Both the position numbers and the translations under genes were made by a program. A model generated the notes under the pieces. The model was not told where the DNA came from. It saw nothing but the letters and a program-made list of their open reading frames with translations, and searched no databases. A DNA stretch of 64,000 nt. It comes from Leptospiraceae bacterium. GTDB lineage: Bacteria; Spirochaetota; Leptospiria; Leptospirales; Leptospiraceae. The stretch's first letter is position 1, and each line of letters starts with the position of its first letter. Positions 1 through 64,000 of the stretch are shown piece after piece. Where the stretch lies: the NCBI GenBank assembly GCA_947458405.1, contig CANGZW010000005.1:1-64000 (forward strand). Reading direction: 5' to 3'.

Positions 1-789
1 AAAACATCAATAATTACGCAAACTATCCAGCAATTTCAGGTAATGCTGGAGAGCTCCCTCAATCAATTCGGTTATTTTATCACAAAAGTACAGGTGGGCT
101 TTTACTATTCAGCAGATACCCCTCTTTTAAATGCTTTAGCAGATGCAAAATCAGCATATTTTATGAGAGATGCCTACAAAAAACAGTTTTATACAGAACG
201 AGGCTTCTTCAATCCACCTACCCGATTTAAACCCCAAGTCATAGATTCAATGGTTCAGGGGCATCTTTTGGAGAATGTAAAATCAGTATTGATTATTCCC
301 TTCTTTGGAGTAGGGAATGTTCTCTTGGGATATGTTGAGCTTTATAGTAGTCTTCCAAATTTAGGGAATGAAGTTCTCCAGAAAGAAATTGAATCTGCCA
401 GTGGAATTGGGCCCCTTTTGAATTTTATTGAATCCCGTTGTGAGGATTTCACTTTTGAATTGGAACTATCCTATGTGAAAGAATGGAAATTATTTGCTAC
501 CAAAGAAGATGCTATTGATATCAGCCAGGATGGAAGAGGCTTAGGAATCAGTTTAGCTGGTGGTAAGGACTATTCCTTCATAGATCGGGGAAGCAAACTT
601 GCATTTTCAATTTCCATCAATAAAAAGAACTATTTATTCTACGCCGGTGTTAAAAACGTAAAAAAACCAAAAGTTGATCCCAATGCTAATTGGAACATGG
701 GATGTAGAATCTATTCCTGCGACAAACAGGAAGGCATTAGCCTCATGGCGGCTTATGCTACTCAATTGATTACAAATAACTTGGAATAA
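1..789 (+). CDS. DUF1577-like protein, 5' end outside the window
   Basis: The reading frame is open to the first base, so the true start lies upstream; the first internal ATG at 43 is probably not the start. The visible 262 residues have a mixed alpha/beta, soluble character with no signal peptide or membrane segment. The overall look (a GAF/PilZ-like fold with a glycine-rich GRGLGISLAGG stretch and a final amphipathic helix) recalls the DUF1577 proteins described mainly from Leptospira. That assignment is from memory of the family and is moderate only. The stop is followed immediately by the ATG of the next gene, so the two are probably co-transcribed. Function is unknown. Confidence 0.6.
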   Translation, partial: KTSIITQTIQQFQVMLESSLNQFGYFITKVQVGFYYSADTPLLNALADAKSAYFMRDAYKKQFYTERGFFNPPTRFKPQVIDSMVQGHLLENVKSVLIIPFFGVGNVLLGYVELYSSLPNLGNEVLQKEIESASGIGPLLNFIESRCEDFTFELELSYVKEWKLFATKEDAIDISQDGRGLGISLAGGKDYSFIDRGSKLAFSISINKKNYLFYAGVKNVKKPKVDPNANWNMGCRIYSCDKQEGISLMAAYATQLITNNLE

Positions 790-1188
790 ATGGATTCAAA
801 TCAGGAGACTTTACTAAACATCCTGAAAATACTCCAAGATATACAGGAAACACTAGATTCAAATCCATATGGTGTTTCCAATAATTATAAAATCGTACTT
901 TATTTGGTTCCAATCTTTGGAATTGTATTTGGCTCGGGGCTATTATTTTCTATTTTTTACTGGTGGCACAAGCAAAGAATAGAACTTATCCGAACTAATC
1001 TATATAAACCAATTGAATTTAACCTTAGGCTCTACTCCTTTTTTTTGGGACTATTGTTGACTTTCACCGGATTCGTGCTTTCAATGGTATTCATCATGGT
1101 CTTGGGAAACAGTCTCGCCATGTTAGGAGGGTTAATCCCATTAGCGGTCGGTCTCAGTCTTTTGACATTTTACAAGTTTCAGAAATAG
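790..1188 (+). CDS. small membrane protein, function unknown
   Basis: This protein of 132 residues starts directly after the stop of the gene before it. It has an N-terminal polar helix (about 1-35) and a membrane segment at about 37-60. A basic cytoplasmic loop containing WWHKQRIELIR follows, then two more hydrophobic segments at about 80-128. This arrangement resembles small DUF6249-type membrane proteins, but I do not recognise the family with certainty. The last part of the gene lies in the same region as the probable 5' end of the ECF sigma gene in another frame. The two are therefore likely translationally linked, and this protein could be part of the same envelope-stress circuit (inference). 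Confidence 0.65.
   Translation: MDSNQETLLNILKILQDIQETLDSNPYGVSNNYKIVLYLVPIFGIVFGSGLLFSIFYWWHKQRIELIRTNLYKPIEFNLRLYSFFLGLLLTFTGFVLSMVFIMVLGNSLAMLGGLIPLAVGLSLLTFYKFQK
1123..1188 (+). promoter_or_regulatory. candidate non-canonical start region of the ECF sigma gene
   Basis: A TTAGGAGG Shine-Dalgarno-like sequence lies at 1123-1130, followed nine bases later by an in-frame ATT at 1140. An in-frame ATA at 1185-1187 overlaps the TAG stop of the preceding gene. No ATG, GTG or TTG exists in this frame before 1275, although sigma region 2.1 clearly extends upstream. TTAGGAGG also encodes part of the previous protein, so it may be coincidental. Confidence 0.35.
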
Positions 1189-1274
1189 AACAAAAAACAC
1201 TTCTCTGCAACCCAGAGGACTGGAGCAATATTCAGTCTGTCCTTAAAGGAGATTATAATGCCTTTGAATTACTT

Positions 1275-1766
1275 ATGGATAAATACCAAGGAATGGTGTA
1301 TTCTGAAGCACTAAAATTCACAAAAAATCCAGATGAGGCAGAGGATATAACACAAGAGATATTCCTAAAAGCATTTGAGAGTTTATCTATTTTTAAAGGA
1401 CATTCAAAGTTTCCAACATGGTTGTATAAAATTGGAAAAAACATTGCCCTCTCCAAAGCAAGAAAAGAGAAAAATACCCCCATTGATTCACACCAAGAGT
1501 TCAATCCCAACCAGTACCAAGACAATAGATGGAGCCAAGTTACTTTAGAAATTGAAAATCTAGAAAATGAGATGAAACAAAAAGTTAGATCTTTAATAGC
1601 TAGGTTACCTTCAATTTATAAGAAACCTCTCGTTCTGTACTACTTTGAAAATATGTCTTACAAAGAAATTTCTGAACACTTAGATATTAAAATAAATACT
1701 CTTAAAAGCTACATTTTACGCGGTAAAGATTTAATGAAAAGTTGGATGAATCATGAAGAAAAATAG
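1275..1766 (+). CDS. RNA polymerase sigma factor, ECF (sigma-70) family
   Basis: The product directs RNA polymerase to a specific promoter set. Region 2 is clear: a DKYQGMVYSEALKFTKNPDEA stretch, then AEDITQEIFLKAF, which is the core-binding and -10 recognition helix. Region 4 is at about 95-155, with the helix-turn-helix YKEISEHLDIKINTLKSYILRG. The coordinates use the first ATG (163 residues), but this cuts off the start of region 2.1. In-frame upstream codons encode a typical beginning, including VLKGDYNAFELL, with no ATG, GTG or TTG. A start at the ATA of 1185, which overlaps the previous stop as ATAG, would give 193 residues, normal for ECF factors. The next gene overlaps by 14 bases and may encode its anti-sigma factor. 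Confidence 0.9.
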   Translation: MDKYQGMVYSEALKFTKNPDEAEDITQEIFLKAFESLSIFKGHSKFPTWLYKIGKNIALSKARKEKNTPIDSHQEFNPNQYQDNRWSQVTLEIENLENEMKQKVRSLIARLPSIYKKPLVLYYFENMSYKEISEHLDIKINTLKSYILRGKDLMKSWMNHEEK

Positions 1767-2076
1767 TCCATTTGAAAATTATAATATTTATGATAATAAT
1801 TCGAAAGCTCCCTCTTCGATTAAAAAAAAGATCAGTCATCAATTGATCCCTCTAAAACTCATAAAATATACTTTTGGAATTTTATTTTTTTTATTTTGTT
1901 CTCCACTTCTACTCTTATTTTCCAGACCTTTTGAAGATAAAGAAATTCTATCTTCTATTATTTTAACAGAGTCATTTGCATTTTTGATATTTGCCTTACT
2001 CTCAGGAATTATCTTATCTATAACAAAGAACCCTAGACTACAGGAATTAAAAAATCTATTTGGCTATACTGAATGA
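1753..2076 (+). CDS. small two-helix membrane protein, possible anti-sigma factor
   Basis: This protein of 107 residues overlaps the end of the sigma gene by 14 bases. A short cytoplasmic N-terminus of about 30 residues contains KAPSSIKKKISHQL, which resembles the start of small anti-sigma domains. Two hydrophobic segments follow, at about 38-57 and 68-90, and then a basic tail. Known membrane anti-sigma factors are encoded directly after their ECF sigma gene, so position and shape suggest that role. No zinc-binding HxxxCxxC (ZAS) motif is present, so it would be a minimal or different type. No sequence family was recognised; the role is inferred from context only. Confidence 0.6.
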   Translation: MKKNSPFENYNIYDNNSKAPSSIKKKISHQLIPLKLIKYTFGILFFLFCSPLLLLFSRPFEDKEILSSIILTESFAFLIFALLSGIILSITKNPRLQELKNLFGYTE

Positions 2077-2486
2077 TCCTAAAAACAAACTTTTCTTCAA
2101 CCTTTAAGAATATCACTATCTTATTAGTTTTAATTTTATGTAATACATTGCAGTCCCAAGAGAAAAGTATTAATCCAAAAGAATTATTAGAAATGGATTC
2201 TGATAAGGCTTTTGAAATAATAGGAAAGTTAAATAAGATACAGTCAGAAGAATTAATCACTCAAATTAGAGTAATTGCGAGAAATGAATACAAAGAAATA
2301 GATAAATTTTATTTATTAATTTCTCATCTGGAGACTATAAAAGCTATCGAAGAAGAAGAGAAAAAGTTACGTGATCTAAATACGGTATATGGATTAGGGT
2401 TATTTCTTTTTGTAGGACTTGTTGGATATAGTCTTTTTGCACAAAGAAAATCAATACAGGCAATCGAAGAACACTTAAAACAATAA
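2073..2486 (+). CDS. secreted or membrane-anchored helical protein, function unknown
   Basis: The start codon overlaps the previous stop as ATGA, which indicates translational coupling with the sigma/anti-sigma pair. The 137-residue product has an N-terminal hydrophobic segment (about 14-27) ending in LCNTLQSQ, which looks like a signal peptide. A polar helical middle contains EEEEKKLRDLN. A second hydrophobic helix at about 104-122 precedes a charged coiled tail. With signal peptide and C-terminal anchor it would expose a helical domain to the periplasm. No known domain was recognised. Coupling suggests it is a further component or a target of the ECF circuit (inference). Confidence 0.6.
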   Translation: MILKTNFSSTFKNITILLVLILCNTLQSQEKSINPKELLEMDSDKAFEIIGKLNKIQSEELITQIRVIARNEYKEIDKFYLLISHLETIKAIEEEEKKLRDLNTVYGLGLFLFVGLVGYSLFAQRKSIQAIEEHLKQ

Positions 2487-3425
2487 ATGAATCCTAATCT
2501 ATCTATTGATAACATTATAGGTCAGGAAATCCCTCTACAATATATTAGAAGGTATATTCAGGATTCATCAAAAATTCCTCCCCTCTTAATCTTCCATGGT
2601 CCCTCTGGAGTTGGAAAATGGTCACTCGCAGAAAGGTTTGTATATCAAGTCCTCTGTAAGAAAGGAAATGGTTGTTCTAATTGTGAGTCCTGCCGCTTAT
2701 TTATTCAAAATGAACATCCTGATTTTATTCAGTTTCCAATTGGAAAAAAAATTCTGATAGGTAGCGATGATGATAAAAAAACAGATGAATATTCTGTCCG
2801 CTGGCTACTTTCTAAAAGAATTTATTATACCCCTCATTTATCGCAATACAGAATCATACTTATCCCTGATGCGACTCTTTTTACGGATGAAGCTGAGTCG
2901 GCTCTCCTAAAAACCTTAGAAGAGCCACCCCTACATACTAAATTTATTTTTTTAACAGAAGATCTTTATAAATTAAAACAAACTATAATTTCAAGAGGAA
3001 CCTGTATTCCGTTTCAATATCTAAGTCAATCGTCCATAAATAAAATAAATACGTCGGGTGATGTTATAAATAAATATTTTGGAGGAAGTTTAAACCCAGT
3101 AAAAGCTCCCATTGAAGTATTACAATTTATTGAATCACAAGCAGTTGATTCCATCAGTGACAATATTCGTCTTTTGGAATTTGAAAACTGGATAAAAGGT
3201 TACAAAGACTCACATCCTGAATGGGAAAAGGATTTTTCTTATACACATTTTATAGATGCTGTATTACTGGTTTTATTATATGTCTATGAGTCATCAGAAC
3301 TACCTAATAAATATTATTATCAAGAAAAAATCCTGGAAGCCAAAGAATATCTCTATAAGGATATAACTAATCTTGAAAACTTTATCATAAGCAGACTCTT
3401 TATGCAACTAGCAAAAGATATATAG
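2487..3425 (+). CDS. holB: DNA polymerase III delta-prime subunit
   Basis: This AAA+ clamp-loader subunit (312 residues) would work with DnaX and HolA to load the sliding clamp on DNA. The P-loop is GPSGVGKW at 38-45; the usual Ser/Thr after the lysine is Trp, which fits the poor nucleotide use of delta-prime subunits. A zinc module is formed by C57, C63, C66 and C69. The sensor region ALLKTLEEPP lies at about 147-156 and IISRG at about 177, the SRC/SRG motif of clamp loaders. The start ATG directly follows the stop of the previous gene, so it is read from the same transcript. It meets the mrp gene tail to tail with no gap. Confidence 0.9.
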   Translation: MNPNLSIDNIIGQEIPLQYIRRYIQDSSKIPPLLIFHGPSGVGKWSLAERFVYQVLCKKGNGCSNCESCRLFIQNEHPDFIQFPIGKKILIGSDDDKKTDEYSVRWLLSKRIYYTPHLSQYRIILIPDATLFTDEAESALLKTLEEPPLHTKFIFLTEDLYKLKQTIISRGTCIPFQYLSQSSINKINTSGDVINKYFGGSLNPVKAPIEVLQFIESQAVDSISDNIRLLEFENWIKGYKDSHPEWEKDFSYTHFIDAVLLVLLYVYESSELPNKYYYQEKILEAKEYLYKDITNLENFIISRLFMQLAKDI

Positions 3426-4463
3426 TTACTCCCAAGACTGTATCTCAATTTCCAGAGCTTTCGTTATTTCCAAATAAGAATTCGCTATAGGACCCGAGCT
3501 ATTTTTTAATACTGCTGGAGTTCCTGATTCTCCCCCTTCCATTAGATCAATCATGTGAGGAATTTGTCCGAGTAACTTCGATTGAATAGAATCTGCCAAT
3601 TCTTTCGCTCCGCCCTCTCCAAATATATTGTATCTCTTTTCCGGTGCATCTGGGGGAATAAAATAACTCATATTCTCTATCACACCCAATATAGGAACCT
3701 TGACCTGTGAAAACATAGCCGCGGCTTTAGAAGCATCCAGTGTTGCCACTCTTTGAGGTGTTGTAACCAACACAGCTCCAGTTAAATCAGTCAACTGTGC
3801 CAGAGAAAGCTGTACATCTCCTGTACCAGGAGGAAGGTCAATCAATAGATAATCTAAATCACCCCATTTTACTTGGAACAAAAACTGCTCTATAGCCTTG
3901 CCCAACATAGGTCCCCGCCATACAACGGGCTGGTTTTCATCTACTAAAAATGCAAAGGATATAATCTTTAATCCAAACTTCTCTAGAGGATAAATAATCT
4001 CCTCATCGGTTTTGAGAGCAACCCTTCCATTTACACCCACCATTTTTCCTATGGAGGGTCCATAGATATCAGCATCTAAGACCCCTACTTTATAACCCTG
4101 CCCTGCTAAAGAAGCGGCCAAATTGATGGTAACAGTTGATTTCCCTACTCCTCCTTTTCCAGAGCCTATCGCAATGGTTCTTTTTATCCCGGGAATTCGA
4201 TTTGAATCATCCAAGGAGAAATTAGGGTCTACATCAAATTTAATTTTAATTTTATTTGTATCAATTTTAGATAATAACTGGCGGATTTGCGCTTCTAATC
4301 CTATTTGAAGCTTTCTGTCTTGAGAGGGTGTCCTTAGTTTTATGAGAGTCTCCCCTTCTAAAACCTGAACATCATTCAGCATCCCAAGAGAGATAATATC
4401 TTTTTTTAGATCAGGATGTTTTATTTTAAAAAGCTCTTTCTTTATAATATCAGGTTGTGCCAT
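3426..4463 (-). CDS. mrp: Mrp/ApbC-type P-loop ATPase (iron-sulfur carrier family)
   Basis: Members of this family bind ATP and are thought to carry or insert iron-sulfur clusters. Residues about 5-80 form an N-terminal MIP18/DUF59-type domain. The deviant Walker A is [10 protein letters not shown] (100-109), followed by [10 protein letters not shown] (130-139) and [10 protein letters not shown] at about 208. The family's C-terminal CxxC after ENMSYF is absent: the sequence reads [16 protein letters not shown]. This variant is known in other bacteria but cannot hold a bridging cluster in the classical way. The product has 345 residues, a normal length. Nine bases separate it from the phosphoesterase upstream, so a small operon with the phosphoesterase and lipoyl genes is likely. 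Confidence 0.92.
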
Positions 4464-4472
4464 GTTTAGTCC

Positions 4473-5330
4473 TCAGTATTCTATTGTATCAGTCTCTATG
4501 AATGTCATATCATTATAAGCATACCTTTGAACAATAAGTTTTTCAGGATCAATGTCAATGATATGAAACCCAGACTTATGCCTTCCCCTCGGTAACATTG
4601 TACTCGATGCTGAATTTATAATTGAAAATGGTATTGCAGTATTAGGTTTTTTGTAAAAATTGGAATGCTTATGTCCATGAAAATAAACAAGCGGGGGAAT
4701 TTCCTTTAATTTACGTATTACATCTTCCCGATTTATCATTTTATGATGACTCGATTCTTCATAACCCATTGGATTCCATAGAGGATGATGACATACAAGA
4801 AGATATTTTGAAATACTATTTTTTCTTAAGTAAGAAAATGTATTAGTTATTACCTCTTCTTCAATTCTACCCGATGCATTCCCAATTCCAGATGGAAAAT
4901 TTGAGTCCCAACCTATAACAGGTATTTCTGATTTTGTTTTGATTCTTAGGTATTTATTTTCATCAATTTTATCACCTAAAAATTCTCCAAAATATTTCTG
5001 AAAATAATCCTCGGGTTCGATAGCAGATTTCATATACCTATCATGATTACCGGGAATCATAAATGTTTTTTCATTTAATATAGGGTCTAGAAGTTCCCTA
5101 GCTCTTTTAAACTCCAACTCATGGGATACATTGGTTATATCACCTGAAATAATTAGGAGATCATAGGGAATAGACTGAATGGTGTTCAATAAAGATTGAA
5201 ATAATTGATCTGGATAGCTTTTTCTTCTTCGCAAGAAATAGTTAAAATATCCCGTAAACATTTTCCATCGGAGCGACATTAACGGGACTTTGGTTGGGAA
5301 ATGGAGATCCGAAATATGAACAATTTTCAT
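4473..5330 (-). CDS. calcineurin-like metallophosphoesterase
   Basis: This dinuclear-metal phosphoesterase has 285 residues. All five metal-ligand blocks are visible: DLH (8-10), GDITN (63-67), GNHDRY (94-99), CHHPLW at about 178 and HGHKH at about 218. The arrangement is like CpdA and related 3',5'-cyclic nucleotide or phospholipid phosphoesterases, but the substrate cannot be told from sequence. There is no signal peptide, so it is cytoplasmic. It lies four bases from the lipoyl-domain gene upstream and nine from mrp downstream. A cyclic-nucleotide role would fit with the adenylate cyclase encoded at 37341-39533, but this is only inference. Confidence 0.85.
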   Translation of the reverse strand: MKIVHISDLHFPTKVPLMSLRWKMFTGYFNYFLRRRKSYPDQLFQSLLNTIQSIPYDLLIISGDITNVSHELEFKRARELLDPILNEKTFMIPGNHDRYMKSAIEPEDYFQKYFGEFLGDKIDENKYLRIKTKSEIPVIGWDSNFPSGIGNASGRIEEEVITNTFSYLRKNSISKYLLVCHHPLWNPMGYEESSHHKMINREDVIRKLKEIPPLVYFHGHKHSNFYKKPNTAIPFSIINSASSTMLPRGRHKSGFHIIDIDPEKLIVQRYAYNDMTFIETDTIEY

Positions 5331-5334
5331 CTTA

Positions 5335-5589
5335 TTAAGAAATTTCCATTAATCCCAGAACCTGATCTTTTGAGACGGTAGCACCAGCTTTTTCGTACAA
5401 TTCTATGATTTTACCATCTACGGGAGCTTCTACTGGAAAGGAAGCCTTATCGGTAACTAGCTCTACTAGCTCCTCTCCCTCTTTAACAATATCTCCAGCC
5501 TGAACAAACCACTTCAAAAGTTCTATTTTGTCAGTGTCACCTAAGTCAGGTGTTCTCAGTTCAAGAGTTTTTTTTGTGATTTCAGCCAT
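5335..5589 (-). CDS. free-standing biotin/lipoyl-attachment domain protein
   Basis: The entire 84-residue protein is one lipoyl domain. The modified lysine would be K48 in the typical hairpin VTDKASF, and the repeat half-motifs AGDIVKEGEELVEL and AGATVSKDQVLGLMEI flank it. TDKA, rather than MKM, points to lipoyl rather than biotin. No dehydrogenase-complex E1, E2 or E3 gene is nearby, so this is a stand-alone carrier whose partner enzyme is elsewhere or unknown. It is not a glycine-cleavage H protein, being much shorter. It begins the three-gene minus-strand group with the phosphoesterase and mrp, divergent from the GHKL-like gene. Confidence 0.85.
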   Translation of the reverse strand: MAEITKKTLELRTPDLGDTDKIELLKWFVQAGDIVKEGEELVELVTDKASFPVEAPVDGKIIELYEKAGATVSKDQVLGLMEIS

Positions 5590-5656
5590 AATTATGAAAA
5601 CCTGCTTGCAAAAAAATCATGTGAATTATTTATACATGGTATTGAACCGAGCGAAT

Positions 5657-6499
5657 ATGGGAAACCAGAAAAAATACCTCAACAGTAAGGAAATTTCTAA
5701 TCGATTATCCGAAATAATCAAAAGAAATTACCTTCATTTTGAAATTAAAGGTCTTACAAGAGACACCCGAGATTTAGTTTCCAATATTGTAAATGGAATA
5801 ACAGAAAGATTAGAAGCGGATCCCTTGTCTTCTTTTCATCTTTTTAGTGGTTTAATGGAAGCTTTATTGAACGCAGTAAAAGGGAATATTCGATATACCA
5901 TCTTCAAGGATGAGTTAACGAAACGACTAATTTCTGTAGAAAACACTCCTCATGATGAAGTTGAAAAGCTTTTGGATGTCATCTTAGACACCAAGACTCT
6001 TAGAGATTCCATGCAGAGATATATTGTTCCTGATAAGATAAAAAAAGAAGTACAGAGAATTCTAACCTTAGAAGAGAAACTTAGAGTTAAAAAACAAGAG
6101 ATATCTACTTTTGACCGCGAGATTTTACTTAGAATCCGAGAGCAGATCAGAAAAGATAATCGAAAGATTTCGATGAAAATTAGAATAACAGGCAATGAGC
6201 TGATGATTCGAATTAAAAATGATGCTCCTGTTATGGAAAGTGACATGAGTAGAATTAATGAATCTCGAAGCAAACACAATGAACTTTTCAAAGAGGGAAA
6301 ATCTTCTGATTTTTTCCGTCCTGAAAATTTAGATGAAAAAGAAAGTGCAGGTTTTGGGATTGCGATGATAGATGAAGGTTATTATAATATGGGATTAGAT
6401 CCTTTGGAGTTATTCACTTACATGCAAGGAAAGCACTCTACAACAGTGTATCTAACATATCCAATAGATAAATTAAAAGCTGGTGCATTCTCTTTTTAA
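5657..6499 (+). CDS. GHKL-like ATPase-domain protein, function unknown
   Basis: The 280-residue soluble protein resembles a divergent histidine-kinase-type ATPase domain. An N-box-like motif, EALLNAVKGN, lies at about 68-77. A helical insertion follows (about 110-190). The D-box position reads IKNDAPV instead of DxGxG, and ESAGFGIAMI near 245 resembles the G2 box. The same pattern occurs in the N-terminal part of the HDOD protein at 51543-53018, so the two form a paralogous pair. There is no phospho-acceptor domain. The frame is open up to 5528, but that part lies over the divergent lipoyl gene; ATG 5657 (MGNQKKYLNS) was chosen, with ATG 5636 as an alternative. Whether it binds ATP is unknown. 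Confidence 0.75.
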   Translation: MGNQKKYLNSKEISNRLSEIIKRNYLHFEIKGLTRDTRDLVSNIVNGITERLEADPLSSFHLFSGLMEALLNAVKGNIRYTIFKDELTKRLISVENTPHDEVEKLLDVILDTKTLRDSMQRYIVPDKIKKEVQRILTLEEKLRVKKQEISTFDREILLRIREQIRKDNRKISMKIRITGNELMIRIKNDAPVMESDMSRINESRSKHNELFKEGKSSDFFRPENLDEKESAGFGIAMIDEGYYNMGLDPLELFTYMQGKHSTTVYLTYPIDKLKAGAFSF

Positions 6500-6531
6500 T
6501 AACAATATATTACAGTTTATATATTGTTATT
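6498..6531. terminator. AT-rich inverted repeat between convergent genes
   Basis: Perfect 13-bp arms AATAACAATATAT (6498-6510) and ATATATTGTTATT (6519-6531) enclose an 8-base loop. The left arm includes the last bases of the stop codon of the GHKL-like gene. It sits between two convergent genes and could serve as a terminator in both directions, though the stem is weak (mostly A-T) and the T-run is short. Confidence 0.5.
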
Positions 6532-6584
6532 TCACATCTTTCAATAGTATAAAATTCAAATATATATTTTAAGTTATTTATAAA

Positions 6585-6860
6585 CTATAAGCATTCTTTT
6601 TCGGGAGGAAAGTAAATATCTATTAACTCGTCAAGCTCATCATCTGTGATCGGACTTTGAATTGCAAATAGATCAGTGTCAGTTTCAAGCATAAAACGAA
6701 TTATTTCTCTACATTCATATTGTTCATACCCTTCTAGACCGAGTTTATTTTCTAACTCTTTACGCTTGATCCAATACTCCCGTTTTCGTTCTTCTTGTTG
6801 GGCTTTTTTTTGTTTTTTTAACTCACTCAGTTTTTGTTTCTTAGGTTCCTGATTTTCCAT
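6585..6860 (-). CDS. small charged protein, function unknown
   Basis: This product of 91 residues has a strongly basic/charged N-terminal half: a Lys/Gln/Glu-rich helix, probably coiled coil, at about 5-40. An acidic C-terminal half contains ITDDELDELIDIYFPP. No signal peptide or membrane segment is present. The start ATG is preceded by AGGAGTAATC, a reasonable ribosome site (AGGAG). I do not recognise a family. The clear charge periodicity, the good ribosome site and the lack of a better frame support a real gene. About 220 bases upstream of it (6861-7082) contain no gene and only AT-rich sequence, where its promoter probably lies. Confidence 0.6.
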   Translation of the reverse strand: MENQEPKKQKLSELKKQKKAQQEERKREYWIKRKELENKLGLEGYEQYECREIIRFMLETDTDLFAIQSPITDDELDELIDIYFPPEKECL

Positions 6861-7082
6861 TCCAGATTACTCCTCTTTCATTCTCTATTGAGAATCTCCA
6901 ATTGAAAAAACACCAAACACTCAACCTTTACGCATTCAATCTAAGAGATTAGATTTAAAAGTCAAATTAAATTAATTTCTTTAGAAAAAAGTATTAATAA
7001 AATATTTTTTTTTAGAAAAAAATTGCTTTATATTTATTATTATTTTAACGATTTATCGACCTAATATCAGGCTCGTTATGTA

Positions 7083-8003
7083 TTACTTTTTCAATAGATA
7101 AACTTTATGAATTAAGGGATCCTTAAAGTCAAGTGGAATTGTATCACTAGAAATGTCTTTTACATTTTTTAAGGAGATAATTTCATTTTCAAATTTGAAT
7201 TTTCTATAGTTTGTAGAAAATAAAATCATCCCATCAGGGGATAAAAATTCAGAAGAAGTATTTATTAAATAGGAATAATCTTTTTGTATATCAAACTTAC
7301 TAAGCATTTTTTTTGATCTAGACATTGTGGGGGGATCTATCACAATAAAATCAAATTTCCAGTTTTTTTGTTTTATATTCTCGAGAAAGAAGAATACATT
7401 ATCTCGTATTACTATATGTTTATAGGGATCTAATTCATTTAGATAAATATTATCTTTAGCCCATTCGCAATATGTATTCGACATATCTACTGAGGTTGTA
7501 AATTCAACCCCATTCTTAGCGGCTGTTAAGCTAAAGGCTCCAGTATATGCAAATAAATTTAATATTCTTTTCTTTCCCTTTACTAATCCAGAAAAAATAT
7601 CTCTCGTCTTTCTATGATCTAAAAAAATCCCTGTATCCAAATAATCCGTTAAGTTTATGTAGTACGATATCTTATTCTCTTGGATGATAATTCTTTTTTT
7701 TCTCGAATCAAATTTTTCGTATTGCGAACCATCTTTTTGTTTTCTACGAATTTTATAATAAATATTACTAGAATTTATTTTACTAAATAATTGTTTAAGG
7801 GCAATATCTGTAAGAGACTGAAGATCATTTATACTTATATTATCTTTTTCATATAAATAGACATGAACATAGTCACCATATACATCTATAGAAACAGGAA
7901 ATTGAGGATTTTCCCTATCATATAAACGATATGCTTCGATTTTTTCTTTTTGAATCCAAGAGGATATGTTATCATAATTATTTTTAATAATATCGTATAA
8001 CAT
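7083..8003 (-). CDS. class I SAM-dependent rRNA methyltransferase, RlmK-like
   Basis: This 306-residue methyltransferase matches the C-terminal (RlmK) half of RlmKL and the RlmI family, which modify 23S rRNA. The family element LDTGIFLDHRKTR is at 122-134. Motif I is LNLFAYTGAFS (148-158), the acidic end of strand 2 is SVDMS (171-175), and motif IV is VIDPPTMSRSK (221-231). The N-terminal 90 residues carry a small RNA-binding-like beta region but no complete THUMP or RlmL half. The site methylated (for example G2069 m7G) cannot be proven from sequence. It follows the ACT-domain gene by one base, so the two are co-transcribed. Confidence 0.8.
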   Translation of the reverse strand: MLYDIIKNNYDNISSWIQKEKIEAYRLYDRENPQFPVSIDVYGDYVHVYLYEKDNISINDLQSLTDIALKQLFSKINSSNIYYKIRRKQKDGSQYEKFDSRKKRIIIQENKISYYINLTDYLDTGIFLDHRKTRDIFSGLVKGKKRILNLFAYTGAFSLTAAKNGVEFTTSVDMSNTYCEWAKDNIYLNELDPYKHIVIRDNVFFFLENIKQKNWKFDFIVIDPPTMSRSKKMLSKFDIQKDYSYLINTSSEFLSPDGMILFSTNYRKFKFENEIISLKNVKDISSDTIPLDFKDPLIHKVYLLKK

Positions 8004-8004
8004 A

Positions 8005-8595
8005 TTATCTTAATGGCTTTAGAATTTGTTCTCTAATTTCTTCAGCTATTGGAAGATTCCCAAAAAGTCCACCTTTTTCATCTGTGAGATAAAAGGTATC
8101 CATTACAGTTTGTGTATTTGGATCTGTCTGTATTTTGGCCTCTTTAATATCTATTTTGTAATCCATTAAGACCTTTGTTACATAGTACAAAAGACCTTTC
8201 CCATTGTCTGCTTCTATGTAAAATACAGTTGCCTGTTTTTCTTGGTCATCTTCAAAAATTAATTCTTTTCTTCCCATGAAAAATTTCTTTGGCTCCACTT
8301 TTTGAATATTCAATGACTTTATTACTTCATCAAGTTTACTCTTATTAGAAAAAACAGTATCCATCAACAAACCCAACTCGACAGGATGCTTTTTACCCTC
8401 TTTTTTCAGTTTTATAATATCATAAGAATATTGTTCACCCTGTTCTTCAACAGTTCGAATATCACCAGATAGGATATCCCAATCGAGACTATAGATAACA
8501 GCTACCATTTTGTGAAATGTCCCAATCTGGGTCATAGTTGTTTTGAGCGTAATTATAATCTCTTCGCCCATTGTATTAAAATTAAATTCTATCAT
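8005..8595 (-). CDS. ACT-domain protein (GlnD-like ACT pair)
   Basis: The product has 196 residues. The C-terminal part (about 123-190) is a recognisable ACT domain: TVFYIEADNGKGLLYYVTKV, then IDIKEAKIQT and MDTFYLTDEKG, closely like the ACT repeats at the end of PII uridylyltransferase (GlnD). The N-terminal part (about 10-60) looks like a second, more divergent ACT domain. There is no nucleotidyltransferase or HD domain, so this is a stand-alone small-molecule sensor whose ligand is unknown, probably an amino acid. Two starts are possible, at 8595 and 8571 (MGEEIIITLK); neither has a good ribosome site. It is followed at once by the rRNA methyltransferase gene. Confidence 0.75.
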   Translation of the reverse strand: MIEFNFNTMGEEIIITLKTTMTQIGTFHKMVAVIYSLDWDILSGDIRTVEEQGEQYSYDIIKLKKEGKKHPVELGLLMDTVFSNKSKLDEVIKSLNIQKVEPKKFFMGRKELIFEDDQEKQATVFYIEADNGKGLLYYVTKVLMDYKIDIKEAKIQTDPNTQTVMDTFYLTDEKGGLFGNLPIAEEIREQILKPLR

Positions 8596-8720
8596 AAAAT
8601 CAATATAATCATTTCACCAAAGGATTCTAATCTGTCAATGAATGGGGTAGAAAAATTGTTTTTAATAAATGACGACCTTCCGTTCTTTACAAAATCAAGA
8701 AGTCTGACGAAAGGTATAAT

Positions 8721-9986
8721 ATGAGATTTTGCATTATTTTAAGTATTTTTCTTTTTACAACGACCTTTCTTAATTCAGAGGAAGCTGATAATACAAAGAA
8801 AGAAACTGAGACAGAAAAAATTACTATTTGGGAAGGCGAAATCAGCGCTATTTACAAGGAAAAAGGCAAGGTTAGAGCCCTAATACCAGTAGATCCTAAT
8901 TGGACAGGAACCAATTTTGAGGAAATTAAAGATAAAATAATGGAAATGAAGGATTTCCCTATTCGTCAAAAGATAACGAAAAAGAAAATTGGGACTTTTG
9001 AAGTTAGAGATGTCGAATTTGAACGATCTATCGAAAAAAAAGGCAATAAGCCTCAGGAATTTCAGGTAATGATCTATGGAAAACTTAAGCTTCGTAAAAA
9101 ATCCTACTTTAAAACAATTTCAAATGATTTTTTTATCTCAATGTATAAAGAAGAGACGACTTATACAGATCCATCTGTTTTTTACAAGCAAACTGTCACC
9201 CCACCCGCAGTCAGTATTATTCACGCAAAAGATCGAAAAGAGATGGTCATAGTTCCCAGTGGTGTTTTCATTCATGGTCAGGGAAAGGATGGGGATCAAG
9301 ATGATTTTAATCCTGCCTTTATGAGCCCAGATTTTAGTACGCTCATAGATCTGCCCTCCTTCTATATAGACAAATACGAAGTTACAAACCAAGAGTACGA
9401 TAGATTTTTAAGAGAAACAGGCTATAAGCCTCCTCATTACTGGCCAAATGGAAATATTCCAGAAGGCAAAGAAAATCATCCTGTAATCTCTTTGAGTTAT
9501 AGAGATGTGGAAACCTATGCCACCTGGGCTGGAAAACGCATTCCTACTGAATTGGAATGGGAAAAAGCGGCGAGAGGAATGGGGGTAACTATCACCCGTA
9601 CGAAAAAAGATACATATATATTTGATCTTCAAACACAAAGATTTCCGTTCGGTGAAAAATATGATTCTGCCTTATGTAATTCATTAGAGTCGGGTATCGG
9701 TGATACAATCTCTGTCTATGAGTTATCTACAAAAGGAGCAAGTCCGTACGGTGCAATTGGAATGTGCGGAAATGCCTCAGAATGGACAAGCAGTTGGTAT
9801 GAAGCCTATGAAGGTCATCGTTTCAATTCTCCCGTAGTTGGTAAAACAGTTAAAGTAATACGGGGTGGATCTTTTACGGAGAGCCAGAAAAGATGTTCAG
9901 TGCATTACAGAACATTTGGTGGCTTACCCAACCTTAGAGAAGACAGAAGGGCTGGGTTTAGACTTGTACAGGATTTACGAAATTAA
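8721..9986 (+). CDS. secreted formylglycine-generating-enzyme (SUMF1) family protein
   Basis: A signal peptide (about 1-19, ending near LNSEEA) is followed by a spacer with two short beta regions. A C-terminal FGE-sulfatase domain runs from about 160 to 419. Typical landmarks are YIDKYEVTNQEYDRFL, HPVISLSYRDVETYATWAGK, RIPTELEWEKAARG, GNASEWTSSWY and VIRGGSFTES, ending in RRAGFRLV. Many bacterial members are not true sulfatase activators; the catalytic cysteine pair of FGE is not evident here, although isolated cysteines occur (ALCNS, GMCGN, RCSVHYR). It may act as a periplasmic or outer-membrane binding protein. The gene is convergent with gyrB, 7 bases apart. Confidence 0.8.
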   Translation: MRFCIILSIFLFTTTFLNSEEADNTKKETETEKITIWEGEISAIYKEKGKVRALIPVDPNWTGTNFEEIKDKIMEMKDFPIRQKITKKKIGTFEVRDVEFERSIEKKGNKPQEFQVMIYGKLKLRKKSYFKTISNDFFISMYKEETTYTDPSVFYKQTVTPPAVSIIHAKDRKEMVIVPSGVFIHGQGKDGDQDDFNPAFMSPDFSTLIDLPSFYIDKYEVTNQEYDRFLRETGYKPPHYWPNGNIPEGKENHPVISLSYRDVETYATWAGKRIPTELEWEKAARGMGVTITRTKKDTYIFDLQTQRFPFGEKYDSALCNSLESGIGDTISVYELSTKGASPYGAIGMCGNASEWTSSWYEAYEGHRFNSPVVGKTVKVIRGGSFTESQKRCSVHYRTFGGLPNLREDRRAGFRLVQDLRN

Positions 9987-9993
9987 TCCTGTA

Positions 9994-11940
<1,947 letters not shown>

Positions 11941-12002
11941 CAGAAGGCAAGTGATTTATAGACCTCCCACAAAATCCTTTAGGGTCGTCTGTGATGATTT
12001 TT

Positions 12003-12040
12003 AAAAAGGAATTTGCTCTATTAGAAGTGATTAATAGAGC
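12003..12040 (-). terminator. hairpin terminator after the DegT-family gene
   Basis: Nine-bp perfect arms GCTCTATTA (12015-12023) and TAATAGAGC (12032-12040) enclose an 8-base loop and overlap the stop codon of the DegT-family gene. On the minus strand the stem is followed within a few bases by CCTTTTT. It probably separates this transcript from gyrB. Confidence 0.6.
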
Positions 12041-13125
12041 CCCTTAATTGAGTTTGCAATACGACTCACATTGTCCTTTGTTAGATTGGGATAGATTGGA
12101 ATACAATGCCCTCTCTGATAAAGTCTCTCTGAGTTAGGAAATTCTGATCCGGGGAGTCCCATTTCTTTGAAGAGGGGCTCGCTAGCTGTTTTTTCTGTTC
12201 CTATGAGTAAGGATTTAAAGTATCTTTCCACTTCCTCATAGGGTTTCTTTACTATGATAGGAAATCGATTAAATTGATCTTCTCCAGCATTTTTAAAAAA
12301 TGTTTCATGAGAAGTTGAAAGCACAGCTTGGAGATAAACCTGAGCTATCTTTTTTTTCCTTTCGATGATTATTCCTAATTTAGAGATTTGCTCCACTCCC
12401 ATAGCCGCTTGAAAGTCTAACATATTATAGTCATATCGAATGATAGAGGGGGATTTTTTCTTTTGAATGTGATTGATCTTTGAATTTCTAATAAACTCTG
12501 CTATAGAATCATTGATTGTAGAGATTACAGCCCCATTCCCTGTAGTAATTACATGTGTAGAAGCCAATCCACAAATCCCTATGATTCCCTGTTTTCCTAC
12601 TTGAATTGTGTCAGAATCTGCTCCTACTGTTTCTGAATAGTCTTCAATTACTGAAATTTCTTTATAATCGTAATTTTTTGTATTCACTAAACATCCGAAG
12701 GTATGATCAAATATAATTGTTTTGGGTTGAATCTCCTCTACTTTTTTATTGAATGAATCAATATCCATATGAAAGGATAATTTACCCAAATCTACAATAC
12801 ACGGATTAGCTCTTAATAATAAAATTGCGTAATACGCCGATAGAGGAGCAAAGGGACTTAGTAGTACATTATCATTCTCTGTGATACCTAATGCGAGAAG
12901 TGAAAGATGATACGCAGAAAACAAACTGTTAACAGATATTACATTTTTAAGAGAAAATGTTGATTTGAATTCTTTTTCAAATTTATCGACTATAGATCCT
13001 GTATCTACGAGATCGTCAACAAGACAATCCAGCACAGTTTGTAATTCTTCTTTTGAGAAGGTAGGACGATGATAATCAATATTTCTTTTGGAAGCATTGA
13101 ATTTTTCTAATGCGTTAGATGCCAT
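12031..13125 (-). CDS. DegT/DnrJ/EryC1 family protein with His in place of the PLP lysine
   Basis: The 364-residue protein has the fold type I PLP-enzyme pattern of sugar aminotransferases. The start region DYHRPTFSKEELQTVLDCL, the cofactor-ring aspartate D162 in VIEDYSETVGA, and the final HCIPIYPNLTKDNVSRIANSI (family: H-x-P-L-x-P-x-L) are all present. At the site where the family has the Schiff-base lysine (S-x-x-TK-x-x-x-x-G-E-G-G) it reads ASTHVITTGNGA, with H191 instead. A His at this place is known in ColD, a PLP-dependent sugar 3-dehydratase, so this may be a dehydratase-like or PLP-binding non-transaminating member. No sugar-biosynthesis genes are nearby. It could be followed by gyrB only by read-through of a terminator. 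Confidence 0.85.
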   Translation of the reverse strand: MASNALEKFNASKRNIDYHRPTFSKEELQTVLDCLVDDLVDTGSIVDKFEKEFKSTFSLKNVISVNSLFSAYHLSLLALGITENDNVLLSPFAPLSAYYAILLLRANPCIVDLGKLSFHMDIDSFNKKVEEIQPKTIIFDHTFGCLVNTKNYDYKEISVIEDYSETVGADSDTIQVGKQGIIGICGLASTHVITTGNGAVISTINDSIAEFIRNSKINHIQKKKSPSIIRYDYNMLDFQAAMGVEQISKLGIIIERKKKIAQVYLQAVLSTSHETFFKNAGEDQFNRFPIIVKKPYEEVERYFKSLLIGTEKTASEPLFKEMGLPGSEFPNSERLYQRGHCIPIYPNLTKDNVSRIANSIKGLY

Positions 13126-13275
13126 AATTATTTTTCTATTTTTATATTAATTATTTAAATCTGTTATAAATTGCTTCGATTCATTTTATTTTTTGAATGA
13201 ATTCCAACCCGAAGCATAAAGCTAATGTAAAAAATCAGTATTTTAAATTCCTTACTCTGATAGTTTCGGTAAAAA

Positions 13276-14214
13276 ATGAAGAAAACTATAAATGAAATTG
13301 AATCCATAGGAATCGTGGGAGCAGGTGCAGTTGGTTCGTTTTATGGTAGCAAATTACAAAAATACGGTATAAAAACGGAATTTCAATCCCAATTTCTCTT
13401 TAAAGCAAAGGTTCAAAAACTCAATATAAAAAGTATTTGGGGGGATTTTTCTCTTCCAATAGATGTCTTTTCGGATCCTAGTGGCATGAAAAAACCTGAT
13501 CTCATCATTATTTCAACGAAAATCATCGATATAGATGAAGATGTGGAAAAATTAAAATCTTGGTTGAAATATTTGATTAAACCAGAATCAATTATATTAT
13601 TATTGCAAAATGGTCTCAATATAGAAGAGAAACTCCAGATTAGTTTTCCAAACCATGCAATTCTGGGAGGACTGGCATTTACCTGTATCAATAGAGTGAC
13701 TCCCAATAAGATAGAACATATCGACTACGGTAAAATTAAAATTGGCTCTAACCTAAAAAAACACAACGAAATTGCAAAAAAAATTGTAATTCTTTTTCAA
13801 AATGCAGGAATAGATTGTGACTACCTCCCTTCATTAAGAATGGGGCGATATGAAAAACTACTCTGGAATGTTCCCTTTAATTCACTCTCTGTTTTATTCA
13901 AATCGAAAACAGACATGTTAATCAAAGAAGATACTACTCGAATGTTAGCTTATAATTTAATGATGGATATCTATAAAATTGCAAGAAAAGAAAAAATACC
14001 ATTAAACAAAAAAATAATTCCTGAAATGATAGAAAAAACCATAAAAATGAAACCCTATAAAACTTCCATGTTACTTGACTATGAAGCAAAAAGAAAACTG
14101 GAAATTGAAACGATTCTAGGAGAACCTCTACGGGTAGCCATGAAGTACAAATTAAAAGTTCCCTACTTAGAAAGTATATACTATATACTAAAACATATTC
14201 AAGTTTATAGTTGA
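13276..14214 (+). CDS. ketopantoate reductase (ApbA/PanE) family protein
   Basis: This 312-residue NADP-dependent reductase would reduce ketopantoate to pantoate in pantothenate synthesis, or a related 2-ketoacid. The N-terminal Rossmann motif GIVGAGAVGSFYGSKL is at 12-27, then the strand DLIIISTKIIDID, typical of the family, and LLLQNGLNIEE at about 114-124. The C-terminal helical domain includes KLLWNVPFNSLSVLF (about 195-209), where the family's Lys/Asn pair sits. The C-terminal SMLLDYEAKRKLEIETI matches the family's S-M-x-x-D element. It begins a plus-strand unit of its own and runs tail to tail with the Nudix gene, overlapping by 10 bases. Family sure; exact substrate not. Confidence 0.85.
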   Translation: MKKTINEIESIGIVGAGAVGSFYGSKLQKYGIKTEFQSQFLFKAKVQKLNIKSIWGDFSLPIDVFSDPSGMKKPDLIIISTKIIDIDEDVEKLKSWLKYLIKPESIILLLQNGLNIEEKLQISFPNHAILGGLAFTCINRVTPNKIEHIDYGKIKIGSNLKKHNEIAKKIVILFQNAGIDCDYLPSLRMGRYEKLLWNVPFNSLSVLFKSKTDMLIKEDTTRMLAYNLMMDIYKIARKEKIPLNKKIIPEMIEKTIKMKPYKTSMLLDYEAKRKLEIETILGEPLRVAMKYKLKVPYLESIYYILKHIQVYS

Positions 14215-14852
14215 TGTTTCTTGAGATACAAGAGTGTAGCTAATACTCCATTTGAATTATCGATATACTTAAGAATATCATTTGATGGGCATAAGAAAGT
14301 TTCAATGTGTTCATGTTCGTCTTTAGCGCCAGTCTTTTTATTTTTGAACTCTGATAATTCATGGCTATTCAGTTCAATATCACAATAAAAAAAGTATCCA
14401 GCTTCATCCAAAAGTCCAGGAGAACTATATAAGGGTTTATCCCACAAAAAGTGAATATTTTCTTTTTTTAATATAAGTCCAGTCTCCTCTTCCACTTCCT
14501 TCAATGCTACTTTATAAGGGTCGATTTCATTGTCACACATTCCTGCAGGATGCTCATAAAAAACTGCACCATTAGCTACTCTTCTTTGTTTTACTAATAA
14601 AAAATACTTATCATTTGTTTCTTTTTCTTTAATGGCAATTACAACGGATACAAAATTTCCCCTTAGTAACACAATTGGTAATAGTGGAATTCCATCTGGA
14701 TCGGTCGCTTTAATTTCTACGAGAGAAAATAATAAATCACCTGATCTTTTATGAACTGAATATCTCTCTTCAATATTATTTATTTTTATATTATTTTTTA
14801 TTAGTAATTTTTTCCATTCTATTAATTTAAATGAATTTTCCCAATTTTCCAT
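14205..14852 (-). CDS. Nudix hydrolase
   Basis: This 215-residue product would hydrolyse a nucleoside diphosphate linked to another group, perhaps ADP-ribose or a nucleotide sugar. The Nudix box spans 104-126 with the catalytic core KEVEEETGL; E119, E122 and E123 are in register. Two canonical positions differ: the first glutamate is one residue early (E109, with I110 at the expected place) and the arginine is K118. The preceding YEHPAGMCD fits the ADP-ribose pyrophosphatase-like group. It ends within the tail of the ketopantoate-reductase-like gene on the other strand and starts 15 bases after the NRDE gene upstream, probably in one transcript with it. Confidence 0.82.
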   Translation of the reverse strand: MENWENSFKLIEWKKLLIKNNIKINNIEERYSVHKRSGDLLFSLVEIKATDPDGIPLLPIVLLRGNFVSVVIAIKEKETNDKYFLLVKQRRVANGAVFYEHPAGMCDNEIDPYKVALKEVEEETGLILKKENIHFLWDKPLYSSPGLLDEAGYFFYCDIELNSHELSEFKNKKTGAKDEHEHIETFLCPSNDILKYIDNSNGVLATLLYLKKHQL

Positions 14853-14867
14853 ATTATTTTTCCCTGT

Positions 14868-15578
14868 TTATAGATTATATTCTTTAGATTCATTTGTTTC
14901 GCATGGTTGTTGATTTTTATAGAGAAGTTTTATTTTGCCCTCTTTTATTGATATGATAGTATTGGAAACCGTGTGAGCTTCCCTTCGGTGCATACAAGGA
15001 GATTTGGCTCCTTTTTCGGGAAGGTGACAGGTAAGAAATGCAGAAGAAATTGTCTCAAAATCTATTGTTTCATCCTTTAAAAACTCTTCCATAAAAGTTT
15101 TAGATCTAACTTCTTCGGCTTCCTTTCCTAGCACAAAAGAACTGGCTACAACACTCCAGGGAACTTCATTTTGAATACAATTTACATTTTCCCCATCCCA
15201 TGAAAGTATACGTGTAAAACCAAGAGTAACCTCCAAAATCCTAAATGGATAGTAAATGAGTAGATTTTCTTTTGTAAAATAATCAAAATCAATCTCTTCT
15301 TTTAATAAATTTTTAACAAAGAATCCCCTACTCTTAGGGTTTCTTAGAATTTTCAAATTGGCTTCATATAAATTTAAAAGTGCATAAATTTTATTTTTTG
15401 AACTCACCCCAATCCATGTGCCACCATAATCTCCATCCACGGGATAGAGAATTTTGATACCATTCGTGTTTTCTTCCACTGGATCAAATGATGGTTTTCG
15501 TTTTATAGACTCATCTCGATTAAAACCAATTCCAAACTCCTTTTTTGCAATATCCCTATATATCAATGATGTGCACAT
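14868..15578 (-). CDS. NRDE (TANGO2) family protein
   Basis: This 236-residue protein starts with the invariant MCTS and the IGFNRDE motif at 17-23 that names the family. GGTWIGVS follows at about 52-59 and LLNLYE at about 67-72. The family has an N-terminal-nucleophile-hydrolase-like fold with a cysteine at position 2; here C2 is present. In animals TANGO2 is linked to heme and lipid handling, but the biochemical role in bacteria is not established. Overall length is normal. It is upstream of the Nudix gene on the same strand. No signal peptide is visible. Confidence 0.85.
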   Translation of the reverse strand: MCTSLIYRDIAKKEFGIGFNRDESIKRKPSFDPVEENTNGIKILYPVDGDYGGTWIGVSSKNKIYALLNLYEANLKILRNPKSRGFFVKNLLKEEIDFDYFTKENLLIYYPFRILEVTLGFTRILSWDGENVNCIQNEVPWSVVASSFVLGKEAEEVRSKTFMEEFLKDETIDFETISSAFLTCHLPEKGAKSPCMHRREAHTVSNTIISIKEGKIKLLYKNQQPCETNESKEYNL

Positions 15579-15679
15579 TTTTGAATCCTTTGAGCTTATA
15601 AATTTTTTCTTGGAATAATTATAAAGTAGATAATTTTGTTATTAAATAATATCTTTTGTATTTAAACCTTAAAAATTTT

Positions 15680-16210
15680 ATGATATCCTTAATTTTTGAT
15701 CACAACTACTACAAAGACCTTTATGGAGAATATAAAAAAGAGAGAGAAACTTTCGAGAATTTTCTATTTATAGCAAATATACTTGGATATGGAAGTTTAC
15801 TCCTTTATATTGCTCTCTTAATTTTCTTAAAAAATGTAGATCTCCGTTTCATTGCCTTAGATTTATTTTCAATTTACACTAGATTTTCTATTATCATCTT
15901 ACATAAATATTATGAAGTTCCCTCTATTTGTAATAATCTTCTTTCCGATGATGAGAAATTAGTAACCTATAGTTATAAGACCATCAATGCCCATAGAAAA
16001 GAAATTTTGGGATGTCTTTGGATAAACATTTTTGGATTAGGTTATGATAGGACACTCCTTGATGCAAAGAGTGACAAAATTCAGTTATTGCTCTCAGAAA
16101 GAAGTGAAACGAATTGGAAAAATATAGGATTTTTTTATTTAATAAAATACTGTTTTGTGACTATAATTTTATCAATATTTATAATATATATTTCCTTATT
16201 AAAATATTAA
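15680..16210 (+). CDS. membrane protein with three hydrophobic segments, function unknown
   Basis: The 176-residue product from ATG 15680 has hydrophobic segments at about 32-54, 58-80 and 152-172. The loop between (about 85-150) is polar and contains SYKTINAHRKEILGCLWINIFGLGYD. A TTG at 15656 would add eight residues and is an alternative start; neither start has a convincing ribosome site. I do not recognise a family. It overlaps the end of the OmpA-like gene on the opposite strand by four bases. The size of the loop and membrane pattern are consistent with an inner-membrane protein, but nothing in the context points to a task. Confidence 0.6.
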   Translation: MISLIFDHNYYKDLYGEYKKERETFENFLFIANILGYGSLLLYIALLIFLKNVDLRFIALDLFSIYTRFSIIILHKYYEVPSICNNLLSDDEKLVTYSYKTINAHRKEILGCLWINIFGLGYDRTLLDAKSDKIQLLLSERSETNWKNIGFFYLIKYCFVTIILSIFIIYISLLKY

Positions 16211-18207
16211 TCACTTGAACTAATTATATATGTTGTTCTTTTATTTTTATTTCTGTTTTCTTCATTGATATTTGGTAAAATTGGTTTTGCTGAGCCCATT
16301 CCTTTTCCTTTTATCCTGGCAGAATTAATATTTTTTGATATAAGATAATTTATAACTTTTGTAGTACGTTTATTACTTAAATCAAGATTAAAACTCTCCG
16401 GCTTAGAAGAAGAATAATGATTAAATAATTCAATTTTTAATTCAGCATTGTCAATGAGAATCTGTGCTAATCTATCAAGTTCTATATAAGATTTTGAGTT
16501 GAGAATATCTTTATCTCCGTCAAATACAACTGAATTCAATGAATATTCGATTCCAGAGGAAATCGCAAATGGAATAGTTACCAATTTAAAATCTATTGAT
16601 TTTTCAGAAAAAGATTTGTCATTCTTGTAATTCACAATAGCAGAGGTAACGATATAATTCTTTTTTTTAGGAAATATTATATATTCTTTGCCGGAAGGTA
16701 AAGGTGTGAAATAATCTCCAGTAATTGGTTTTGAGGAAAGTTTACCAATTTGTTCGGAATCATCAACATCCACCCACTCAATCTCAGACTGCATAGGAGA
16801 ATCAAACTCATCAAAAACGATCCCTTTTACTATATTTACACTCCCTTCGGGTTTAACTCTCTTAGGTAAGGGACTTAACATTAATAATCTGTTTTGATTT
16901 GAAGATGGAGAGTCATACGATAAAAAACCTTTGTCTGCCATTGCAGTAATTTGAAATCCAAGATCTGAAAATGGAGTATTTACAAACTTGCCTACATGCA
17001 CAGGATCCGACCAGTTCATCCATGTATCATCCAATCTTATTGATTTATAAATCTCAAAATCTCCAAATCCACCGTGCCCATTTGTACTGAAGTACAAGGT
17101 TTTTCCATCGGAATGCAAGAAAGGAGTTCTCTCTGCTCCTGGTGTATTTATTGTAGATCCTAAATTAATCGGTTCCCCATAAGATCCAGATTCCTGCCTA
17201 AATGAAATAAATATATCTGTATTACCTTCAAAAGATCCAGCGAAATATTCTCCTTTTTTGTGATACTCATAAATGCTATCAGGTCTATCACTAATATAGA
17301 GTATTGCTCTTCCGTCCGAAGTTTTAAAACCATCTCCATCAAAATGTTCAGTATTAATGGGTTGCCTATAATGCCTTACATTTGTCCAGCCTTTATCTGT
17401 TAAAAAAGAAGCGAAAATATCACTATTTCCATAAGAGGAAGAATAATTTCCAGTTATGAGTAATTCTGTTCCATCGACAGATATCGAAGATGCTGCTTCA
17501 TTTGCTGGTGTATTAATTAAAGTTAAGGCTTTTCGATTTGTCCAATTACTATCTTCCAAAATAACTTCATAAATGTCCTGACCACCCCTCCCTTCTGGAA
17601 ATCCAACTCCTGTAAAAAATAATTTTTTTCCAGATGGCTCAATAATTGGATGATATGAACTCCCTTGATTAACTTCTTTTCCCAAGTCGGATACGAATAT
17701 AGACCCTTCCGGTTCATTCAAAACTTTTATAACTTCTTTTATTTCTTTCTCTTTGGAAGGGAAATATTTTTCATACTTTTCCCATATTTTAGAAGCTTCT
17801 GCATAACGACGATTTAGAATATCAATTGAAGCGAGTTTTTGAACCAAAAGATAATTTTTATAACTGGGAGAAAAATTTTGTTCTTGTGCTTTTAGTATTT
17901 TCTCTATTGTTTCCTGATTAAAATCCAACTCATTGATTTCATTGTACTCATTTAAACTTAGCTCGTTTCTCCAGATAAATTCTTTATTTCTTTTGTCTAT
18001 CAACTTAGATGATCTAAGCGAAAGAGTAAGCTCTCCCTGGACTTCTAGAGGCTTTGGATTTGATTCTACTTTATTTGGTTTTTCGGCACTACAAAATTGT
18101 AAAAATATTATAGTAAAAATAAATATAAATGATCGATGGAGCATGAAATATGCTTGCATATTGTTATAAATAAATTTATTATTTTTTAGTTTAGCAAGCA
18201 TTCTCAT
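16207..18207 (-). CDS. OmpA-family lipoprotein with PD40/WD40-like repeats
   Basis: The signal sequence ends in the lipobox FLQFC, so the mature protein is probably a lipoprotein beginning at a cysteine near residue 40. A TPR-like helical stretch (about 75-160) is followed by beta-propeller PD40 repeats (about 165-430): SYHPIIEPSGKKLFFTG, AASSISVDGTELLITG, DGRAILYISDRP and RTPFLHSDGKTLYFSTNG. A C-terminal OmpA-like domain (about 550-660) has YSLNSVVFDGD and LSNKRTTKVINYL. The peptidoglycan-binding Asp of the usual HTD is replaced (NHYSSS), while the Arg is kept. The start at 18207 was chosen because of close spacing to the upstream gene; ATG 18144 would give a more normal signal peptide. Confidence 0.82.
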   Translation of the reverse strand: MRMLAKLKNNKFIYNNMQAYFMLHRSFIFIFTIIFLQFCSAEKPNKVESNPKPLEVQGELTLSLRSSKLIDKRNKEFIWRNELSLNEYNEINELDFNQETIEKILKAQEQNFSPSYKNYLLVQKLASIDILNRRYAEASKIWEKYEKYFPSKEKEIKEVIKVLNEPEGSIFVSDLGKEVNQGSSYHPIIEPSGKKLFFTGVGFPEGRGGQDIYEVILEDSNWTNRKALTLINTPANEAASSISVDGTELLITGNYSSSYGNSDIFASFLTDKGWTNVRHYRQPINTEHFDGDGFKTSDGRAILYISDRPDSIYEYHKKGEYFAGSFEGNTDIFISFRQESGSYGEPINLGSTINTPGAERTPFLHSDGKTLYFSTNGHGGFGDFEIYKSIRLDDTWMNWSDPVHVGKFVNTPFSDLGFQITAMADKGFLSYDSPSSNQNRLLMLSPLPKRVKPEGSVNIVKGIVFDEFDSPMQSEIEWVDVDDSEQIGKLSSKPITGDYFTPLPSGKEYIIFPKKKNYIVTSAIVNYKNDKSFSEKSIDFKLVTIPFAISSGIEYSLNSVVFDGDKDILNSKSYIELDRLAQILIDNAELKIELFNHYSSSKPESFNLDLSNKRTTKVINYLISKNINSARIKGKGMGSAKPILPNINEENRNKNKRTTYIISSSD

Positions 18208-18213
18208 TTTTCT

Positions 18214-19227
18214 TTATTTTATTAAGTTTTGAACTTTAGAGCTCATATAAAAACCACTGAGTCTCTCTTTTACTCTGCTTCTATAATATTCCCTAAGATC
18301 CTGATTATCTAGATAAATAAACATCCCTTCAGAAAGACCATCGGCAATCTCTTCCTTAGAGATTCCAATTTCCTCCAAAATAGAGCCAATCGACTTTTCC
18401 CCAAAGTATAAATAAAACTCGTTCAATTGATGGAAAGCGACTTTTTCCACAAAACCCTTGGATTTTAGGAATTCCCAGAATGCTGGAGTCTTTTCCAAAA
18501 AGCTAATTACCTCTTTTTCGGGAAGTAGATTTTTAATTTCTGAAAGTGGTATCGTACCTAAGAAGTTCCATATTTCAGTGAGTAATTCTTCTGTATTTTT
18601 TCCAGTTTCCAATTCCTCCCGAATGAGTTTTTCACTCTGCTGTATTCTTCCGCTGAGATTATTTCTTAAAAAATCAGTGATTGTAGCATCAAAATTGCCT
18701 TGCATACCGGGTAAATTATTCAGGAAATCCGCACCCATTTTCATAAATGAAGATGCCACTGGATTATTTTTAGTAATTGGATTTTCTGCTAAGAAATCTT
18801 TGATGGCGGCATAAATGATCGAAGACATCATGCGGGAATAGGCAGAAGAATTAACTATAAATTGAATAATTTTTTCTCTGGCGTTTCTTAATCCAATTGT
18901 AGTATTAGCAGAGCTTATAAAATCTTCTCTATTTATCAATTCGTTGAGCTTGGTGTTATCTTTATCCAAGAAATTATAGCCAGCCGAAATTGCTTTTTTC
19001 AATAGGTTAAGAGCCTTTTCATTCAAAGTGGCACGATGAATTATATCTTTTAACCTACTTTCTGCTTTTTCTTTTGGGAAAAGGGTTGAAAAATTTTTAT
19101 CCTTAGCCCAATCCAAATAGGAAATAATTTCTTTCTTGATAGTCTCTTTTAGATTTTCTGAGCTTACCAGACTCATTTCATAGTCTATATGTAATTCCAG
19201 TAACTTTTCATTCATTGATTCAGCCAA
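18214..19227 (-). CDS. all-helical cytoplasmic protein, function unknown
   Basis: This product of 337 residues has almost only predicted helix, no signal peptide and no membrane segment. It is rich in Glu/Lys and Leu with repeated amphipathic segments, for example FLEKTPAFWEFLKSKGFVEK and EELLTEIWNFLGTIPLSEIK. No family was recognised. Its start overlaps the end of the photolyase gene by 8 bases, and its stop is 6 bases before the OmpA-like lipoprotein gene. These are therefore one transcript with unrelated known functions, and the context does not reveal a role. Confidence 0.7.
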   Translation of the reverse strand: MAESMNEKLLELHIDYEMSLVSSENLKETIKKEIISYLDWAKDKNFSTLFPKEKAESRLKDIIHRATLNEKALNLLKKAISAGYNFLDKDNTKLNELINREDFISSANTTIGLRNAREKIIQFIVNSSAYSRMMSSIIYAAIKDFLAENPITKNNPVASSFMKMGADFLNNLPGMQGNFDATITDFLRNNLSGRIQQSEKLIREELETGKNTEELLTEIWNFLGTIPLSEIKNLLPEKEVISFLEKTPAFWEFLKSKGFVEKVAFHQLNEFYLYFGEKSIGSILEEIGISKEEIADGLSEGMFIYLDNQDLREYYRSRVKERLSGFYMSSKVQNLIK

Positions 19228-20725
19228 ACAGTGTCTCCTTGTTTCCCTCTAGGGAAGATATGTATTGCAAATACTCAGTCATTTTAAATTTTTTCATAGT
19301 CGAATCAGAAGACATAAATCGCAAGTTTCCAAAAATAGGTCTTTCGGGAAACCAGGGTCTATCAAACAATCCAAAACACCATAATATCCCCGAATATGAA
19401 TTTGGATTTCTTCCATCATAAGCATATTTATTGTTAAAATCTTCTAAGATTAAAAAAGCTTCTTCGTAACTCGATGTCCATTCAATTACTTTTTTCCCCC
19501 ATAACATTCTCATATAATTGTGCATTCTTCCTGTAATCATAAGTTCTTTCTGTGCAGAATTCCAGAGTTTATCATGCGTATCACATTTATCAAACTGCTC
19601 CTTTGTGTAAATAAATGGTCGTTTATCCTTTGAATGCTTTTTTAAATTTGTCTTTATCCATTCAGGAAGTATAGAAATGTCTTTATTGAAAGAGGGATTT
19701 TTATGAAATAATAAAAATCCTATATCCCTCCAAGTTAATATTTCATCTAAAAATGAATTCACAAAATCATCTTTATGAAAAAATAATTCTCTTTTGCCTT
19801 TTTGAGTAAAATTCAATAAGTCAGGAGCCCATTTTTGATTTAGATTAAAATTTAAAACTTCTTCTACTATTTCATCTATAGAAAGATATCCAAAATGAAT
19901 ATACGGGGATAGGGAGCTTGTAGCACATTTATCTGGCGGGGAAGGATTAGATCTATCTACTGAATATCGTGTCAATTTATTATTAATAAAATTCTTTAAT
20001 ATTTTCAATCCTTCTTTTCTGCCCCCAATAACATCATTAGCAGGTTTTATTTTTAATTTAAAGGGAATTTTCTTTAAAATTTTGGGTATATCCTCAATTT
20101 GACATGAAAATGGCTCAAATGGTGGCTTACCTTTATAGGTTGGTATATTTTTTAATTTAGGAGAAGCCAGAGATCTATTGATATAGGCTTCTGGAAATTG
20201 AGTATGTATTCTTGTCCGTATTACCCTTGCGGCAGAAGCAACTTCTCCATAATTAATGATAGGTGCAATACAATTTCCATCTACTGCAATAACTTTATAA
20301 TTACTTTTTTCCGAAACTTTTTGAATATGATTAGGAATAATAAAACAGGGAAAATCATCTGTAATTATTACATAGGCAGACTCACTCATTTTAAATAGTA
20401 AATCTTTATCTTGATTTTCTGGAGTTTCTACAAAAGGCCAATATGTAATACCTATTTTTTTTGCTGAGTTAAAATTATCACAAAATCCTTCGAGAATAAA
20501 CTTATGTAATCTCTCAGATGCCCAAGGATAATTCATCCTTATACCTTCATAGACAACCAAAGGTAAGCCTGTCTGATTAGCTATTTGAATAGAATAATCT
20601 AAAGCATGGTTAAAATTTAATCTGCGATAGGACTGCATCCAATAGAGAATATATTTTCCATTTTTATTAAAATCTTTAGAGTTAGTTTCTCTTATTCTAG
20701 ATTGATTGTAATCAGAAATTATCAC
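19220..20725 (-). CDS. class II CPD photolyase (deoxyribodipyrimidine photo-lyase)
   Basis: This light-driven repair flavoprotein splits cyclobutane pyrimidine dimers. At 501 residues its length fits class II. The N-terminal alpha/beta domain begins YILYWMQSYRRLNFNHAL. The C-terminal FAD domain carries SLSPYIHFGYLSIDE (class II linker helix), ITGRMHNYMRMLWGKKVIEW and the signature YDGRNPNSYSGILWCFGLFD with RPWFPERPIFGNLRFMS after it. The last block is the best evidence for class II rather than class I. The gene is the second of a set beginning with the zinc dehydrogenase and MCE genes; its start overlaps the MCE gene's stop by 4 bases. Confidence 0.92.
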   Translation of the reverse strand: MIISDYNQSRIRETNSKDFNKNGKYILYWMQSYRRLNFNHALDYSIQIANQTGLPLVVYEGIRMNYPWASERLHKFILEGFCDNFNSAKKIGITYWPFVETPENQDKDLLFKMSESAYVIITDDFPCFIIPNHIQKVSEKSNYKVIAVDGNCIAPIINYGEVASAARVIRTRIHTQFPEAYINRSLASPKLKNIPTYKGKPPFEPFSCQIEDIPKILKKIPFKLKIKPANDVIGGRKEGLKILKNFINNKLTRYSVDRSNPSPPDKCATSSLSPYIHFGYLSIDEIVEEVLNFNLNQKWAPDLLNFTQKGKRELFFHKDDFVNSFLDEILTWRDIGFLLFHKNPSFNKDISILPEWIKTNLKKHSKDKRPFIYTKEQFDKCDTHDKLWNSAQKELMITGRMHNYMRMLWGKKVIEWTSSYEEAFLILEDFNNKYAYDGRNPNSYSGILWCFGLFDRPWFPERPIFGNLRFMSSDSTMKKFKMTEYLQYISSLEGNKETLFG

Positions 20726-21486
20726 TTGTTAGCCTGACTTGATAAGTTAAGATTTAATAAATTTAGTACTACAAACATTGTAAAAGTTGCTGGATTTGTA
20801 TCATTTTCTCGTAACATTTCGAAGTATCTCCTTCCCTCTTTTCCTATTATACTCATATCACTTACAGTCTCATTTAGATTATCATAAGCAGTGCTTGTGT
20901 TTATAAATTGAGATAGGGTTCCTTTTCCTGATTTTATTTTATCCGAAATCATTCTTAAATTTTTTATTGTATTACGAATATCCTCTCTATTTTCAGTGAG
21001 TAAAGTATTGGCACCTGTAAAGAACTCATCATAATATTTAGAAGAAGGAAAATTTTCTACATCCTCATCATCATCTGTATAAGTCGGTCGAAAAAAAGAA
21101 CTATCTTCTAGTTTATAATTTCCCGGGTCAATATCAATCATCCTACCAGAAAAAAGAGTCTTGGATTTGAATTTAATTTCATAGTTATCCCATAATGTAA
21201 TCGGGGATTTTAAAATGATATTTAGCTCAATTGCTTTATCGGATTCTGTTGTAAATCTCGGAGTTTGAATTTGATTATAATTTATTTCCTTAATTTCTTT
21301 GACTAATCCATACGGAATCCCCTTAACAGAAACCTCCGTACCCTCTCTTAATCCTTCTGCTGTAGGAAAATATAATTTCATTTTATAAGGATATACAACT
21401 TTTTCATTTTGACCTTGTATAACAGATTGATAAAACAAGAATATAGTAAAGAAAAAGAAGATTATCCCTATAAAATAATTTTTCAT
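20722..21486 (-). CDS. MCE/MlaD-family lipid-transport protein
   Basis: The 254-residue protein has one N-terminal membrane anchor (about 3-20) and a periplasmic MCE domain (about 35-130). The MCE landmarks are MKLYFPTAEGLREGTEVSVK followed by GIPYGLVKEI. The family forms hexameric rings that move phospholipids between membranes. A helical tail (about 150-235) follows. No MlaE permease or MlaF ATPase gene is adjacent; instead it lies between an alcohol dehydrogenase (4-base ATGA overlap) and the photolyase (4-base overlap). Its partners must be encoded elsewhere. Confidence 0.85.
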   Translation of the reverse strand: MKNYFIGIIFFFFTIFLFYQSVIQGQNEKVVYPYKMKLYFPTAEGLREGTEVSVKGIPYGLVKEIKEINYNQIQTPRFTTESDKAIELNIILKSPITLWDNYEIKFKSKTLFSGRMIDIDPGNYKLEDSSFFRPTYTDDDEDVENFPSSKYYDEFFTGANTLLTENREDIRNTIKNLRMISDKIKSGKGTLSQFINTSTAYDNLNETVSDMSIIGKEGRRYFEMLRENDTNPATFTMFVVLNLLNLNLSSQANK

Positions 21487-22487
21487 TTTTTAAAATCCAC
21501 CACAGCTCTGTATCTCACTTTATTTTCTCTAACTTTAGTTAGAGCAGTATTTATTTCTTCTTTTTTAAAAACTTCAATTATAGGTTTAATATCATGTTCG
21601 GAAGCTATCTCTAACATCTCTACAATTGTTGATCTACCACCGATAGGACTTGCCATAATCCTTTTCCGTTTTCCGAGCAGTAGTCCCACATGAACGTTAA
21701 GTGGAGTTGGGGGAACACCGACAAAAACCAAGGTTCCATCCGAATCTAATTGGTTTAAATAGTATTTCCAGTCTAAATCATTGTGAGTTGTATTTAAAAT
21801 TATATCTAACTTATTTTTTACTTTATTTTTAGACTTTGGATTTAGATAAACTTCACTCGCTCCCAAATTTTTAGCAAAATCAGCTTTATCCTCAGAAGTT
21901 GTAAAGACAGTTACTTTATTGCCGAGCTTAGAAGCAAATTGAATTGCCAGATGACCCAATCCTCCAACTCCAATAATTCCGATATGTCCTCCCGATTTCA
22001 TTCCCGCATACTTAAGTGCCGCAAAAACAGTTATTCCAGCACAAAGGAGTGGAGAAGCAAATTGAGATTCAATATTTTCCGGAATTTTAAAGGCAAATCT
22101 ACTATCTACAATAATATTGTCAGCAAAACCACCATGCCTTCCCACAATTGTAGCTTTGTTATGATCACAGAGGTTTTCATCTCCCCTTAGACAATCCCTG
22201 CATTCCAAACAGGCTCCCGATTGCCAGCCGACTCCTACCCTATCGCCGATTTTTAAGTGACCCACCATTTTTCCAATTTCTACTACTTTACCGACTATTT
22301 CATGTCCACCAACAAAGGGATACACAGAGGATCTCCAGTCATTGTCGATCATGTGAATATCACTATGACAGATACCACAGGTTTCAATTTCAATTTTACA
22401 ATCCAAAGGAAGGGTAAGTTCGGCTTCGTACGTAAACGGACTTAAAATACTCCCTCTTGTTTCTGCCGCAAAAGAATTTATTATCAT
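21483..22487 (-). CDS. zinc-dependent alcohol dehydrogenase, cinnamyl-alcohol/YahK type
   Basis: The 334-residue MDR-family enzyme oxidises alcohols or reduces aldehydes with NADP(H). Catalytic zinc ligands are C40 (CGICHSD) and H62 (GGHE); structural zinc cysteines are C93, C96, C99 and C107. The Rossmann motif GVGGLGHLAIQFA is at about 173-185. The start MIINSFAAETRGSILSPFTY matches the A-A-x-x-x-x-x-L-x-P-x typical of the YahK/CAD group. The gene is first of a tightly overlapping set with the MCE and photolyase genes, divergent from the SH3 lipoprotein gene. Confidence 0.92.
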   Translation of the reverse strand: MIINSFAAETRGSILSPFTYEAELTLPLDCKIEIETCGICHSDIHMIDNDWRSSVYPFVGGHEIVGKVVEIGKMVGHLKIGDRVGVGWQSGACLECRDCLRGDENLCDHNKATIVGRHGGFADNIIVDSRFAFKIPENIESQFASPLLCAGITVFAALKYAGMKSGGHIGIIGVGGLGHLAIQFASKLGNKVTVFTTSEDKADFAKNLGASEVYLNPKSKNKVKNKLDIILNTTHNDLDWKYYLNQLDSDGTLVFVGVPPTPLNVHVGLLLGKRKRIMASPIGGRSTIVEMLEIASEHDIKPIIEVFKKEEINTALTKVRENKVRYRAVVDFKK

Positions 22488-22604
22488 TTCCCCTCAATTT
22501 TTTGTAATTTTCTTATAGAATTTCAGATTTAAAGAGAATAGTCATCCTTATTTCTATTTTATTCTGGAAAAGAATTGATTAAGGTAAGAAATCTCTCGAA
22601 TTTA

Positions 22605-23549
22605 ATGGTATATATGAGGTTCTTTATTCAAATCTTATTTTTTATATTTTTAGTATTCTTAACTGATTGTTCCTTTTTTAGGGAAGAAACAGCAACAATT
22701 GAAGAATATGAAAAAGAAAAAGTAGAAATGTCCGACATACGTTGGGTTGATATCCTAGATGGCTCTGAGCTCTATAAATTTCCAAGTGAAGAATCCCCTG
22801 TTCTTTTAAAAATAGGTTTTCGCTCAAAATTAAAAGTTATTACTAGCAAAGAAAAAACGGAAGGTTGGGAATATATTGAATGGGGCTCAAAAAAAGGCTG
22901 GATTAGTCTTGAAGATATTTCCATTGAACCACCGGGATCATCAGGAGGATTTGTTCCTGAGTATTTAGAAGATATTTGCGAGGGGATTCAGAATTCTTTG
23001 GAATGCTTCAAAGCAGTCGAAACAAAAGTACTACAAAATGGTCTGCCTGTAACTAGAGATGGTAATACGCTTTCTATTACAATCTCCAAAGATAAAAAAA
23101 TTGAATTTAAAGATAAGCCTACTCAGGGAGAAAATTCAGAATACTATAACTATATAGACTTTCAAACTGAATCACAAATACATCTAGTGCAATACTCAGG
23201 ATATGAAGGTGGGCAACTGATTGGAATTCATTCACCAACAGGACAAAAAATAAAACTCCTAGATTATCCTGAAGTATCACCCGATGGAACAAAAATTACT
23301 TCTGCATTCTTTTGTCCTGATTCAAACTATTGTGAGAATGGGCTTCAAATTTATAGTGTATCAAATAATGGAATAAAAGAAGAATTTAGTTTAAAATCAT
23401 CTAAGTGGACAGGTTCCGATCCGATTTGGATAGATGAAAAACACATCAGCCTATTTTTTTATGAAAAAGGTTATATGGAAGAACCCACTGGAAAAGGTAC
23501 TTTAAAATTTAAAAATGGAAAATGGATTCTAACCAAAGATAGTATCTAA
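22605..23549 (+). CDS. lipoprotein with SH3-like domain, function unknown
   Basis: A signal sequence RFFIQILFFIFLVFLTDC ends in a lipobox, so this is a lipid-anchored envelope protein. Residues about 40-105 form an SH3-like domain: YKFPSEESPVLLKIGFRSKL and WEYIEWGSKKGWISLEDI, seen in cell-wall-targeting and sensor proteins. The rest (about 120-310) is beta-rich with tandem motifs such as QLIGIHSPTGQKIKL and SPDGTKITSAFF, possibly a small propeller. Starts at TTG 22575 (GGAAAAGAA before it) and ATG 22614 are alternatives. No catalytic motif is seen. It is followed by 161 bases holding the promoter of the ParA group. Confidence 0.72.
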   Translation: MVYMRFFIQILFFIFLVFLTDCSFFREETATIEEYEKEKVEMSDIRWVDILDGSELYKFPSEESPVLLKIGFRSKLKVITSKEKTEGWEYIEWGSKKGWISLEDISIEPPGSSGGFVPEYLEDICEGIQNSLECFKAVETKVLQNGLPVTRDGNTLSITISKDKKIEFKDKPTQGENSEYYNYIDFQTESQIHLVQYSGYEGGQLIGIHSPTGQKIKLLDYPEVSPDGTKITSAFFCPDSNYCENGLQIYSVSNNGIKEEFSLKSSKWTGSDPIWIDEKHISLFFYEKGYMEEPTGKGTLKFKNGKWILTKDSI

Positions 23550-23637
23550 AAAAATAACAATATCATAAAATAAATTATTATTTCACAAAGTTGAATAAAG
23601 CTTTTCTATCTTGACCCACAGCCCTAGGTAAAAAAAA

Positions 23638-23667
23638 TTGACTTATACAAAAATGTTCGTAAATAAT
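23638..23667 (+). promoter_or_regulatory. sigma-70 promoter of the ParA-RlpA-NERD operon
   Basis: TTGACT (23638-23643) and AATAAT (23662-23667) each match the consensus in five of six positions with an 18-base spacer. They lie about 45 bases before the ParA start in an otherwise empty 161-base gap. Confidence 0.5.
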
Positions 23668-23710
23668 TAAATTATTTGAACACATTTTATTTAATATTCG
23701 GGATAGGGTT

Positions 23711-24424
23711 ATGATTGTAAGTTTTGTTCAAACAAAAGGTGGCACGGGAAAAAGCACTCTCTCTATGAATTCTGCTTTTTCCAGAAATGTTTCTACCAGG
23801 TTTTCTTCCATAGCACTTGTCGAATTAGATCCTCAGGGCACTTTACAAAGTTGGTGGAAATCCAGAGTAGAAGAAAACAGATACTCCGGTAATGTTTCAT
23901 TTCATCATATTTCCAGTACTCAAAAAGAAGTAATACAAGATGGTATCACATCTATTGCTGGACACAATGAATTACTAATATTAGACATTCCCGGAGAGAG
24001 TACTAGCAGACTCCATACTAAGTTTGCCTGTGCATTTTCAGATAGAGTAATTGTTCCCATGAGAACATCAACAAATGATGAATCCGCTTTCAAAGATAAC
24101 CTTCTTCCAGTAATAAAAGAGATAATAAAAGTAACACCCGAAAAAAAAAGAACCTTTCAAATCTTACCATCTTTTACTAATGCTCAGTCAAACAAAGATA
24201 GAGTAATTGAATACTTTCAGGATGTGCTCCCAGACTATGTTGAATGTCTGCCAGTAGTTTATCCTTCCCGATCAATCTACGAAAATTTTAATAGGGATGG
24301 GATGAATTTAATCGAATACACGGAATCATTAAAGAAAAATAAGCGAGCACACCAACAGGCGCTTAAAGCAGTGGAGGATATTGAAGAAATCGCCGCGGCT
24401 ATCTTTAATTTCACGGAGAAGTAA
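23711..24424 (+). CDS. ParA/MinD-family ATPase
   Basis: This 237-residue ATPase would bind DNA or a membrane and position cargo along the cell. The deviant Walker A is KGGTGKST (9-16), the Walker A' region is ALVELDPQGTLQSW (35-48, with D40), and Walker B is LLILDIPGES at about 89-98. There is no N-terminal HTH, so it is of the short type like orphan ParA proteins. The usual ParB/parS is not next to it; the neighbour is a small charged protein that could be the partner. It heads a five-gene group with gaps of 1-15 bases and has its own promoter. Confidence 0.88.
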   Translation: MIVSFVQTKGGTGKSTLSMNSAFSRNVSTRFSSIALVELDPQGTLQSWWKSRVEENRYSGNVSFHHISSTQKEVIQDGITSIAGHNELLILDIPGESTSRLHTKFACAFSDRVIVPMRTSTNDESAFKDNLLPVIKEIIKVTPEKKRTFQILPSFTNAQSNKDRVIEYFQDVLPDYVECLPVVYPSRSIYENFNRDGMNLIEYTESLKKNKRAHQQALKAVEDIEEIAAAIFNFTEK

Positions 24425-24425
24425 A

Positions 24426-24851
24426 ATGCCAGTACCAAAAAAACGCAAAAAAATGGAAGAGTCAGAGGAAGTTTCTAGTGTAGAAGAATCTAAGCCCTCT
24501 ACAATTGTAGAAGAGCCAAAAGCTACTCCCAAAAAATTTGCAAAAACCGCAAGGCCTAAGGCTGAAAAAGTAGAGAGAGCTTTTGAAGTTATCGACCAAA
24601 TTGATAAAAACTCACCTACTGAGATGGAAGTCCATAAGTCTCCCCGTCAAGAAGAACAGGGGATTCATATCCAATTCAAATTGGATTTGTTTAGTATTGA
24701 AGACTTGTTGGATCTTGGGAAAAAAGAAGATAAAAAGGAAAATAGTATAGTAATTGACTTTACTTTACCCTATTTTTGGAATCTGCCGATACTAAATGAG
24801 ATAACAAAAACTGTAGTTCGTGAATTAAAAAACATGAAAATCATTCAGTAA
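24426..24851 (+). CDS. small charged protein downstream of ParA, possible ParA partner
   Basis: This 141-residue product has a very basic tip (MPVPKKRKKMEES). A low-complexity acidic/Pro-rich linker to about residue 75 is followed by a compact C-terminal part (about 76-141), IQFKLDLFSIEDLLDL then FTLPYFWNLPILNEITK. ParA partners often have a short basic N-terminus that stimulates the ATPase; here a lysine-rich start is visible, so this may be such an adaptor. ATG 24426 is preceded by CGGAGAAGTAA (a good ribosome site) and lies one base after the parA stop. No database family was recognised. Confidence 0.68.
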   Translation: MPVPKKRKKMEESEEVSSVEESKPSTIVEEPKATPKKFAKTARPKAEKVERAFEVIDQIDKNSPTEMEVHKSPRQEEQGIHIQFKLDLFSIEDLLDLGKKEDKKENSIVIDFTLPYFWNLPILNEITKTVVRELKNMKIIQ

Positions 24852-24861
24852 AAGGCCAAGA

Positions 24862-25671
24862 TTGATTCAAAAGATAATTTTTGTAACAGGGGCTTTTTTA
24901 GCCCCTTTTCTTTATGCAGACACAATAAAATTATCAGGGAATGCCAGTTTCTATTCTGATAAATTTAATGGAAAAATTACTGCCAGTGGTGAAAAATACC
25001 ACCCCGCTCATTATACTGCCGCCCATAGAGATTTATCCTTTAACACCTTAGTTAAAGTGACTAACCTCGTAAATAATCGTTCGGTAATCGTCCGCATAAA
25101 TGATAGATTGAATCTTTCCGAAAATATTGAAATTGATTTATCTAAGTCAGCAGCTATTGCCATTGACTTGATAAAAAAAGGGATCGCTCCTGTTAATATA
25201 GAGGTTTTGGGAGTAAGCCAAGAAGGAATTAATCCCCCCCAATCAAAAGTAATTGAACTGGCAAAAATAGAAACCTCTACCTCAAAAACAATCCCGGAGA
25301 AAAAACCACTTCCCATTGTAGAAGCTAGCCTATCTCTTCCTACTAATGTAAATAAAGTTATACAAAATAGTTTTACACCCTCTGATTTCTATAGATTTTC
25401 TGATCTAACAAGAAAAAAGGTATCACCCAAAGGATTTGGTTTACAAATTGGTGCCTTCATGAATGATGAGAATGCATTCAAATATGGCGAATGGGCATAT
25501 AAAAAAGGTTTTACTTCAATTTATATAGAAAATTCTAAATCAAACGGATTAAATATTTTTAGAGTAATTGTTGGAGATTACAAAAATGAAAATGATGCAG
25601 ACTTTGGAATGAATGAGCTCACAAAAGCAGGGTTCGCCTCAGCTGTAATCTACAATTTCGGTGAAGAATAA
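24862..25671 (+). CDS. rlpA: RlpA-type septal lytic transglycosylase with SPOR domain
   Basis: A signal peptide (about 1-19) precedes an RlpA double-psi beta-barrel (about 24-118): GNASFYSDKFNGKITASGEK, AAHRDLSFNTLVKVTNL and RINDRLNLSENIEIDLSKSAA. The catalytic Asp of DRG-type motifs is kept (INDRL), though the Gly is Leu, and the His of AAHR is present. A Pro/Ser-rich linker leads to a C-terminal SPOR domain (about 190-266) that binds denuded glycan at division sites. The start is TTG with AAGG upstream. It likely cleaves peptidoglycan during septation. Its place after a ParA pair suggests polar or septal positioning. Confidence 0.85.
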   Translation: MIQKIIFVTGAFLAPFLYADTIKLSGNASFYSDKFNGKITASGEKYHPAHYTAAHRDLSFNTLVKVTNLVNNRSVIVRINDRLNLSENIEIDLSKSAAIAIDLIKKGIAPVNIEVLGVSQEGINPPQSKVIELAKIETSTSKTIPEKKPLPIVEASLSLPTNVNKVIQNSFTPSDFYRFSDLTRKKVSPKGFGLQIGAFMNDENAFKYGEWAYKKGFTSIYIENSKSNGLNIFRVIVGDYKNENDADFGMNELTKAGFASAVIYNFGEE

Positions 25672-25686
25672 TAGGAGAAATTTACT

Positions 25687-26061
25687 ATGGATTCTAAAAA
25701 AAGGGCAGAACTTATAAGAGAAGGAAATGCCGCCTTTAACTCCAAAGACTATACAAAAGCTAGGCAATTATATTTAGAAACCAATTACAAAGATGGATTA
25801 ATACGACTTGGTGATTATTATATGTATGACAGAAAATTACCAATGTTAGCCTATGGGTATTACAAAAAAGCAGGATATTCTCAAAAAATAGATGAAATCT
25901 TTCAAAGAATGATTTACGCTCTCGGTGAATTATTGGGCAAAGGAATTTATAAAGCTGTAGATTCAAAACCAAAAGAGGACCTAAATCCAGATGATTTTAG
26001 AGTCCATCCTGTGCTAAAAGCAAAAGCATTAGAAATTCTAGAAAATAATAAAAATTCTTAA
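25687..26061 (+). CDS. small TPR-like protein
   Basis: The 124-residue soluble protein is helical. It begins with a TPR-like repeat, GNAAFNSKDYTKARQLYLET (about 13-32), followed by DGLIRLGDYYMYDRKLPMLA and GYYKKAGYSQKIDEIF, a degenerate second and third helix pair. The strong ribosome site TAGGAGAAATTTACT precedes the ATG. It probably mediates protein contacts inside the ParA-RlpA group: the gene lies 15 bases after rlpA and 10 bases before the NERD-helicase gene. No enzyme motif is seen. Confidence 0.72.
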   Translation: MDSKKRAELIREGNAAFNSKDYTKARQLYLETNYKDGLIRLGDYYMYDRKLPMLAYGYYKKAGYSQKIDEIFQRMIYALGELLGKGIYKAVDSKPKEDLNPDDFRVHPVLKAKALEILENNKNS

Positions 26062-26071
26062 GGCTTAAATT

Positions 26072-27691
26072 TTGGTATTTCCGGAAAAATTTCCTGAGAA
26101 TCAAAAATACGACAATAGCAAAGAAAAAGAGTTTTATTTTAGATTTCAAAATGAGCTTCCGGAAGATTGGGATATTTACTATAGTTTCAAATTTCATAAT
26201 CCCGGCATTCCATTAAGGGAATTAGATTATATAATTGTATGCCCCCTTGGAATTTACATTATCGAATTAAAAAATGCTAGATTTCGCTATGAGAATAATA
26301 TCTGGGAGATCTATGATTCCAGAGAAAAAAAGTGGAAAGAGCATGTAAAACATTTTTATACAGGTCCCATTGAACAAGTTGAGAGTGCTGTTAAAATGTT
26401 TAAAAACTTTTTATTGTACAACAACCATTTAAAAATACCCGTAGATTCAAATTCAATCACAGGTGTTGTTTTTTTAAATAAAAATGAAGTTGGACAATTT
26501 AGTAAAAATCTACCCAGTAAAGATATTATTATTTTTCATAAAGAATTACAGCATGAATCCCTTTTTGATATTTTAGATTCAATACACAAGTCAAAACGTA
26601 TCTCAAATGTAACACATCTTGAAAGAGAAAAAATAAAAAATATTATATTAATCAATGGTAACTACTATCCCGGTTTCCCGGCTAGAAGAGATGAGCAAAA
26701 AAAATTAATGATTGCTCTTACCAAAGAGCAGTTTATGATAATGGAAGGATTTAAAGATCAGGCAAGAATGATTCTTTATGGAGTTGTTGGTTCTGGAAAA
26801 ACAATGATGGCTCGAAAAGGACTGGAAATTGCCATTGATAATTCTTGGAGATGTCTGTATTTATGCTCTTCTATTCACCTAAAAGACTTTTTTGAAAACT
26901 CATATAAGGACCAAGAGAAAGTAAAATTTTTTACTTTCTATGATTTTAGATTTGTAAAGAATATAAGTGAGACCTTTGATTTTATTATTATTGATGAAGC
27001 TCAAAATATCATCTCAGGTGATATGGGTGACATCTTAGATAATATTTTAAGTGGCGGCCTTAATAATGGGAAATGGCTAATTTGTTTTGATAAAGAACAA
27101 AAAAATAAAGAATTCGATAGTGATTTCTTGAAAATTATATCTTCCTATCCACATGAATCTTATTCCCTAAATTCTAATATTAGAAATCCATCCGAAATTT
27201 TCAATATTGCTGGCTTATTAGGGGGCAAAAAACAACATTTCTCTAAGGTTCCGGATGCACTGAGTGTAAAGTTTGTAAGTTTTATAGATAATGATGATGC
27301 AAACATTAAATTGTTTGAATTAATTGATTATGGCGTAAGACAATTAAAATTATTTCCTGACGAAATTATAATTTTATCTACATTACCTCTAAATGAAAAC
27401 TTAGAAATTAAATCTAATTTTGTAAGATCTTACGATGATAAAAGATTTTATGAAATAGTAAGATACAATAGTGATGAGCCAGATAAAGAAAAAATAAATT
27501 TTTCAGTTATTGAAGATTTTCAAGGCTTGGAAGCCTCATTTGTAATACTAATTGGTATAAAAGATTTGAGTGATTCTTATTTTAGATCTCAATATTACAT
27601 AGCACTTACACGCTCTACTTACTCAGCAGGGATTTTATTTCACAAAGATTTATTTTCTGATTTAAATAAAATTATAAATATAGATAGCTAA
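26072..27691 (+). CDS. NERD nuclease domain fused to SF1 helicase
   Basis: The protein has 539 residues. The N-terminal NERD domain (about 20-135) is a PD-(D/E)xK-like fold, with D52 in ELDYIIV and the E-x-K pair E65/K67 in IYIIELKN, so nuclease activity is plausible. A superfamily 1 helicase follows: Walker A GVVGSGKT (237-244), Walker B IIIDEAQN (305-312), SLNSNIRNPSEIF, then IEDFQGLEASFVILIG and YIALTRSTYSAG as motifs V and VI. The TTG start has no strong ribosome site, but the gene lies 10 bases after the TPR gene. Similar fusions are known as stand-alone DNA-processing or defence proteins; the role here is unknown. Confidence 0.85.
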   Translation: MVFPEKFPENQKYDNSKEKEFYFRFQNELPEDWDIYYSFKFHNPGIPLRELDYIIVCPLGIYIIELKNARFRYENNIWEIYDSREKKWKEHVKHFYTGPIEQVESAVKMFKNFLLYNNHLKIPVDSNSITGVVFLNKNEVGQFSKNLPSKDIIIFHKELQHESLFDILDSIHKSKRISNVTHLEREKIKNIILINGNYYPGFPARRDEQKKLMIALTKEQFMIMEGFKDQARMILYGVVGSGKTMMARKGLEIAIDNSWRCLYLCSSIHLKDFFENSYKDQEKVKFFTFYDFRFVKNISETFDFIIIDEAQNIISGDMGDILDNILSGGLNNGKWLICFDKEQKNKEFDSDFLKIISSYPHESYSLNSNIRNPSEIFNIAGLLGGKKQHFSKVPDALSVKFVSFIDNDDANIKLFELIDYGVRQLKLFPDEIIILSTLPLNENLEIKSNFVRSYDDKRFYEIVRYNSDEPDKEKINFSVIEDFQGLEASFVILIGIKDLSDSYFRSQYYIALTRSTYSAGILFHKDLFSDLNKIINIDS

Positions 27692-27699
27692 GATTAATT

Positions 27700-28956
27700 C
27701 TAAGGACAAGTCAAATCAACACTGACAGATTGTTTAGGTTTATCTTTTACTTCAAAAACTATTTCTCTAATAACTGTTTCTGGAAAACCATCCACAGGAC
27801 TTGCATCATTTAAACACCTGAGCCTATAACTCCCAGAATGAATGTACTTTATAAAAACACTTGGACCTCGAACTGGAGATGCAATTAACGGAAGATGGCT
27901 TGTGAAATCTGTTTCTCCTTCTCGATAAATTGCATAATAATATTTTAGATTTGCTGTACCTCCGGTAATCGTAAGATTAGAGGATGTTTCGGGGTATATA
28001 ATACGTGGTCTTAATAATAAGCCTCCTCCCATATCTACCTCTCCTATATGATTAAATCTCCAATCGCTAAATCCAACCATAGTCTGAACATTCCCAGTGT
28101 AGTTCACCCAAGAGTGAACCATAAGATTTTCTTTTATGTTTATTCTCATTTCTAAAATATAAGGCTCGTATCCGGGATTGATTGTCATATCTGCATGACC
28201 CCCTCCCACATTATAAAACACTGGGTACATCAAAGGTGTTTTATTTTGTTTATCTATATCACTTGCCCCTGGCTTGTAACTATTTCTAGGGACAATATTA
28301 GAGCCCACAACCAAACGATTATCAAAACGAGTATTCGTTTTTTGTATTCCCGACTCAATCGCAAACCCTGTAATAAATGATCGTAGATAAACTCCAGCAT
28401 GATAATATTGTGTTCCACTGTATCCCCTAAGTTCAGCTGTTGGATCATTGGAAGGATATTGGGCTCCACGACTGGTCATAAACTCGGAAAATTTAACTAG
28501 TCCACCATTGTTTTCACATGTATTTGTAAATAATGTATAAGGAATTGAACAATATACCTGTCTCTCTGGAGCAACGAAATCCCAAAATCTAGCCGAGTCT
28601 CTTACCGACTCAAGTGCTTCTAGACCCAAGGGCTGATATTTAGAGGCAATTCTTAATTCACCAATATCCATAAAAATGGGCAGATTTGATAATGCAGGAA
28701 GACCCGTAGTATCAAATGTAGGATCTCCCCCAACTCCTTCTGTGTCCCGGTAAATAGCATTCCCATTGATTTCAGTAAATTCTAATGTGTTGTCGGTTGC
28801 ATAGGTTCCTTTAAAAATCAATAACATCCTCTGGTTAAATAAAGAACTCAAAACAGGTAGACTAGTATAAGTTACATTGCTTAAATCTTTCGTACAATAA
28901 GTAATATTTAATATAATAAATATCATTACATTAATTTTATTTATATTCAATTTCAT
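27700..28956 (-). CDS. large lipoprotein, function unknown
   Basis: The 418-residue protein has a signal sequence ending in the lipobox ILNITYC, so it would be lipid-anchored. The mature part is beta-rich with many Gly, Asn and Tyr. It has a middle segment with SIPYTLFTNTCENNGG and a C-terminal immunoglobulin-like or beta-sandwich part (about 320-418) with SGSYRLRCLNDAS and a final DLTCP. No enzyme motif is seen and I do not recognise a family. It is convergent with the NERD-helicase gene (8 bases) and is encoded 12 bases after the outer-membrane barrel gene, so both are probably one surface-protein transcript. Confidence 0.65.
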   Translation of the reverse strand: MKLNINKINVMIFIILNITYCTKDLSNVTYTSLPVLSSLFNQRMLLIFKGTYATDNTLEFTEINGNAIYRDTEGVGGDPTFDTTGLPALSNLPIFMDIGELRIASKYQPLGLEALESVRDSARFWDFVAPERQVYCSIPYTLFTNTCENNGGLVKFSEFMTSRGAQYPSNDPTAELRGYSGTQYYHAGVYLRSFITGFAIESGIQKTNTRFDNRLVVGSNIVPRNSYKPGASDIDKQNKTPLMYPVFYNVGGGHADMTINPGYEPYILEMRINIKENLMVHSWVNYTGNVQTMVGFSDWRFNHIGEVDMGGGLLLRPRIIYPETSSNLTITGGTANLKYYYAIYREGETDFTSHLPLIASPVRGPSVFIKYIHSGSYRLRCLNDASPVDGFPETVIREIVFEVKDKPKQSVSVDLTCP

Positions 28957-28968
28957 ATATAATTACCT

Positions 28969-29586
28969 CTATAATAAAAATGTTAACATTAAATTAAAAT
29001 GAAAAAAATCAGCGTTCTTTAATTTATAATAATAAGGATCTGCCAATCTAATATCCTGCTCATAAGGGGAAGTGTAAATTTGGTAATCTATTGGTTTTTC
29101 TGTTCCAATTGTCTCATAAATCTTTTGATAATCCAATCTAATTCCAATTCTAACTTTTTTTCCGGCTACAAAACTAAACTCTGTCCCCAACACACTCATA
29201 GGAATCCATTTTACAGTATTGGCAGGCCTTGCAACTGTATAAGAATACCCTCCTCCCGCTTTCAAAAAAATTGAAATTGGAAGATCAAGAGGTACTTTAT
29301 ACCCTAAAGTTCCATAAACAGGGACTGTGGTTAGCCTTCTTTCAGTTGTAGAGAGATAGGTTGTATAATTGGCTCCCAACTCTGTATATAAAATCCAAGG
29401 CCATTGCATTCTTCCAAACATTCCCATACCCAAACTGGAATCTAATACTCTCGAGGCATCACTCCCCGGAACTGGATTTGAAGCTCCCAAAAAAAAGCCT
29501 AATTCAAGAGGACTTAGTTCTTCCGAATAGGTAGATGATGGTAATAAACAGAGGAGAATTAATAGTCTAAATAATAACTTTTTCAT
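28969..29586 (-). CDS. outer-membrane beta-barrel-like protein
   Basis: A clear signal peptide (about 1-21, KKLLFRLLILLCLLPSSTYS) is followed by about 184 residues of alternating hydrophobic/aromatic strands. Examples are LELGFFLGASNP, WILYTELGANYTTYLS, IFLKAGGGYSYTV, VRIGIRLDYQKIYET and FFHFNLMLTFLL, the last ending in Leu like a barrel-closing strand. This fits a small eight-stranded barrel, in the OmpA/OmpW-like class. No further family was recognised. It is encoded 12 bases before the lipoprotein gene and 11 bases after truA on the same strand. Confidence 0.7.
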   Translation of the reverse strand: MKKLLFRLLILLCLLPSSTYSEELSPLELGFFLGASNPVPGSDASRVLDSSLGMGMFGRMQWPWILYTELGANYTTYLSTTERRLTTVPVYGTLGYKVPLDLPISIFLKAGGGYSYTVARPANTVKWIPMSVLGTEFSFVAGKKVRIGIRLDYQKIYETIGTEKPIDYQIYTSPYEQDIRLADPYYYKLKNADFFHFNLMLTFLL

Positions 29587-29597
29587 TTTTAAAGAAG

Positions 29598-30395
29598 TTA
29601 TTTAGCTAGTACTTCTGAGTAATACAGGTTATTAATTTGAGGGTATTCCTTATAATAAGCTCTTTTGAAATAAAGACCATAGGGAGGCAGAGTGATTCCA
29701 GCACTGATTCTATTTTCTTTCTCAATAATTTCCTTAAGTCCCATTTTTGTTTTTCCCAAAGATACCTGAATTGCACTTCCCACTAAAATTCTAATCATAT
29801 TGTGCAAGAATCCAGATCCCCTTATATTGATTTTTATAATTCCTTCGCATTCTTTAGACCTCGAAATGCTGACAGAAGTTATTTCTCTTTCGGTTGGCTT
29901 TTCTTTTATAGAGGAAGCCTTCGCAAAACTCTTAAAATTATTTCTTCCTAAAATATCCTTAAATTGCCCCTCTAATAGTTCTATATAGAGAGGAACATGT
30001 ATCCAAGTTGCTCTCCCCGAAAACAGGGGGTAAGGATATTTTGTATTTAAAATCCAATACTCATACTCCCTTTCCGTACAAGAAAATCTTGCATTAAATT
30101 TAGGAGGCATAATTGAGGCAGAAAGAACATAGACTCCGCTAGAACTCAATGCATTTATGGAAGTTATTAATTTATGATAATTTACAATTTCTTTCCTATG
30201 TTCAAAACTAACCACCATTCCCCAAGCATGAACACCTGTATCAGTCCTGCCCGCACCGGTTATCTTAATTTTTTCTTTAAAGATAGTGCTGAGTGCAGTC
30301 TCGAGCGTTTGCTGAACAGAGGGGATAGTTTTTTGTTTCTGAAATCCAAAAAAACCAGCCCCATCATATTGAATAACTAAAGCCGTTATGGGCAA
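29598..30395 (-). CDS. truA: tRNA pseudouridine(38-40) synthase
   Basis: This enzyme converts uridines 38-40 of the tRNA anticodon stem to pseudouridine. At 265 residues its length is normal. The catalytic aspartate is D52 in GAGRTDTGVHAWG (47-59). Other family landmarks are YDGAGFFGFQKQ (10-21) at the start, FNARFSCTEREYEYWI (about 102-117) and GSGFLHNMIRILVGS (about 197-211). The gene is three bases downstream of the DUF2225 gene and 11 bases upstream of the barrel gene. No oddity was noticed. Confidence 0.95.
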   Translation of the reverse strand: MPITALVIQYDGAGFFGFQKQKTIPSVQQTLETALSTIFKEKIKITGAGRTDTGVHAWGMVVSFEHRKEIVNYHKLITSINALSSSGVYVLSASIMPPKFNARFSCTEREYEYWILNTKYPYPLFSGRATWIHVPLYIELLEGQFKDILGRNNFKSFAKASSIKEKPTEREITSVSISRSKECEGIIKINIRGSGFLHNMIRILVGSAIQVSLGKTKMGLKEIIEKENRISAGITLPPYGLYFKRAYYKEYPQINNLYYSEVLAK

Positions 30396-30398
30396 AAC

Positions 30399-31286
30399 TT
30401 ATTTTTCACCACCAAGTGCTTCAATCGTAGCGTTCATATCATCATATGTTTCTTTTGCTAGTTCCAAGATGGCGGAAGGCTTTGATTTAGAAGCCTTTCC
30501 CCCTCCATACAATTTAGCCAAAGAACGCTTAGCTTTCACTAAAAGATCCAATTGTTTCTCGGGGGTATGGGCTAATTGCTCCTTATACTTCATGGTAAGG
30601 AAGGAATTCAAATAAATTACTCCATCAAATCCCCAGTTATTATCAGTATCGGGCCCGAGAACCTGACTGGCTAAATCCACTGGCTCCGTTCCAGAGGTCA
30701 TCATTTCCAAAGTAGATGCATACCAAACCGTTGCTTTTCTATAAAGTAAATCTTTTATTTTATCAAATCCAATGGTAGGAAACTCAGAATGTAAATCATC
30801 AAAATACCAGGCACCTTTTATTGCAGAGACACCTTTTTTTGGTGTGGGAGCCACTCCCGGACCCCGTAGTTGATAGCAATCTATTGCCAAAAGATAGGAA
30901 GCTGCTCCAAGAACCAGATTTCTATCCAAATTAAAATCAATAGGACCCAATATTCTTTCTAAGTTGGCCCTTCTATCCCCTATGGAACCTTTAATTCGAG
31001 AAAGATCTTCCTGATTTAAGTTCCAATCTTTTGGGAAACTTGCATAAAGACACTTGGGACATACATTTATCACGTAATCATTAGGATTTACACGTCCGAA
31101 TTTTTTATTTTTTTCATAAATTCTTCGTAAATCTTTGGTGAGATTCCCGGCAATCAGCCTCCCTCCCCCCATAAATAATTGCTCTTTTTGGTGATCAGTG
31201 GCACAAACCTGACACTTTATTAAATCTTTTGATCTAAATGATATCTTTTTTCCCTGCTGGGAAGCATCCGCCTTAGCATCTTTCAT
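30399..31286 (-). CDS. DUF2225-family protein
   Basis: This 295-residue soluble protein has two cysteine pairs that look like a zinc site: KCQVCATDHQ at about 24-33 and VCPKCLYASFPKDW at about 74-87. A helical region follows, with AASYLLAIDCYQLRG and YRKATVWYASTLEMM. The pattern (cysteine knuckles, then a TPR-like helical part) is that of DUF2225 proteins known from spirochetes and Firmicutes, whose function is unknown. The ATG begins a transcript including truA three bases later. In the 210 bases upstream lies the divergent promoter region shared with the FcpA-like gene. Confidence 0.8.
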   Translation of the reverse strand: MKDAKADASQQGKKISFRSKDLIKCQVCATDHQKEQLFMGGGRLIAGNLTKDLRRIYEKNKKFGRVNPNDYVINVCPKCLYASFPKDWNLNQEDLSRIKGSIGDRRANLERILGPIDFNLDRNLVLGAASYLLAIDCYQLRGPGVAPTPKKGVSAIKGAWYFDDLHSEFPTIGFDKIKDLLYRKATVWYASTLEMMTSGTEPVDLASQVLGPDTDNNWGFDGVIYLNSFLTMKYKEQLAHTPEKQLDLLVKAKRSLAKLYGGGKASKSKPSAILELAKETYDDMNATIEALGGEK

Positions 31287-31496
31287 GGTATTTTTCCTGA
31301 ATGTGGTGAAAAAAAATTAAATTTAAAAAATTTATCTTTCCCAAAAATAAACATTTAAGAATCTTTATTAGGTGTCAATCTAATAACCCTCAAATCCGAT
31401 ATTTGAAAAAGAAGTAAGTAGAATTCTGCTTGCTTTTAAAGATTGTACCAAAAACTTTAGAAAAGATAATTAAATTCATCTATGACAGGAAAGACA

Positions 31497-32597
31497 ATGA
31501 AGAAGCTACTTGTATTGCTCACGTTCCTTGCCAGCCTTGCCGGCATAAATGCTGATCCGGTAATGAGCAAAGCAAACGAAACCAGACTCGATATACTAAA
31601 ATATATGAGATCCCTTGAAACCATCGTTAGAAACTACCCTGGTAAAGATAAGGATGGAAAAGATGCCCAGTTTGATGCACCTGCGGGTTCAGAGGGCGAT
31701 AGAATTGCTAAATACAATCATATCAAAAGACTTTTCCAAGAAGGTATCACATATTATTATGAAGGTCGATATCCTAATTCTTACCGAAGATTTTTAGAGG
31801 CTCAAGCCAACATTGAACAATTGACTGAAGACCTGTCTCAGATTTATATAGAAGGTACAGACGAAATCTTAAAATCAGTTCTTGAAAAGAAAGATATCAA
31901 GGGCGATGCAAATGGCGAATATCCCAATGCAACTATTGATAAAGATTTTGTAGACATTTCAGTTGAATTTGGACGTGGATCTGAAATTTATCCTAAGTTT
32001 AAAGCTGGAAGAGAGGCCCCTGCTTATTCAAGGCTCTATGATCCTAAAGAATATCATTATGCTTTTAATAAGGACAAAATTGAAGGTGCAATTGAAAATG
32101 GATACACTCTAATAGGACAAGCAAAAGCTGCAAAGCTCCATGCGCTTAAATTAGAGCAATCCTTAGAAAGACACCAAAAACTCCAACCTGAGCACAGAAA
32201 GTTCAGAATTGAAAAGTATTTTGATGTAATTGCAAAATGTCGTGAATCTAGAAGAGCGGCTTTTCATACATATGCACTCAAATATCCTCATGATAATGCT
32301 TATCTGCAAAAAGATGAAAAGTTTAAACTAGAAGGGGAAGCTAATAATTATAGAATAAACCCTTTTGTTGATCCATCTAATTTACATCCTTTGTTTGACA
32401 ATAGAATTCCTGTGGTCTTTAGAAGAGATGCAGTAGATACTTATGGTCAAGTGTATATTGATGAAGTGAATAAGCAAATTAAATTCAAATACAGTGATGT
32501 TGATGCACTCAACAGACACCTAGCATCCGTAGGTGAGAAAGAAAAATTGGACAAACCTAGTTCCGCGAAGTCTGAACCCGAAAAACCTGCAAAATAA
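31497..32597 (+). CDS. fcpA: FcpA-like flagellar-coiling/sheath protein
   Basis: The 366-residue secreted protein has a signal peptide (MKKLLVLLTFLASLAGINA). A helical, charged mature part follows, with a TPR-like element FQEGITYYYEGRYPNSYRRF (about 80-99) and a low-complexity C-terminal tail (SSAKSEPEKPAK). The overall character recalls FcpA, the sheath protein that gives Leptospira flagella their coiled shape; Leptospira FcpA is somewhat shorter (about 306 residues). The identification is by recall of the family and not certain. ATG 31497 follows AGGAAAGACA. An ATG at 31482 would only add five residues. A strong terminator follows, so it is transcribed alone, as expected for an abundant structural protein. 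Confidence 0.6.
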   Translation: MKKLLVLLTFLASLAGINADPVMSKANETRLDILKYMRSLETIVRNYPGKDKDGKDAQFDAPAGSEGDRIAKYNHIKRLFQEGITYYYEGRYPNSYRRFLEAQANIEQLTEDLSQIYIEGTDEILKSVLEKKDIKGDANGEYPNATIDKDFVDISVEFGRGSEIYPKFKAGREAPAYSRLYDPKEYHYAFNKDKIEGAIENGYTLIGQAKAAKLHALKLEQSLERHQKLQPEHRKFRIEKYFDVIAKCRESRRAAFHTYALKYPHDNAYLQKDEKFKLEGEANNYRINPFVDPSNLHPLFDNRIPVVFRRDAVDTYGQVYIDEVNKQIKFKYSDVDALNRHLASVGEKEKLDKPSSAKSEPEKPAK

Positions 32598-32618
32598 GTC
32601 TCTTTCCTTTTTAAATTA

Positions 32619-32653
32619 AAATCCGTCTTTCAAAAAAAGGCGGATTTTTTTTT
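32619..32653 (+). terminator. intrinsic terminator after the FcpA-like gene
   Basis: The 12-bp stem AAATCCGTCTTT (32619-32630) / AAAGGCGGATTT (32636-32647) contains one T-G pair. It has a 5-base loop and a T-run to 32653. This is the clearest rho-independent terminator in the window. Confidence 0.85.
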
Positions 32654-32677
32654 CTCTTATTCAATCCTTGTTTTATT

Positions 32678-33481
32678 ATGAAAAATCCTTTTGACTATCT
32701 CTCCAGTGATCTAAATGGTCTATCTTCCGGTTATAAAAAACTTGTGATTAAGATCTACTTACTCGTGTTAAAATTAGTTTTTACTGTCGCCTTCCCACAT
32801 TTAATAAAAGGTTTATATTTTCTTTTAACTAAAAATAAAGAACTCCAATACAAGGAGTTTATAGCGGGCTCTCTCACTTGGGGTAATTCTGTAATACGAC
32901 TTACAAATACACATATATATTATTCTAATAAAATTGAAATTCCCGAAAAAGGGCATATTATAATGCTAAATCACATAAATGAAATTGACTTTCCATTTGA
33001 TTGTATCATTATTTCGAAACCTTTTTTAGCCAATCAGGCCATAAAATCGAGTATTTTTGCTTATTGGTGGATGAGTGCAATGGGCTCTCAAGTTTTTGAT
33101 ACAAGTAAACAAAGAACAATCGTCACATCTGTTAGAAATCTAATGGAAGGATTAAAAGAGCAGTCATACATTGTATATCCAGAAGGTGGGAACTCTTATA
33201 GTGAAGAAATAAGACCCCTGAAAAAGGGCATGATTAAACTGGCATATGATCAAAAAGTTCCAGTAGTTGTAGTGTTAAAAGCGGGTGTTACAAAATTACA
33301 AGAAGTTCAAAAAGATTTGGTTATCGGATATCGAAATTGTGGAATTTTAGATCCAGCAAATTATACTACATGGGAAGAATTTCGAGATGCAATCCATACT
33401 AAAATGATAGAAGATAAAAAAATCTTAGACCAAGAAGTCGCTAGAGAAACAAATATTGCATTAAATGCAAGTCCAGCTTAA
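32678..33481 (+). CDS. 1-acyl-glycerol-3-phosphate acyltransferase family (PlsC)
   Basis: This 267-residue acyltransferase would add a fatty acid in phospholipid synthesis. Catalytic block I is LNHINEID, H99-x4-D104. Block III is VYPEGGNSYSEE (about 166-177), where the usual PEGTR is PEGGN, and block IV is KVPVVVV (about 193-199). One hydrophobic segment at about 25-48 would hold it at the inner membrane. The gene ends at the base before the next gene's ATG, so it is cotranscribed with the biotin carboxylase fusion; both belong to lipid metabolism. Confidence 0.85.
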   Translation: MKNPFDYLSSDLNGLSSGYKKLVIKIYLLVLKLVFTVAFPHLIKGLYFLLTKNKELQYKEFIAGSLTWGNSVIRLTNTHIYYSNKIEIPEKGHIIMLNHINEIDFPFDCIIISKPFLANQAIKSSIFAYWWMSAMGSQVFDTSKQRTIVTSVRNLMEGLKEQSYIVYPEGGNSYSEEIRPLKKGMIKLAYDQKVPVVVVLKAGVTKLQEVQKDLVIGYRNCGILDPANYTTWEEFRDAIHTKMIEDKKILDQEVARETNIALNASPA

Positions 33482-35470
33482 ATGCAAAAAATAGAAAAGA
33501 TATTAATTAGTAATCGTGGAGAAATTGCATCACGAATAATTAAAACCTGCAAGCGCCTCCAAATTAAGACTGTTGCCATTTATAGTGAAGCAGATAGCAA
33601 TTACTCTTTTGTAAAAGAAGCAGAAGAAGCTATTTCCCTCATTGGTTCTGAATCTAAAGAAACTTATCTTAATATTGAAAAAATAATTTCAATTGCAAGA
33701 CAAACCAAGTGCGATGCAATTCATCCGGGTTATGGATTTTTATCTGAAAATAGTAATTTTGCAGAAGAAGTTGAAAAAGCTGGTTTAATTTTCATAGGAC
33801 CTCATCATTCGGCAATTTTTGCTATGGGAGATAAGGTTGAATCTAGAAAAAAAATGAAATCAATCAATGTCCCCGTGGTTCCAGGATTTGATGGAATTGT
33901 TTCAAGTGATACCCAACTTCTAGAAGAAGCTAAGAAGATAGGATTCCCTGTAATGATAAAAGCCTCTGCGGGTGGTGGTGGAAGAGGAATGAGGAAAGTA
34001 TTTTCAGAAAAAGAATTTTTTACAGATCTCGAAAGTGCAAGAAGAGAAGCAAAAAATTTCTTTTCGAATGATTCGGTTTTTATTGAAAAATATATAGTTA
34101 ATCCCCGACATATTGAAGTTCAAATTTTTGGAGATACAAAAGGAAATGTAATACATTTGTATGATAGAGACTGCTCTATCCAGAGAAGAAATCAAAAAGT
34201 AGTGGAAGAAGCCCCTGCCCCAAACATTTCTGATAAGACGCGAAACGAAATTTATAATACTGCAATCTCAGCAGGAAAATGTATTAACTATACAAATGCC
34301 GGGACTGTAGAATTTGTAATGGATGAAAATGAAAATTTTTATTTTTTAGAGATGAACACAAGACTTCAAGTTGAGCATCCAGTAACAGAAATGATAACCG
34401 GACTCGATTTAGTTGAATTACAAATTCGTATCTCTGAAGGTTTTTCAATTTATGAAATTTTACCCGATGGAAAAGTACCAGAAATAAGAGGATCTGCCAT
34501 AGAATTAAGAATCTGTGCAGAAGAAGGATTAATTGATTCTAAACCTAGTTCTGGCAACATTCGTTATTTAAATTTTTCTGAAAACGAGGGAGCACGATTC
34601 GATAGTGGAGTAATAACAGGAAATAATGTATCAATCTATTATGATTCTATGATAGCCAAACTTATTTCTTATTCGGAATCACGAAATACTACCATTGAAA
34701 GAGCAATGACTAATCTGAAAGCCCTTATTATCTTAGGACTTCCAACTAATCATCTTTTATTGGATAAGATTCTTAGTCATAGTGAGTTTAGGGAAGGAAA
34801 AGTTAATACAGGATTTTTAGAAAAATATATTCATCCATCAAATACTAAAAATGATATACTATTTTATTTATCTATATGTGCAGTAATTCATTCTATTAAA
34901 ATTCATGACCTTATGGGTAGAGCGTTTAGTGAAATCCATTTTGAACCTAAAATATTAGATAAATGTTATGTTTCCGATTCATTTGAAATTAAAAATACAT
35001 TAAAAATTAAACATGAAAATATTGTTTATTCTATCTATAAAGAAAATGATATTTTCTATATAACTCATGATAATGAAAAATATCATTATGTACTACCAAA
35101 AATATCTTTATTAAATGAAAATAATATACTTTTAGAAAATGGTGAAAAAATCTATTTTTGTAAATATGGACTAAATATTTATTTGCAAAATAATTGTATT
35201 AAAGAGACTTTCCAAATTTTAACAGAATCTAATTCATCAAAATCTAAAAATTCAGGAAATATTCAAAGTTCTATGCCTGGAAAAATAATTTCTATTCATG
35301 TTAAAAAAGGAGACACTGTAAATGAGGGTGATCCTTTGATTTCAATTGAATCCATGAAAATGGAAAATATAATTCGAGCAGAAATAAACGCAAAAGTAGA
35401 AGATATTTTCTTCTCTGTAAATAATCAAATAAATACAGAAGAAACTTTGATGATTCTTAAAAATATTTAA
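33482..35470 (+). CDS. acyl-CoA carboxylase alpha subunit (biotin carboxylase-BCCP fusion)
   Basis: The 662-residue protein carboxylates its own biotin with ATP and bicarbonate, for transfer to acetyl-, propionyl- or a related acyl-CoA. The N-terminal carboxylase starts ISNRGEIASRIIKTCKRL. It has the ATP-grasp glycine loop ASAGGGGRGMRK and the catalytic motif NTRLQVEHPVTEMITGLDLV, with a complete carboxylase C-terminal domain to about 450. The last 75 residues are a biotinyl domain with K626 in ESMKMEN. A divergent, Asn/Ile-rich linker (about 450-585) is less conserved than the two ends. No carboxyltransferase (beta) gene lies nearby, so the acyl-CoA substrate cannot be told. Confidence 0.9.
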   Translation: MQKIEKILISNRGEIASRIIKTCKRLQIKTVAIYSEADSNYSFVKEAEEAISLIGSESKETYLNIEKIISIARQTKCDAIHPGYGFLSENSNFAEEVEKAGLIFIGPHHSAIFAMGDKVESRKKMKSINVPVVPGFDGIVSSDTQLLEEAKKIGFPVMIKASAGGGGRGMRKVFSEKEFFTDLESARREAKNFFSNDSVFIEKYIVNPRHIEVQIFGDTKGNVIHLYDRDCSIQRRNQKVVEEAPAPNISDKTRNEIYNTAISAGKCINYTNAGTVEFVMDENENFYFLEMNTRLQVEHPVTEMITGLDLVELQIRISEGFSIYEILPDGKVPEIRGSAIELRICAEEGLIDSKPSSGNIRYLNFSENEGARFDSGVITGNNVSIYYDSMIAKLISYSESRNTTIERAMTNLKALIILGLPTNHLLLDKILSHSEFREGKVNTGFLEKYIHPSNTKNDILFYLSICAVIHSIKIHDLMGRAFSEIHFEPKILDKCYVSDSFEIKNTLKIKHENIVYSIYKENDIFYITHDNEKYHYVLPKISLLNENNILLENGEKIYFCKYGLNIYLQNNCIKETFQILTESNSSKSKNSGNIQSSMPGKIISIHVKKGDTVNEGDPLISIESMKMENIIRAEINAKVEDIFFSVNNQINTEETLMILKNI

Positions 35471-35484
35471 ATTAAAATTACATA

Positions 35485-37317
35485 CTATTTAGTATCAACT
35501 TCTACTGGTAAAATTAATCTGGATGGATATTTTTTACCAAAAAAAATATCATAAACAGGAGGATCTCCTTTTAAAGGTTCAAAATATTCTATATCATAGC
35601 CCGCTATGGAGAGTATCAATGAACTTCCTTTAGGAATTGTATAAGAGATTGGCAATAGAATTAGTTTCAATTCAACTATTTTTCCAACTTCTATTTCTTT
35701 ATAATTATCTTTAAAAAAGTTTTCATAGTATTTATCATTTTTTGTTTTTTTATTTTGAGGATTAAGTAAATAATTTATTTTTCCTATTCCCTCTGTAATA
35801 TAATTTATTTTTCCTTCACTGGTAAATTCATCTAGGTACACAAATAAATCTCCCTCGGGTAATGAGCTCCTGAGAAAAATAATTAATTCAGGATTCCCAG
35901 AAATGTCTGAATTTTCTTGAAATGGAAGAGTTTTATAGGAAAAGGATTTAGTAATACTTTTCTTTCTATTATATCCTATTTTTCTATTCAAAGGATTTAA
36001 CATAGAATTCCATCTTGCTCCCTTTCCAGTTGAGTGAGTATTATCAGGACGTATTTCGTTCATGCTTTCATCCTGAATTGGTTTGTATAAAAATAATAAC
36101 TTTTCAGGATGTATATATAATTCTAAGTCTTTTTTTAATGGGGGCCAATGATTTGAACTTTTCCATTTATCATTACCTATTGTAAAATAATGAATAGATT
36201 CTTCTAAATTAATACCATTTTGAATCCCTTTGATATAAAAATCAAAAAATCTAAGTATTTCAAATTGAAAATCAAATAATGGTTTATAAGAATTTTTATA
36301 ATCTCCTATATAATTATGTCCTCCATGATCCCAAGGACCAAGCGTTAGTTTTACATTATAATTTGAATAGTATTTGAATTTACTGATAGCCGAACGAGAA
36401 TAGGATCCATCCCACCAACCCGAAAGTGCATACAGAGGAATTTTTGCCGTACTTTTTTTGTCTTTCTTATTTAATATAAAATTATGAATACTTAATTCTT
36501 GTAAGGATATTCCATATTCAGTAATTGTATCTCTGAATTTGATTTTTAGTGCATTTATATTAATATCCCAATTTTCTTTATGAGAATTTATTATTTTTAG
36601 TTTATAATCTTTATCTTGGGAATTTAAGCAACCCTTGATAAATAAATTGATCCATTTTCCAAAGTATTTACTGAGATTCAAACTATCCAAAGAGTCATTT
36701 ATTTTTGACCAATTTTTAGTAAACCATGAAAAGTGTATTCCACCTGGAAAACCAATATCTGAAAAAACATCAAAAACACTAAAGAAGGACACAACAGCTT
36801 TTATTGATTTATGATTACTTATTGAAAGAAATTCACCAGCTGTTCCGTCATACGAAATACCATATAATCCTATTTTACCATCACACCATTTTTGCCTTAA
36901 TATCCACTCTAAGACTTCTAATGCATCTCTTCTTTCTTCTTCGGACCATTCACTTTTTCTGTTTCCCAAAGATTCGCCAGAACCACGAACATCTATACTT
37001 ACAAATGCATAGCCATTAGATATAAATTTATTAATTAAATTTTCAGTATCTGTTTTCAAAAATAAGTTAAAAGGGAATCTAAAATATATATTTCTATAGT
37101 ATCTCGTTTGGTGAAAAATTACAGGAAAGGTTTCATTTTTATATAATTTTTCAGGAATATGATAAGTTAGTCCAATATCTACTCCATCTTGCATTTTTAA
37201 GAGAATAGATACTTTTTCGTCTAAACGCCGACCTTTCAGAGAAAACTTATCCCTTTTTATCCAGTGTGTGTCTCTTAGATGATTCAAATTATCTTTCCAA
37301 TTTATCCATAATTCCAT
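35485..37317 (-). CDS. CocE/NonD-family hydrolase (S15 peptidase-like)
   Basis: The 610-residue alpha/beta hydrolase is of the cocaine-esterase/X-Pro dipeptidase group. The nucleophile is S155 in LYGISYDGTAG. The preceding DVRGSGESLGN is typical; WWDGSYSR at about 300 is where the family's Asp region lies, and LGPWDHGGH at about 330 holds the His. The C-terminal jelly-roll domain (about 430-610) includes SLILSIAGYDIEYFEP. There is no signal peptide, so it is likely cytoplasmic; the substrate is unknown. It ends 14 bases from the biotin carboxylase gene on the other strand, and its upstream neighbour (24 bases) is the cyclase gene. Confidence 0.88.
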   Translation of the reverse strand: MELWINWKDNLNHLRDTHWIKRDKFSLKGRRLDEKVSILLKMQDGVDIGLTYHIPEKLYKNETFPVIFHQTRYYRNIYFRFPFNLFLKTDTENLINKFISNGYAFVSIDVRGSGESLGNRKSEWSEEERRDALEVLEWILRQKWCDGKIGLYGISYDGTAGEFLSISNHKSIKAVVSFFSVFDVFSDIGFPGGIHFSWFTKNWSKINDSLDSLNLSKYFGKWINLFIKGCLNSQDKDYKLKIINSHKENWDININALKIKFRDTITEYGISLQELSIHNFILNKKDKKSTAKIPLYALSGWWDGSYSRSAISKFKYYSNYNVKLTLGPWDHGGHNYIGDYKNSYKPLFDFQFEILRFFDFYIKGIQNGINLEESIHYFTIGNDKWKSSNHWPPLKKDLELYIHPEKLLFLYKPIQDESMNEIRPDNTHSTGKGARWNSMLNPLNRKIGYNRKKSITKSFSYKTLPFQENSDISGNPELIIFLRSSLPEGDLFVYLDEFTSEGKINYITEGIGKINYLLNPQNKKTKNDKYYENFFKDNYKEIEVGKIVELKLILLPISYTIPKGSSLILSIAGYDIEYFEPLKGDPPVYDIFFGKKYPSRLILPVEVDTK

Positions 37318-37340
37318 TTTTAAGAATGATTTATAATATC

Positions 37341-39533
37341 TTATTTATTTTGTAATTCTACAATTCCAACCCAATTGGGAGGTGCTCCATGTATTTTATA
37401 ATATTCTGATCTATTTAGATATAACTCAGCAGCTGTATCACTCGGGTCAGATTCTAATACTTTTTTGAAAAACTTAATTGAATTTTTAAAATCTGCCGCC
37501 CCAAAGAGTATCTGACCAAATTCAAAATTTTCTTTTGTTTTTAACTTTAAGTCTATATATTCATTTGTATTACCATTAAGGATTTCAATTATTGAGACAA
37601 TCTCCTTTTTACCTCTAACTTTTACGGTATCTAATATTCTAAATTCATAAGTATCATATTTTTCGAGTCTTTTATATGTTTGATCACTAATTAAAATAGA
37701 TGAATTGTAGTATTTGGTAAGACTTTCCAGTCTGGAAGCAAGATTTACCGCATCACTAATAACTGTACCATTCATTCTATTTTCTTCTCCAACTATTCCT
37801 AAAATAGATCTACCTGTGTTAATACCTATTCCTATTGAAATAGGTATTCGACCCTTATCCTTTCTAAATTGATTATAATTTTCTAGTTCTATCAACATAG
37901 CAATTGCGGCATCGATTGCGTCTTCCGGCTTTTCAGGGAAAAGAGCCATTATTGCATCACCAATATATTTATCTATAAAACCACTATTTTCCCTAATTTT
38001 AGGACCGATTCTTTTTAAAAAGCCATTTATAAATTCAAAATTATCTTGAGGAGCCATTGACTCGGATAGAGATGAGAAAGAACGTATATCACTAAACATA
38101 ATTGACATTACTTTTTCTGTATGATCTCCCAAATTAAAATTTGTAATACTCCCCTTATTTAAAATATTTAGAATTTCTTTTGGTACAAATTTTTGATATG
38201 CAGAATTTAATTCAGTAATTTGGAAATTTTTACTCTCCAATAAAGAATTTTGTGTTTCAAGAAGATTAGATTGTTCTAATGTACTTCTTGAGAGTTCCTC
38301 CACTTTATTATATGCAATAGAAAATCTCATTGAAATTGTAAATGCATAAGAAATCACAAAAAAAAGTGTTCCTACCGGTAAATACAAACCTGTATTTATA
38401 AATCTCATATCAACCAAAAGATCATTAATAGCCGTAGTACTTAATATAAAAAAACCAATTAGAAATAAGCTGGCTCCTATGCGTTTATTTATAATAGCTT
38501 TAATAATGGTATAAATAGAATTAGATAAAATTAAAATTATTATAATATAAGTAAAATTTATTAACATACCCAATGTATATACTGTTACAAATGGAACTAT
38601 AAAAATTAAAATAGATAATGCTATACTAATGACTATAAAAAAAGATTTCGGATATTCTATAAAAAAAGTTCTTTTGAGAAATAATGTAAAAAATAATAAA
38701 ATACAGTAAAGGAATCCAAAATTCAGCTTTATCCATTGTACCCAATTCATAAAGTGAATTTTATTATATATAAATCCACTCTCCCCAGTTAAAAGAATTC
38801 TTACTCCCATAGCTATACAAAAGAAACTAAAAAAAATAGTAGAGCTATCTCTCTTTCTGAAAAGATAAAATCCTATATGATAAAAACCTATAAATACCAA
38901 ACTCCCAAATATTACAAGATCCTGTGCTATTGAATTTTCTTTTTCATCCCTAATTTTATCATAAGATCCAAATATTATAGTAGATGTAATACCACCCCTA
39001 TAAGAAGCATAGTTAGATACTTGTAAAAGTATACGAACTTCTCCAATTTTATTTTGTTTAAATCGAATGATATCTGGCTTTAAATCCTGCTCTTCATCTC
39101 CGGAACTTTCAGAATATCTGCCTACTTCCCTTATAAGTAATTCATTAATATATAATTTATAAGCTGAATTAATATATAGAATTTTAAGAGCTAATTCTTC
39201 TTCCTTTTTAGGAACTTTTATTATTAATTCATATGTTCCAAACCCCTTACCAATTCCAGTTAGTTGATTCCATGGAGAAGGTTGTTTGGATAAAATTGGG
39301 TTCAATTCTAAAAGCTCTGTATCCGGGTTTACAGTTTTTTTCCAATAGAACTTCCACTCTCCCGATAACTTAATAGGTTCCTTATTGCTTAGTTCTACTT
39401 CCCTTAGGTCTAAAATTCCATTTTTGGCTATAGGCTGAATACTCAAAAAATTATTTATATTACAATTTAAAATAGTTATAAGAGTTCCAAATACATATGG
39501 AAGTCTTTGAAAATAAAAATGATAGTAATTCAT
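37341..39533 (-). CDS. 7TM-DISM receptor with adenylate/guanylate cyclase domain
   Basis: This 730-residue membrane receptor is built in three parts. An extracytoplasmic jelly-roll 7TMR-DISMED-like domain (about 40-190) contains SGEWKFYW, KGFGTYELIIKVP and INSAYKLYINELL. A bundle of about seven membrane helices (about 205-400) follows. A coiled coil (about 405-445) then leads to a class III cyclase domain (about 465-640) with the metal aspartates of MFSDIRSFS and YIGDAIMALFP and the core GTVISDAVNLASRLE. A short TPR-like tail (FGAADFKNSIKFFKKVLESD) ends it. It probably makes cAMP in response to an outside ligand. About 274 bases upstream hold its promoter and that of yebC, in AT-rich sequence. 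Confidence 0.9.
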   Translation of the reverse strand: MNYYHFYFQRLPYVFGTLITILNCNINNFLSIQPIAKNGILDLREVELSNKEPIKLSGEWKFYWKKTVNPDTELLELNPILSKQPSPWNQLTGIGKGFGTYELIIKVPKKEEELALKILYINSAYKLYINELLIREVGRYSESSGDEEQDLKPDIIRFKQNKIGEVRILLQVSNYASYRGGITSTIIFGSYDKIRDEKENSIAQDLVIFGSLVFIGFYHIGFYLFRKRDSSTIFFSFFCIAMGVRILLTGESGFIYNKIHFMNWVQWIKLNFGFLYCILLFFTLFLKRTFFIEYPKSFFIVISIALSILIFIVPFVTVYTLGMLINFTYIIIILILSNSIYTIIKAIINKRIGASLFLIGFFILSTTAINDLLVDMRFINTGLYLPVGTLFFVISYAFTISMRFSIAYNKVEELSRSTLEQSNLLETQNSLLESKNFQITELNSAYQKFVPKEILNILNKGSITNFNLGDHTEKVMSIMFSDIRSFSSLSESMAPQDNFEFINGFLKRIGPKIRENSGFIDKYIGDAIMALFPEKPEDAIDAAIAMLIELENYNQFRKDKGRIPISIGIGINTGRSILGIVGEENRMNGTVISDAVNLASRLESLTKYYNSSILISDQTYKRLEKYDTYEFRILDTVKVRGKKEIVSIIEILNGNTNEYIDLKLKTKENFEFGQILFGAADFKNSIKFFKKVLESDPSDTAAELYLNRSEYYKIHGAPPNWVGIVELQNK

Positions 39534-39807
39534 ATTTTTTGTAACTATGCAAAGAGAGAAACTTTTTGTTTCCTTTTTTACTATTGGGAGAATGTAATGA
39601 AAAGTGAAAATTTACTTTTATTTTATGTATACAGAAAAGATAGAAATCGCCAAAAAATTTCTCTGATTTACAACTTTCTCTAGAATCTTTTTAACTGTAT
39701 AGATACAAATTAGGCATGAAATCTTTCTCGGTTACTGAAAAAATATTCGAATTTTTCCCTGTAATGGTTTCAATTGACAAAGACTCAGAAACTAAAGGAG
39801 ATATCCT

Positions 39808-40551
39808 ATGTCAGGTCATTCGAAATGGGCAACGATTCGAAGAAAAAAAGAAGCTATTGATGCTAAGCGCGGTGCAATTTTTACAAGAGTAGCAAAAGAA
39901 TTAACAGTGGCGACAAGAATGGGTGGTTCTGATGCTGAATCCAATCCCAGGCTTCGTTTAGCGATTTTAAAGGCAAAGTCCTGCAATATGCCTAAGGACA
40001 ATATCGAAAGAGCCATTAAAAAAGGGGCTGGAGAGTTAGAGGGCGTAATTTATGAAGAATGCCTATATGAATGCTATGCACCGGGGGGAGTTGCAATTAT
40101 GGTTCAGGTTGTTACCGATAAAAAATCTCGAACAACCCCAGAAATAAAAAATATTTTGACCAAAGGGAATGGAACTCTCGGAAATCCTGGATCAGTTAGC
40201 AGGCTCTTTGACAAAAAAGGATTAATTTCGTTAAAAAGTGATATAATAACAGAAGATGATCTAATCGAACTAGCAGGTGGTGCTGGCGCTGAAGATGTAG
40301 TCTTAGAAGAAGATATGTTTTTAGTCACTACTACACCAGAAGAATATGAAAATGTCCTAACTGCAATTAGCAATAAGGGAATACAGGTAACGGAATCCGG
40401 TATAAAATATATACCCACAGTAAAGGCAGAAGTTAACGACCAGGGAAATGCTGAAAAAGTAATTAAGATTCTTGATTTATTGGAATCACATGATGATGTC
40501 CAAAGTGTAAATTCAAATTTTGAACCATCACCCGATCTGGAGTTAGGATAA
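39808..40551 (+). CDS. YebC/PmpR-family protein
   Basis: This 247-residue product carries the full family signature: [20 protein letters not shown] at the start, [20 protein letters not shown] at about 49-68 and [12 protein letters not shown] at about 92-103. Members bind DNA and regulate genes, or assist translation of polyproline-rich nascent chains (the role is debated). The ribosome site AAAGGAGATATCCT is excellent. It starts a plus-strand group with homoserine dehydrogenase (0-base gap), the small 106-residue protein and the STAS protein. No oddity was noticed in the sequence. Confidence 0.95.
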
Positions 40552-41832
40552 ATGAAACATGTAAGGATAGGTATAATCGGAGCAGGAACTGTTGGAACAG
40601 GACTTATCCAAATAATTAAAGAAAAAGCAACTACCGTACTACATAGATCCGGAATAAATATTAATATAACTAAAATTTGCGATACATCTCCCAATATTAA
40701 AGAAAGATTTCAAGATTACAATATAACTTCTAATTACAAGGAAATTACTGAAGATAAAGAAATCGATTTAGTAGTAGAGTTAGTCGGAGGAACTGGAATA
40801 GCCTACACCATTGTAAAAAGTGCTCTCGAAAATAGTAAGACAGTAGTTACTGCCAATAAGGCTCTTTTATCTGAAAAAGGTGCTGAACTTTTTGATTTAG
40901 CCAAAAAAAATAACGTAGAAATTGGATACGAGGCATCTGTTGGGGGAACAATCCCTGTAATACGATCAATTAAGACAGGTCTTATAGCAAATGATTTTAA
41001 AGGTATTTATGGAATTTTAAATGGAACAACAAATTTTATCCTCACCAAAATGGAAGAAGAAGATCTAGATTATCTAACTGCATTACGAATAGCCCAAGAA
41101 TTAGGATTTGCAGAAAAAGATCCAACTTTTGATGTCGAAGGGATAGATACTGCTCATAAAGTTTCCTTACTAGCAGGTATTGCATTTGGAAGAAAAATTG
41201 ATATCAAAAGTATGTATGTCGAAGGGATATCAAATATTTCTAAATCTGAAATTATCACAGCCAAGAATTTAGGATACAGAATTAAACTATTGGGTATATG
41301 TAAAAATAATAATGGAAAGATTGAAGCTCAAGTGCAACCAACCATGGTACCCTTAGAACATTCTTTAGCCAGTGTTCGAAATGAGATGAATGCAATATTT
41401 CTAGATACAGACTTTTCTGGACCTCTCATGTTTTCTGGAAAAGGTGCAGGCTCACTTCCAACAGCAAGTGCTGTATTGTCTGACATTGTATTTTATGGTA
41501 GTAGAATTGGAAATGTAACTGAATTTTCTGAAAATAACATATTTCCTGAAGCCAATTTAACTCCACACGGCCAAGAAATGGGAAGGTACTACATTCGATT
41601 TAATACATTGGACAGACCGGGAGTTTTAGCAGAAATATCACATTTACTTGGAAAAAACGGTGTATCTATTTCTACCGTCAGACAGGATGAATCACCAAAA
41701 GAGCCTGTGGAAGTTATAATAATAACTCATAGATGCAAAGAAAGTTTTGTGAGAGAAGCGATCAAAGAAATTGATTCGTTACCTATCATAAAATCAAAGT
41801 CAGTTATTGTAAGACTAGAAGAACTTGGGTGA
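40552..41832 (+). CDS. hom: homoserine dehydrogenase
   Basis: The enzyme (426 residues) reduces aspartate semialdehyde to homoserine in threonine and methionine synthesis. The NAD motif GIIGAGTVGTGL is at 7-18. The catalytic segment includes TANKALLSEKG, EASVGGTIPVI and LNGTTNFILTKM, with the core GFAEKDPTFDVEGIDTAHKV at about 186-205 (lysine and aspartate catalytic residues). A C-terminal ACT domain (about 345-420), YYIRFNTLDRPGVLAEISH, would allow feedback by threonine. It starts at the base after yebC. The next small gene overlaps its end by 8 bases. Confidence 0.95.
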   Translation: MKHVRIGIIGAGTVGTGLIQIIKEKATTVLHRSGININITKICDTSPNIKERFQDYNITSNYKEITEDKEIDLVVELVGGTGIAYTIVKSALENSKTVVTANKALLSEKGAELFDLAKKNNVEIGYEASVGGTIPVIRSIKTGLIANDFKGIYGILNGTTNFILTKMEEEDLDYLTALRIAQELGFAEKDPTFDVEGIDTAHKVSLLAGIAFGRKIDIKSMYVEGISNISKSEIITAKNLGYRIKLLGICKNNNGKIEAQVQPTMVPLEHSLASVRNEMNAIFLDTDFSGPLMFSGKGAGSLPTASAVLSDIVFYGSRIGNVTEFSENNIFPEANLTPHGQEMGRYYIRFNTLDRPGVLAEISHLLGKNGVSISTVRQDESPKEPVEVIIITHRCKESFVREAIKEIDSLPIIKSKSVIVRLEELG

Positions 41833-42145
41833 TAGAGTTACAATATCCCGACATACTTTACAGGATAAATCTTCGCATTTAGATGTTTTTTTTGAAAATT
41901 CGACTGACTCACTCACTACTTATGAGATTTTCACTCCCAAAAGTATCTTATTATTCAGTGAAATACTAATTTGTAATAAAAAACACGATCATAGAAAAAT
42001 TTATTTGGATTATGAAGGAGAAATCAGCAATAATAGAGGATCAATCGAAGTCGTATGGAAGGGTATTTATAGAAATAAAAAAAGTATTGGTCAAAATAAA
42101 ATATCAATTTTTATATTGGATGAAACCCTTTTTATTGTCGAATAA
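41825..42145 (+). CDS. small beta-rich protein, function unknown
   Basis: The 106-residue product from a TTG start overlaps the end of hom by 8 bases. It is beta-rich with no signal peptide: ISRHTLQDKSSHLDVFFENS, then strands ending FILDETLFIVE. The tight overlap with hom and 13-base distance to the STAS gene support a real gene in the same transcript. No family was recognised. A TTG start in an overlap is common where translation is coupled to the upstream gene. Confidence 0.6.
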   Translation: MGDRVTISRHTLQDKSSHLDVFFENSTDSLTTYEIFTPKSILLFSEILICNKKHDHRKIYLDYEGEISNNRGSIEVVWKGIYRNKKSIGQNKISIFILDETLFIVE

Positions 42146-42158
42146 ATAAGAAAAGAAA

Positions 42159-42530
42159 ATGGCAACAATTACTTACGATTCATTAATCATAGATTACGAA
42201 ATCAAAGAAATCAATAATTCTAAAGTAGAAGTATTGATTTTTGAAGGACGGATTGGTAATCAAAATTCCTACCAAGTAAGTGAAGACTTGTACAATCAAT
42301 TAGATCATTCTATACCCAATATACTGGTTGGTTTAAAAAAACTTGAATATATCAATAGTCAGGGTCTTGCATTTCTACTTTCACTTATCAAAAGAGTAGA
42401 AGAACACAAGGGTGCCTTTGTCATCGGTGGGGTTAATCAATTGATTGAGACTATCATACAATTAGTCGAAGTATCTGATCAGGTTGTTATTTTTCCTTCT
42501 ATGGAAGATGCTCTTTCTAATTGGAAATAG
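42159..42530 (+). CDS. STAS-domain anti-sigma-factor antagonist
   Basis: This 123-residue protein is a single STAS domain. The switch region is [20 protein letters not shown], where S67 is the likely phosphorylation site. The preceding beta-strand [20 protein letters not shown] and the final DALSNW fit the family. Partner-switching needs an anti-sigma kinase and a phosphatase; the GHKL-like proteins of this window (5657-6499 and 51543-53018) are possible kinases, but this is inference. Its last 52 bases overlap the end of hflX on the other strand, an unusually long convergent overlap. Confidence 0.88.
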
Positions 42531-44059
42531 TTCCATTTATCTTTCACATTAAATTCAATCTCCTGAAGCAATGCGTCAAATCCACTCTTATTTAATGATG
42601 AAATACTAATCCCATCATCGGGTAAATGGAAGTCATCTGGCAATGCATCAATCTTATTATATACCATAATCCTATTTAAGGTGATCAAATCTAATTCAGA
42701 TAATATTTTTTCAACTGCCATTATTTGTTCCTGATAGTTTGGATTAGAAATATCCACAATATGCAATAATAAATCCGCATCGCCCAACTCTTCGAGGGTA
42801 GCCTTAAATGCATTTGTAAGATCAGGCGGAAGATCATGAATAAATCCAACTGTATCACTTAATATAATTTCTCTTTCTTCAGGAAATCGAACTCTTCTTG
42901 TCACAGGATCTAAGGTTGCAAATAATTTATCTTCGGCTATCACATTTGAGTTTGTAAGTGCATTGAGTAAGGTTGATTTTCCAGCATTTGTATAACCAAC
43001 AATAGCTACCACAGGAACATCATTTCTATTTCTTTGCTTTCGATTTAGCTCTCGTCGTCTCTTTAGATCGGTAAGCTCTTTTTCAAGTCGGGTAATTTTT
43101 TCTTCTACTCTTCTTTTTCCTATTTCCAGCTTAGTTTCACCGGGTCCCCTGCCCCCAATTCCACTTATCCCCCCTGTAAGACGGGACATATTATCATCTA
43201 ATTCGGAAAGTCTTCCTTTGAGATATTTCAATTGAGCAAGCTCTACCTGTAATTTTCCATCCCGACTCTTTGCATTCCTAGCAAATATATCGAGTATTAA
43301 TTGAGTTCTATCTATTACTTTGAGATCACAAAAGTCAGATATTTTTTTTGCCTGAGAAGGAGTCAATTCTAGATCAAATATTAGGAGTTCAACATCTTTC
43401 TGTACTGCTTTTAGTAGAATGTCTTTGAGTTTTCCCTGACCCATTACAGTAGCAGGATCGAGGGAATGTCTGCGTTGAGAAAATGTTTCCACAACACTTA
43501 TACCAGCTGTCTTACATAATTCTGCTAACTCAGAGAGAGAATGTTCTATGGGTCTTTTTAATTTTTGGTTTGGGTAAACTCCCAAGATAAATGCCCTATT
43601 TATTTTACTGGCATCTTTTATATTTGTAAAATTTTTATTGAGCCTATTTTCAAGTTCTTCCACTTCTGAAAGAAATCCATTATTAATTTGTCCCGGATAA
43701 ATTTTTTGTAGTACAGTCCAACTTTGATCTGCTTCCCTATCAACATTTATATGTGCTGAATAAAAATATTTTGGAATACCATCTATATCTGGCACTATTG
43801 CTGTGATATAGTCTAATCTAAGTAGTACTAAGTCTGTTAAATCTTCGTCAGAAAGAGGTTCCTCAAATAGATGAGTGTGAACCAATCTAATACCCCTCAG
43901 TCGTGTTTTTGTATTTCTGGTTCTATCTAGTTCAGGTATCACAATTGATTTATTATCCCCAACTATGACATGAGTACAATAACCCGATCTGTCTATTAAT
44001 AGGCCAATTTGCCTTTTTATCTCTAAGGAAATTTCAGATAATATTCTTGCAATATCCAT
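42479..44059 (-). CDS. hflX: GTPase HflX
   Basis: The ribosome-associated GTPase splits or rescues stalled 70S ribosomes. The HflX N-domain runs to about 335, with [20 protein letters not shown] (304-323) and a coiled-coil linker. G1 is GYTNAGKST (355-363), G2 is [12 protein letters not shown]3 is [12 protein letters not shown] and G4 is YNKID. With the ATG used here the product has 526 residues. Upstream codons in the same frame encode the conserved HflX start [13 protein letters not shown] and [10 protein letters not shown], so the real start is probably farther up. There is no ATG, GTG or TTG there; the ATA at 44161-44159 has GAGG eight bases before it and would give 560 residues. Confidence 0.95.
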
Positions 44060-44158
44060 AGAAATTACAAGATCATCCCTTACCCTTCTCTCTCCTAAGG
44101 CTTTGAGTCTTTTGAGCTGGTTGGGTTTTAAACCGGTTATGTCGCCTGAAATCTTTTT

Positions 44159-44173
44159 TATTTTTCTATCCTC
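44159..44173 (-). promoter_or_regulatory. candidate AUA start with ribosome site for hflX
   Basis: Read on the minus strand, GAGG (44173-44170) is followed after 8 bases by an in-frame ATA (44161-44159). From there the codons run [16 protein letters not shown] into the conserved HflX N-terminus. An in-frame ATT at 44152 is the other option. No standard start codon is available in the extension. Confidence 0.45.
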
Positions 44174-44297
44174 ACATAATAAATTACGGAAAGTATAACT
44201 CTTAAATATGTTTGTTTTTTAAATCTTTAAACTAAATTTTGTCTGAAAGTAAAAATATTAACCTATATTTTCCGATACTTAATTCTAAGGAATCTTT

Positions 44298-45797
44298 ATG
44301 CGTACTAGCTCTAAGAAATTTTTAATATTAATATTGTTTGGTTGGTCTCAATTCCTGCTTTATTCACAGGGTTCTAGCCCGGAAAATGAACTTCTAAAGC
44401 ACAAAAGACCCCCTCTTCCTAAAAATACAGGCTTTCTAGAATCGGTTTTGAGTATTAACCCTGAAGAAAAAGAGGAGAAAGAAAATCAACCCACCAATGC
44501 TTTTATAACTCATACCCGCAAAAAAAAGATAAAAAAAAGAGAAATTACCCCTACTCCAGAACTTTCTTCCTCTAATTCAGAAAATCCAATTAATTCTGAG
44601 CTGGAATCCGAGAAAAAAAAATATCTCACCAAACAGGGCATTAGTTTGGTTCAAAGTCTGGAGAGAAGCAAAACTGGTGCAGTTAAAATTTCTAAAATAT
44701 TATTAACTCACTCCATACCCGATGTGAGAGAAGAAGCGGCAAGAGCTCTGGGTAGAATGAAAAAAGGAAGCCCCGCTCTACAAAAAGCTATCTATCATGA
44801 CAGCTTTAACGTAAAACGACAGGCTTTTATTGCTTTAGAAAAAATAGGCGGAAAAGATGTCTTTAACTACTTTGTAGCGGGAATTAAATCAACCGATCCC
44901 GATATACGATTGGCTTCCTTTAAAGGTCTAGGAAAATCCTACAATCCCTATGCGAGAGAACTCTTAATTCGTTATGGAATTGGCTCGAGTGATACTAATA
45001 TTATTGCAGTCTCATTGGCTGGATTGGGAAATTTTTCCAAACAGGAAGACCTTTCAATTTTTAAGAAATATATTCCTTCTGAAATTGTTGACCTACAAAT
45101 TGGAACGATCAAAGCACTAGGAAATTCAAAAGCTCAGGGAACACTCGAACTTCTTACTCAGGCTTTAAATGAAAATAATAATTTATTACCAGAAGTTATT
45201 TATTCAATTAGTCAAAAAAATAATCTTCATTCCACACTACTATTATTAAAAATAATGCAGACCACTGACAATGAAAGCTATCGTTTAATGATTCAGAAGG
45301 AATTAAATAATAGAAATGCTTATGGAAAGTATGCAATTGTAAAAACACCTTCTGCAAGTTTAAGATCTGAGCCCAAGACAACTTCGACAAGAGTAGCTGT
45401 ATTAATAGAAGGGGATATTGCTAGAGTAAAAAATACTACTGAAAAAATATTCAAAGCAAAAATGAATAATGAAATGCTTGAAGATAGATATTATTTATTA
45501 GAAGCAATCAATAATAAAGAATCATACACTAATCCAATTATGCAGGGATGGGCATTTGGCCAAAAACTAAGTTTTATTACTATAAATAAACCTAGCATCT
45601 ATACCAAAATGAAGAAAGGTTTCATAAACTCATTTAATTTAGATGAGGAAACTGAAGATGAAAAATCACTTCCACCCTTCACAACACTTGATAAGAAAAA
45701 AGGAAAATCCAGCTCTGATGATGAAAAAGTTGTAAATGAAAAGAAAAAAAGTACTAATACCAATCCAGAATTTGATGATGAGGACGAAGAAAAGTAA
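44298..45797 (+). CDS. secreted HEAT-repeat protein with SH3-like domain
   Basis: A signal peptide (about 1-23, ending LLYSQGSS) is followed by a lysine-rich, low-complexity linker to about 110. HEAT/PBS-lyase-like repeats run from about 115 to 330, for example DVREEAARALGRMKKGSPAL, NVKRQAFIALEKIGGKDV and DIRLASFKGLGKSYNP. An SH3-like stretch (about 350-440) has TPSASLRSEPKTTSTRVAVL and YYLLEAINN. The tail is acidic and lysine-rich (ending DDEDEEK). HEAT solenoids bind other proteins; as a secreted protein it would act in the periplasm or on the outer membrane. The specific role is not known. It is transcribed alone. Confidence 0.75.
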   Translation: MRTSSKKFLILILFGWSQFLLYSQGSSPENELLKHKRPPLPKNTGFLESVLSINPEEKEEKENQPTNAFITHTRKKKIKKREITPTPELSSSNSENPINSELESEKKKYLTKQGISLVQSLERSKTGAVKISKILLTHSIPDVREEAARALGRMKKGSPALQKAIYHDSFNVKRQAFIALEKIGGKDVFNYFVAGIKSTDPDIRLASFKGLGKSYNPYARELLIRYGIGSSDTNIIAVSLAGLGNFSKQEDLSIFKKYIPSEIVDLQIGTIKALGNSKAQGTLELLTQALNENNNLLPEVIYSISQKNNLHSTLLLLKIMQTTDNESYRLMIQKELNNRNAYGKYAIVKTPSASLRSEPKTTSTRVAVLIEGDIARVKNTTEKIFKAKMNNEMLEDRYYLLEAINNKESYTNPIMQGWAFGQKLSFITINKPSIYTKMKKGFINSFNLDEETEDEKSLPPFTTLDKKKGKSSSDDEKVVNEKKKSTNTNPEFDDEDEEK

Positions 45798-45831
45798 GAA
45801 ATTTTTACTTTAACCCACAGTAAATACTTCA

Positions 45832-45910
45832 GTCAGGGATCGAAAGGATTTAGTCTGTAATCTGTAGTACAGACCGAAGCGAAGCGGAGTCCTGGAGAGC
45901 CCGACCTGAC
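45832..45910. repeat. structured intergenic element with nested inverted repeats
   Basis: This 79-base stretch is richer in G and C than its surroundings and can fold on itself. The outer pairing is GTCAGG (45832-45837) with CCTGAC (45905-45910). The inner stem is AGGA (45845-45848) with TCCT (45890-45893). It holds the hairpin GTCTGTA/TACAGAC (45853-45859 and 45868-45874) and CCG/CGG (45874-45876 and 45885-45887). It looks like one copy of a dispersed palindromic element; no second copy was noticed here. The remaining gap sequence, 45911-46097, shows nothing else I can name. Confidence 0.5.
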
Positions 45911-46097
45911 GTATTACGATTTATTTTTAATTCCTTAGTAAATTCTAAATAAGTGAAAATTTGTCAGGGGACTGCCAGAAACTAATCTCTCGTATATAAA
46001 ACATATCCCGAAAAAAACATAAGACTTTCCCTCAAATCTACCTCCCTTTTTTACTCATATCCTAAACCTATTGAAAATGAGTATTGATATATTTTAC

Positions 46098-46151
46098 CTA
46101 TTAGACTATAGTTATTATTTATTTTACAAATGATTTAGACTATGCTATAGT
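46098..46151 (+). promoter_or_regulatory. ahpC promoter with OxyR-like operator repeats
   Basis: The -35 TTTACA (46123-46128) and -10 TATAGT (46146-46151), spaced by 17, are each five of six to consensus. Upstream are CTAT (46098) and CTATAG (46106-46111); within and after the spacer are CTAT (46140-46143) and CTATAG (46145-46150). TTAGACTAT repeats at 46101 and 46135. ATAG/CTAT half-sites are typical of OxyR binding, and an oxyR gene ends this operon. Confidence 0.55.
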
Positions 46152-46183
46152 ATTTTTAAATCAAAGGAGTGAGGACAATCTCA

Positions 46184-46747
46184 ATGGCAAAAATCAACCA
46201 AAGAATACCAGAATTTAAAGCAGAAGCATACCACAATGGAGCTTTTAAAACAATAACTGACAAAGATGTAATAGGAAAATGGGCAATCTTCTTATTTTAT
46301 CCAGCAGATTTTACTTTTATTTGCCCTACTGAATTAGGGGATATGGCTGATCAGTATGATGAGTTAAAAAAATTAGGAGTAGAAGTATATTCTGTTTCTA
46401 CTGATACTCATTTTGTTCACAAAGCATGGCATGATACAAGTGAAACTATCAAAAAAATCAAGTTCCCTATGCTTGCAGACCCAACAGGACATTTGACAAG
46501 ATCGTTTGGAATCATGATAGAAGAAGCAGGACTTGCACTCAGAGGATCATTCCTCATCAATCCAGAAGGCTTGATAAAAGTAATTGAAATCCATGATGAC
46601 AGCATCGGTAGAGAAGCGGGAGATATGGTAAGAAAAGTCCAAGCGGCTCAATACGTTGCAACTCACAAAGGGGAAGTTTGCCCTGCAAAATGGAAGCCCG
46701 GTTCCTCTACATTAAAACCCGGATTAGACTTAGTCGGAAAAATCTAA
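46184..46747 (+). CDS. ahpC: alkyl hydroperoxide reductase C (typical 2-Cys peroxiredoxin)
   Basis: This 187-residue peroxiredoxin, the same length as E. coli AhpC, reduces peroxides with electrons from AhpF. The peroxidatic cysteine is C47 (DFTFICPTELGD) and the resolving cysteine is C166 (GEVCPAKWKPG). Other landmarks are SVSTDTHFVHKAWHD and the GGLG-region equivalent DPTGHLTRSFG. ATG 46184 follows GAGG at 46171-46174 and AAAGGAG at 46164-46170; a GTG at 46169 lies inside the ribosome site and was rejected. It is the first gene of the ahpCF-oxyR operon, with a strong promoter. High expression is expected. Confidence 0.97.
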   Translation: MAKINQRIPEFKAEAYHNGAFKTITDKDVIGKWAIFLFYPADFTFICPTELGDMADQYDELKKLGVEVYSVSTDTHFVHKAWHDTSETIKKIKFPMLADPTGHLTRSFGIMIEEAGLALRGSFLINPEGLIKVIEIHDDSIGREAGDMVRKVQAAQYVATHKGEVCPAKWKPGSSTLKPGLDLVGKI

Positions 46748-46757
46748 GAAGAACAGT

Positions 46758-46789
46758 CCTAAAAGCTGTTTTGTAAGACAGCTTTTAGG
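46758..46789 (+). promoter_or_regulatory. perfect hairpin between ahpC and ahpF
   Basis: Arms of 12 bp, CCTAAAAGCTGT (46758-46769) and ACAGCTTTTAGG (46778-46789), enclose an 8-base loop. There is no T-run downstream, so it is unlikely to be a full terminator. It may protect ahpC mRNA from exonucleases or cause partial termination, giving more AhpC than AhpF. Confidence 0.65.
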
Positions 46790-46814
46790 CATTTAAAAAA
46801 AGGAGAAGATACCA

Positions 46815-48413
46815 ATGTTAGAACAAGAATTAATATCACAAATAGCTGAATACATGAATAGATTACAAAAAAATGTAGTACTGAGAACCAATAATGAATC
46901 TCATGAAAAGAAAGAAGAACTTCTAGAAATGTTGAGAGAAATTGCCTCTACTTCGGAGAAATTGACTCTCGATGTGGGAAACTATAACTATCGAAGTGGT
47001 ATTACATTTGAGGTTTTAAATGAAGGGTCTTCCCAGGGTATTTTATTCAGTGGTGTTCCCGGTGGACACGAATTTAATTCATTAATATTGGCTATACTTC
47101 AAACAGGCGGTATGCCGTTAAAGCTAGATGATAGTTTGCAATCCATAATAAAAAATATTCCACAAAATTTAAAATTTGAAACAGTTGTTTCCTTAAGTTG
47201 TCATAACTGTCCTGAAGTAGTTCAGGCTTTAAATCAAATTTCTGTCTTAAATTCTAATGTATCAAATGAAATGATAGATGGAGGACTCTTTCCAGAATTA
47301 ATCGCGGAGAGAAAAATCCAGGGTGTGCCCGCAATTTATTTGAACGGAAAAGTCTTTGCCAATGGTAAATTGGAAATTTCCGAAATAATTGATAAAATCA
47401 AAGAACTATATCCCGACTCAGATCATCCTGAAAACAATGAAATTATTAGCTCCGACGAAGTATTTGATGTCGCTATTATCGGTGGAGGTCCTGCCGGAAT
47501 TAGCTCTGCTATCTACTCTGCAAGAAAAGGATTGAATGTGCTAATGTTAGCAGATAGAGTGGGTGGTCAGGTTAAAGATACAATGGATATTGAAAACTTA
47601 ATCTCTGTATTACATACTACGGGTCCCAAATTAGTTCAATCTATGGAAGACCATTTATCTCTTTATAATGTAAAAATACGAAAAAACCTCAAAGTCAAAA
47701 GCATCGAGAAAGGGGAAGAAAAGGTAATACATCTAACTACCGGCGAAAAAATATATTCCAAAACTATAATTATTGCATCAGGTGCAAAATGGCGGGAATT
47801 AGGTGTGCCGGGAGAAAAAGAAAATATTGGTAATGGGGTAGCCTATTGTCCGCATTGTGATGGACCTTTCTTTAAAGACAAGGATGTTATCGTAGTCGGA
47901 GGTGGAAACTCTGGAGTGGAAGCAGCATTAGATCTCAGTGGAATCGTAAAAAAAGTAACTCTTGTTGAATTTTTACCTGAACTGAAAGCGGATAAGATAT
48001 TAGTCGATAGGGCAAAAAAATCAAATAATATTGAAGTAGTGACTCAAGTCCAAAGTAAAATAATTGAAACGGAAGATGGTAAAGTTTCCGGACTAAGATA
48101 TGTCAATAGAGAAAGCGGAGAAGAAAAATTCATTAAGACCGATGGAATCTTTATACAGATTGGTTTAATTCCCAACAGTAGCTTTGCAAAAGATGTCCTG
48201 GAACTCACTAAATTTGGTGAGATTATCATTGATGAAAAATGTAAGACTAGTGCTGAAGGAATATTTGCCTGCGGAGATGTTACAACAACTCCCTATAAGC
48301 AGATAATAATTGCAATGGGAGAAGGAGCCAAGGCAGCACTATCAGCTTTTGAATATATATTAATGCATACATCCAGCAAAGAATCAAATCAAAAGGTTCT
48401 GGCAGGGGTTTAG
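46815..48413 (+). CDS. ahpF: alkyl hydroperoxide reductase subunit F
   Basis: This flavoprotein disulfide reductase of 532 residues takes electrons from NAD(P)H and reduces AhpC. The N-terminal tandem thioredoxin-like domain carries C129-H-N-C132. The FAD site is [20 protein letters not shown] (219-238). The catalytic pair is C345-P-H-C348 in [10 protein letters not shown], and the NAD(P) site is [15 protein letters not shown]. The C-terminal FAD contact is [17 protein letters not shown]. All redox residues sit at the positions of the E. coli enzyme. The ribosome site AAAGGAGAAGATACC is excellent. It lies between ahpC and oxyR. Confidence 0.97.
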
Positions 48414-48416
48414 TAT

Positions 48417-49328
48417 ATGACTCTCATTCAATTAAAATACGCTGTTACCCTAGACAAGGTTAGGAATTTTGCATCTGCCGCTCACGAGCTCTTGATTGCA
48501 CAACCTACCCTTAGTCTTCAAATTCAAAAGTTAGAAAAATACTTAGGTATTATTCTTTTTGATAGAACTAAAAATCCAATTAGTACTACAGTAGAGGGTG
48601 CAGAGTTTTTAAAACAAGCGAGAGTTGTATTACAGGAAGCTGACAGATTAGAGTTTATGTATAGCCAAAAAGGTGATACCGTTTCAGGTGAGTTGAAAGT
48701 AGGTATAATTCCAACGGTATCTTCTTCCTTATTGGTTAAAATTCTGCCCGCGATGTATAATAAATACCCAGATCTCAAGGTAAAAATATATGAACTTCCG
48801 ACCTATCAAATTATTCAGAAATTAGAATCTAATGAAATTGATTTGGGAATTTTAGCAACACCGCTTGGAAATAAAAAAATAAAAGAAGAGCACCTCTATT
48901 ATGAGCCTTTTTTTGCTTATCTTTCACCTTCAGTTAAAATAAATGAATCCACACTCTCAATTGAACAAATTCAAAATTTTGACATGATTGTTTTGGGAGA
49001 AGAGCATTGCTTTAGAGGACAAACACTAAAGGTTTGTAAAAATAACACCCTAGGTAGAATTGAAGCGGGAAGTTTTGAAACTATCAAAAAATTAGTGGAT
49101 AATGATTTAGGTATTACACTTCTTCCTGAATTTGAAGATGTAAGAGATGAATCTAGAAAAAGAAAAATTATGAATCCTACTCCTGCCCGAGAAATTAGTA
49201 TAGTAACGTCTTTTTCGTTCTACAAAACAAAGATGCTAAGAGCCCTTAAAAATGAAATCCTAGGCATAATACCCAGATCCTATCATTCCAGAAATGGGTA
49301 TATGGTTATCGGAGTTGATTCAGCTTAA
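48417..49328 (+). CDS. oxyR: OxyR-type LysR regulator
   Basis: This 303-residue LysR-family transcription factor has an N-terminal HTH with FASAAHELLIAQPTLSLQIQ (18-37) and a linker helix to about 85. The effector domain has the redox pair C198 and C207 in GEEHCFRGQTLKVC, with the same spacing as C199/C208 of E. coli OxyR. A peroxide would form a disulfide and turn on the operon. It starts three bases after ahpF, so it is expressed from the ahpC promoter and probably autoregulated there. Its tail overlaps the acyl-CoA dehydrogenase gene by 9 bases. Confidence 0.93.
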   Translation: MTLIQLKYAVTLDKVRNFASAAHELLIAQPTLSLQIQKLEKYLGIILFDRTKNPISTTVEGAEFLKQARVVLQEADRLEFMYSQKGDTVSGELKVGIIPTVSSSLLVKILPAMYNKYPDLKVKIYELPTYQIIQKLESNEIDLGILATPLGNKKIKEEHLYYEPFFAYLSPSVKINESTLSIEQIQNFDMIVLGEEHCFRGQTLKVCKNNTLGRIEAGSFETIKKLVDNDLGITLLPEFEDVRDESRKRKIMNPTPAREISIVTSFSFYKTKMLRALKNEILGIIPRSYHSRNGYMVIGVDSA

Positions 49329-51038
49329 ACGAATCTTTATCGCAGACAATTCTGCCAAAGATTCTTTATTGTAATCTTTTCTGATTTTTACTCTGCTTTC
49401 CTTTTCAGTTGTTGGTAATTTTGCTTCCTGTTTTTCAAAAAGAATTCCATTTAATAAACGACAGGTGCTCATCACTACATCTCTAGAGAAATATTCTTTC
49501 TCTTCACTTGTTGGAAATTTTTTGTATAAATTGACAATTGACTCTGTATCACTAAATATTTGTTTTAATTCAACAGAAGCAGAAATTGAATTCAACTCTG
49601 ATTTGAGATACTGCCCAAACACACCAGATCCATATATACCTAAAACAATTCCTCCGATTGCGGCATTCACCTGAATCTGAGACGTTCCATCCCAAATAGA
49701 CGCAATTCGAATGTCTCTGTAAAATCTTGCAACGTCATACTCTTCACAGAATCCCGATCCACCGAAAATTTGTATTGCATCGTAACACAGAGAATTCGCA
49801 ATTTCAGCATTGTAAAATTTCCCGAGGGGAGTGATCACTGTCGATACCCCATTCCAAAATTTAATTTTCTCTTCCTCTCCCAAAGGCGATTCTGAGTTTT
49901 TCTGTCTCAAGCTCTTCCAAGAATAGAGATCCACCGTTCTTGCCCCTTCCAACATCAAATTCCTCATGGCAGAAATTTCTCTCTCCATTCGATCTAACAT
50001 TCTTTTAACAGGAGCCAATTCTTTAATGGGTTTTCCGAATTGAATCCTCTCAGAGGCAAATTTTAGTGCTTCCCGATAGGCCGCAGTTGAAACCCCTACT
50101 CCCTCTGCCGCAACACTCATTCTAGCACCATTTAGCATATCCATAACATAGCGGGTGAGCCCGTATCCTTCCTTGCCCAATAATTCTGCAGGGGACTTCT
50201 CATAGACCACTTCACAGGTTGCGGATGCCTTAATCCCCATTTTTTTCTCAATTCCAGCAATCGAGTAATCCTTTCCGTCCACAAAGAAAAAAGACAGCCC
50301 CCTTGCCCCTCCTCCGGATTTTCCTGTACGGGCAAGACAAAGTGTTGCAGAAGGATTTCCATTGATTCCGCAAGCCATTGTTTGGAATCTTTTGGTTCCC
50401 GTTAGATACCATTTTCCATCGATTAATTCTGCTTTAGTTGTGACCGAGGGAAGGTCAGAGCCATGATTAGGTTCGGAGAGTCCCATAGTCATAGAATATT
50501 TATCTCGGAGGAGTTTAGGAATTATTCTTTGTTTTTGTTCTTCCCCTGCAATGTCTTGAATAATTGCGGCAAGATTAACCGAGGAAACAGCTACTGTAAA
50601 GGATGTATCGGCTCTATAGAGGAGCTCTGTCAATAAAGCCTTAACTATGTGGGGAAGCCCCAAACCTCCATATTTTCTTTGGATTGCTACGGGAACCAGT
50701 CCTGCGGAGTAAAATTTCATCACTAGCTCTTCCATCTTTTTGGGATGAGTGACAATTCCATCTTTGAAGGAAAGTCCTTCTTTGTCAAAATGAGCGGCCT
50801 CTTGTGATACTTCTAGGCCTGTCAACTCTCCATAAGATGTTAAGATTTCATTGTAGTAATCTCTGGCTTCTTTATGGGTGGAGGGTGCCATTTCCAAATT
50901 GGTATCTTTAGATCTTAAATATTCCTGGTGATCTGCGAAACCATTTTCATATTCGTTAATTATTTCCTCCCAATCAATTAGGGAATGAAAATGAAGTAGT
51001 ACGTCCTTGTTTTCTGTGAAATAATTCTCTTGTATCAT
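49320..51038 (-). CDS. acyl-CoA dehydrogenase
   Basis: This 572-residue FAD enzyme of fatty-acid or branched-chain acyl-CoA oxidation introduces a double bond at C2-C3. FAD/substrate motifs are MTMGLSEPNHGSDLPS (about 191-206) and RFQTMACGINGNPSATLCLA. The C-terminal ARFYRDIRIASIWDGTSQIQ holds the helix usually carrying the catalytic glutamate region, and EIFGGSGFCEEY-type packing appears as AIQIFGGSGFCEEY. Length is longer than short-chain types, as in members with a C-terminal extension. It is convergent with oxyR, overlapping by 9 bases. The acyl chain length is not evident. Confidence 0.92.
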   Translation of the reverse strand: MIQENYFTENKDVLLHFHSLIDWEEIINEYENGFADHQEYLRSKDTNLEMAPSTHKEARDYYNEILTSYGELTGLEVSQEAAHFDKEGLSFKDGIVTHPKKMEELVMKFYSAGLVPVAIQRKYGGLGLPHIVKALLTELLYRADTSFTVAVSSVNLAAIIQDIAGEEQKQRIIPKLLRDKYSMTMGLSEPNHGSDLPSVTTKAELIDGKWYLTGTKRFQTMACGINGNPSATLCLARTGKSGGGARGLSFFFVDGKDYSIAGIEKKMGIKASATCEVVYEKSPAELLGKEGYGLTRYVMDMLNGARMSVAAEGVGVSTAAYREALKFASERIQFGKPIKELAPVKRMLDRMEREISAMRNLMLEGARTVDLYSWKSLRQKNSESPLGEEEKIKFWNGVSTVITPLGKFYNAEIANSLCYDAIQIFGGSGFCEEYDVARFYRDIRIASIWDGTSQIQVNAAIGGIVLGIYGSGVFGQYLKSELNSISASVELKQIFSDTESIVNLYKKFPTSEEKEYFSRDVVMSTCRLLNGILFEKQEAKLPTTEKESRVKIRKDYNKESLAELSAIKIRLS

Positions 51039-51160
51039 AAAAATCCACTTTTAAAATATAGTTACTCATATCTTATACTTTTCATTCATTTTGCAAGAGT
51101 AAAAAATGGATTGCTTTCTTTTTAGTTTGGGGTTTCTAGTTTTTTATATTTAATTTTCCC

Positions 51161-51379
51161 CTAAAATTCAAAGCCGACTTCATTCGGTTGGATTTTTTTA
51201 GTTCTTTTGCCTTTATACTGCCTGAAGCCCATTCTTCTAGAAATTCTTTCCCTCTCGGAAGAAAATTTGGCCGAACGAATACTAGACTCCAGGGATTCTA
51301 AGAAATCCTCCATAAACTGAATATCTTCTTCATGAAATGTATGGTCTTTATAAATATCTTTTTTTTGAATTGCTTGCAT
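51161..51379 (-). CDS. small basic/acidic protein, function unknown
   Basis: The 72-residue product has an acidic helix (about 12-35, HEEDIQFMEDFLESLESSIR) and a basic C-terminal region (about 38-62, SERERISRRMGFRQYKGKRT). A strong ribosome site GGAGG (51392-51388), eight bases before the ATG, supports translation. I do not recognise the family. No membrane or signal segment is present. It is separated from the acyl-CoA dehydrogenase start by about 120 bases without a gene. Confidence 0.62.
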   Translation of the reverse strand: MQAIQKKDIYKDHTFHEEDIQFMEDFLESLESSIRSAKFSSERERISRRMGFRQYKGKRTKKIQPNEVGFEF

Positions 51380-51542
51380 TCTTGCTACCTCCGATTTAAT
51401 CTATAATAATGAATTCGGGGGACAATTTTTAGGAAATTTTTAGCTTTTTTTTAATTCAAAAAAAATTGTAACTTTTTGTTCGACGGACTCTGTTTTTTAA
51501 TGAAACATTTTTAGATATTTGTTTTCCTTGTAAAGAAAAGAT

Positions 51543-53018
51543 ATGTTTGATCCAAATATTGCATACGATAGCCTGATTTCTGGAGAGGAAGTTGAGTTCC
51601 AGCATAAGTTTGTATCTGATGAAGATCTTAAAAATTATTATAATTTATTTTTTTTAATTCTGAGCTATTTTGATCAAATCTTTTTATTAGAAGTTGGTTT
51701 CACCATCGTAAAAGAAATTCTAGTGAACGCTGTCAAAGCTAATGCTAAGAGAATCCATTTTAGAAATTTGAATTTAGATATCAATAATACCCTTGATTAT
51801 GAAAAAGGAATGGAATCGTTTGCGGATGAAGTAACTTTTAAATGGAATGAACAGGAAGAAATACTCAATAACTCAGAGTTTTATATAAACTCCCTATTTC
51901 AATTTAAAGAAGGGATGTTTGTTTTTTCAGTTGAAAATAATGCAACAGTGCAGGTAACCGAACAAGAAAGAATATTAACAAGAATTGAAGCGGCAAAAGG
52001 ATACAATGATTTATCCGATGCTTTTGAGGATATGTCCGATTCTACTGAAAGTGCAGGCTTAGGCTTAATACTAACACAGATTTTACTTAAGAATTCTGGA
52101 ATAGGTAGAGATAGATTTATGATGGAATTTCTACCTAACAGCACGAAAGTAACCCTTGAAATACCTTTAAATGTAATACCTATAGTACAACCAATATCTA
52201 AATTTAATGCTAAAGTATTGGATGAAATACAAAAGTTACCCACATTACCAAAAACGTTAAATAAACTATTAGGATTATGTAATGATCCGGACTCAAGTAT
52301 ATCCAATTTAAGTTTAGAAATAGAAAAAGATCCTGCATTGACAGCAGATTTATTAAAACTTTCTAATTCCGCTTATTATTCTGGAAGATCAAAAGTAAAA
52401 ACAATCCAAGATGCATTAAAATTAGTTGGTTTAAAAAATCTGAAAAATTTGTTATACGTTTCTGGGGTAACAAAGATACTAAATTCCCGATATGAAAAAG
52501 CAAGTGAAATATGGGAACATTCTGCAAAGTGTAGTTTCTTTGCCAGAAATTTAACTCAGGAACTAAGCTTAACTAAGTTGTCTGATATTTCTGCAACCGC
52601 AGGGCTTTTACATGATATAGGAAAACTTGTCCTGCTTTCTCTTGATAGAAATATTACAGATAGAGTTGAGTTCATTAAAGATAAAGAAAAAAATAACAGT
52701 GTATTAATTGAAGAATTTACACTCGGTATCGGTCATCCAGAAATTGGAAGCAAGCTACTAGAAAAATGGCAATTTCCAGAAGAATTAATTTGCGTAGTAC
52801 GATATCATCATAAACCATTTTTAGCCCCGAAAGAATATAGACAAATAACAAGTATTATTTATTTAGCAAATATGATGATAGATATTAAAGATGGTAAAAC
52901 AAGTTTTGCAATAATTCATCATCCAATACTAGAAGAATTTAATATAGCCTCTGAAGAAGTATTTATGAATTTATTAAATAAACTTGAAAATAATTTTATT
53001 TTAGCTAGTGAACAATAG
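51543..53018 (+). CDS. GHKL-like domain fused to HDOD domain
   Basis: The protein has 491 residues. The N-terminal part (about 1-215) has an N-box, KEILVNAVKANAK (about 62-74), and a G-box-like TESAGLGLILTQI (about 167-179). The D-box is degenerate (SVENNATVQV), as in the paralogue at 5657-6499. The C-terminal HDOD domain (about 225-430) has LPTLPKTLNKLLGLCNDPDS, LKLSNSAYYSG, IQDALKLVGLKNLKNLLYV and TAGLLHDIGKLVLLS. HDOD proteins are signalling outputs lacking HD-phosphodiesterase activity, though here LLHDIG and CVVRYHHKP retain histidines. The function is probably regulatory and ties to c-di-GMP or partner switching only by analogy. Confidence 0.82.
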   Translation: MFDPNIAYDSLISGEEVEFQHKFVSDEDLKNYYNLFFLILSYFDQIFLLEVGFTIVKEILVNAVKANAKRIHFRNLNLDINNTLDYEKGMESFADEVTFKWNEQEEILNNSEFYINSLFQFKEGMFVFSVENNATVQVTEQERILTRIEAAKGYNDLSDAFEDMSDSTESAGLGLILTQILLKNSGIGRDRFMMEFLPNSTKVTLEIPLNVIPIVQPISKFNAKVLDEIQKLPTLPKTLNKLLGLCNDPDSSISNLSLEIEKDPALTADLLKLSNSAYYSGRSKVKTIQDALKLVGLKNLKNLLYVSGVTKILNSRYEKASEIWEHSAKCSFFARNLTQELSLTKLSDISATAGLLHDIGKLVLLSLDRNITDRVEFIKDKEKNNSVLIEEFTLGIGHPEIGSKLLEKWQFPEELICVVRYHHKPFLAPKEYRQITSIIYLANMMIDIKDGKTSFAIIHHPILEEFNIASEEVFMNLLNKLENNFILASEQ

Positions 53019-53796
53019 TTTTATTCATTTAATAAATGTATCACTTATTCGTGGTAGTAAAAATATATTAGAAAATATATCTTTAACATTAAATCAGTTT
53101 GAAGATTGTATTATACTTGGAAGAAATGGCTCTGGAAAATCAAGTTTAATTAACTTAATCTATGGATATAATTGGTGTACCGAGGGAGACGTTTATATAT
53201 TTGGAAATAAATTTGGCGAATTCCCACTAAAAGAAGTACAATCTCAAATTGGAATTGTTGAGAGCTCCCACCAAGAGACTAGATTACAGAGAGGACTTTC
53301 TATCAAAGAAATAATTTCAACTGGAATATTTTCTACTATTGGCTACTATAATGAATTATCAATGGATGAGGAAATAATTATAGATAAAATCATTCAAAGT
53401 GCCAAGTGGATTAAAGATCCCTCTCAAAAATATGATACACTTTCGAGTGGTGAGAAGAAAAAAACTTTGCTTTTACGGGCTCTTGTAAAAAAACCTAAAC
53501 TATTAATTTTAGATGAGCCCTGCTCTTCTTTAGATATTCCATCTAGGGAAGATTTTCTAAATTTACTTTCCAGGTTAAAAAAAGAATATAATTTTACTAC
53601 ATTATACATAACTCATAAGACAGAAGAAATTCTTCCTTTTTTTCAAAAGATTATTTTACTTAAAGATGGAAGATTACTTAAATTTGGAACTTTATCAAAT
53701 TGTATGACAGATGAAGTCCTTTCTGAATTATACGGATTACCCCTATCAATTCATAAAATAGAGAATACCTACTTTACAACAGTTAGAAGAGAATAG
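53008..53796 (+). CDS. ABC-family ATPase without permease, YlmA/ModF-like
   Basis: This 262-residue single ATPase domain has Walker A GRNGSGKSS (38-46), Q-loop QSQIGIVESSHQE, signature LSSGEKKKTLLLRA (about 146-159), Walker B LLILDEPCSSLD and the H-loop TLYITHKTEE. The GTG start overlaps the HDOD gene by 11 bases, a coupled arrangement. There is no membrane-domain gene here, so it resembles soluble or orphan ABC ATPases of the YlmA type, with unknown cargo. It ends two bases before the sulfatase-like gene on the other strand. Confidence 0.88.
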   Translation: MNNSFIHLINVSLIRGSKNILENISLTLNQFEDCIILGRNGSGKSSLINLIYGYNWCTEGDVYIFGNKFGEFPLKEVQSQIGIVESSHQETRLQRGLSIKEIISTGIFSTIGYYNELSMDEEIIIDKIIQSAKWIKDPSQKYDTLSSGEKKKTLLLRALVKKPKLLILDEPCSSLDIPSREDFLNLLSRLKKEYNFTTLYITHKTEEILPFFQKIILLKDGRLLKFGTLSNCMTDEVLSELYGLPLSIHKIENTYFTTVRRE

Positions 53797-53797
53797 A

Positions 53798-56038
53798 TTA
53801 TTCTAAAGGTGGTGGTAAAATATAATCTGATATTACCTTAGAATTTTCCCATTTTCTAGATATTGAATACAATTCATTTCTATATGGTTCTATTGATTGA
53901 CCAGGATATAAATTGAATTTATTTAAGGGATCGTTAATTCTATCATACAATTCATACTCCACACCATCATGAGTTGGAATATAAATAAATTTATATTTTG
54001 AATTTATAATTGTCCTATGTTTAGAAAACGCTATTGAATCTCGATAAAATGGATCCGTAATCATTATTTGATAATTTTTCTCAGGCACAACTCTATGTAA
54101 CTTTAATATGTTGGGGTACATTATTCGCTGTCTTTGAAAAAAATGATCTCCAATATCGGAAAACCAAATTCCCGTTTCAGCGTAAACCATTCTATCTGCG
54201 TCCCAATTATTTTTACCCAAAATTTTCATGAGAGACTTACCGGGGTAATCTTTTTGTAATGGAATATCCATATAATCCATTATTGTGGGAAATATATCTA
54301 TGGAGCTAGTGATACCATTGAATGTACTCCAATTTTGATTTTCTTTTAATAAAGAATCCTGTTTTATTTTTTCTGTAAACTCTTCTGGAAACTTAATTAT
54401 TAATGGTACTCCAAGAACATTTTCACCTCTTAAATGTTCTCCATGTCCATGTCCATGTACATCTTCATAAAGACTCTCTCCATGATCACCTGTTAATATA
54501 ATTATACTATTATTATATAAATTACTCTTCTTTAATTGATTTATAAACTCTCCAAAATTATAATCAAAAGCTGAAATACTTTCGTCGAAAAGTGCTCTTA
54601 TCTGTTCGATATCTTTATCAGATGGTTTAGAATCATTAGTTGGATCCACAAATTTAAAGTATTTAAATTTTCCATAGTATTCAGGATCAGAGTACAACTT
54701 GTAATATGGGTAAGGAGGAGAGTATGGAAAATGTATCACAGAAAAAAAAGCAGTGACAAACACATTTTTATCTGAGTTCAATCTGATAAATGGTAATAAA
54801 TCTTTTAATATATATTTTCCATCTCCAAGATTAGAGAAACTACTTATTTCAGAGAAATATTGCCCTCCCCCCAAAGTTCCAGAAAGGATAGGCAAGAGAA
54901 ATATTTGAGGCTCTATGGCTTTTTGTATCAGTATTATTTCAGCATTAAAATTAGGAGCCTTTACTATTTTATAACCAAAATCAGCCCTAGGAAAAATATC
55001 TCCAGCAAAGTTAGAAAATACTGCTGACTCATAGCCTTTGCTTTGTAGAATTTTTCCTATTGTAGGAAATTTTTCACTACCTATATTTTCAACTTCCTCT
55101 GGAGCAGGAAACATATCTCTAATTTTGTGTTCCATACTATATTTACCTGTTAATAAATCTGTCCAGGAAGGAAATGTCCTGGGTATTGTAGTCAAATGAT
55201 CCTTAAAATTAAATGATCCTTTAATGAACTCATCAATATTAGGCGTAATGCTTTTTCCATTTCTTATAAATCCAATTTTATCTTTTCTTAAACTATCAGC
55301 TGAGATTATAAATATGGAGGGATTATTTGAAGATGAAATTGGAGATAATAAAAATTTATATTCATAATAAAATATGAATAATGAGAAAAGCATAGTAAAG
55401 GATAAAATAGATAAACTATATTTTAAATTTATCTTATAAGAAAAATTTGATAATATCTTATATCCTACATAGGATAATATCAATCCCACAAACTCTCCCT
55501 TTGAATGAAAGAGTATAAATATTATTACATAACATATTGTTATTAAATATATGAATTCTCTTTTCAATATCAATAAGAATAATATATATATTGTATAAAC
55601 CAAGAGAGATATATATATAATATATACATATATATATGGATTTGAATTATCCGTTAATAAATAAAGAAGAGAAAGTAAATATGTATGTTTTATATAAAAG
55701 AAATCTGAATACAATTGGGGATGCTCAACTACCGAAGAAGCTAATATTAAAATTAAAAAAAATGTACTTATACATAAAAATAAAAGATTGAAATATTTTT
55801 TATTGGGAAAGATAACATAAATTAATTCAGCTATAAATGATAAGTAAAAAAAATAAATGAAAAGTATTTTTAAATATAATAAAGATAGCTTATAAATAAA
55901 ATCTTGATTGAGATATGAAAGTAATTCATTTCCTAAATCATATCCCATAAATCTCAATGATAGATTTAGTATTAATGAAGATAAAATCAATATAAATGAA
56001 TATAAAATGGGATTGATAGTATTTTTAAATATTTTCAT
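53798..56038 (-). CDS. membrane-bound sulfatase/alkaline-phosphatase-fold hydrolase
   Basis: The protein has 746 residues with about five N-terminal membrane helices (about 10-230). A large extracytoplasmic hydrolase domain follows: SADSLRKDKIGF (metal Asp), TTIPRTFPSWTDLLTGKYS (nucleophile region), NFAGD, FFSVIHFPYSPPYPY and ILTGDHGESLYEDVHGHGHG. At the sulfatase formylglycine position (C-x-P-S-R) the sequence is T-F-P-S-W, so the nucleophile would be threonine, as in lipoteichoic acid synthases and phosphoethanolamine transferases. It may thus modify a lipid or glycan headgroup rather than hydrolyse sulfate. A degenerate peptidase-like gene lies 5 bases upstream. Confidence 0.83.
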   Translation of the reverse strand: MKIFKNTINPILYSFILILSSLILNLSLRFMGYDLGNELLSYLNQDFIYKLSLLYLKILFIYFFYLSFIAELIYVIFPNKKYFNLLFLCISTFFLILILASSVVEHPQLYSDFFYIKHTYLLSLLYLLTDNSNPYIYVYIIYISLLVYTIYILFLLILKREFIYLITICYVIIFILFHSKGEFVGLILSYVGYKILSNFSYKINLKYSLSILSFTMLFSLFIFYYEYKFLLSPISSSNNPSIFIISADSLRKDKIGFIRNGKSITPNIDEFIKGSFNFKDHLTTIPRTFPSWTDLLTGKYSMEHKIRDMFPAPEEVENIGSEKFPTIGKILQSKGYESAVFSNFAGDIFPRADFGYKIVKAPNFNAEIILIQKAIEPQIFLLPILSGTLGGGQYFSEISSFSNLGDGKYILKDLLPFIRLNSDKNVFVTAFFSVIHFPYSPPYPYYKLYSDPEYYGKFKYFKFVDPTNDSKPSDKDIEQIRALFDESISAFDYNFGEFINQLKKSNLYNNSIIILTGDHGESLYEDVHGHGHGEHLRGENVLGVPLIIKFPEEFTEKIKQDSLLKENQNWSTFNGITSSIDIFPTIMDYMDIPLQKDYPGKSLMKILGKNNWDADRMVYAETGIWFSDIGDHFFQRQRIMYPNILKLHRVVPEKNYQIMITDPFYRDSIAFSKHRTIINSKYKFIYIPTHDGVEYELYDRINDPLNKFNLYPGQSIEPYRNELYSISRKWENSKVISDYILPPPLE

Positions 56039-56043
56039 ATAAA

Positions 56044-57315
56044 TTAATATAATACAGGAAATTTCACTTCTGGCACAAAGAGTGGGACTTCTTGATTAGA
56101 TATTCTCCAATTTATAACACTCTGTAGGATATCTTTAAATGAGGTCTGTTCGATATTTAACTCTTTGGCAAGCCAGAGGTAATATTCTGTTTTTCTATAC
56201 AATCCAATTTGAAAGGATGATTTAATTGCAAGCTGAACAGATACCCCATCTTTAATTTCTAAATCAACTGCTTGTTCTGCATATTCTAATGACTTATGAA
56301 AATTTGAAAGTAAGTAATATTCTTCTGCTAATTTTTGATAGTATAAATGATATTTTTTATTCTCGGATATTGCTACTTCCATTAATTTAATTCTACTAGA
56401 AGAAACATTAGCATTTTGTAAGGAAGTAAAATAATTATAACCAACGGGTAAAGGTAATTGTTTTAACCAATCATTGAATCCTTTTTCTAGCTCTTTAATT
56501 GAGATAGTATCCCTAGCTCCCATAAAAGAAAATACATTATTATATGATTTTAATAGATTAATTCCTTTATCATTATATTCAAGATTATTGATATATTTTT
56601 TTAGAATATTACGTCCATTTGAATTTATATCAAATAGATATTTAAAAAATGCCCAATTATAAGGATAATAAAATTTACTTCTTTTGAACCATTCTCTTTT
56701 TTCTAATGTGAGTAACACTTGTAGTTCAGAATCTGAAGATAATTTCTCTGATTGTATTTTCTTTAGTCGTCTAAAATAATCAAACTTTAATGAAGGTGTA
56801 ATACTTTCATCTTCCTCTAAAAAAAAACTATTCTCAAAATATTCTTCCATCCCTTGTGTAAGCCAAACAGGTAACTGCTTTTTTTTATCTTTTAACATAG
56901 ACTCAACCAATCTATGCTGAAATGATCGAAAGAAAAAGTTTGAATTGGAATAACAACCCGCTATAGAAAATTCAGTCCATGAGTTTGATTTTATTTCTCT
57001 AAAATAAAGACTACCCTTACTAGGAATAGAGATAGATGATAAATAGCGAGAAAAGTCTCCACATGAATTAAATATTTGAATATGGATATTTATATTGGAA
57101 GATTCCCCTTTAATATCTGCTAGAAATTCATAAATTAATATCGAAAATCCTTCGGCATATTCTAGAAATAGCTTTGAAAAATCATCTGGTAAATTCGATT
57201 CAAGTTGTATTCTATCTGTTTTATATGATTTCAATTTAGGAAAATTATATTCCTTATCCTGTCCCTGTAAGGTTACCGAGAAAGAGATAATCAAAATAAA
57301 AATAAGCTTCCACAT
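56044..57315 (-). CDS. secreted degenerate metallopeptidase-like protein
   Basis: A signal peptide (about 1-19, ending VTLQGQD) leads to a 400-residue mature part. The region FFRSFQHRLVESML with LPVWLTQGMEEYFENS (about 128-165) matches the gluzincin/peptidase MA-like pattern of HExxH followed by WLnEGlAeYfe. The zinc motif is lost, however: H134-R-L-V-E138 instead of HExxH, and Q154 in place of the third ligand Glu. Short TPR-like repeats follow at about 310-390 (YYQKLAEEYYLLSNFHKSLE and YAEQAVDL). It is probably a non-catalytic protein-binding factor. It is cotranscribed with the sulfatase-like gene, 5 bases away. Confidence 0.72.
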   Translation of the reverse strand: MWKLIFILIISFSVTLQGQDKEYNFPKLKSYKTDRIQLESNLPDDFSKLFLEYAEGFSILIYEFLADIKGESSNINIHIQIFNSCGDFSRYLSSISIPSKGSLYFREIKSNSWTEFSIAGCYSNSNFFFRSFQHRLVESMLKDKKKQLPVWLTQGMEEYFENSFFLEEDESITPSLKFDYFRRLKKIQSEKLSSDSELQVLLTLEKREWFKRSKFYYPYNWAFFKYLFDINSNGRNILKKYINNLEYNDKGINLLKSYNNVFSFMGARDTISIKELEKGFNDWLKQLPLPVGYNYFTSLQNANVSSSRIKLMEVAISENKKYHLYYQKLAEEYYLLSNFHKSLEYAEQAVDLEIKDGVSVQLAIKSSFQIGLYRKTEYYLWLAKELNIEQTSFKDILQSVINWRISNQEVPLFVPEVKFPVLY

Positions 57316-57496
57316 ACTTAAACTTTCTTTAAAAATGAAGTATTATGTCATTAAAAAAAAGCCTTCGAAAATAGTTTTATTAGATGCCACAATTATTTAT
57401 AATAAATGTCTTTTACTATTTTCTAAATAGTGACCGATCTAGATATACTATTTATTTCCTTTACAGATATAAGTCTCAATTCAACATAATTTTATC

Positions 57497-58549
57497 ATGG
57501 TAATTTTCGATAAAATAAAATATATTTTTATTATACTGTTATTTTTATATCTAGGTTGCAAAGGGAGTAATAATATGAGAGATAATAAAGGAAGTTATTA
57601 TGATGGTAAAAATTTTTATAATCTTGATAACAGTAAAAAACCTCCATCCTTATCTGATGTAATTTATTGGCAGTCGACTAGAAATTTCATTAACCTACCT
57701 TCCCTGAATCCCAAAGATTATAATTTTGAAGTTTTAGAAAATCAAGGAGAATTAATTAAATCAAATAATTCTAAATTTAGTATTACATGGATAGGTCATG
57801 CAACTACACTAATTCAGTTAAATGGAAAAAATATACTCACTGACCCTATCTGGTCTGATAGATGTTCCCCAGTTAATTTTGCAGGTCCCAAAAGATATAC
57901 TAAGCCCGGGTTAACTTTCGAGAATCTTCCTAAAATAGATATAGTTTTAATTAGTCATAATCACTATGACCATATGGATTTACCCACACTAAAAAAATTA
58001 GACCAAAAATTTAACCCAATATTTTTTGTTGGACTAAAAAATAAAAATTTCTTAATCAATGAAGGATTGGATAGGGTTGTTGAACTCGATTGGTGGGAAT
58101 TATATAAAATGGATGAAATTAGTATCACATTTACACCAACCCAGCATTCAAGTGCTAGAGGTGTTTTTGATAAAGATACCACTCTATGGGGAAGTTTTGT
58201 AGTACAAGGTTCGAAAAATTCTTTTTATTTTGCAGGGGACACTGCCTACTTTCCCGAATTTAATGAAATAGGAAACAAATTTCCCGGGATAGATTTAGCG
58301 ATTTTACCTATTGGAGCTTACGAACCCCGTTGGTTTATGAAAGTTGTCCATATGAATCCAGAAGAAGCTATTCTTTCTTTTTCTAATTTAAAGGCAAAAT
58401 ATATGGTACCTATCCATTATCAAACATTTGTTCTAACAGATGAACCATTAGATGAACCCTTAAAAAAGACTAGAGAAATTTTTATAAATAAATTTAAGAG
58501 TACTGATCGTCTTTTAGATTTAAAAATAGGTGAATCTAGATTTTTTTAA
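57497..58549 (+). CDS. NAPE-PLD-like metallo-beta-lactamase lipoprotein
   Basis: The protein has 350 residues with a lipobox near the N-terminus (IILLFLYLGC) and is therefore probably envelope-anchored. The MBL-fold motifs are complete: FSITWIGHATTLIQL, LISHNHYDHMDLPTL (H-x-H-x-D-H), THLQH-type FTPTQHSSARG, FYFAGDTAYFPEF and MVPIHYQTF. The last two are typical of the NAPE-PLD/UlaG group that hydrolyses phosphodiester or lactone bonds. The substrate may be a phospholipid (inference). About 180 bases upstream hold no gene. It lies 35 bases before tmk on the same strand. Confidence 0.88.
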   Translation: MVIFDKIKYIFIILLFLYLGCKGSNNMRDNKGSYYDGKNFYNLDNSKKPPSLSDVIYWQSTRNFINLPSLNPKDYNFEVLENQGELIKSNNSKFSITWIGHATTLIQLNGKNILTDPIWSDRCSPVNFAGPKRYTKPGLTFENLPKIDIVLISHNHYDHMDLPTLKKLDQKFNPIFFVGLKNKNFLINEGLDRVVELDWWELYKMDEISITFTPTQHSSARGVFDKDTTLWGSFVVQGSKNSFYFAGDTAYFPEFNEIGNKFPGIDLAILPIGAYEPRWFMKVVHMNPEEAILSFSNLKAKYMVPIHYQTFVLTDEPLDEPLKKTREIFINKFKSTDRLLDLKIGESRFF

Positions 58550-58584
58550 TATAATGTAGTACAATAATTTTAAAGAAGATAAAA

Positions 58585-59163
58585 ATGTTTATAGTTATAG
58601 AAGGAATTGATGGAAGTGGAAAAACTTCCCTATCAAATAATTTAGTCAACAAACTCAATGAATTGGGCAAAAGTTCTGCTCGCTTTTCTGAACCCACAAG
58701 TTTCGAATCGGGGAAATATATTAGGAAATTTTTAAAAGGGGATATATTACTTTCAAAAAAAGAACAGATTGATGCTTTTATTTTTGACAGAGAAATCTCA
58801 GTCTTAAAAAATATTAAGCCTGCATTACAAGATAATAAAATAGTTGTTCTTGATAGGTACTACTATTCTACAGCGGCATACCAAGCCTCTGAAGATTTTA
58901 GTCCAGAGGAAATTTTAAATTTAAATTTAGAAAAAAAATTCCCCAAGCCTGATTTACTTTTTTATATCAACATCCCACCTGAATTAGCATATAAAAGAAT
59001 ATCTAGTAGAAATGACCAAAAGGAAATCTTTGAGTCCATTGATGAACTTACTAAAATAAACTCAAATTTTCATACTGTACTCCCATCTACAAAAATTATT
59101 CTAGATGGACTTTTATCTGAAAATGAATTAGTAAATTCGTGCCTTAAACATATATTAATCTGA
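58585..59163 (+). CDS. tmk: thymidylate kinase
   Basis: This 192-residue kinase converts dTMP to dTDP in DNA precursor synthesis. The P-loop is EGIDGSGKTSLSNNL (6-20). The substrate DR-type region is VLDRYYYSTAAYQA (about 91-104), the lid includes RISSRNDQKEIFES (about 138-151), and the base-binding segment SEPTSFESGKYIRKFL is at about 35-50. Length is slightly short for the family but complete. It is the second gene in a plus-strand pair and its end overlaps the first AIM24 gene by 9 bases. Confidence 0.9.
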   Translation: MFIVIEGIDGSGKTSLSNNLVNKLNELGKSSARFSEPTSFESGKYIRKFLKGDILLSKKEQIDAFIFDREISVLKNIKPALQDNKIVVLDRYYYSTAAYQASEDFSPEEILNLNLEKKFPKPDLLFYINIPPELAYKRISSRNDQKEIFESIDELTKINSNFHTVLPSTKIILDGLLSENELVNSCLKHILI

Positions 59164-59847
59164 GGTACTTGATCTTTTTTCTACAGGTCTAAATATATAT
59201 AAAAAGCTGGTAAAAGGAGAAATATTTTTTGTTTGAATCCAAACTTTTCCCTTGCCCTGAAACCTACAGACCAATCCTTCACCAGAGAAAAATAAAGATT
59301 TGTAACCACCCACTGATTTAACGTCATACGTCAACCCATCTGTAAATCCAATAATATAACCTGTGTCAACAACATAATCTCCATCGACATCCAACTCGAT
59401 AATTCCACCATACGCATTAAACCACAAATCTCCAACACCAGAACATTTGATTAAGAAAAAAGAATTGCCAGAAAAAAAACCTCTTTTGAACCCTTGCCAT
59501 TTAGTGTCTGTAGTAACGTTCATACTAGAGGCAACAAAAGCAGAACTTTGCAAATAAACATTTGTATTCTCTAAATAAATATGCTCCATATCCCCGGGAG
59601 GTCCTGGGGCTATATTTATTTCACCCTCTCCATTTTCAGCACTGAATTCATTGATAAATAAAGACTCACCAGTTAAAAATCTTTTAAATCCCCCAGTAAG
59701 TTTTGTTTTCATAACAATATTGGAATCCATGCTAGCCATAGCTGAGGCTTCTACTCTCAAAGTTTTTCCAGAGGGAATTTTTACATTCAAGAAAGCAAAG
59801 TCTGGCTTGGTTTCTATTTTAAATTGAAATTCTGATTTATTATTCAT
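59155..59847 (-). CDS. AIM24/TIGR00266-family protein, paralogue 1
   Basis: The first (most downstream) of three tandem AIM24-family genes encodes 230 residues. The beta-rich repeats start at KIETKPDFAFLNVKIPSGKT, continue with VEASAMASMDSNIVMKTKLT (the S-E-x-x-x-M-x-x-M-x-like signature), GFKRFLTGESLFINEFSA and GDYVVDTGYIIGFTDGLTYD, and end FSGEGLVCRFQGKGKVWIQT. No catalytic residue is apparent. In bacteria the family's role is unknown; the yeast homologue is a mitochondrial protein. It starts 10 bases after paralogue 2. Confidence 0.85.
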   Translation of the reverse strand: MNNKSEFQFKIETKPDFAFLNVKIPSGKTLRVEASAMASMDSNIVMKTKLTGGFKRFLTGESLFINEFSAENGEGEINIAPGPPGDMEHIYLENTNVYLQSSAFVASSMNVTTDTKWQGFKRGFFSGNSFFLIKCSGVGDLWFNAYGGIIELDVDGDYVVDTGYIIGFTDGLTYDVKSVGGYKSLFFSGEGLVCRFQGKGKVWIQTKNISPFTSFLYIFRPVEKRSSTSD

Positions 59848-59857
59848 TGTATCACCT

Positions 59858-60544
59858 TTATTCCTGTCTTGGCTTTAAATAAGGTCCGAGCTCTTTTCCA
59901 AATGAATTCGGATTATGTGATTGACACCAGATTCTTCCTTTTCCACTAAATCTACACACGAATCCTTCCCCGCTTAAAAAAGATCCAATAATAGAGCGTG
60001 ATGACTTTGAAATAGTAAAATTCAATGTTTCAGAAAAGGCTACAATATGACCTGTATCAACTATATATTCCCCATCTATATCTATGTAGTACATCATTCC
60101 AAAAGTATTTAAGATGTACTTACCTTTTCCGCTTAGCTTTAACCAAAAAAAACTTTCTCCGGATAATAAATTTTTAAATCCCTGCCAACCCACATCTAAC
60201 TTAACACCTTCTTCGCATGCAACAAAAGAGGAGGCTTGTACAATTAATGTTTCCCCTTTTGTTTCAAATTCATTCATATCGCCAGCTAAAGATGTTGATA
60301 AATAAAGCTCTCCACCTTTTGATCCTGCCGTAAACTCATTCAAAAAAAATGATTCTCCTGCCAATAATCTCTTAAAAGCTCCCAGAATTCCACCATTGGA
60401 GTTTTTTTTATGAGTTGTAGTTGCAATACTCATATCACCGGACATCGCAATCATTGATCCGGATTCTGAAGTAATAGTTTCACCTGAATCTAGAGTTAGT
60501 TTTGCGGCTGTATTACTAGGTTTGTGTACAAATTCTACTTTCAT
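59858..60544 (-). CDS. AIM24/TIGR00266-family protein, paralogue 2
   Basis: The middle of three tandem copies has 228 residues. Matching landmarks are LDSGETITSESGSMIAMSGD, FKRLLAGESFFLNEFTAG, LIVQASSFVACEEGVKLDVG and GEYIVDTGHIVAFSETLNFT, with the end SFLSGEGFVCRFSGKGRIWC. Identity to the neighbours is moderate, so they diverged long ago after duplication. Distances between the three genes are about 9-10 bases, so they form one operon and perhaps one hetero-oligomer. The ATG is preceded by AAGGAGATTTT, a good ribosome site. Confidence 0.86.
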   Translation of the reverse strand: MKVEFVHKPSNTAAKLTLDSGETITSESGSMIAMSGDMSIATTTHKKNSNGGILGAFKRLLAGESFFLNEFTAGSKGGELYLSTSLAGDMNEFETKGETLIVQASSFVACEEGVKLDVGWQGFKNLLSGESFFWLKLSGKGKYILNTFGMMYYIDIDGEYIVDTGHIVAFSETLNFTISKSSRSIIGSFLSGEGFVCRFSGKGRIWCQSHNPNSFGKELGPYLKPRQE

Positions 60545-60553
60545 AAAATCTCC

Positions 60554-61216
60554 TTAAAATAAATGAGGATTAATCCATGAGGCTAACCCTTCTAGACTTC
60601 TAGATTGTAGCTGTATTTTACCATTCCCACTTACTTTAGTGACGATTCCTTCACCACTTGTAATACTAGAAATAATTCCACCTGCCAAACGTAGAGATAA
60701 TTTTAAATGTGGCTCATAGGCAACTAAATACCCAGAATCAACAATATACTCACCAACAACCTGTTTTTCAATGATCCCACCATAGGCTCCATAAAAGAGT
60801 TTTCCTGTTCCTGATACTTCTAACTTAAACAAACCCTCTCGAGCAATAAATGATGCTAATCCCGCATATCTTATACCTAATTGAAGTCCGGGAGTAGAAG
60901 CTATATAAGCTCCTGGTTGCAAACATATTGATGAATTGTGCAAATCCATTTCCTTAATATTACCGGGAGTTGCTTGTGTAAGTGTTATACGTTTTGGAGA
61001 ATTAGATATATTTTTATATTCATTTATAAAAAAGGATTCATCTCCTAAAAATTTTTTTAACAATGCACTTATGAAATTACCATTCAATTTAGTTTGAATG
61101 TCAATATCTACTGCCATACTAGCCATTGCATCAGACTCAGCAATTATACTCTCGCCCGCTTCTAAATCAATATGTATATGAGCAAAAGATGGTTCTCCAT
61201 TAATTTGGGATTTCAT
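60554..61216 (-). CDS. AIM24/TIGR00266-family protein, paralogue 3
   Basis: The first gene in transcription order of the three tandem copies has 220 residues. Landmarks are IDLEAGESIIAESDAMASMA, ISALLKKFLGDESFFINEYK, SICLQPGAYIASTPGLQLGI and GEYIVDSGYLVAYEPHLKLS, ending ITSGEGIVTKVSGNGKIQLQ. The terminal GxGxIxLQS element matches its siblings. A ribosome site AGGAGTCTAA precedes the ATG. Between this gene and the M48 protease gene are 33 bases, so the protease could be in the same transcript and may process or assemble with these proteins (inference). Confidence 0.86.
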   Translation of the reverse strand: MKSQINGEPSFAHIHIDLEAGESIIAESDAMASMAVDIDIQTKLNGNFISALLKKFLGDESFFINEYKNISNSPKRITLTQATPGNIKEMDLHNSSICLQPGAYIASTPGLQLGIRYAGLASFIAREGLFKLEVSGTGKLFYGAYGGIIEKQVVGEYIVDSGYLVAYEPHLKLSLRLAGGIISSITSGEGIVTKVSGNGKIQLQSRSLEGLASWINPHLF

Positions 61217-61249
61217 TTAGACTCCTAAATAATTTATTAATATATATAT

Positions 61250-62368
61250 TTAATACTTCTTTTGAATACTTTTTAAATCTATTATTATTTTGTTAAATTT
61301 TCTACTTTTGACAAGATCGATTTCTTTCTCTAGAGATTCAATTCTTTCTTCTGTTCCCGGATGAGTACTTATGAATTGAAACCAACTTTCTGATTCCAAA
61401 CCTTTTTCAGAGTTTTCAATTTCCTGAATCTTTTTAAAAAAATCAACCATTCCCTTAGGATCAATATTGGAATTGATTAATATATTAAATCCTTTTGCAT
61501 CTGCCTCTCTTTCATAATCCCTCGAAAACTTAGAGGCTAGTAAAATTCCACTATTCTGAGTCAATATAGCCAATAATCCAGAAATATCTCCAAGTAAAGT
61601 CTGAACAACTAGAAATATTCCAACTGAATTAATTAATTGTCTAACTCCATGTTTTTCCGTGACATGTGAAATTTCATGAGCTAAGACTCCAGCAATTTGC
61701 TCAGGAGTTTCTGCTTTTTTTAATAATTCAGTATGAATTATTATTATACCCCCGGGAAGCGCAAATGCATTCACCCTATTATCATCCATGATATATATTT
61801 CAAAATCATATCCTGAGTCTTTACAGGCAAGAACCAAGGGCTGTATGATTGGATCTAATAACTGAATATCTGCTTTATCTTTGTATAATTTTTTACCTTG
61901 AGTTATTGATTTAAAAATCGTATTACCTAATTTTTTTTCCCATGTCAAGGGAACCTGTGATGCGATAAAAAAAGTGACTGTCTCTTTAAAAAAATAAAAA
62001 CCATATATAAGTGAGGTGATAATTAAAGAAATTATGACTAAAATAGTTGATATAAATATTAATTCTTTTTTTCTATTACTATTCAGTGAAGCAAATGAAG
62101 TATTGTCCCTAATTGATTTATCTTTTAAAATCGACTTATCTGATGTATAAATACTCCAATCTGGAAGAGACGAATTTTCAAAAAATATTAAGTTATTACC
62201 TGCCCCACCCCTTTTAGAAATAATTCCTTGAAACGGAATTATAATTTTATCATCCTCGGTTTGAAATACAAGAGAATCCTTCTCGAAATATATTTCTCCA
62301 GCAATTCTTTTATTGGTAAGATTATCATTTAGACCAACCGCAAAATATTTTTTTGAAGATTTGTTCAT
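61250..62368 (-). CDS. M48-family zinc metalloprotease, membrane-anchored
   Basis: The 372-residue protein has an N-terminal beta domain (about 1-95), one membrane segment (about 103-130) and an M48 peptidase domain with the zinc motif HEISH (231-235). The third ligand is in DYEREADAKG at about 288, and VNAFALPGGIIIIHTELL (199-216) is the typical element before it. Homologues act as HtpX-like or BepA-like quality-control proteases on the membrane. The extended N-terminal part before the membrane helix is not typical of BepA (TPR at the end). It lies between the YdcF gene and the AIM24 set. Confidence 0.88.
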   Translation of the reverse strand: MNKSSKKYFAVGLNDNLTNKRIAGEIYFEKDSLVFQTEDDKIIIPFQGIISKRGGAGNNLIFFENSSLPDWSIYTSDKSILKDKSIRDNTSFASLNSNRKKELIFISTILVIISLIITSLIYGFYFFKETVTFFIASQVPLTWEKKLGNTIFKSITQGKKLYKDKADIQLLDPIIQPLVLACKDSGYDFEIYIMDDNRVNAFALPGGIIIIHTELLKKAETPEQIAGVLAHEISHVTEKHGVRQLINSVGIFLVVQTLLGDISGLLAILTQNSGILLASKFSRDYEREADAKGFNILINSNIDPKGMVDFFKKIQEIENSEKGLESESWFQFISTHPGTEERIESLEKEIDLVKSRKFNKIIIDLKSIQKKY

Positions 62369-62388
62369 TTTAAACTCTCCACAAATTT

Positions 62389-63162
62389 TTACAAATATCC
62401 TTTGTATTTATAAACTATTATTCCTACCCATTCTTTTAAAGCAATCGTACTTATTTCTAAGTATGAAGGAGAAGGTATAATCGTATCCCAATTGAATGTA
62501 TCTATCAATGATTTATAATCTGTTGGGTAGGGGCTCACATTAAAACCTTGCTTTACGAAAACTCCGTGCGACCTTCTCATGTGAAAAGCAGATGTAATTA
62601 ATAAAATATTATTTTTTCCAGTTTTATTGAGTATCTCTTTTGTATATAAAGCATTTTCATAAGTATTTTTGGATTTATTTTCAAATAACAGACTATTATC
62701 TGGAATACCGAAATCAATGAAAAACTTTTTAGCATAGAAGGCTTCATTTAAATCCTGTTGAAATAAAATCCCAGACCCTCCAGTGAAAATTATTGTATCA
62801 GATACTTTTTGATTGTATAGTAAAATAGCTTCTGTCATTCTCTCTGAACTTGATCCCATTTCAACAATATCTCTATAATAACTTAAGATATTTATTGCTC
62901 CACCTAATACTACTATAGCATCATATTTTTCTAATTTATGTTTATCTAATGGAGGATAATCTAACTCAAGACTTCGTATTAAAAACTGACTTACAGAAAA
63001 AGTTGAAAAAAAACTTAGTATAAATATAGGACTTAGCATTAAAATTTTATTCTTAAAACCTTTAATAAAAAAAGAATTTATTATACTAATAATTATTACT
63101 ACTGTAAATGGATAAAAAAACAAAGTTAATACTTTAGAGAAGAAAAAAAATAAATCATCCAT
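62389..63162 (-). CDS. YdcF/ElyC/SanA-family (DUF218) membrane protein
   Basis: The 257-residue product has two N-terminal hydrophobic segments (about 10-32 and 38-60) followed by a DUF218 domain. Its motifs are YDAIVVLGGAINI, ERMTEAILLYNQ, IIFTGGSG, ENKSKNTYENALYTKEIL and LLITSAFHMRRSHGVF, of which the last is the family's nucleophilic/acid core. ElyC and SanA influence lipid-linked glycan carrier and outer-membrane integrity in E. coli. Here it overlaps the alpha/beta-hydrolase gene by 8 bases and precedes the protease gene by 20 bases. Confidence 0.85.
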   Translation of the reverse strand: MDDLFFFFSKVLTLFFYPFTVVIIISIINSFFIKGFKNKILMLSPIFILSFFSTFSVSQFLIRSLELDYPPLDKHKLEKYDAIVVLGGAINILSYYRDIVEMGSSSERMTEAILLYNQKVSDTIIFTGGSGILFQQDLNEAFYAKKFFIDFGIPDNSLLFENKSKNTYENALYTKEILNKTGKNNILLITSAFHMRRSHGVFVKQGFNVSPYPTDYKSLIDTFNWDTIIPSPSYLEISTIALKEWVGIIVYKYKGYL

Positions 63163-63991
63163 TTAAAATATATTCTAATTCCTTTATAACTAAATTAGGT
63201 TTTTCAAATGGAAAAAAATGATTTTCATTTTCTAGAATTTGAATTGATGAATCTTTCGTATTACCTATCAATTTTTTTGCGGCATATTCACTACAGACAG
63301 TGGATTTTTTTGGAATTATAATTTTAGTGCCTACATCCAAATTTTTATAATTTAAAGAAAAAAATATAGGATTAGTACTAAATATTTTCGATTCAACCTC
63401 AGGTGAACAGGATAATTCAACTCCATTCTCTTTATCCCTAAAACAAGACTGTAAATAATCATTAAAAACAGATTCTTCCCAATTTGAAAATGATGGAATT
63501 CTTTTAAATATTTTTTTAATTTGTTCTTTATTCTTAAAATCTCTCCTTCTTTTTATTGCATTATCTGCCATGTAATTACCAATAACTTTACCCAAGAAAT
63601 TTGTTGTAATCCTTAATAGTGTTGGATCTAGGAGTATTAATTTCTTAAAAAGTTGTTTTTCATATTTTGCAGAAAGTGCTAAAGATGCTCCACCTAAAGA
63701 ATGACCTATTGCAATAATATTTTGAAGATTTTCTTTTTTAATAATTTCAAATATTTGATCTCTAAAAAAATTCCAGTCTTTAAAATCTAAGGATGGCTCA
63801 GAATAACTGTGTCCTACAAAATCTAAAAATATCCAACGATACTTATCACCAAAGTATCTATATAAGTATAAGTAACAAGATCCGGAAAATCCATTTGCAT
63901 GTGTTACAAAAATCACTTCTTTGTCTGACTCATTATCTAGGTAAGATATTTTCAGCTTATTGAAATCAGTAGATTTTCTAATCAAATTCAT
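63155..63991 (-). CDS. alpha/beta hydrolase
   Basis: This 278-residue cytoplasmic hydrolase has an oxyanion/HG-like motif EVIFVTHANGFSGSCYLYL (25-43). The nucleophile is S98 in IAIGHSLGGASLAL (94-107). The catalytic Asp would lie in the region VGTKIIIPKKSTVC, near residue 220, and the His in LENENHFFPFEKP near 257. The substrate is unknown. The ATG at 63991 is nine bases from the window edge, so regulatory signals upstream cannot be seen. Its end overlaps the YdcF gene, indicating an operon that continues to the M48 protease gene. Confidence 0.85.
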   Translation of the reverse strand: MNLIRKSTDFNKLKISYLDNESDKEVIFVTHANGFSGSCYLYLYRYFGDKYRWIFLDFVGHSYSEPSLDFKDWNFFRDQIFEIIKKENLQNIIAIGHSLGGASLALSAKYEKQLFKKLILLDPTLLRITTNFLGKVIGNYMADNAIKRRRDFKNKEQIKKIFKRIPSFSNWEESVFNDYLQSCFRDKENGVELSCSPEVESKIFSTNPIFFSLNYKNLDVGTKIIIPKKSTVCSEYAAKKLIGNTKDSSIQILENENHFFPFEKPNLVIKELEYILNG

Positions 63992-64000
63992 ACTTAATAT

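Follow-up and report, generated by a model that had tools for sequence, protein, structure and literature searches.

The window analysed here comprises 64,000 nucleotides (nts), positions 1–64,000 of the forward strand of contig CANGZW010000005.1 from Leptospiraceae bacterium GCA_947458405.1 (G000), and all coordinates below are positions of that window. On its + strand lie a gene for a small hydrophobic protein, hereafter d (790–1188), an ECF sigma factor gene whose stop ends at 1766, and two further genes, m1 (1753–2076) and m2 (2073–2486). Strong orthologues of the sigma factor occur in all seven other family genomes, with 42–61% identity over the matched part (61 genomes searched), and the gene order d, sigma, m1, m2 is kept in 8/8. 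These eight genomes (G000–G007) represent five genera, the seven relatives falling in four further genera. G005 and G006 are almost identical at the sigma locus, and the eight genomes share kinship, so that the counts given below are not independent.

The upstream partner d is a 132-residue DUF6249-like membrane protein, kept upstream of the sigma factor in every family genome, and the 3′ end of its gene holds the proposed sigma initiation site. Its match to Pfam PF19762 (DUF6249) scores 22.7 bits, under the cut-off of 33; three of its seven relatives lie above this value (33.2, 37.7, and 46.7 bits) and four below. A plasmid collection contained no match to the d protein, and the only mention of DUF6249 found in the literature is, by its title, a paper on bean kinases. 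Downstream, the start of m1 overlaps the sigma stop; m1 encodes a hydrophobic protein of 107 residues with no Pfam match above cut-off, and m2 one of 137 residues with hydrophobic stretches at its N- and C-termini. Both have homologues in 8/8 and are conserved partners of the sigma gene across the family. Across 1753–3425, sigma, m1, m2, and a gene that we take to be holB-like succeed one another with overlaps or without gaps. Because they overlap or abut, these genes may form a single operon that extends to a gene for a DNA polymerase subunit. G005 (L124) and G006 (L125) have, between m1 and m2, a convergent ORF of 380 residues whose beginning resembles a P-loop (GGPRQVGKTTL); G000, G001, G003, and G007 have none there.

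The sigma protein and its open frame

Read from an AUU codon at 1140, the sigma coding sequence (1140–1766) specifies 208 residues with Sigma70_r2 at residues 45–111 (1.6e-15) and Sigma70_r4_2 at residues 147–196 (1.3e-14). It scores 90.8 bits against the sigma70-ECF model TIGR02937 (cut-off 42.9), and its content of Sigma70 regions 2 and 4 only, within roughly 160–210 residues, is that by which ECF sigma factors are recognised. Solved RpoE, SigH, and SigW chains align from family profile position 22–29 to 206–207, the best-matching among them beginning at position 22–24. In a structure model (mean pLDDT 70.8, built from only eight sequences), residues 1–21 are of low confidence and lack secondary structure, while helices span residues 25–35 and 39–61. 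The AUU-initiated sigma factor would be a 208-residue protein whose first 21 residues or so form a short N-terminal tail, probably flexible.

The frame encoding this protein is open from 1029 to its stop at 1764–1766, and its first ATG, GTG, or TTG is the ATG at 1275–1277, directly preceded in frame by VLKGDYNAFELL and placed within the helix of region 2.1. A sequence-only reading of the window had asserted that no canonical start precedes 1275, and had proposed two near-cognate substitutes: ATA 1185–1187, which overlaps the TAG of the upstream ORF and would yield 193 residues, and ATT 1140–1142, nine bases after TTAGGAGG (1123–1130), which would yield 208. Reading and translating the frame bears out all three statements.

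The gap is not peculiar to one genome. Counted from the AUU, the first canonical codon appears at +135, +135, +135, +309, +153, +138, +138, and +66 nts in G000 to G007, in that order, leaving longest canonical-start ORFs of 163, 170, 166, 99, 150, 168, 168, and 192 residues. No canonical start is shared by the relatives, and all eight frames run past region 2 into d. Starting at the first canonical codon would cost the G003 protein 103 of its 202 residues, that is, half of it. Only G007 offers a canonical start that could serve, a TTG in the sigma frame at +66, at the beginning of the ECF fold, which no other genome shares. The finding that would have undone the earlier claim, an ordinary ATG in a corresponding position, occurs in none of the eight. 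Among the matches listed from these genomes, 15 other sigma-type matches served as controls: in 14 a canonical start lies a short way 5′ of the match, and the fifteenth (L163) is a broken frame. Sequencing error, also entertained in the sequence-only reading, is excluded as the cause, since the gene and its gap recur in the seven other family genomes, making eight independent genomes in all.

The AGGAGG–N9–ATT site within the d gene

What the eight genomes do share is a compact candidate initiation site nested in the 3′ end of the d gene. A Shine–Dalgarno (SD) sequence, AGGAGG (1125–1130, then G1131), lies within the Leu-Gly-Gly codons TTA GGA GGG of d and is followed, after 9 nts, by ATT (1140–1142), the proposed start codon; the whole of AGGAGG-N9-ATT (1125–1142) is invariant in 8/8. 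A spacing of 9 nts is at the long end of the range for SD sequences and start codons. Initiation here would make the d and sigma genes overlap by 49 nts (1140–1188), a length found in six of the eight genomes, the other two having 61. The pattern AGGAGGGKTARTYCCATT occurs once in each family genome, always in the corresponding position ahead of the sigma gene, and in 0/22 other genomes of the order; it was drawn up from the eight genomes themselves, so that its single copy and the 22 misses are the informative part.

Duplex energies point to the same codon. Calculated with anti-SD letters that we presume to apply, pairing at the AUU reaches −10.7 kcal/mol in all eight genomes and is strongest at this site only, no other near-cognate codon of the sigma frame being served by anything stronger than −7.4 kcal/mol in any genome. 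A 16S 3′ end with the anti-SD was found in four of the seven relatives; the search for an anti-SD match found none in G000, nor in G001, G003, and G006. Downstream of the SD, ATT is the only near-cognate codon fixed at one place in 8/8, and the next most widely shared, at +21 (6/8) and +27 (5/8), have weak SD pairing. The AGG codons that the genomes likewise have in common, at −15 and −12, are the SD itself. In several relatives, the SD and AUU are predicted to lie in a small hairpin (1118–1146), without covariation. An 8-pair version of it was rejected as a candidate element: it shows no compensatory change, and with 93.8% paired it does no better than shuffles at 92.7% (165/500).

Third bases of d codons, in TTA GGA GGG and in CCA, make up part of the SD and supply the first base of ATT. 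All four of these wobble positions (TTA, GGA, GGG, and CCA) are invariant, whereas among the other columns holding a conserved residue of four- or six-fold degeneracy 1 of 26 is (Fisher p 1.8e-4, a guide only because the genomes are related), and leaving out G006 gives 4/4 versus 1/27. The four columns had been fixed beforehand by the earlier claim, made on one genome. Mean third-base identity in d follows the same course, being 0.47 upstream, 0.92 from the SD to the ATT, and 0.62 beyond. As far as alignment can tell, conservation of the SD and ATT reflects selection, not chance.

Selection on the sigma frame itself has a different distribution. From the d stop to ATG 1275, it is under purifying selection, with pN/pS of 0.19–0.67 in eight pairs (0.19 for G005–G007 and 0.36–0.67 for the seven others). 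Inside the 49-nt overlap, protein-level constraint is absent, pN/pS being about 1–2.9, and a second calculation gave 1.74 there versus 2.15 further upstream. Protein comparison alone would therefore be compatible with initiation at any position as far as roughly codon 22; by the same values, the residues of the N-terminal tail are unconstrained, and the constraint is on the SD and the codon.

Together, the strong SD at a suitable distance and the conserved codon make the AUU start site well supported by comparison. It is very probable that translation of the sigma gene begins at AUU 1140 with the aid of this SD. The sigma factor would thereby be kept scarce compared with d, its membrane partner. 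The earlier proposal of AUA or AUU initiation thus holds for its second half: the AUU with its SD is invariant, while the codon at the AUA position is ATA in two genomes, GTA in five, and CTA in one.

Competing accounts of sigma synthesis

That variation weighs most directly on the idea that ribosomes terminating on d reinitiate at the codon overlapping its stop (ATA 1185 in the window), producing 193 residues. Coupling of this kind has parallels, since some related gene pairs outside the family start sigma on the stop codon of the preceding gene (ATGA in L011, L043, and L053), and ATAG is present in both G000 and G003. The six remaining family genomes, however, have the GTA and CTA codons just mentioned, ATA 1185 has no SD (0.0 and 1.5 kcal/mol), and a start there would leave the frozen AGGAGG and ATT unexplained. 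Neither conserved nor equipped with an SD, ATA 1185 is rejected as the start, and we consider reinitiation at the d stop very unlikely.

An equally improbable account dispenses with a separate sigma start altogether. Ribosomes would slip by −1 within d, or polymerase would slip on its template, and the product would be a membrane-anchored sigma fusion with AGGAGG acting as a stimulator, as in dnaX. The geometry invites such a proposal, the sigma frame being −1 relative to that of d with an SD-like element inside d, and a frameshift had also been offered as an alternative in the sequence-only reading. A slippery site common to the relatives is nevertheless lacking. Between the last sigma-frame stop and the d stop, no X_XXY_YYZ heptamer exists in G002, G003, G005, and G006; the heptamers of the other four genomes, at −35 to −101 nts, are not common to all. 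A programmed −1 frameshift of the dnaX type, which calls for a shared slippery heptamer, accordingly finds no counterpart across the eight genomes. Transcriptional slippage fares no better, as the longest homopolymer from −30 to the d stop measures 3–4 nts, and the d protein retains its own stop in 8/8.

Pausing offers a third account, in which AGGAGG slows ribosomes for membrane insertion of d and has no part in initiation, sigma starting instead at an unshared near-cognate codon. SD-like sequences within genes have indeed been proposed to cause pausing, a contested view. Pausing does not explain why an invariant ATT should stand at a fixed distance or why no alternative start is shared, and AGGAGG is missing at the same Gly-Gly in 17 of 18 upstream genes outside the family; we give this account scarcely any credence. 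Least probable of all is that sigma begins at an internal canonical codon, ATG 1275 or some other, the upstream homology being a relic: although it is the first canonical codon and the one a mechanical ORF list returns, ATG 1275 is residue 46 of the AUU form, where it would cut the model helix 39–61, the sequence upstream of it is under purifying selection, and it has no equivalent in G003 and G004, so it is rejected as the sole start.

Origin and possible meaning of the proposed AUU start

The AUU site can be compared with pairs in which a DUF6249-like gene likewise lies directly 5′ of an ECF sigma gene. This outgroup of 18 loci, mostly of the same order, class, and phylum, was drawn from the matches listed, among which an HMM of d matched beside sigma in 16 of 22 distant loci and 2 of 79 named loci (L040 excepted). 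The genus Leptospira had no match by name among the matches listed. Unlike the family genomes, all 18 offer sigma a canonical start close to the stop of the d gene: as ATGA overlapping it in L011, L043, and L053, and within about 45 nts in the others, L022 having a GTG that overlaps the d stop, read by eye in the sequence. At the Leu-Gly-Gly…Pro-Leu motif of the outgroup, AGGAGG occurs once (L017) and ATT once (L011), and both together in 0/18, versus 8/8 in the family. Because the outgroup pairs have a canonical start near the d stop and none combines AGGAGG with ATT, the nested AUU start looks derived. Most simply, it would be a state that arose in the family, built from codons that d needs anyway. 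L017 (G009) is the only outgroup d gene with AGGAGG at its Gly-Gly codons (TTA GGA GGT) and has no ATT downstream, possibly a precursor state.

We can sketch how such a site would work. The strong AGGAGG within the 3′ end of the d gene would capture a 30S subunit, and initiator tRNA would pair imperfectly with AUU 1140. From known biology, AUU would initiate at a small fraction of the rate of AUG and be disfavoured by IF3. Since AUU is weak and so disfavoured, the same mRNA would yield far less sigma factor than d, which may keep sigma off until needed. Ribosomes completing d would also pass over the site at which sigma starts, and in doing so may either favour or impede initiation there. Low sigma yield and IF3 control are what we infer by analogy, and the AUU start is most likely a built-in brake on the amount of sigma made.

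To our knowledge, this family is the second group known, after Streptomyces sigR, whose sigma genes have a conserved non-canonical start. The nearest precedent is indeed sigR. AUU and similar codons are described as inefficient starts that IF3 destabilises and that strong SDs accompany (literature including PMC5472188). As presented in the available portion of that source, sigR has an IF3-repressed GTC start that holds sigma below its anti-sigma factor, and in 2 of 34 species the start is GTT (PMC5472188). The likeness extends to the ECF type, to a conserved non-canonical start beside a strong, conserved SD (AGGAGGTG), and to a partner protein made in excess. The differences are that sigR starts with GTC rather than AUU and belongs to a different phylum, and that the predicted sigma start of the family lies inside the upstream partner gene. 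Two L. interrogans papers list ECF sigma factors in the portions available (PMC6941012; PMC12655853). No paper linking an ECF sigma factor with an AUU start codon was found in the literature, and titles and abstract openings held nothing on this sigma gene.

AUU starts are also known in genes for other proteins. Binns and Masters are said to have described the AUU start of pcnB. According to the accessible part of PMC5472188, both infC and pcnB of E. coli have AUU starts that limit translation, with IF3 control in infC; they resemble the family sigma gene in the codon and differ as other proteins. In S. aureus, cvfC1 (AUU) and ccpN (AUA) yield about 10% of the AUG level in poor medium, and they share with the family sigma gene a conserved non-canonical start with an extended SD sequence; they are not sigma factors, and the excerpted text describes no nesting in an upstream gene (PMC13009471). 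Closer in phylogeny, bbe22/pncA of Borrelia burgdorferi is a spirochaete gene whose AUU start was missed by annotation and has support from a crystal structure, though it is an enzyme gene on a plasmid (PMC13398362, in its available sections). When ATT replaced ATG in Listeria rsbW, it gave the lowest yield of three codons, as the part of PMC13068326 at hand reports.

A gene for IF3 was identified in 28 of 30 genomes from the order. A shared AUU start in infC of the family is ruled out: infC starts with ATG in 7/7 family genomes read, that is, seven of the eight with G004 left out, and this start gives no sign of IF3 autoregulation through AUU. The infC ATG often comes directly after TGA (GGAGAATGAATG; L147, L148, and L150–L154), the usual non-canonical start being unused.

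A bolder extension, which we rate as doubtful, is that sigma synthesis reads two inputs, the initiation state of the cell (the balance of IF3 and initiator tRNA) and the translation of the partner d. The Gly-Gly codons of d would then have become a ribosome-binding site, and translation of d could open or block it. If true, the fidelity of translation initiation would act as the switch for this sigma factor, an arrangement derived from an ordinary start.

Conserved AUU starts on record are few, and they escape gene finders. If sigma synthesis does begin at AUU 1140, the family would be a second, unrelated bacterial group in which a poor start codon keeps an ECF sigma factor low, the first being Streptomyces with its sigR, and two such groups would suggest a recurrent way of keeping a sigma factor below its partner. 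With an ordinary start apparently replaced by a nested weak one, selection for poor start codons would become testable on one gene pair.

Follow-up and report, generated by a model that had tools for sequence, protein, structure and literature searches.

In several systems, ATPases of the ParA/MinD family are activated by the basic, disordered N-terminus of a partner protein, as with ParB, MinE, ParG and PomX, and the cargo is held by the remainder of the partner (PMC7993993, PMC10241942); a similar N-terminal activation has been suggested for TlpT and McdB (PMC7993993, PMC10241942). ParC/ParP of Vibrio and ParC–CheW of H. neapolitanus combine a ParA-like ATPase with an adaptor that binds the ATPase by its N-terminal region and the cargo by its C-terminal domain (PMC5706961, PMC10241942). 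In Rhodobacter sphaeroides, the ParA-like ATPase PpfA acts by way of the basic N-terminus of TlpT, which is part of its cargo (PMC7993993, PMC5706961). In the carboxysome system McdA/McdB the adaptor is small, its N-terminus being basic and disordered and its C-terminal tryptophan invariant (PMC11321042, PMC7993993). In PomX/Y/Z of Myxococcus, too, a short N-terminal peptide of basic character activates the ParA/MinD ATPase, in this instance for division (PMC7993993).

Here, we describe a ParA–adaptor pair that resembles these systems in plan and lies in a 64,000-nucleotide stretch (the window; contig CANGZW010000005.1) of a Leptospiraceae genome (G000; 3.94 Mb in 198 contigs). Five open reading frames occupy 23,711–27,691 on the forward strand, separated by 1, 10, 15 and 10 nt, and both this arrangement and the domains named in the initial annotation hold, with the one reservation that the match of the fourth gene to TPR families is below cut-off. 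The first gene, parA (23,711–24,424), encodes a 237-residue ParA/MinD-family ATPase and the second (24,426–24,851, ATG start) a 141-residue putative ATPase-activating partner, the adaptor. The third, rlpA (24,862–25,671, TTG start), specifies an RlpA-type lytic transglycosylase with a signal peptide (by inspection), a DPBB domain (PF03330) and a SPOR domain (PF05036, over cut-off); it scores 133 bits against TIGR00413, also over cut-off, and retains the catalytic-type H and D of TAAH...IND, as expected for an RlpA lytic transglycosylase. The fourth encodes a small TPR-like protein of 124 residues (25,687–26,061) and the fifth (26,072–27,691, TTG start) a NERD nuclease–helicase, with a NERD domain (E=2.9e-12) and an SF1-type helicase core that scores weakly. 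The next gene after the run encodes a surface protein of the LIC11270 family.

Protein searches over 61 relatives, combined with neighbourhood maps, show that these five genes have three different histories. The complete order occurs in none of the 61 relatives and is restricted to the window genome, but the first three genes – ParA, adaptor and RlpA, with short spacing – are kept together in five genomes, namely the window genome and four (G003, G005, G006 and G007) from one other genus. RlpA thus follows the pair in five of six Leptospiraceae genomes, representing two genera; in the sixth, G004, ParA and adaptor are retained and RlpA is on another contig. The TPR gene is phylum-wide, with homologues in 57 of the 61 relatives (E<=1), and lies at other loci in G001–G003 and G005–G007; it adjoins RlpA in G004, so that an RlpA–TPR adjacency is found among the mapped Leptospiraceae in that genome and in the window alone. 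NERD–helicase homologues are present in eight of the 61 genomes, in unrelated surroundings, and the window genome has a second copy (G000:C101). The fifth gene matches the PADLOC model RTasNERD-Hel over its whole length (E=1.7e-35), a class associated with DRT systems, but no reverse transcriptase (RVT domain) was found in the flanking genes scanned, and the locus does not group with the DRT-associated type; we read it as a sporadic, defence-like gene. Because the triad, the TPR gene and the NERD–helicase differ in this way, the five-gene unit is, judged by gene order, an assembly local to the window genome, in which ParA and adaptor form the module, RlpA is a family-level companion, and the TPR and NERD–helicase genes are bystanders.

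The transcriptional organization points in the same direction. The initial annotation assigned a single promoter to all five genes, which is not borne out, as promoter-like matches number 18 compared with 21.2 in shuffled sequence and show no excess. Moreover, a terminator-like hairpin (AGGGGCTTTTTTAGCCCCT, 24,888–24,906, forward strand), with seven pairs and a folding energy of -12.2 kcal/mol, lies 26 nt inside rlpA within its signal-peptide codons and is followed by TTTCTTT. It is among the three best folds – itself included – of 15,783 T-followed 19-mers in the window, and is absent from the relatives compared. The hairpin may split parA and the adaptor gene from rlpA and the later genes, unless it is masked by translation of rlpA, and it is doubtful that the five genes are all transcribed together. 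The proposal that the run is one operon joining positioning, wall cleavage and DNA processing draws on the shared strand and the 1–15 nt gaps; given the unconserved order, the TPR gene at other loci, the sporadic NERD–helicase and the hairpin at the start of rlpA, we consider such a coupling highly improbable. The refuting condition set in the initial annotation, a gene order confined to this strain, thus holds for the five genes as a whole but not for the first three.

The ParA protein matches the Pfam families CbiA and AAA_31 over cut-off, and the solved structure closest to it is ParF of plasmid TP228 (E=6e-6). Members of its subfamily were found at 22 loci in three phyla, comprising Leptospiraceae, Desulfobacterota and SAR324, a number that underestimates the reach of the family; one search of genome contigs, which used a single query sequence, returned only 7. 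The window protein is 50–74% identical to the 21 other, chromosomal members, and all 22 share an invariant VQTKGGTGKST, the deviant Walker A of ParA/MinD proteins with its signature lysine (KGGxGKS/T). Some Desulfobacterota members carry an additional polybasic tail (KKKKKTR).

A ParABS-like partition remnant, of plasmid or chromosomal type, with the small protein as centromere binder, would be suggested by the score of this ParA with the NCBIfam ParA_partition model (81.5 bits, under its 180-bit cut-off) and by ParG-type partners, which are likewise small and basic-tipped (PMC7993993). However, plasmid ParAs are at most 31% identical to the window protein and phages give five weak matches only, so that a plasmid or phage origin has no close relative to support it. 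Domain scans of the partner detected no ParB, HTH or RHH domain, setting the pair apart from ParABS systems; its C-terminal end is predicted, with low confidence, to fold as neither a ribbon-helix-helix nor an HTH, and the equivalent end in SAR324 is CheW or DUF697 rather than a DNA binder. Partition is therefore a very unlikely role. The earlier suggestion that a ParA lacking ParB and having a small basic-tipped partner would move something other than the chromosome is supported, and the pair is conserved in three phyla.

The adaptor gene lies directly downstream of parA at all 22 loci, either overlapping it by up to 35 nt or following within 25 nt. As judged from alignments, a motif table and a low-confidence structure prediction, the protein consists of a basic tip (residues 1–10), a disordered linker, a conserved helix AFEVIDQID (residues 52–60) and a C-terminal domain (residues ~79–136). 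The tip, MPVPKKRKKM (codons 24,426–24,455, forward strand), is the proposed ParA-contacting peptide, and the lysine-tipped small protein noted initially is thus real and conserved: the consensus of the first ten residues is M-x-[VIL]-P-[KR]-K-R-K-K-[LM], and 21 of the 22 partners begin M-x-[LVI]-P-x-[KR]. The exception, the Desulfobacterota partner at locus L148, lacks the PKKRKK tip and retains the helix motif alone. This second motif, which reads AFEVIDxID, ALDTLDAMD or similar, is present in most partners; the adaptor at L096 is cut by a contig end after 45 residues.

The tip is also specific to genomes with the ATPase. A strict DNA pattern for it matches once in each tip-bearing genome, with the exception of G103, which has two parA loci and two matches, both beside parA. 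There are no matches in genomes without parA, and the reversed pattern gives none in 105 genomes; the window tip, which ends in KKM rather than KKL, is missed by the strict pattern. The possibility that one ParA serves several tip-bearing cargos per genome was considered, and the strict pattern revealed no further tip proteins.

In contrast to the tip, the C-terminal domain is exchanged between lineages while the pairing with ParA stays. Leptospiraceae and Desulfobacterota share a short, unannotated domain (window codons 24,660–24,848, forward strand) that has invariant P115, W118 and P121 in the alignment and is proposed to bind cargo. It is predicted with low confidence (pLDDT 60–67) to form a strand-strand-helix (bb-alpha) fold; no recognisable relative of the domain and no meaningful PDB match to the predicted fold were found, and a PDB profile search with the adaptor returned nothing. 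In SAR324 the corresponding region is DUF697 at four loci and CheW at five (three and two loci, respectively, by domain scans and the remainder by sequence similarity). At the CheW loci the partner joins a related tip, MGLPSKKQL, to a CheW domain (131 bits), and inspection of open reading frames gives the order cheA-parA-adaptor-cheR-cheB-cheD-cheY-cheX-like. In the ParA tree, members with like partners cluster together, so that partner type changes four times – the minimum – compared with 13.5 when partners are shuffled.

These features allow the pair to be set against the described systems, and by analogy its most likely mode of action is that of ParC/ParP, PpfA/TlpT or McdA/McdB. The SAR324 CheW relatives (L151–L155) share the cheA-parA-CheW-adaptor plan of ParC/ParP (PMC5706961), whereas the window adaptor has no CheW or AIF domain and is encoded outside a chemotaxis cluster. 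TlpT is itself a chemoreceptor, whereas the window adaptor is a separate protein of 141 residues. W118 of the adaptor parallels the tryptophan with which McdB binds its carboxysome cargo (PMC11321042), although no sequence relation between the two adaptors was detected and no microcompartment shell proteins were found in the non-CheW ParA-positive genomes. PomXYZ differs in that the window locus has no PomX- or PomY-like scaffold and its adaptor is small, and a role in division is only a candidate here.

We therefore regard it as likely, from the behaviour of the characterised families, that the first two genes form a positioning module in which the adaptor tip triggers hydrolysis and the C-terminus holds the cargo. 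ATP-bound ParA dimers would coat the nucleoid through non-specific DNA binding, and the lysine-rich tip of the adaptor, together with the helix, would dock on the dimer and stimulate ATP hydrolysis. ParA would then be released from DNA near the cargo, giving rise to a gradient along which the cargo could be spaced or segregated, with the bb-alpha domain acting as the cargo hook. The assignment of ParA contact to tip and helix, and of cargo to the C-terminus, follows the basic N-terminus rule of the known partners.

As to the cargo in Leptospiraceae, RlpA is the sole recurrent neighbour of the pair across genera, and given this genetic link the first candidate is an assembly connected with the envelope or with division. 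Because RlpA is exported, the connection would be regulatory or by way of a putative membrane partner, with no direct contact. A more specific version, in which the three genes form a division or polar wall-remodelling module and the pair places an assembly deciding where RlpA cuts septal glycan, would account for the short-spaced ParA-adaptor-RlpA order in two genera, and ParA-type systems that place division do exist, as in PomXYZ (PMC7993993). Other neighbours of the pair are also wall-related, including a divergent M23 peptidase gene in G004, prc (tail-specific protease) downstream in two Desulfobacterota and dapF upstream in three. However, the neighbour counts are raw numbers, and both dapF and prc are common; the pair in G004 has no adjacent RlpA, and the RlpA of that genome – the one located away from ParA – has Ser in place of the conserved catalytic-type His; and the pairs of Desulfobacterota and SAR324 are without RlpA. 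With the link resting on two independent genera and direct contact with the exported enzyme impossible, we hold this version to be tentative and, on balance, rather unlikely.

Storage granules or organelles offer a different cargo, in which the pair would position polyhydroxyalkanoate (PHA) granules in Desulfobacterota and SAR324 and another inclusion in Leptospiraceae. PHA synthase is present in all 10 non-CheW ParA-positive genomes outside Leptospiraceae and in 11 of 56 ParA-negative genomes (Fisher p=1.7e-6), or 5 of 14 when ParA-negative genomes above 4 Mb are taken (p=0.002), in a test of a single family chosen after lipid-metabolism neighbours had been noticed and on genomes that are not independent. 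On the other hand, no PhaC lies beside the pair, and of the six ParA-positive Leptospiraceae five have no PHA synthase, so that a PHA granule is dismissed as cargo for these. The window genome is one of the five, its best match (56 bits) resembling an unrelated hydrolase of the lipase type. None of the granule-positioning proteins that a 2025 review describes is homologous to ParA (PMC13052382). Microcompartments were likewise rejected as cargo for the non-CheW members of all three groups, since BMC shell proteins (PF00936) are absent from G000–G007 and from the Desulfobacterota and DUF697-type SAR324 members, with E. coli and Synechococcus controls positive; this also separates these loci from McdAB. 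A granule or organelle as the general cargo is thus an improbable reading, somewhat more so than the wall-remodelling one.

What is new here is a ParA–adaptor pair whose tip is recognisable and whose candidate cargo domain is unannotated. That such a ParA acts on a non-chromosomal cargo is well supported and reaches beyond the window, and the positioning module of ParA and adaptor is probably a reusable system for intracellular positioning. In its broadest form, which we put forward as speculative and consider unlikely as it stands, one ParA subfamily would be a general-purpose transporter, its tip and helix (MxxPKKRKKLD...AFEVIDxID) grafted on CheW for chemosensory arrays, on DUF697 for membranes, and on the bb-alpha domain, which would serve storage granules in Desulfobacterota and an RlpA-coupled assembly of the envelope or of division in leptospires. 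If so, one could read from the end of its adaptor what an orphan ParA carries. The ten-residue tip motif in any case offers a direct means of finding partners of this subfamily and of guessing their cargo from the swapped C-terminus. For Desulfobacterota and SAR324 a connection with PHA granules can now be put to the test, and for leptospires the locus points to an uncharacterised positioning system that is genetically tied to a wall-cleaving enzyme.

The TPR-like gene (25687-26061, 124 aa) is nearly universal across the sampled phylum, being present in 57 of the 61 genomes at E<=1; conservation of its product, which matched no named family, is strongest in the N-terminal 90 residues. The signal-peptide codons of rlpA (24888-24906) hold a strong terminator-like hairpin that was not found in relatives and is a possible attenuator. 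In G004, a Leptospiraceae relative in which RlpA is encoded away from the ParA-adaptor pair, the RlpA gene (L104:1107-1937) adjoins the TPR gene, and its product – with TAAS in place of the conserved TAAH – is possibly an inactive enzyme. The window genome also carries a second NERD-helicase of the same kind (G000:C101:1133-2857, locus L116); the gene ahead of it, 161 aa long, belongs to no known family.

Among Desulfobacterota, a gene for a Prc-type tail-specific protease lies 3′ of the pair in two loci (L146 and L147), and dapF lies 5′ of it in L096, L097, and L101. The adaptor is fused to DUF697 at four SAR324 loci (L099, L100, L149, and L150). The ORFs that follow it in L099, L100, and L149 are very large, contain multiple domains, and show similarity of the AMP-binding type; a Band 7 protein is encoded upstream in L099 and L149. 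In five SAR324 chemotaxis clusters (L151-L155), a ParA of the same subfamily comes immediately behind cheA and ahead of a CheW protein with the tip MGLPSKKQL, an arrangement that amounts to a ParC/ParP-like system in SAR324.

PHA synthase is encoded in all ten Desulfobacterota and DUF697-type SAR324 genomes with the pair (G100-G104, G173, G235, G437, G526, and G529) versus 11 of 56 without it, as raw genome counts that ignore kinship. In these two groups, the pair is possibly a ParA-type system for PHA granules.
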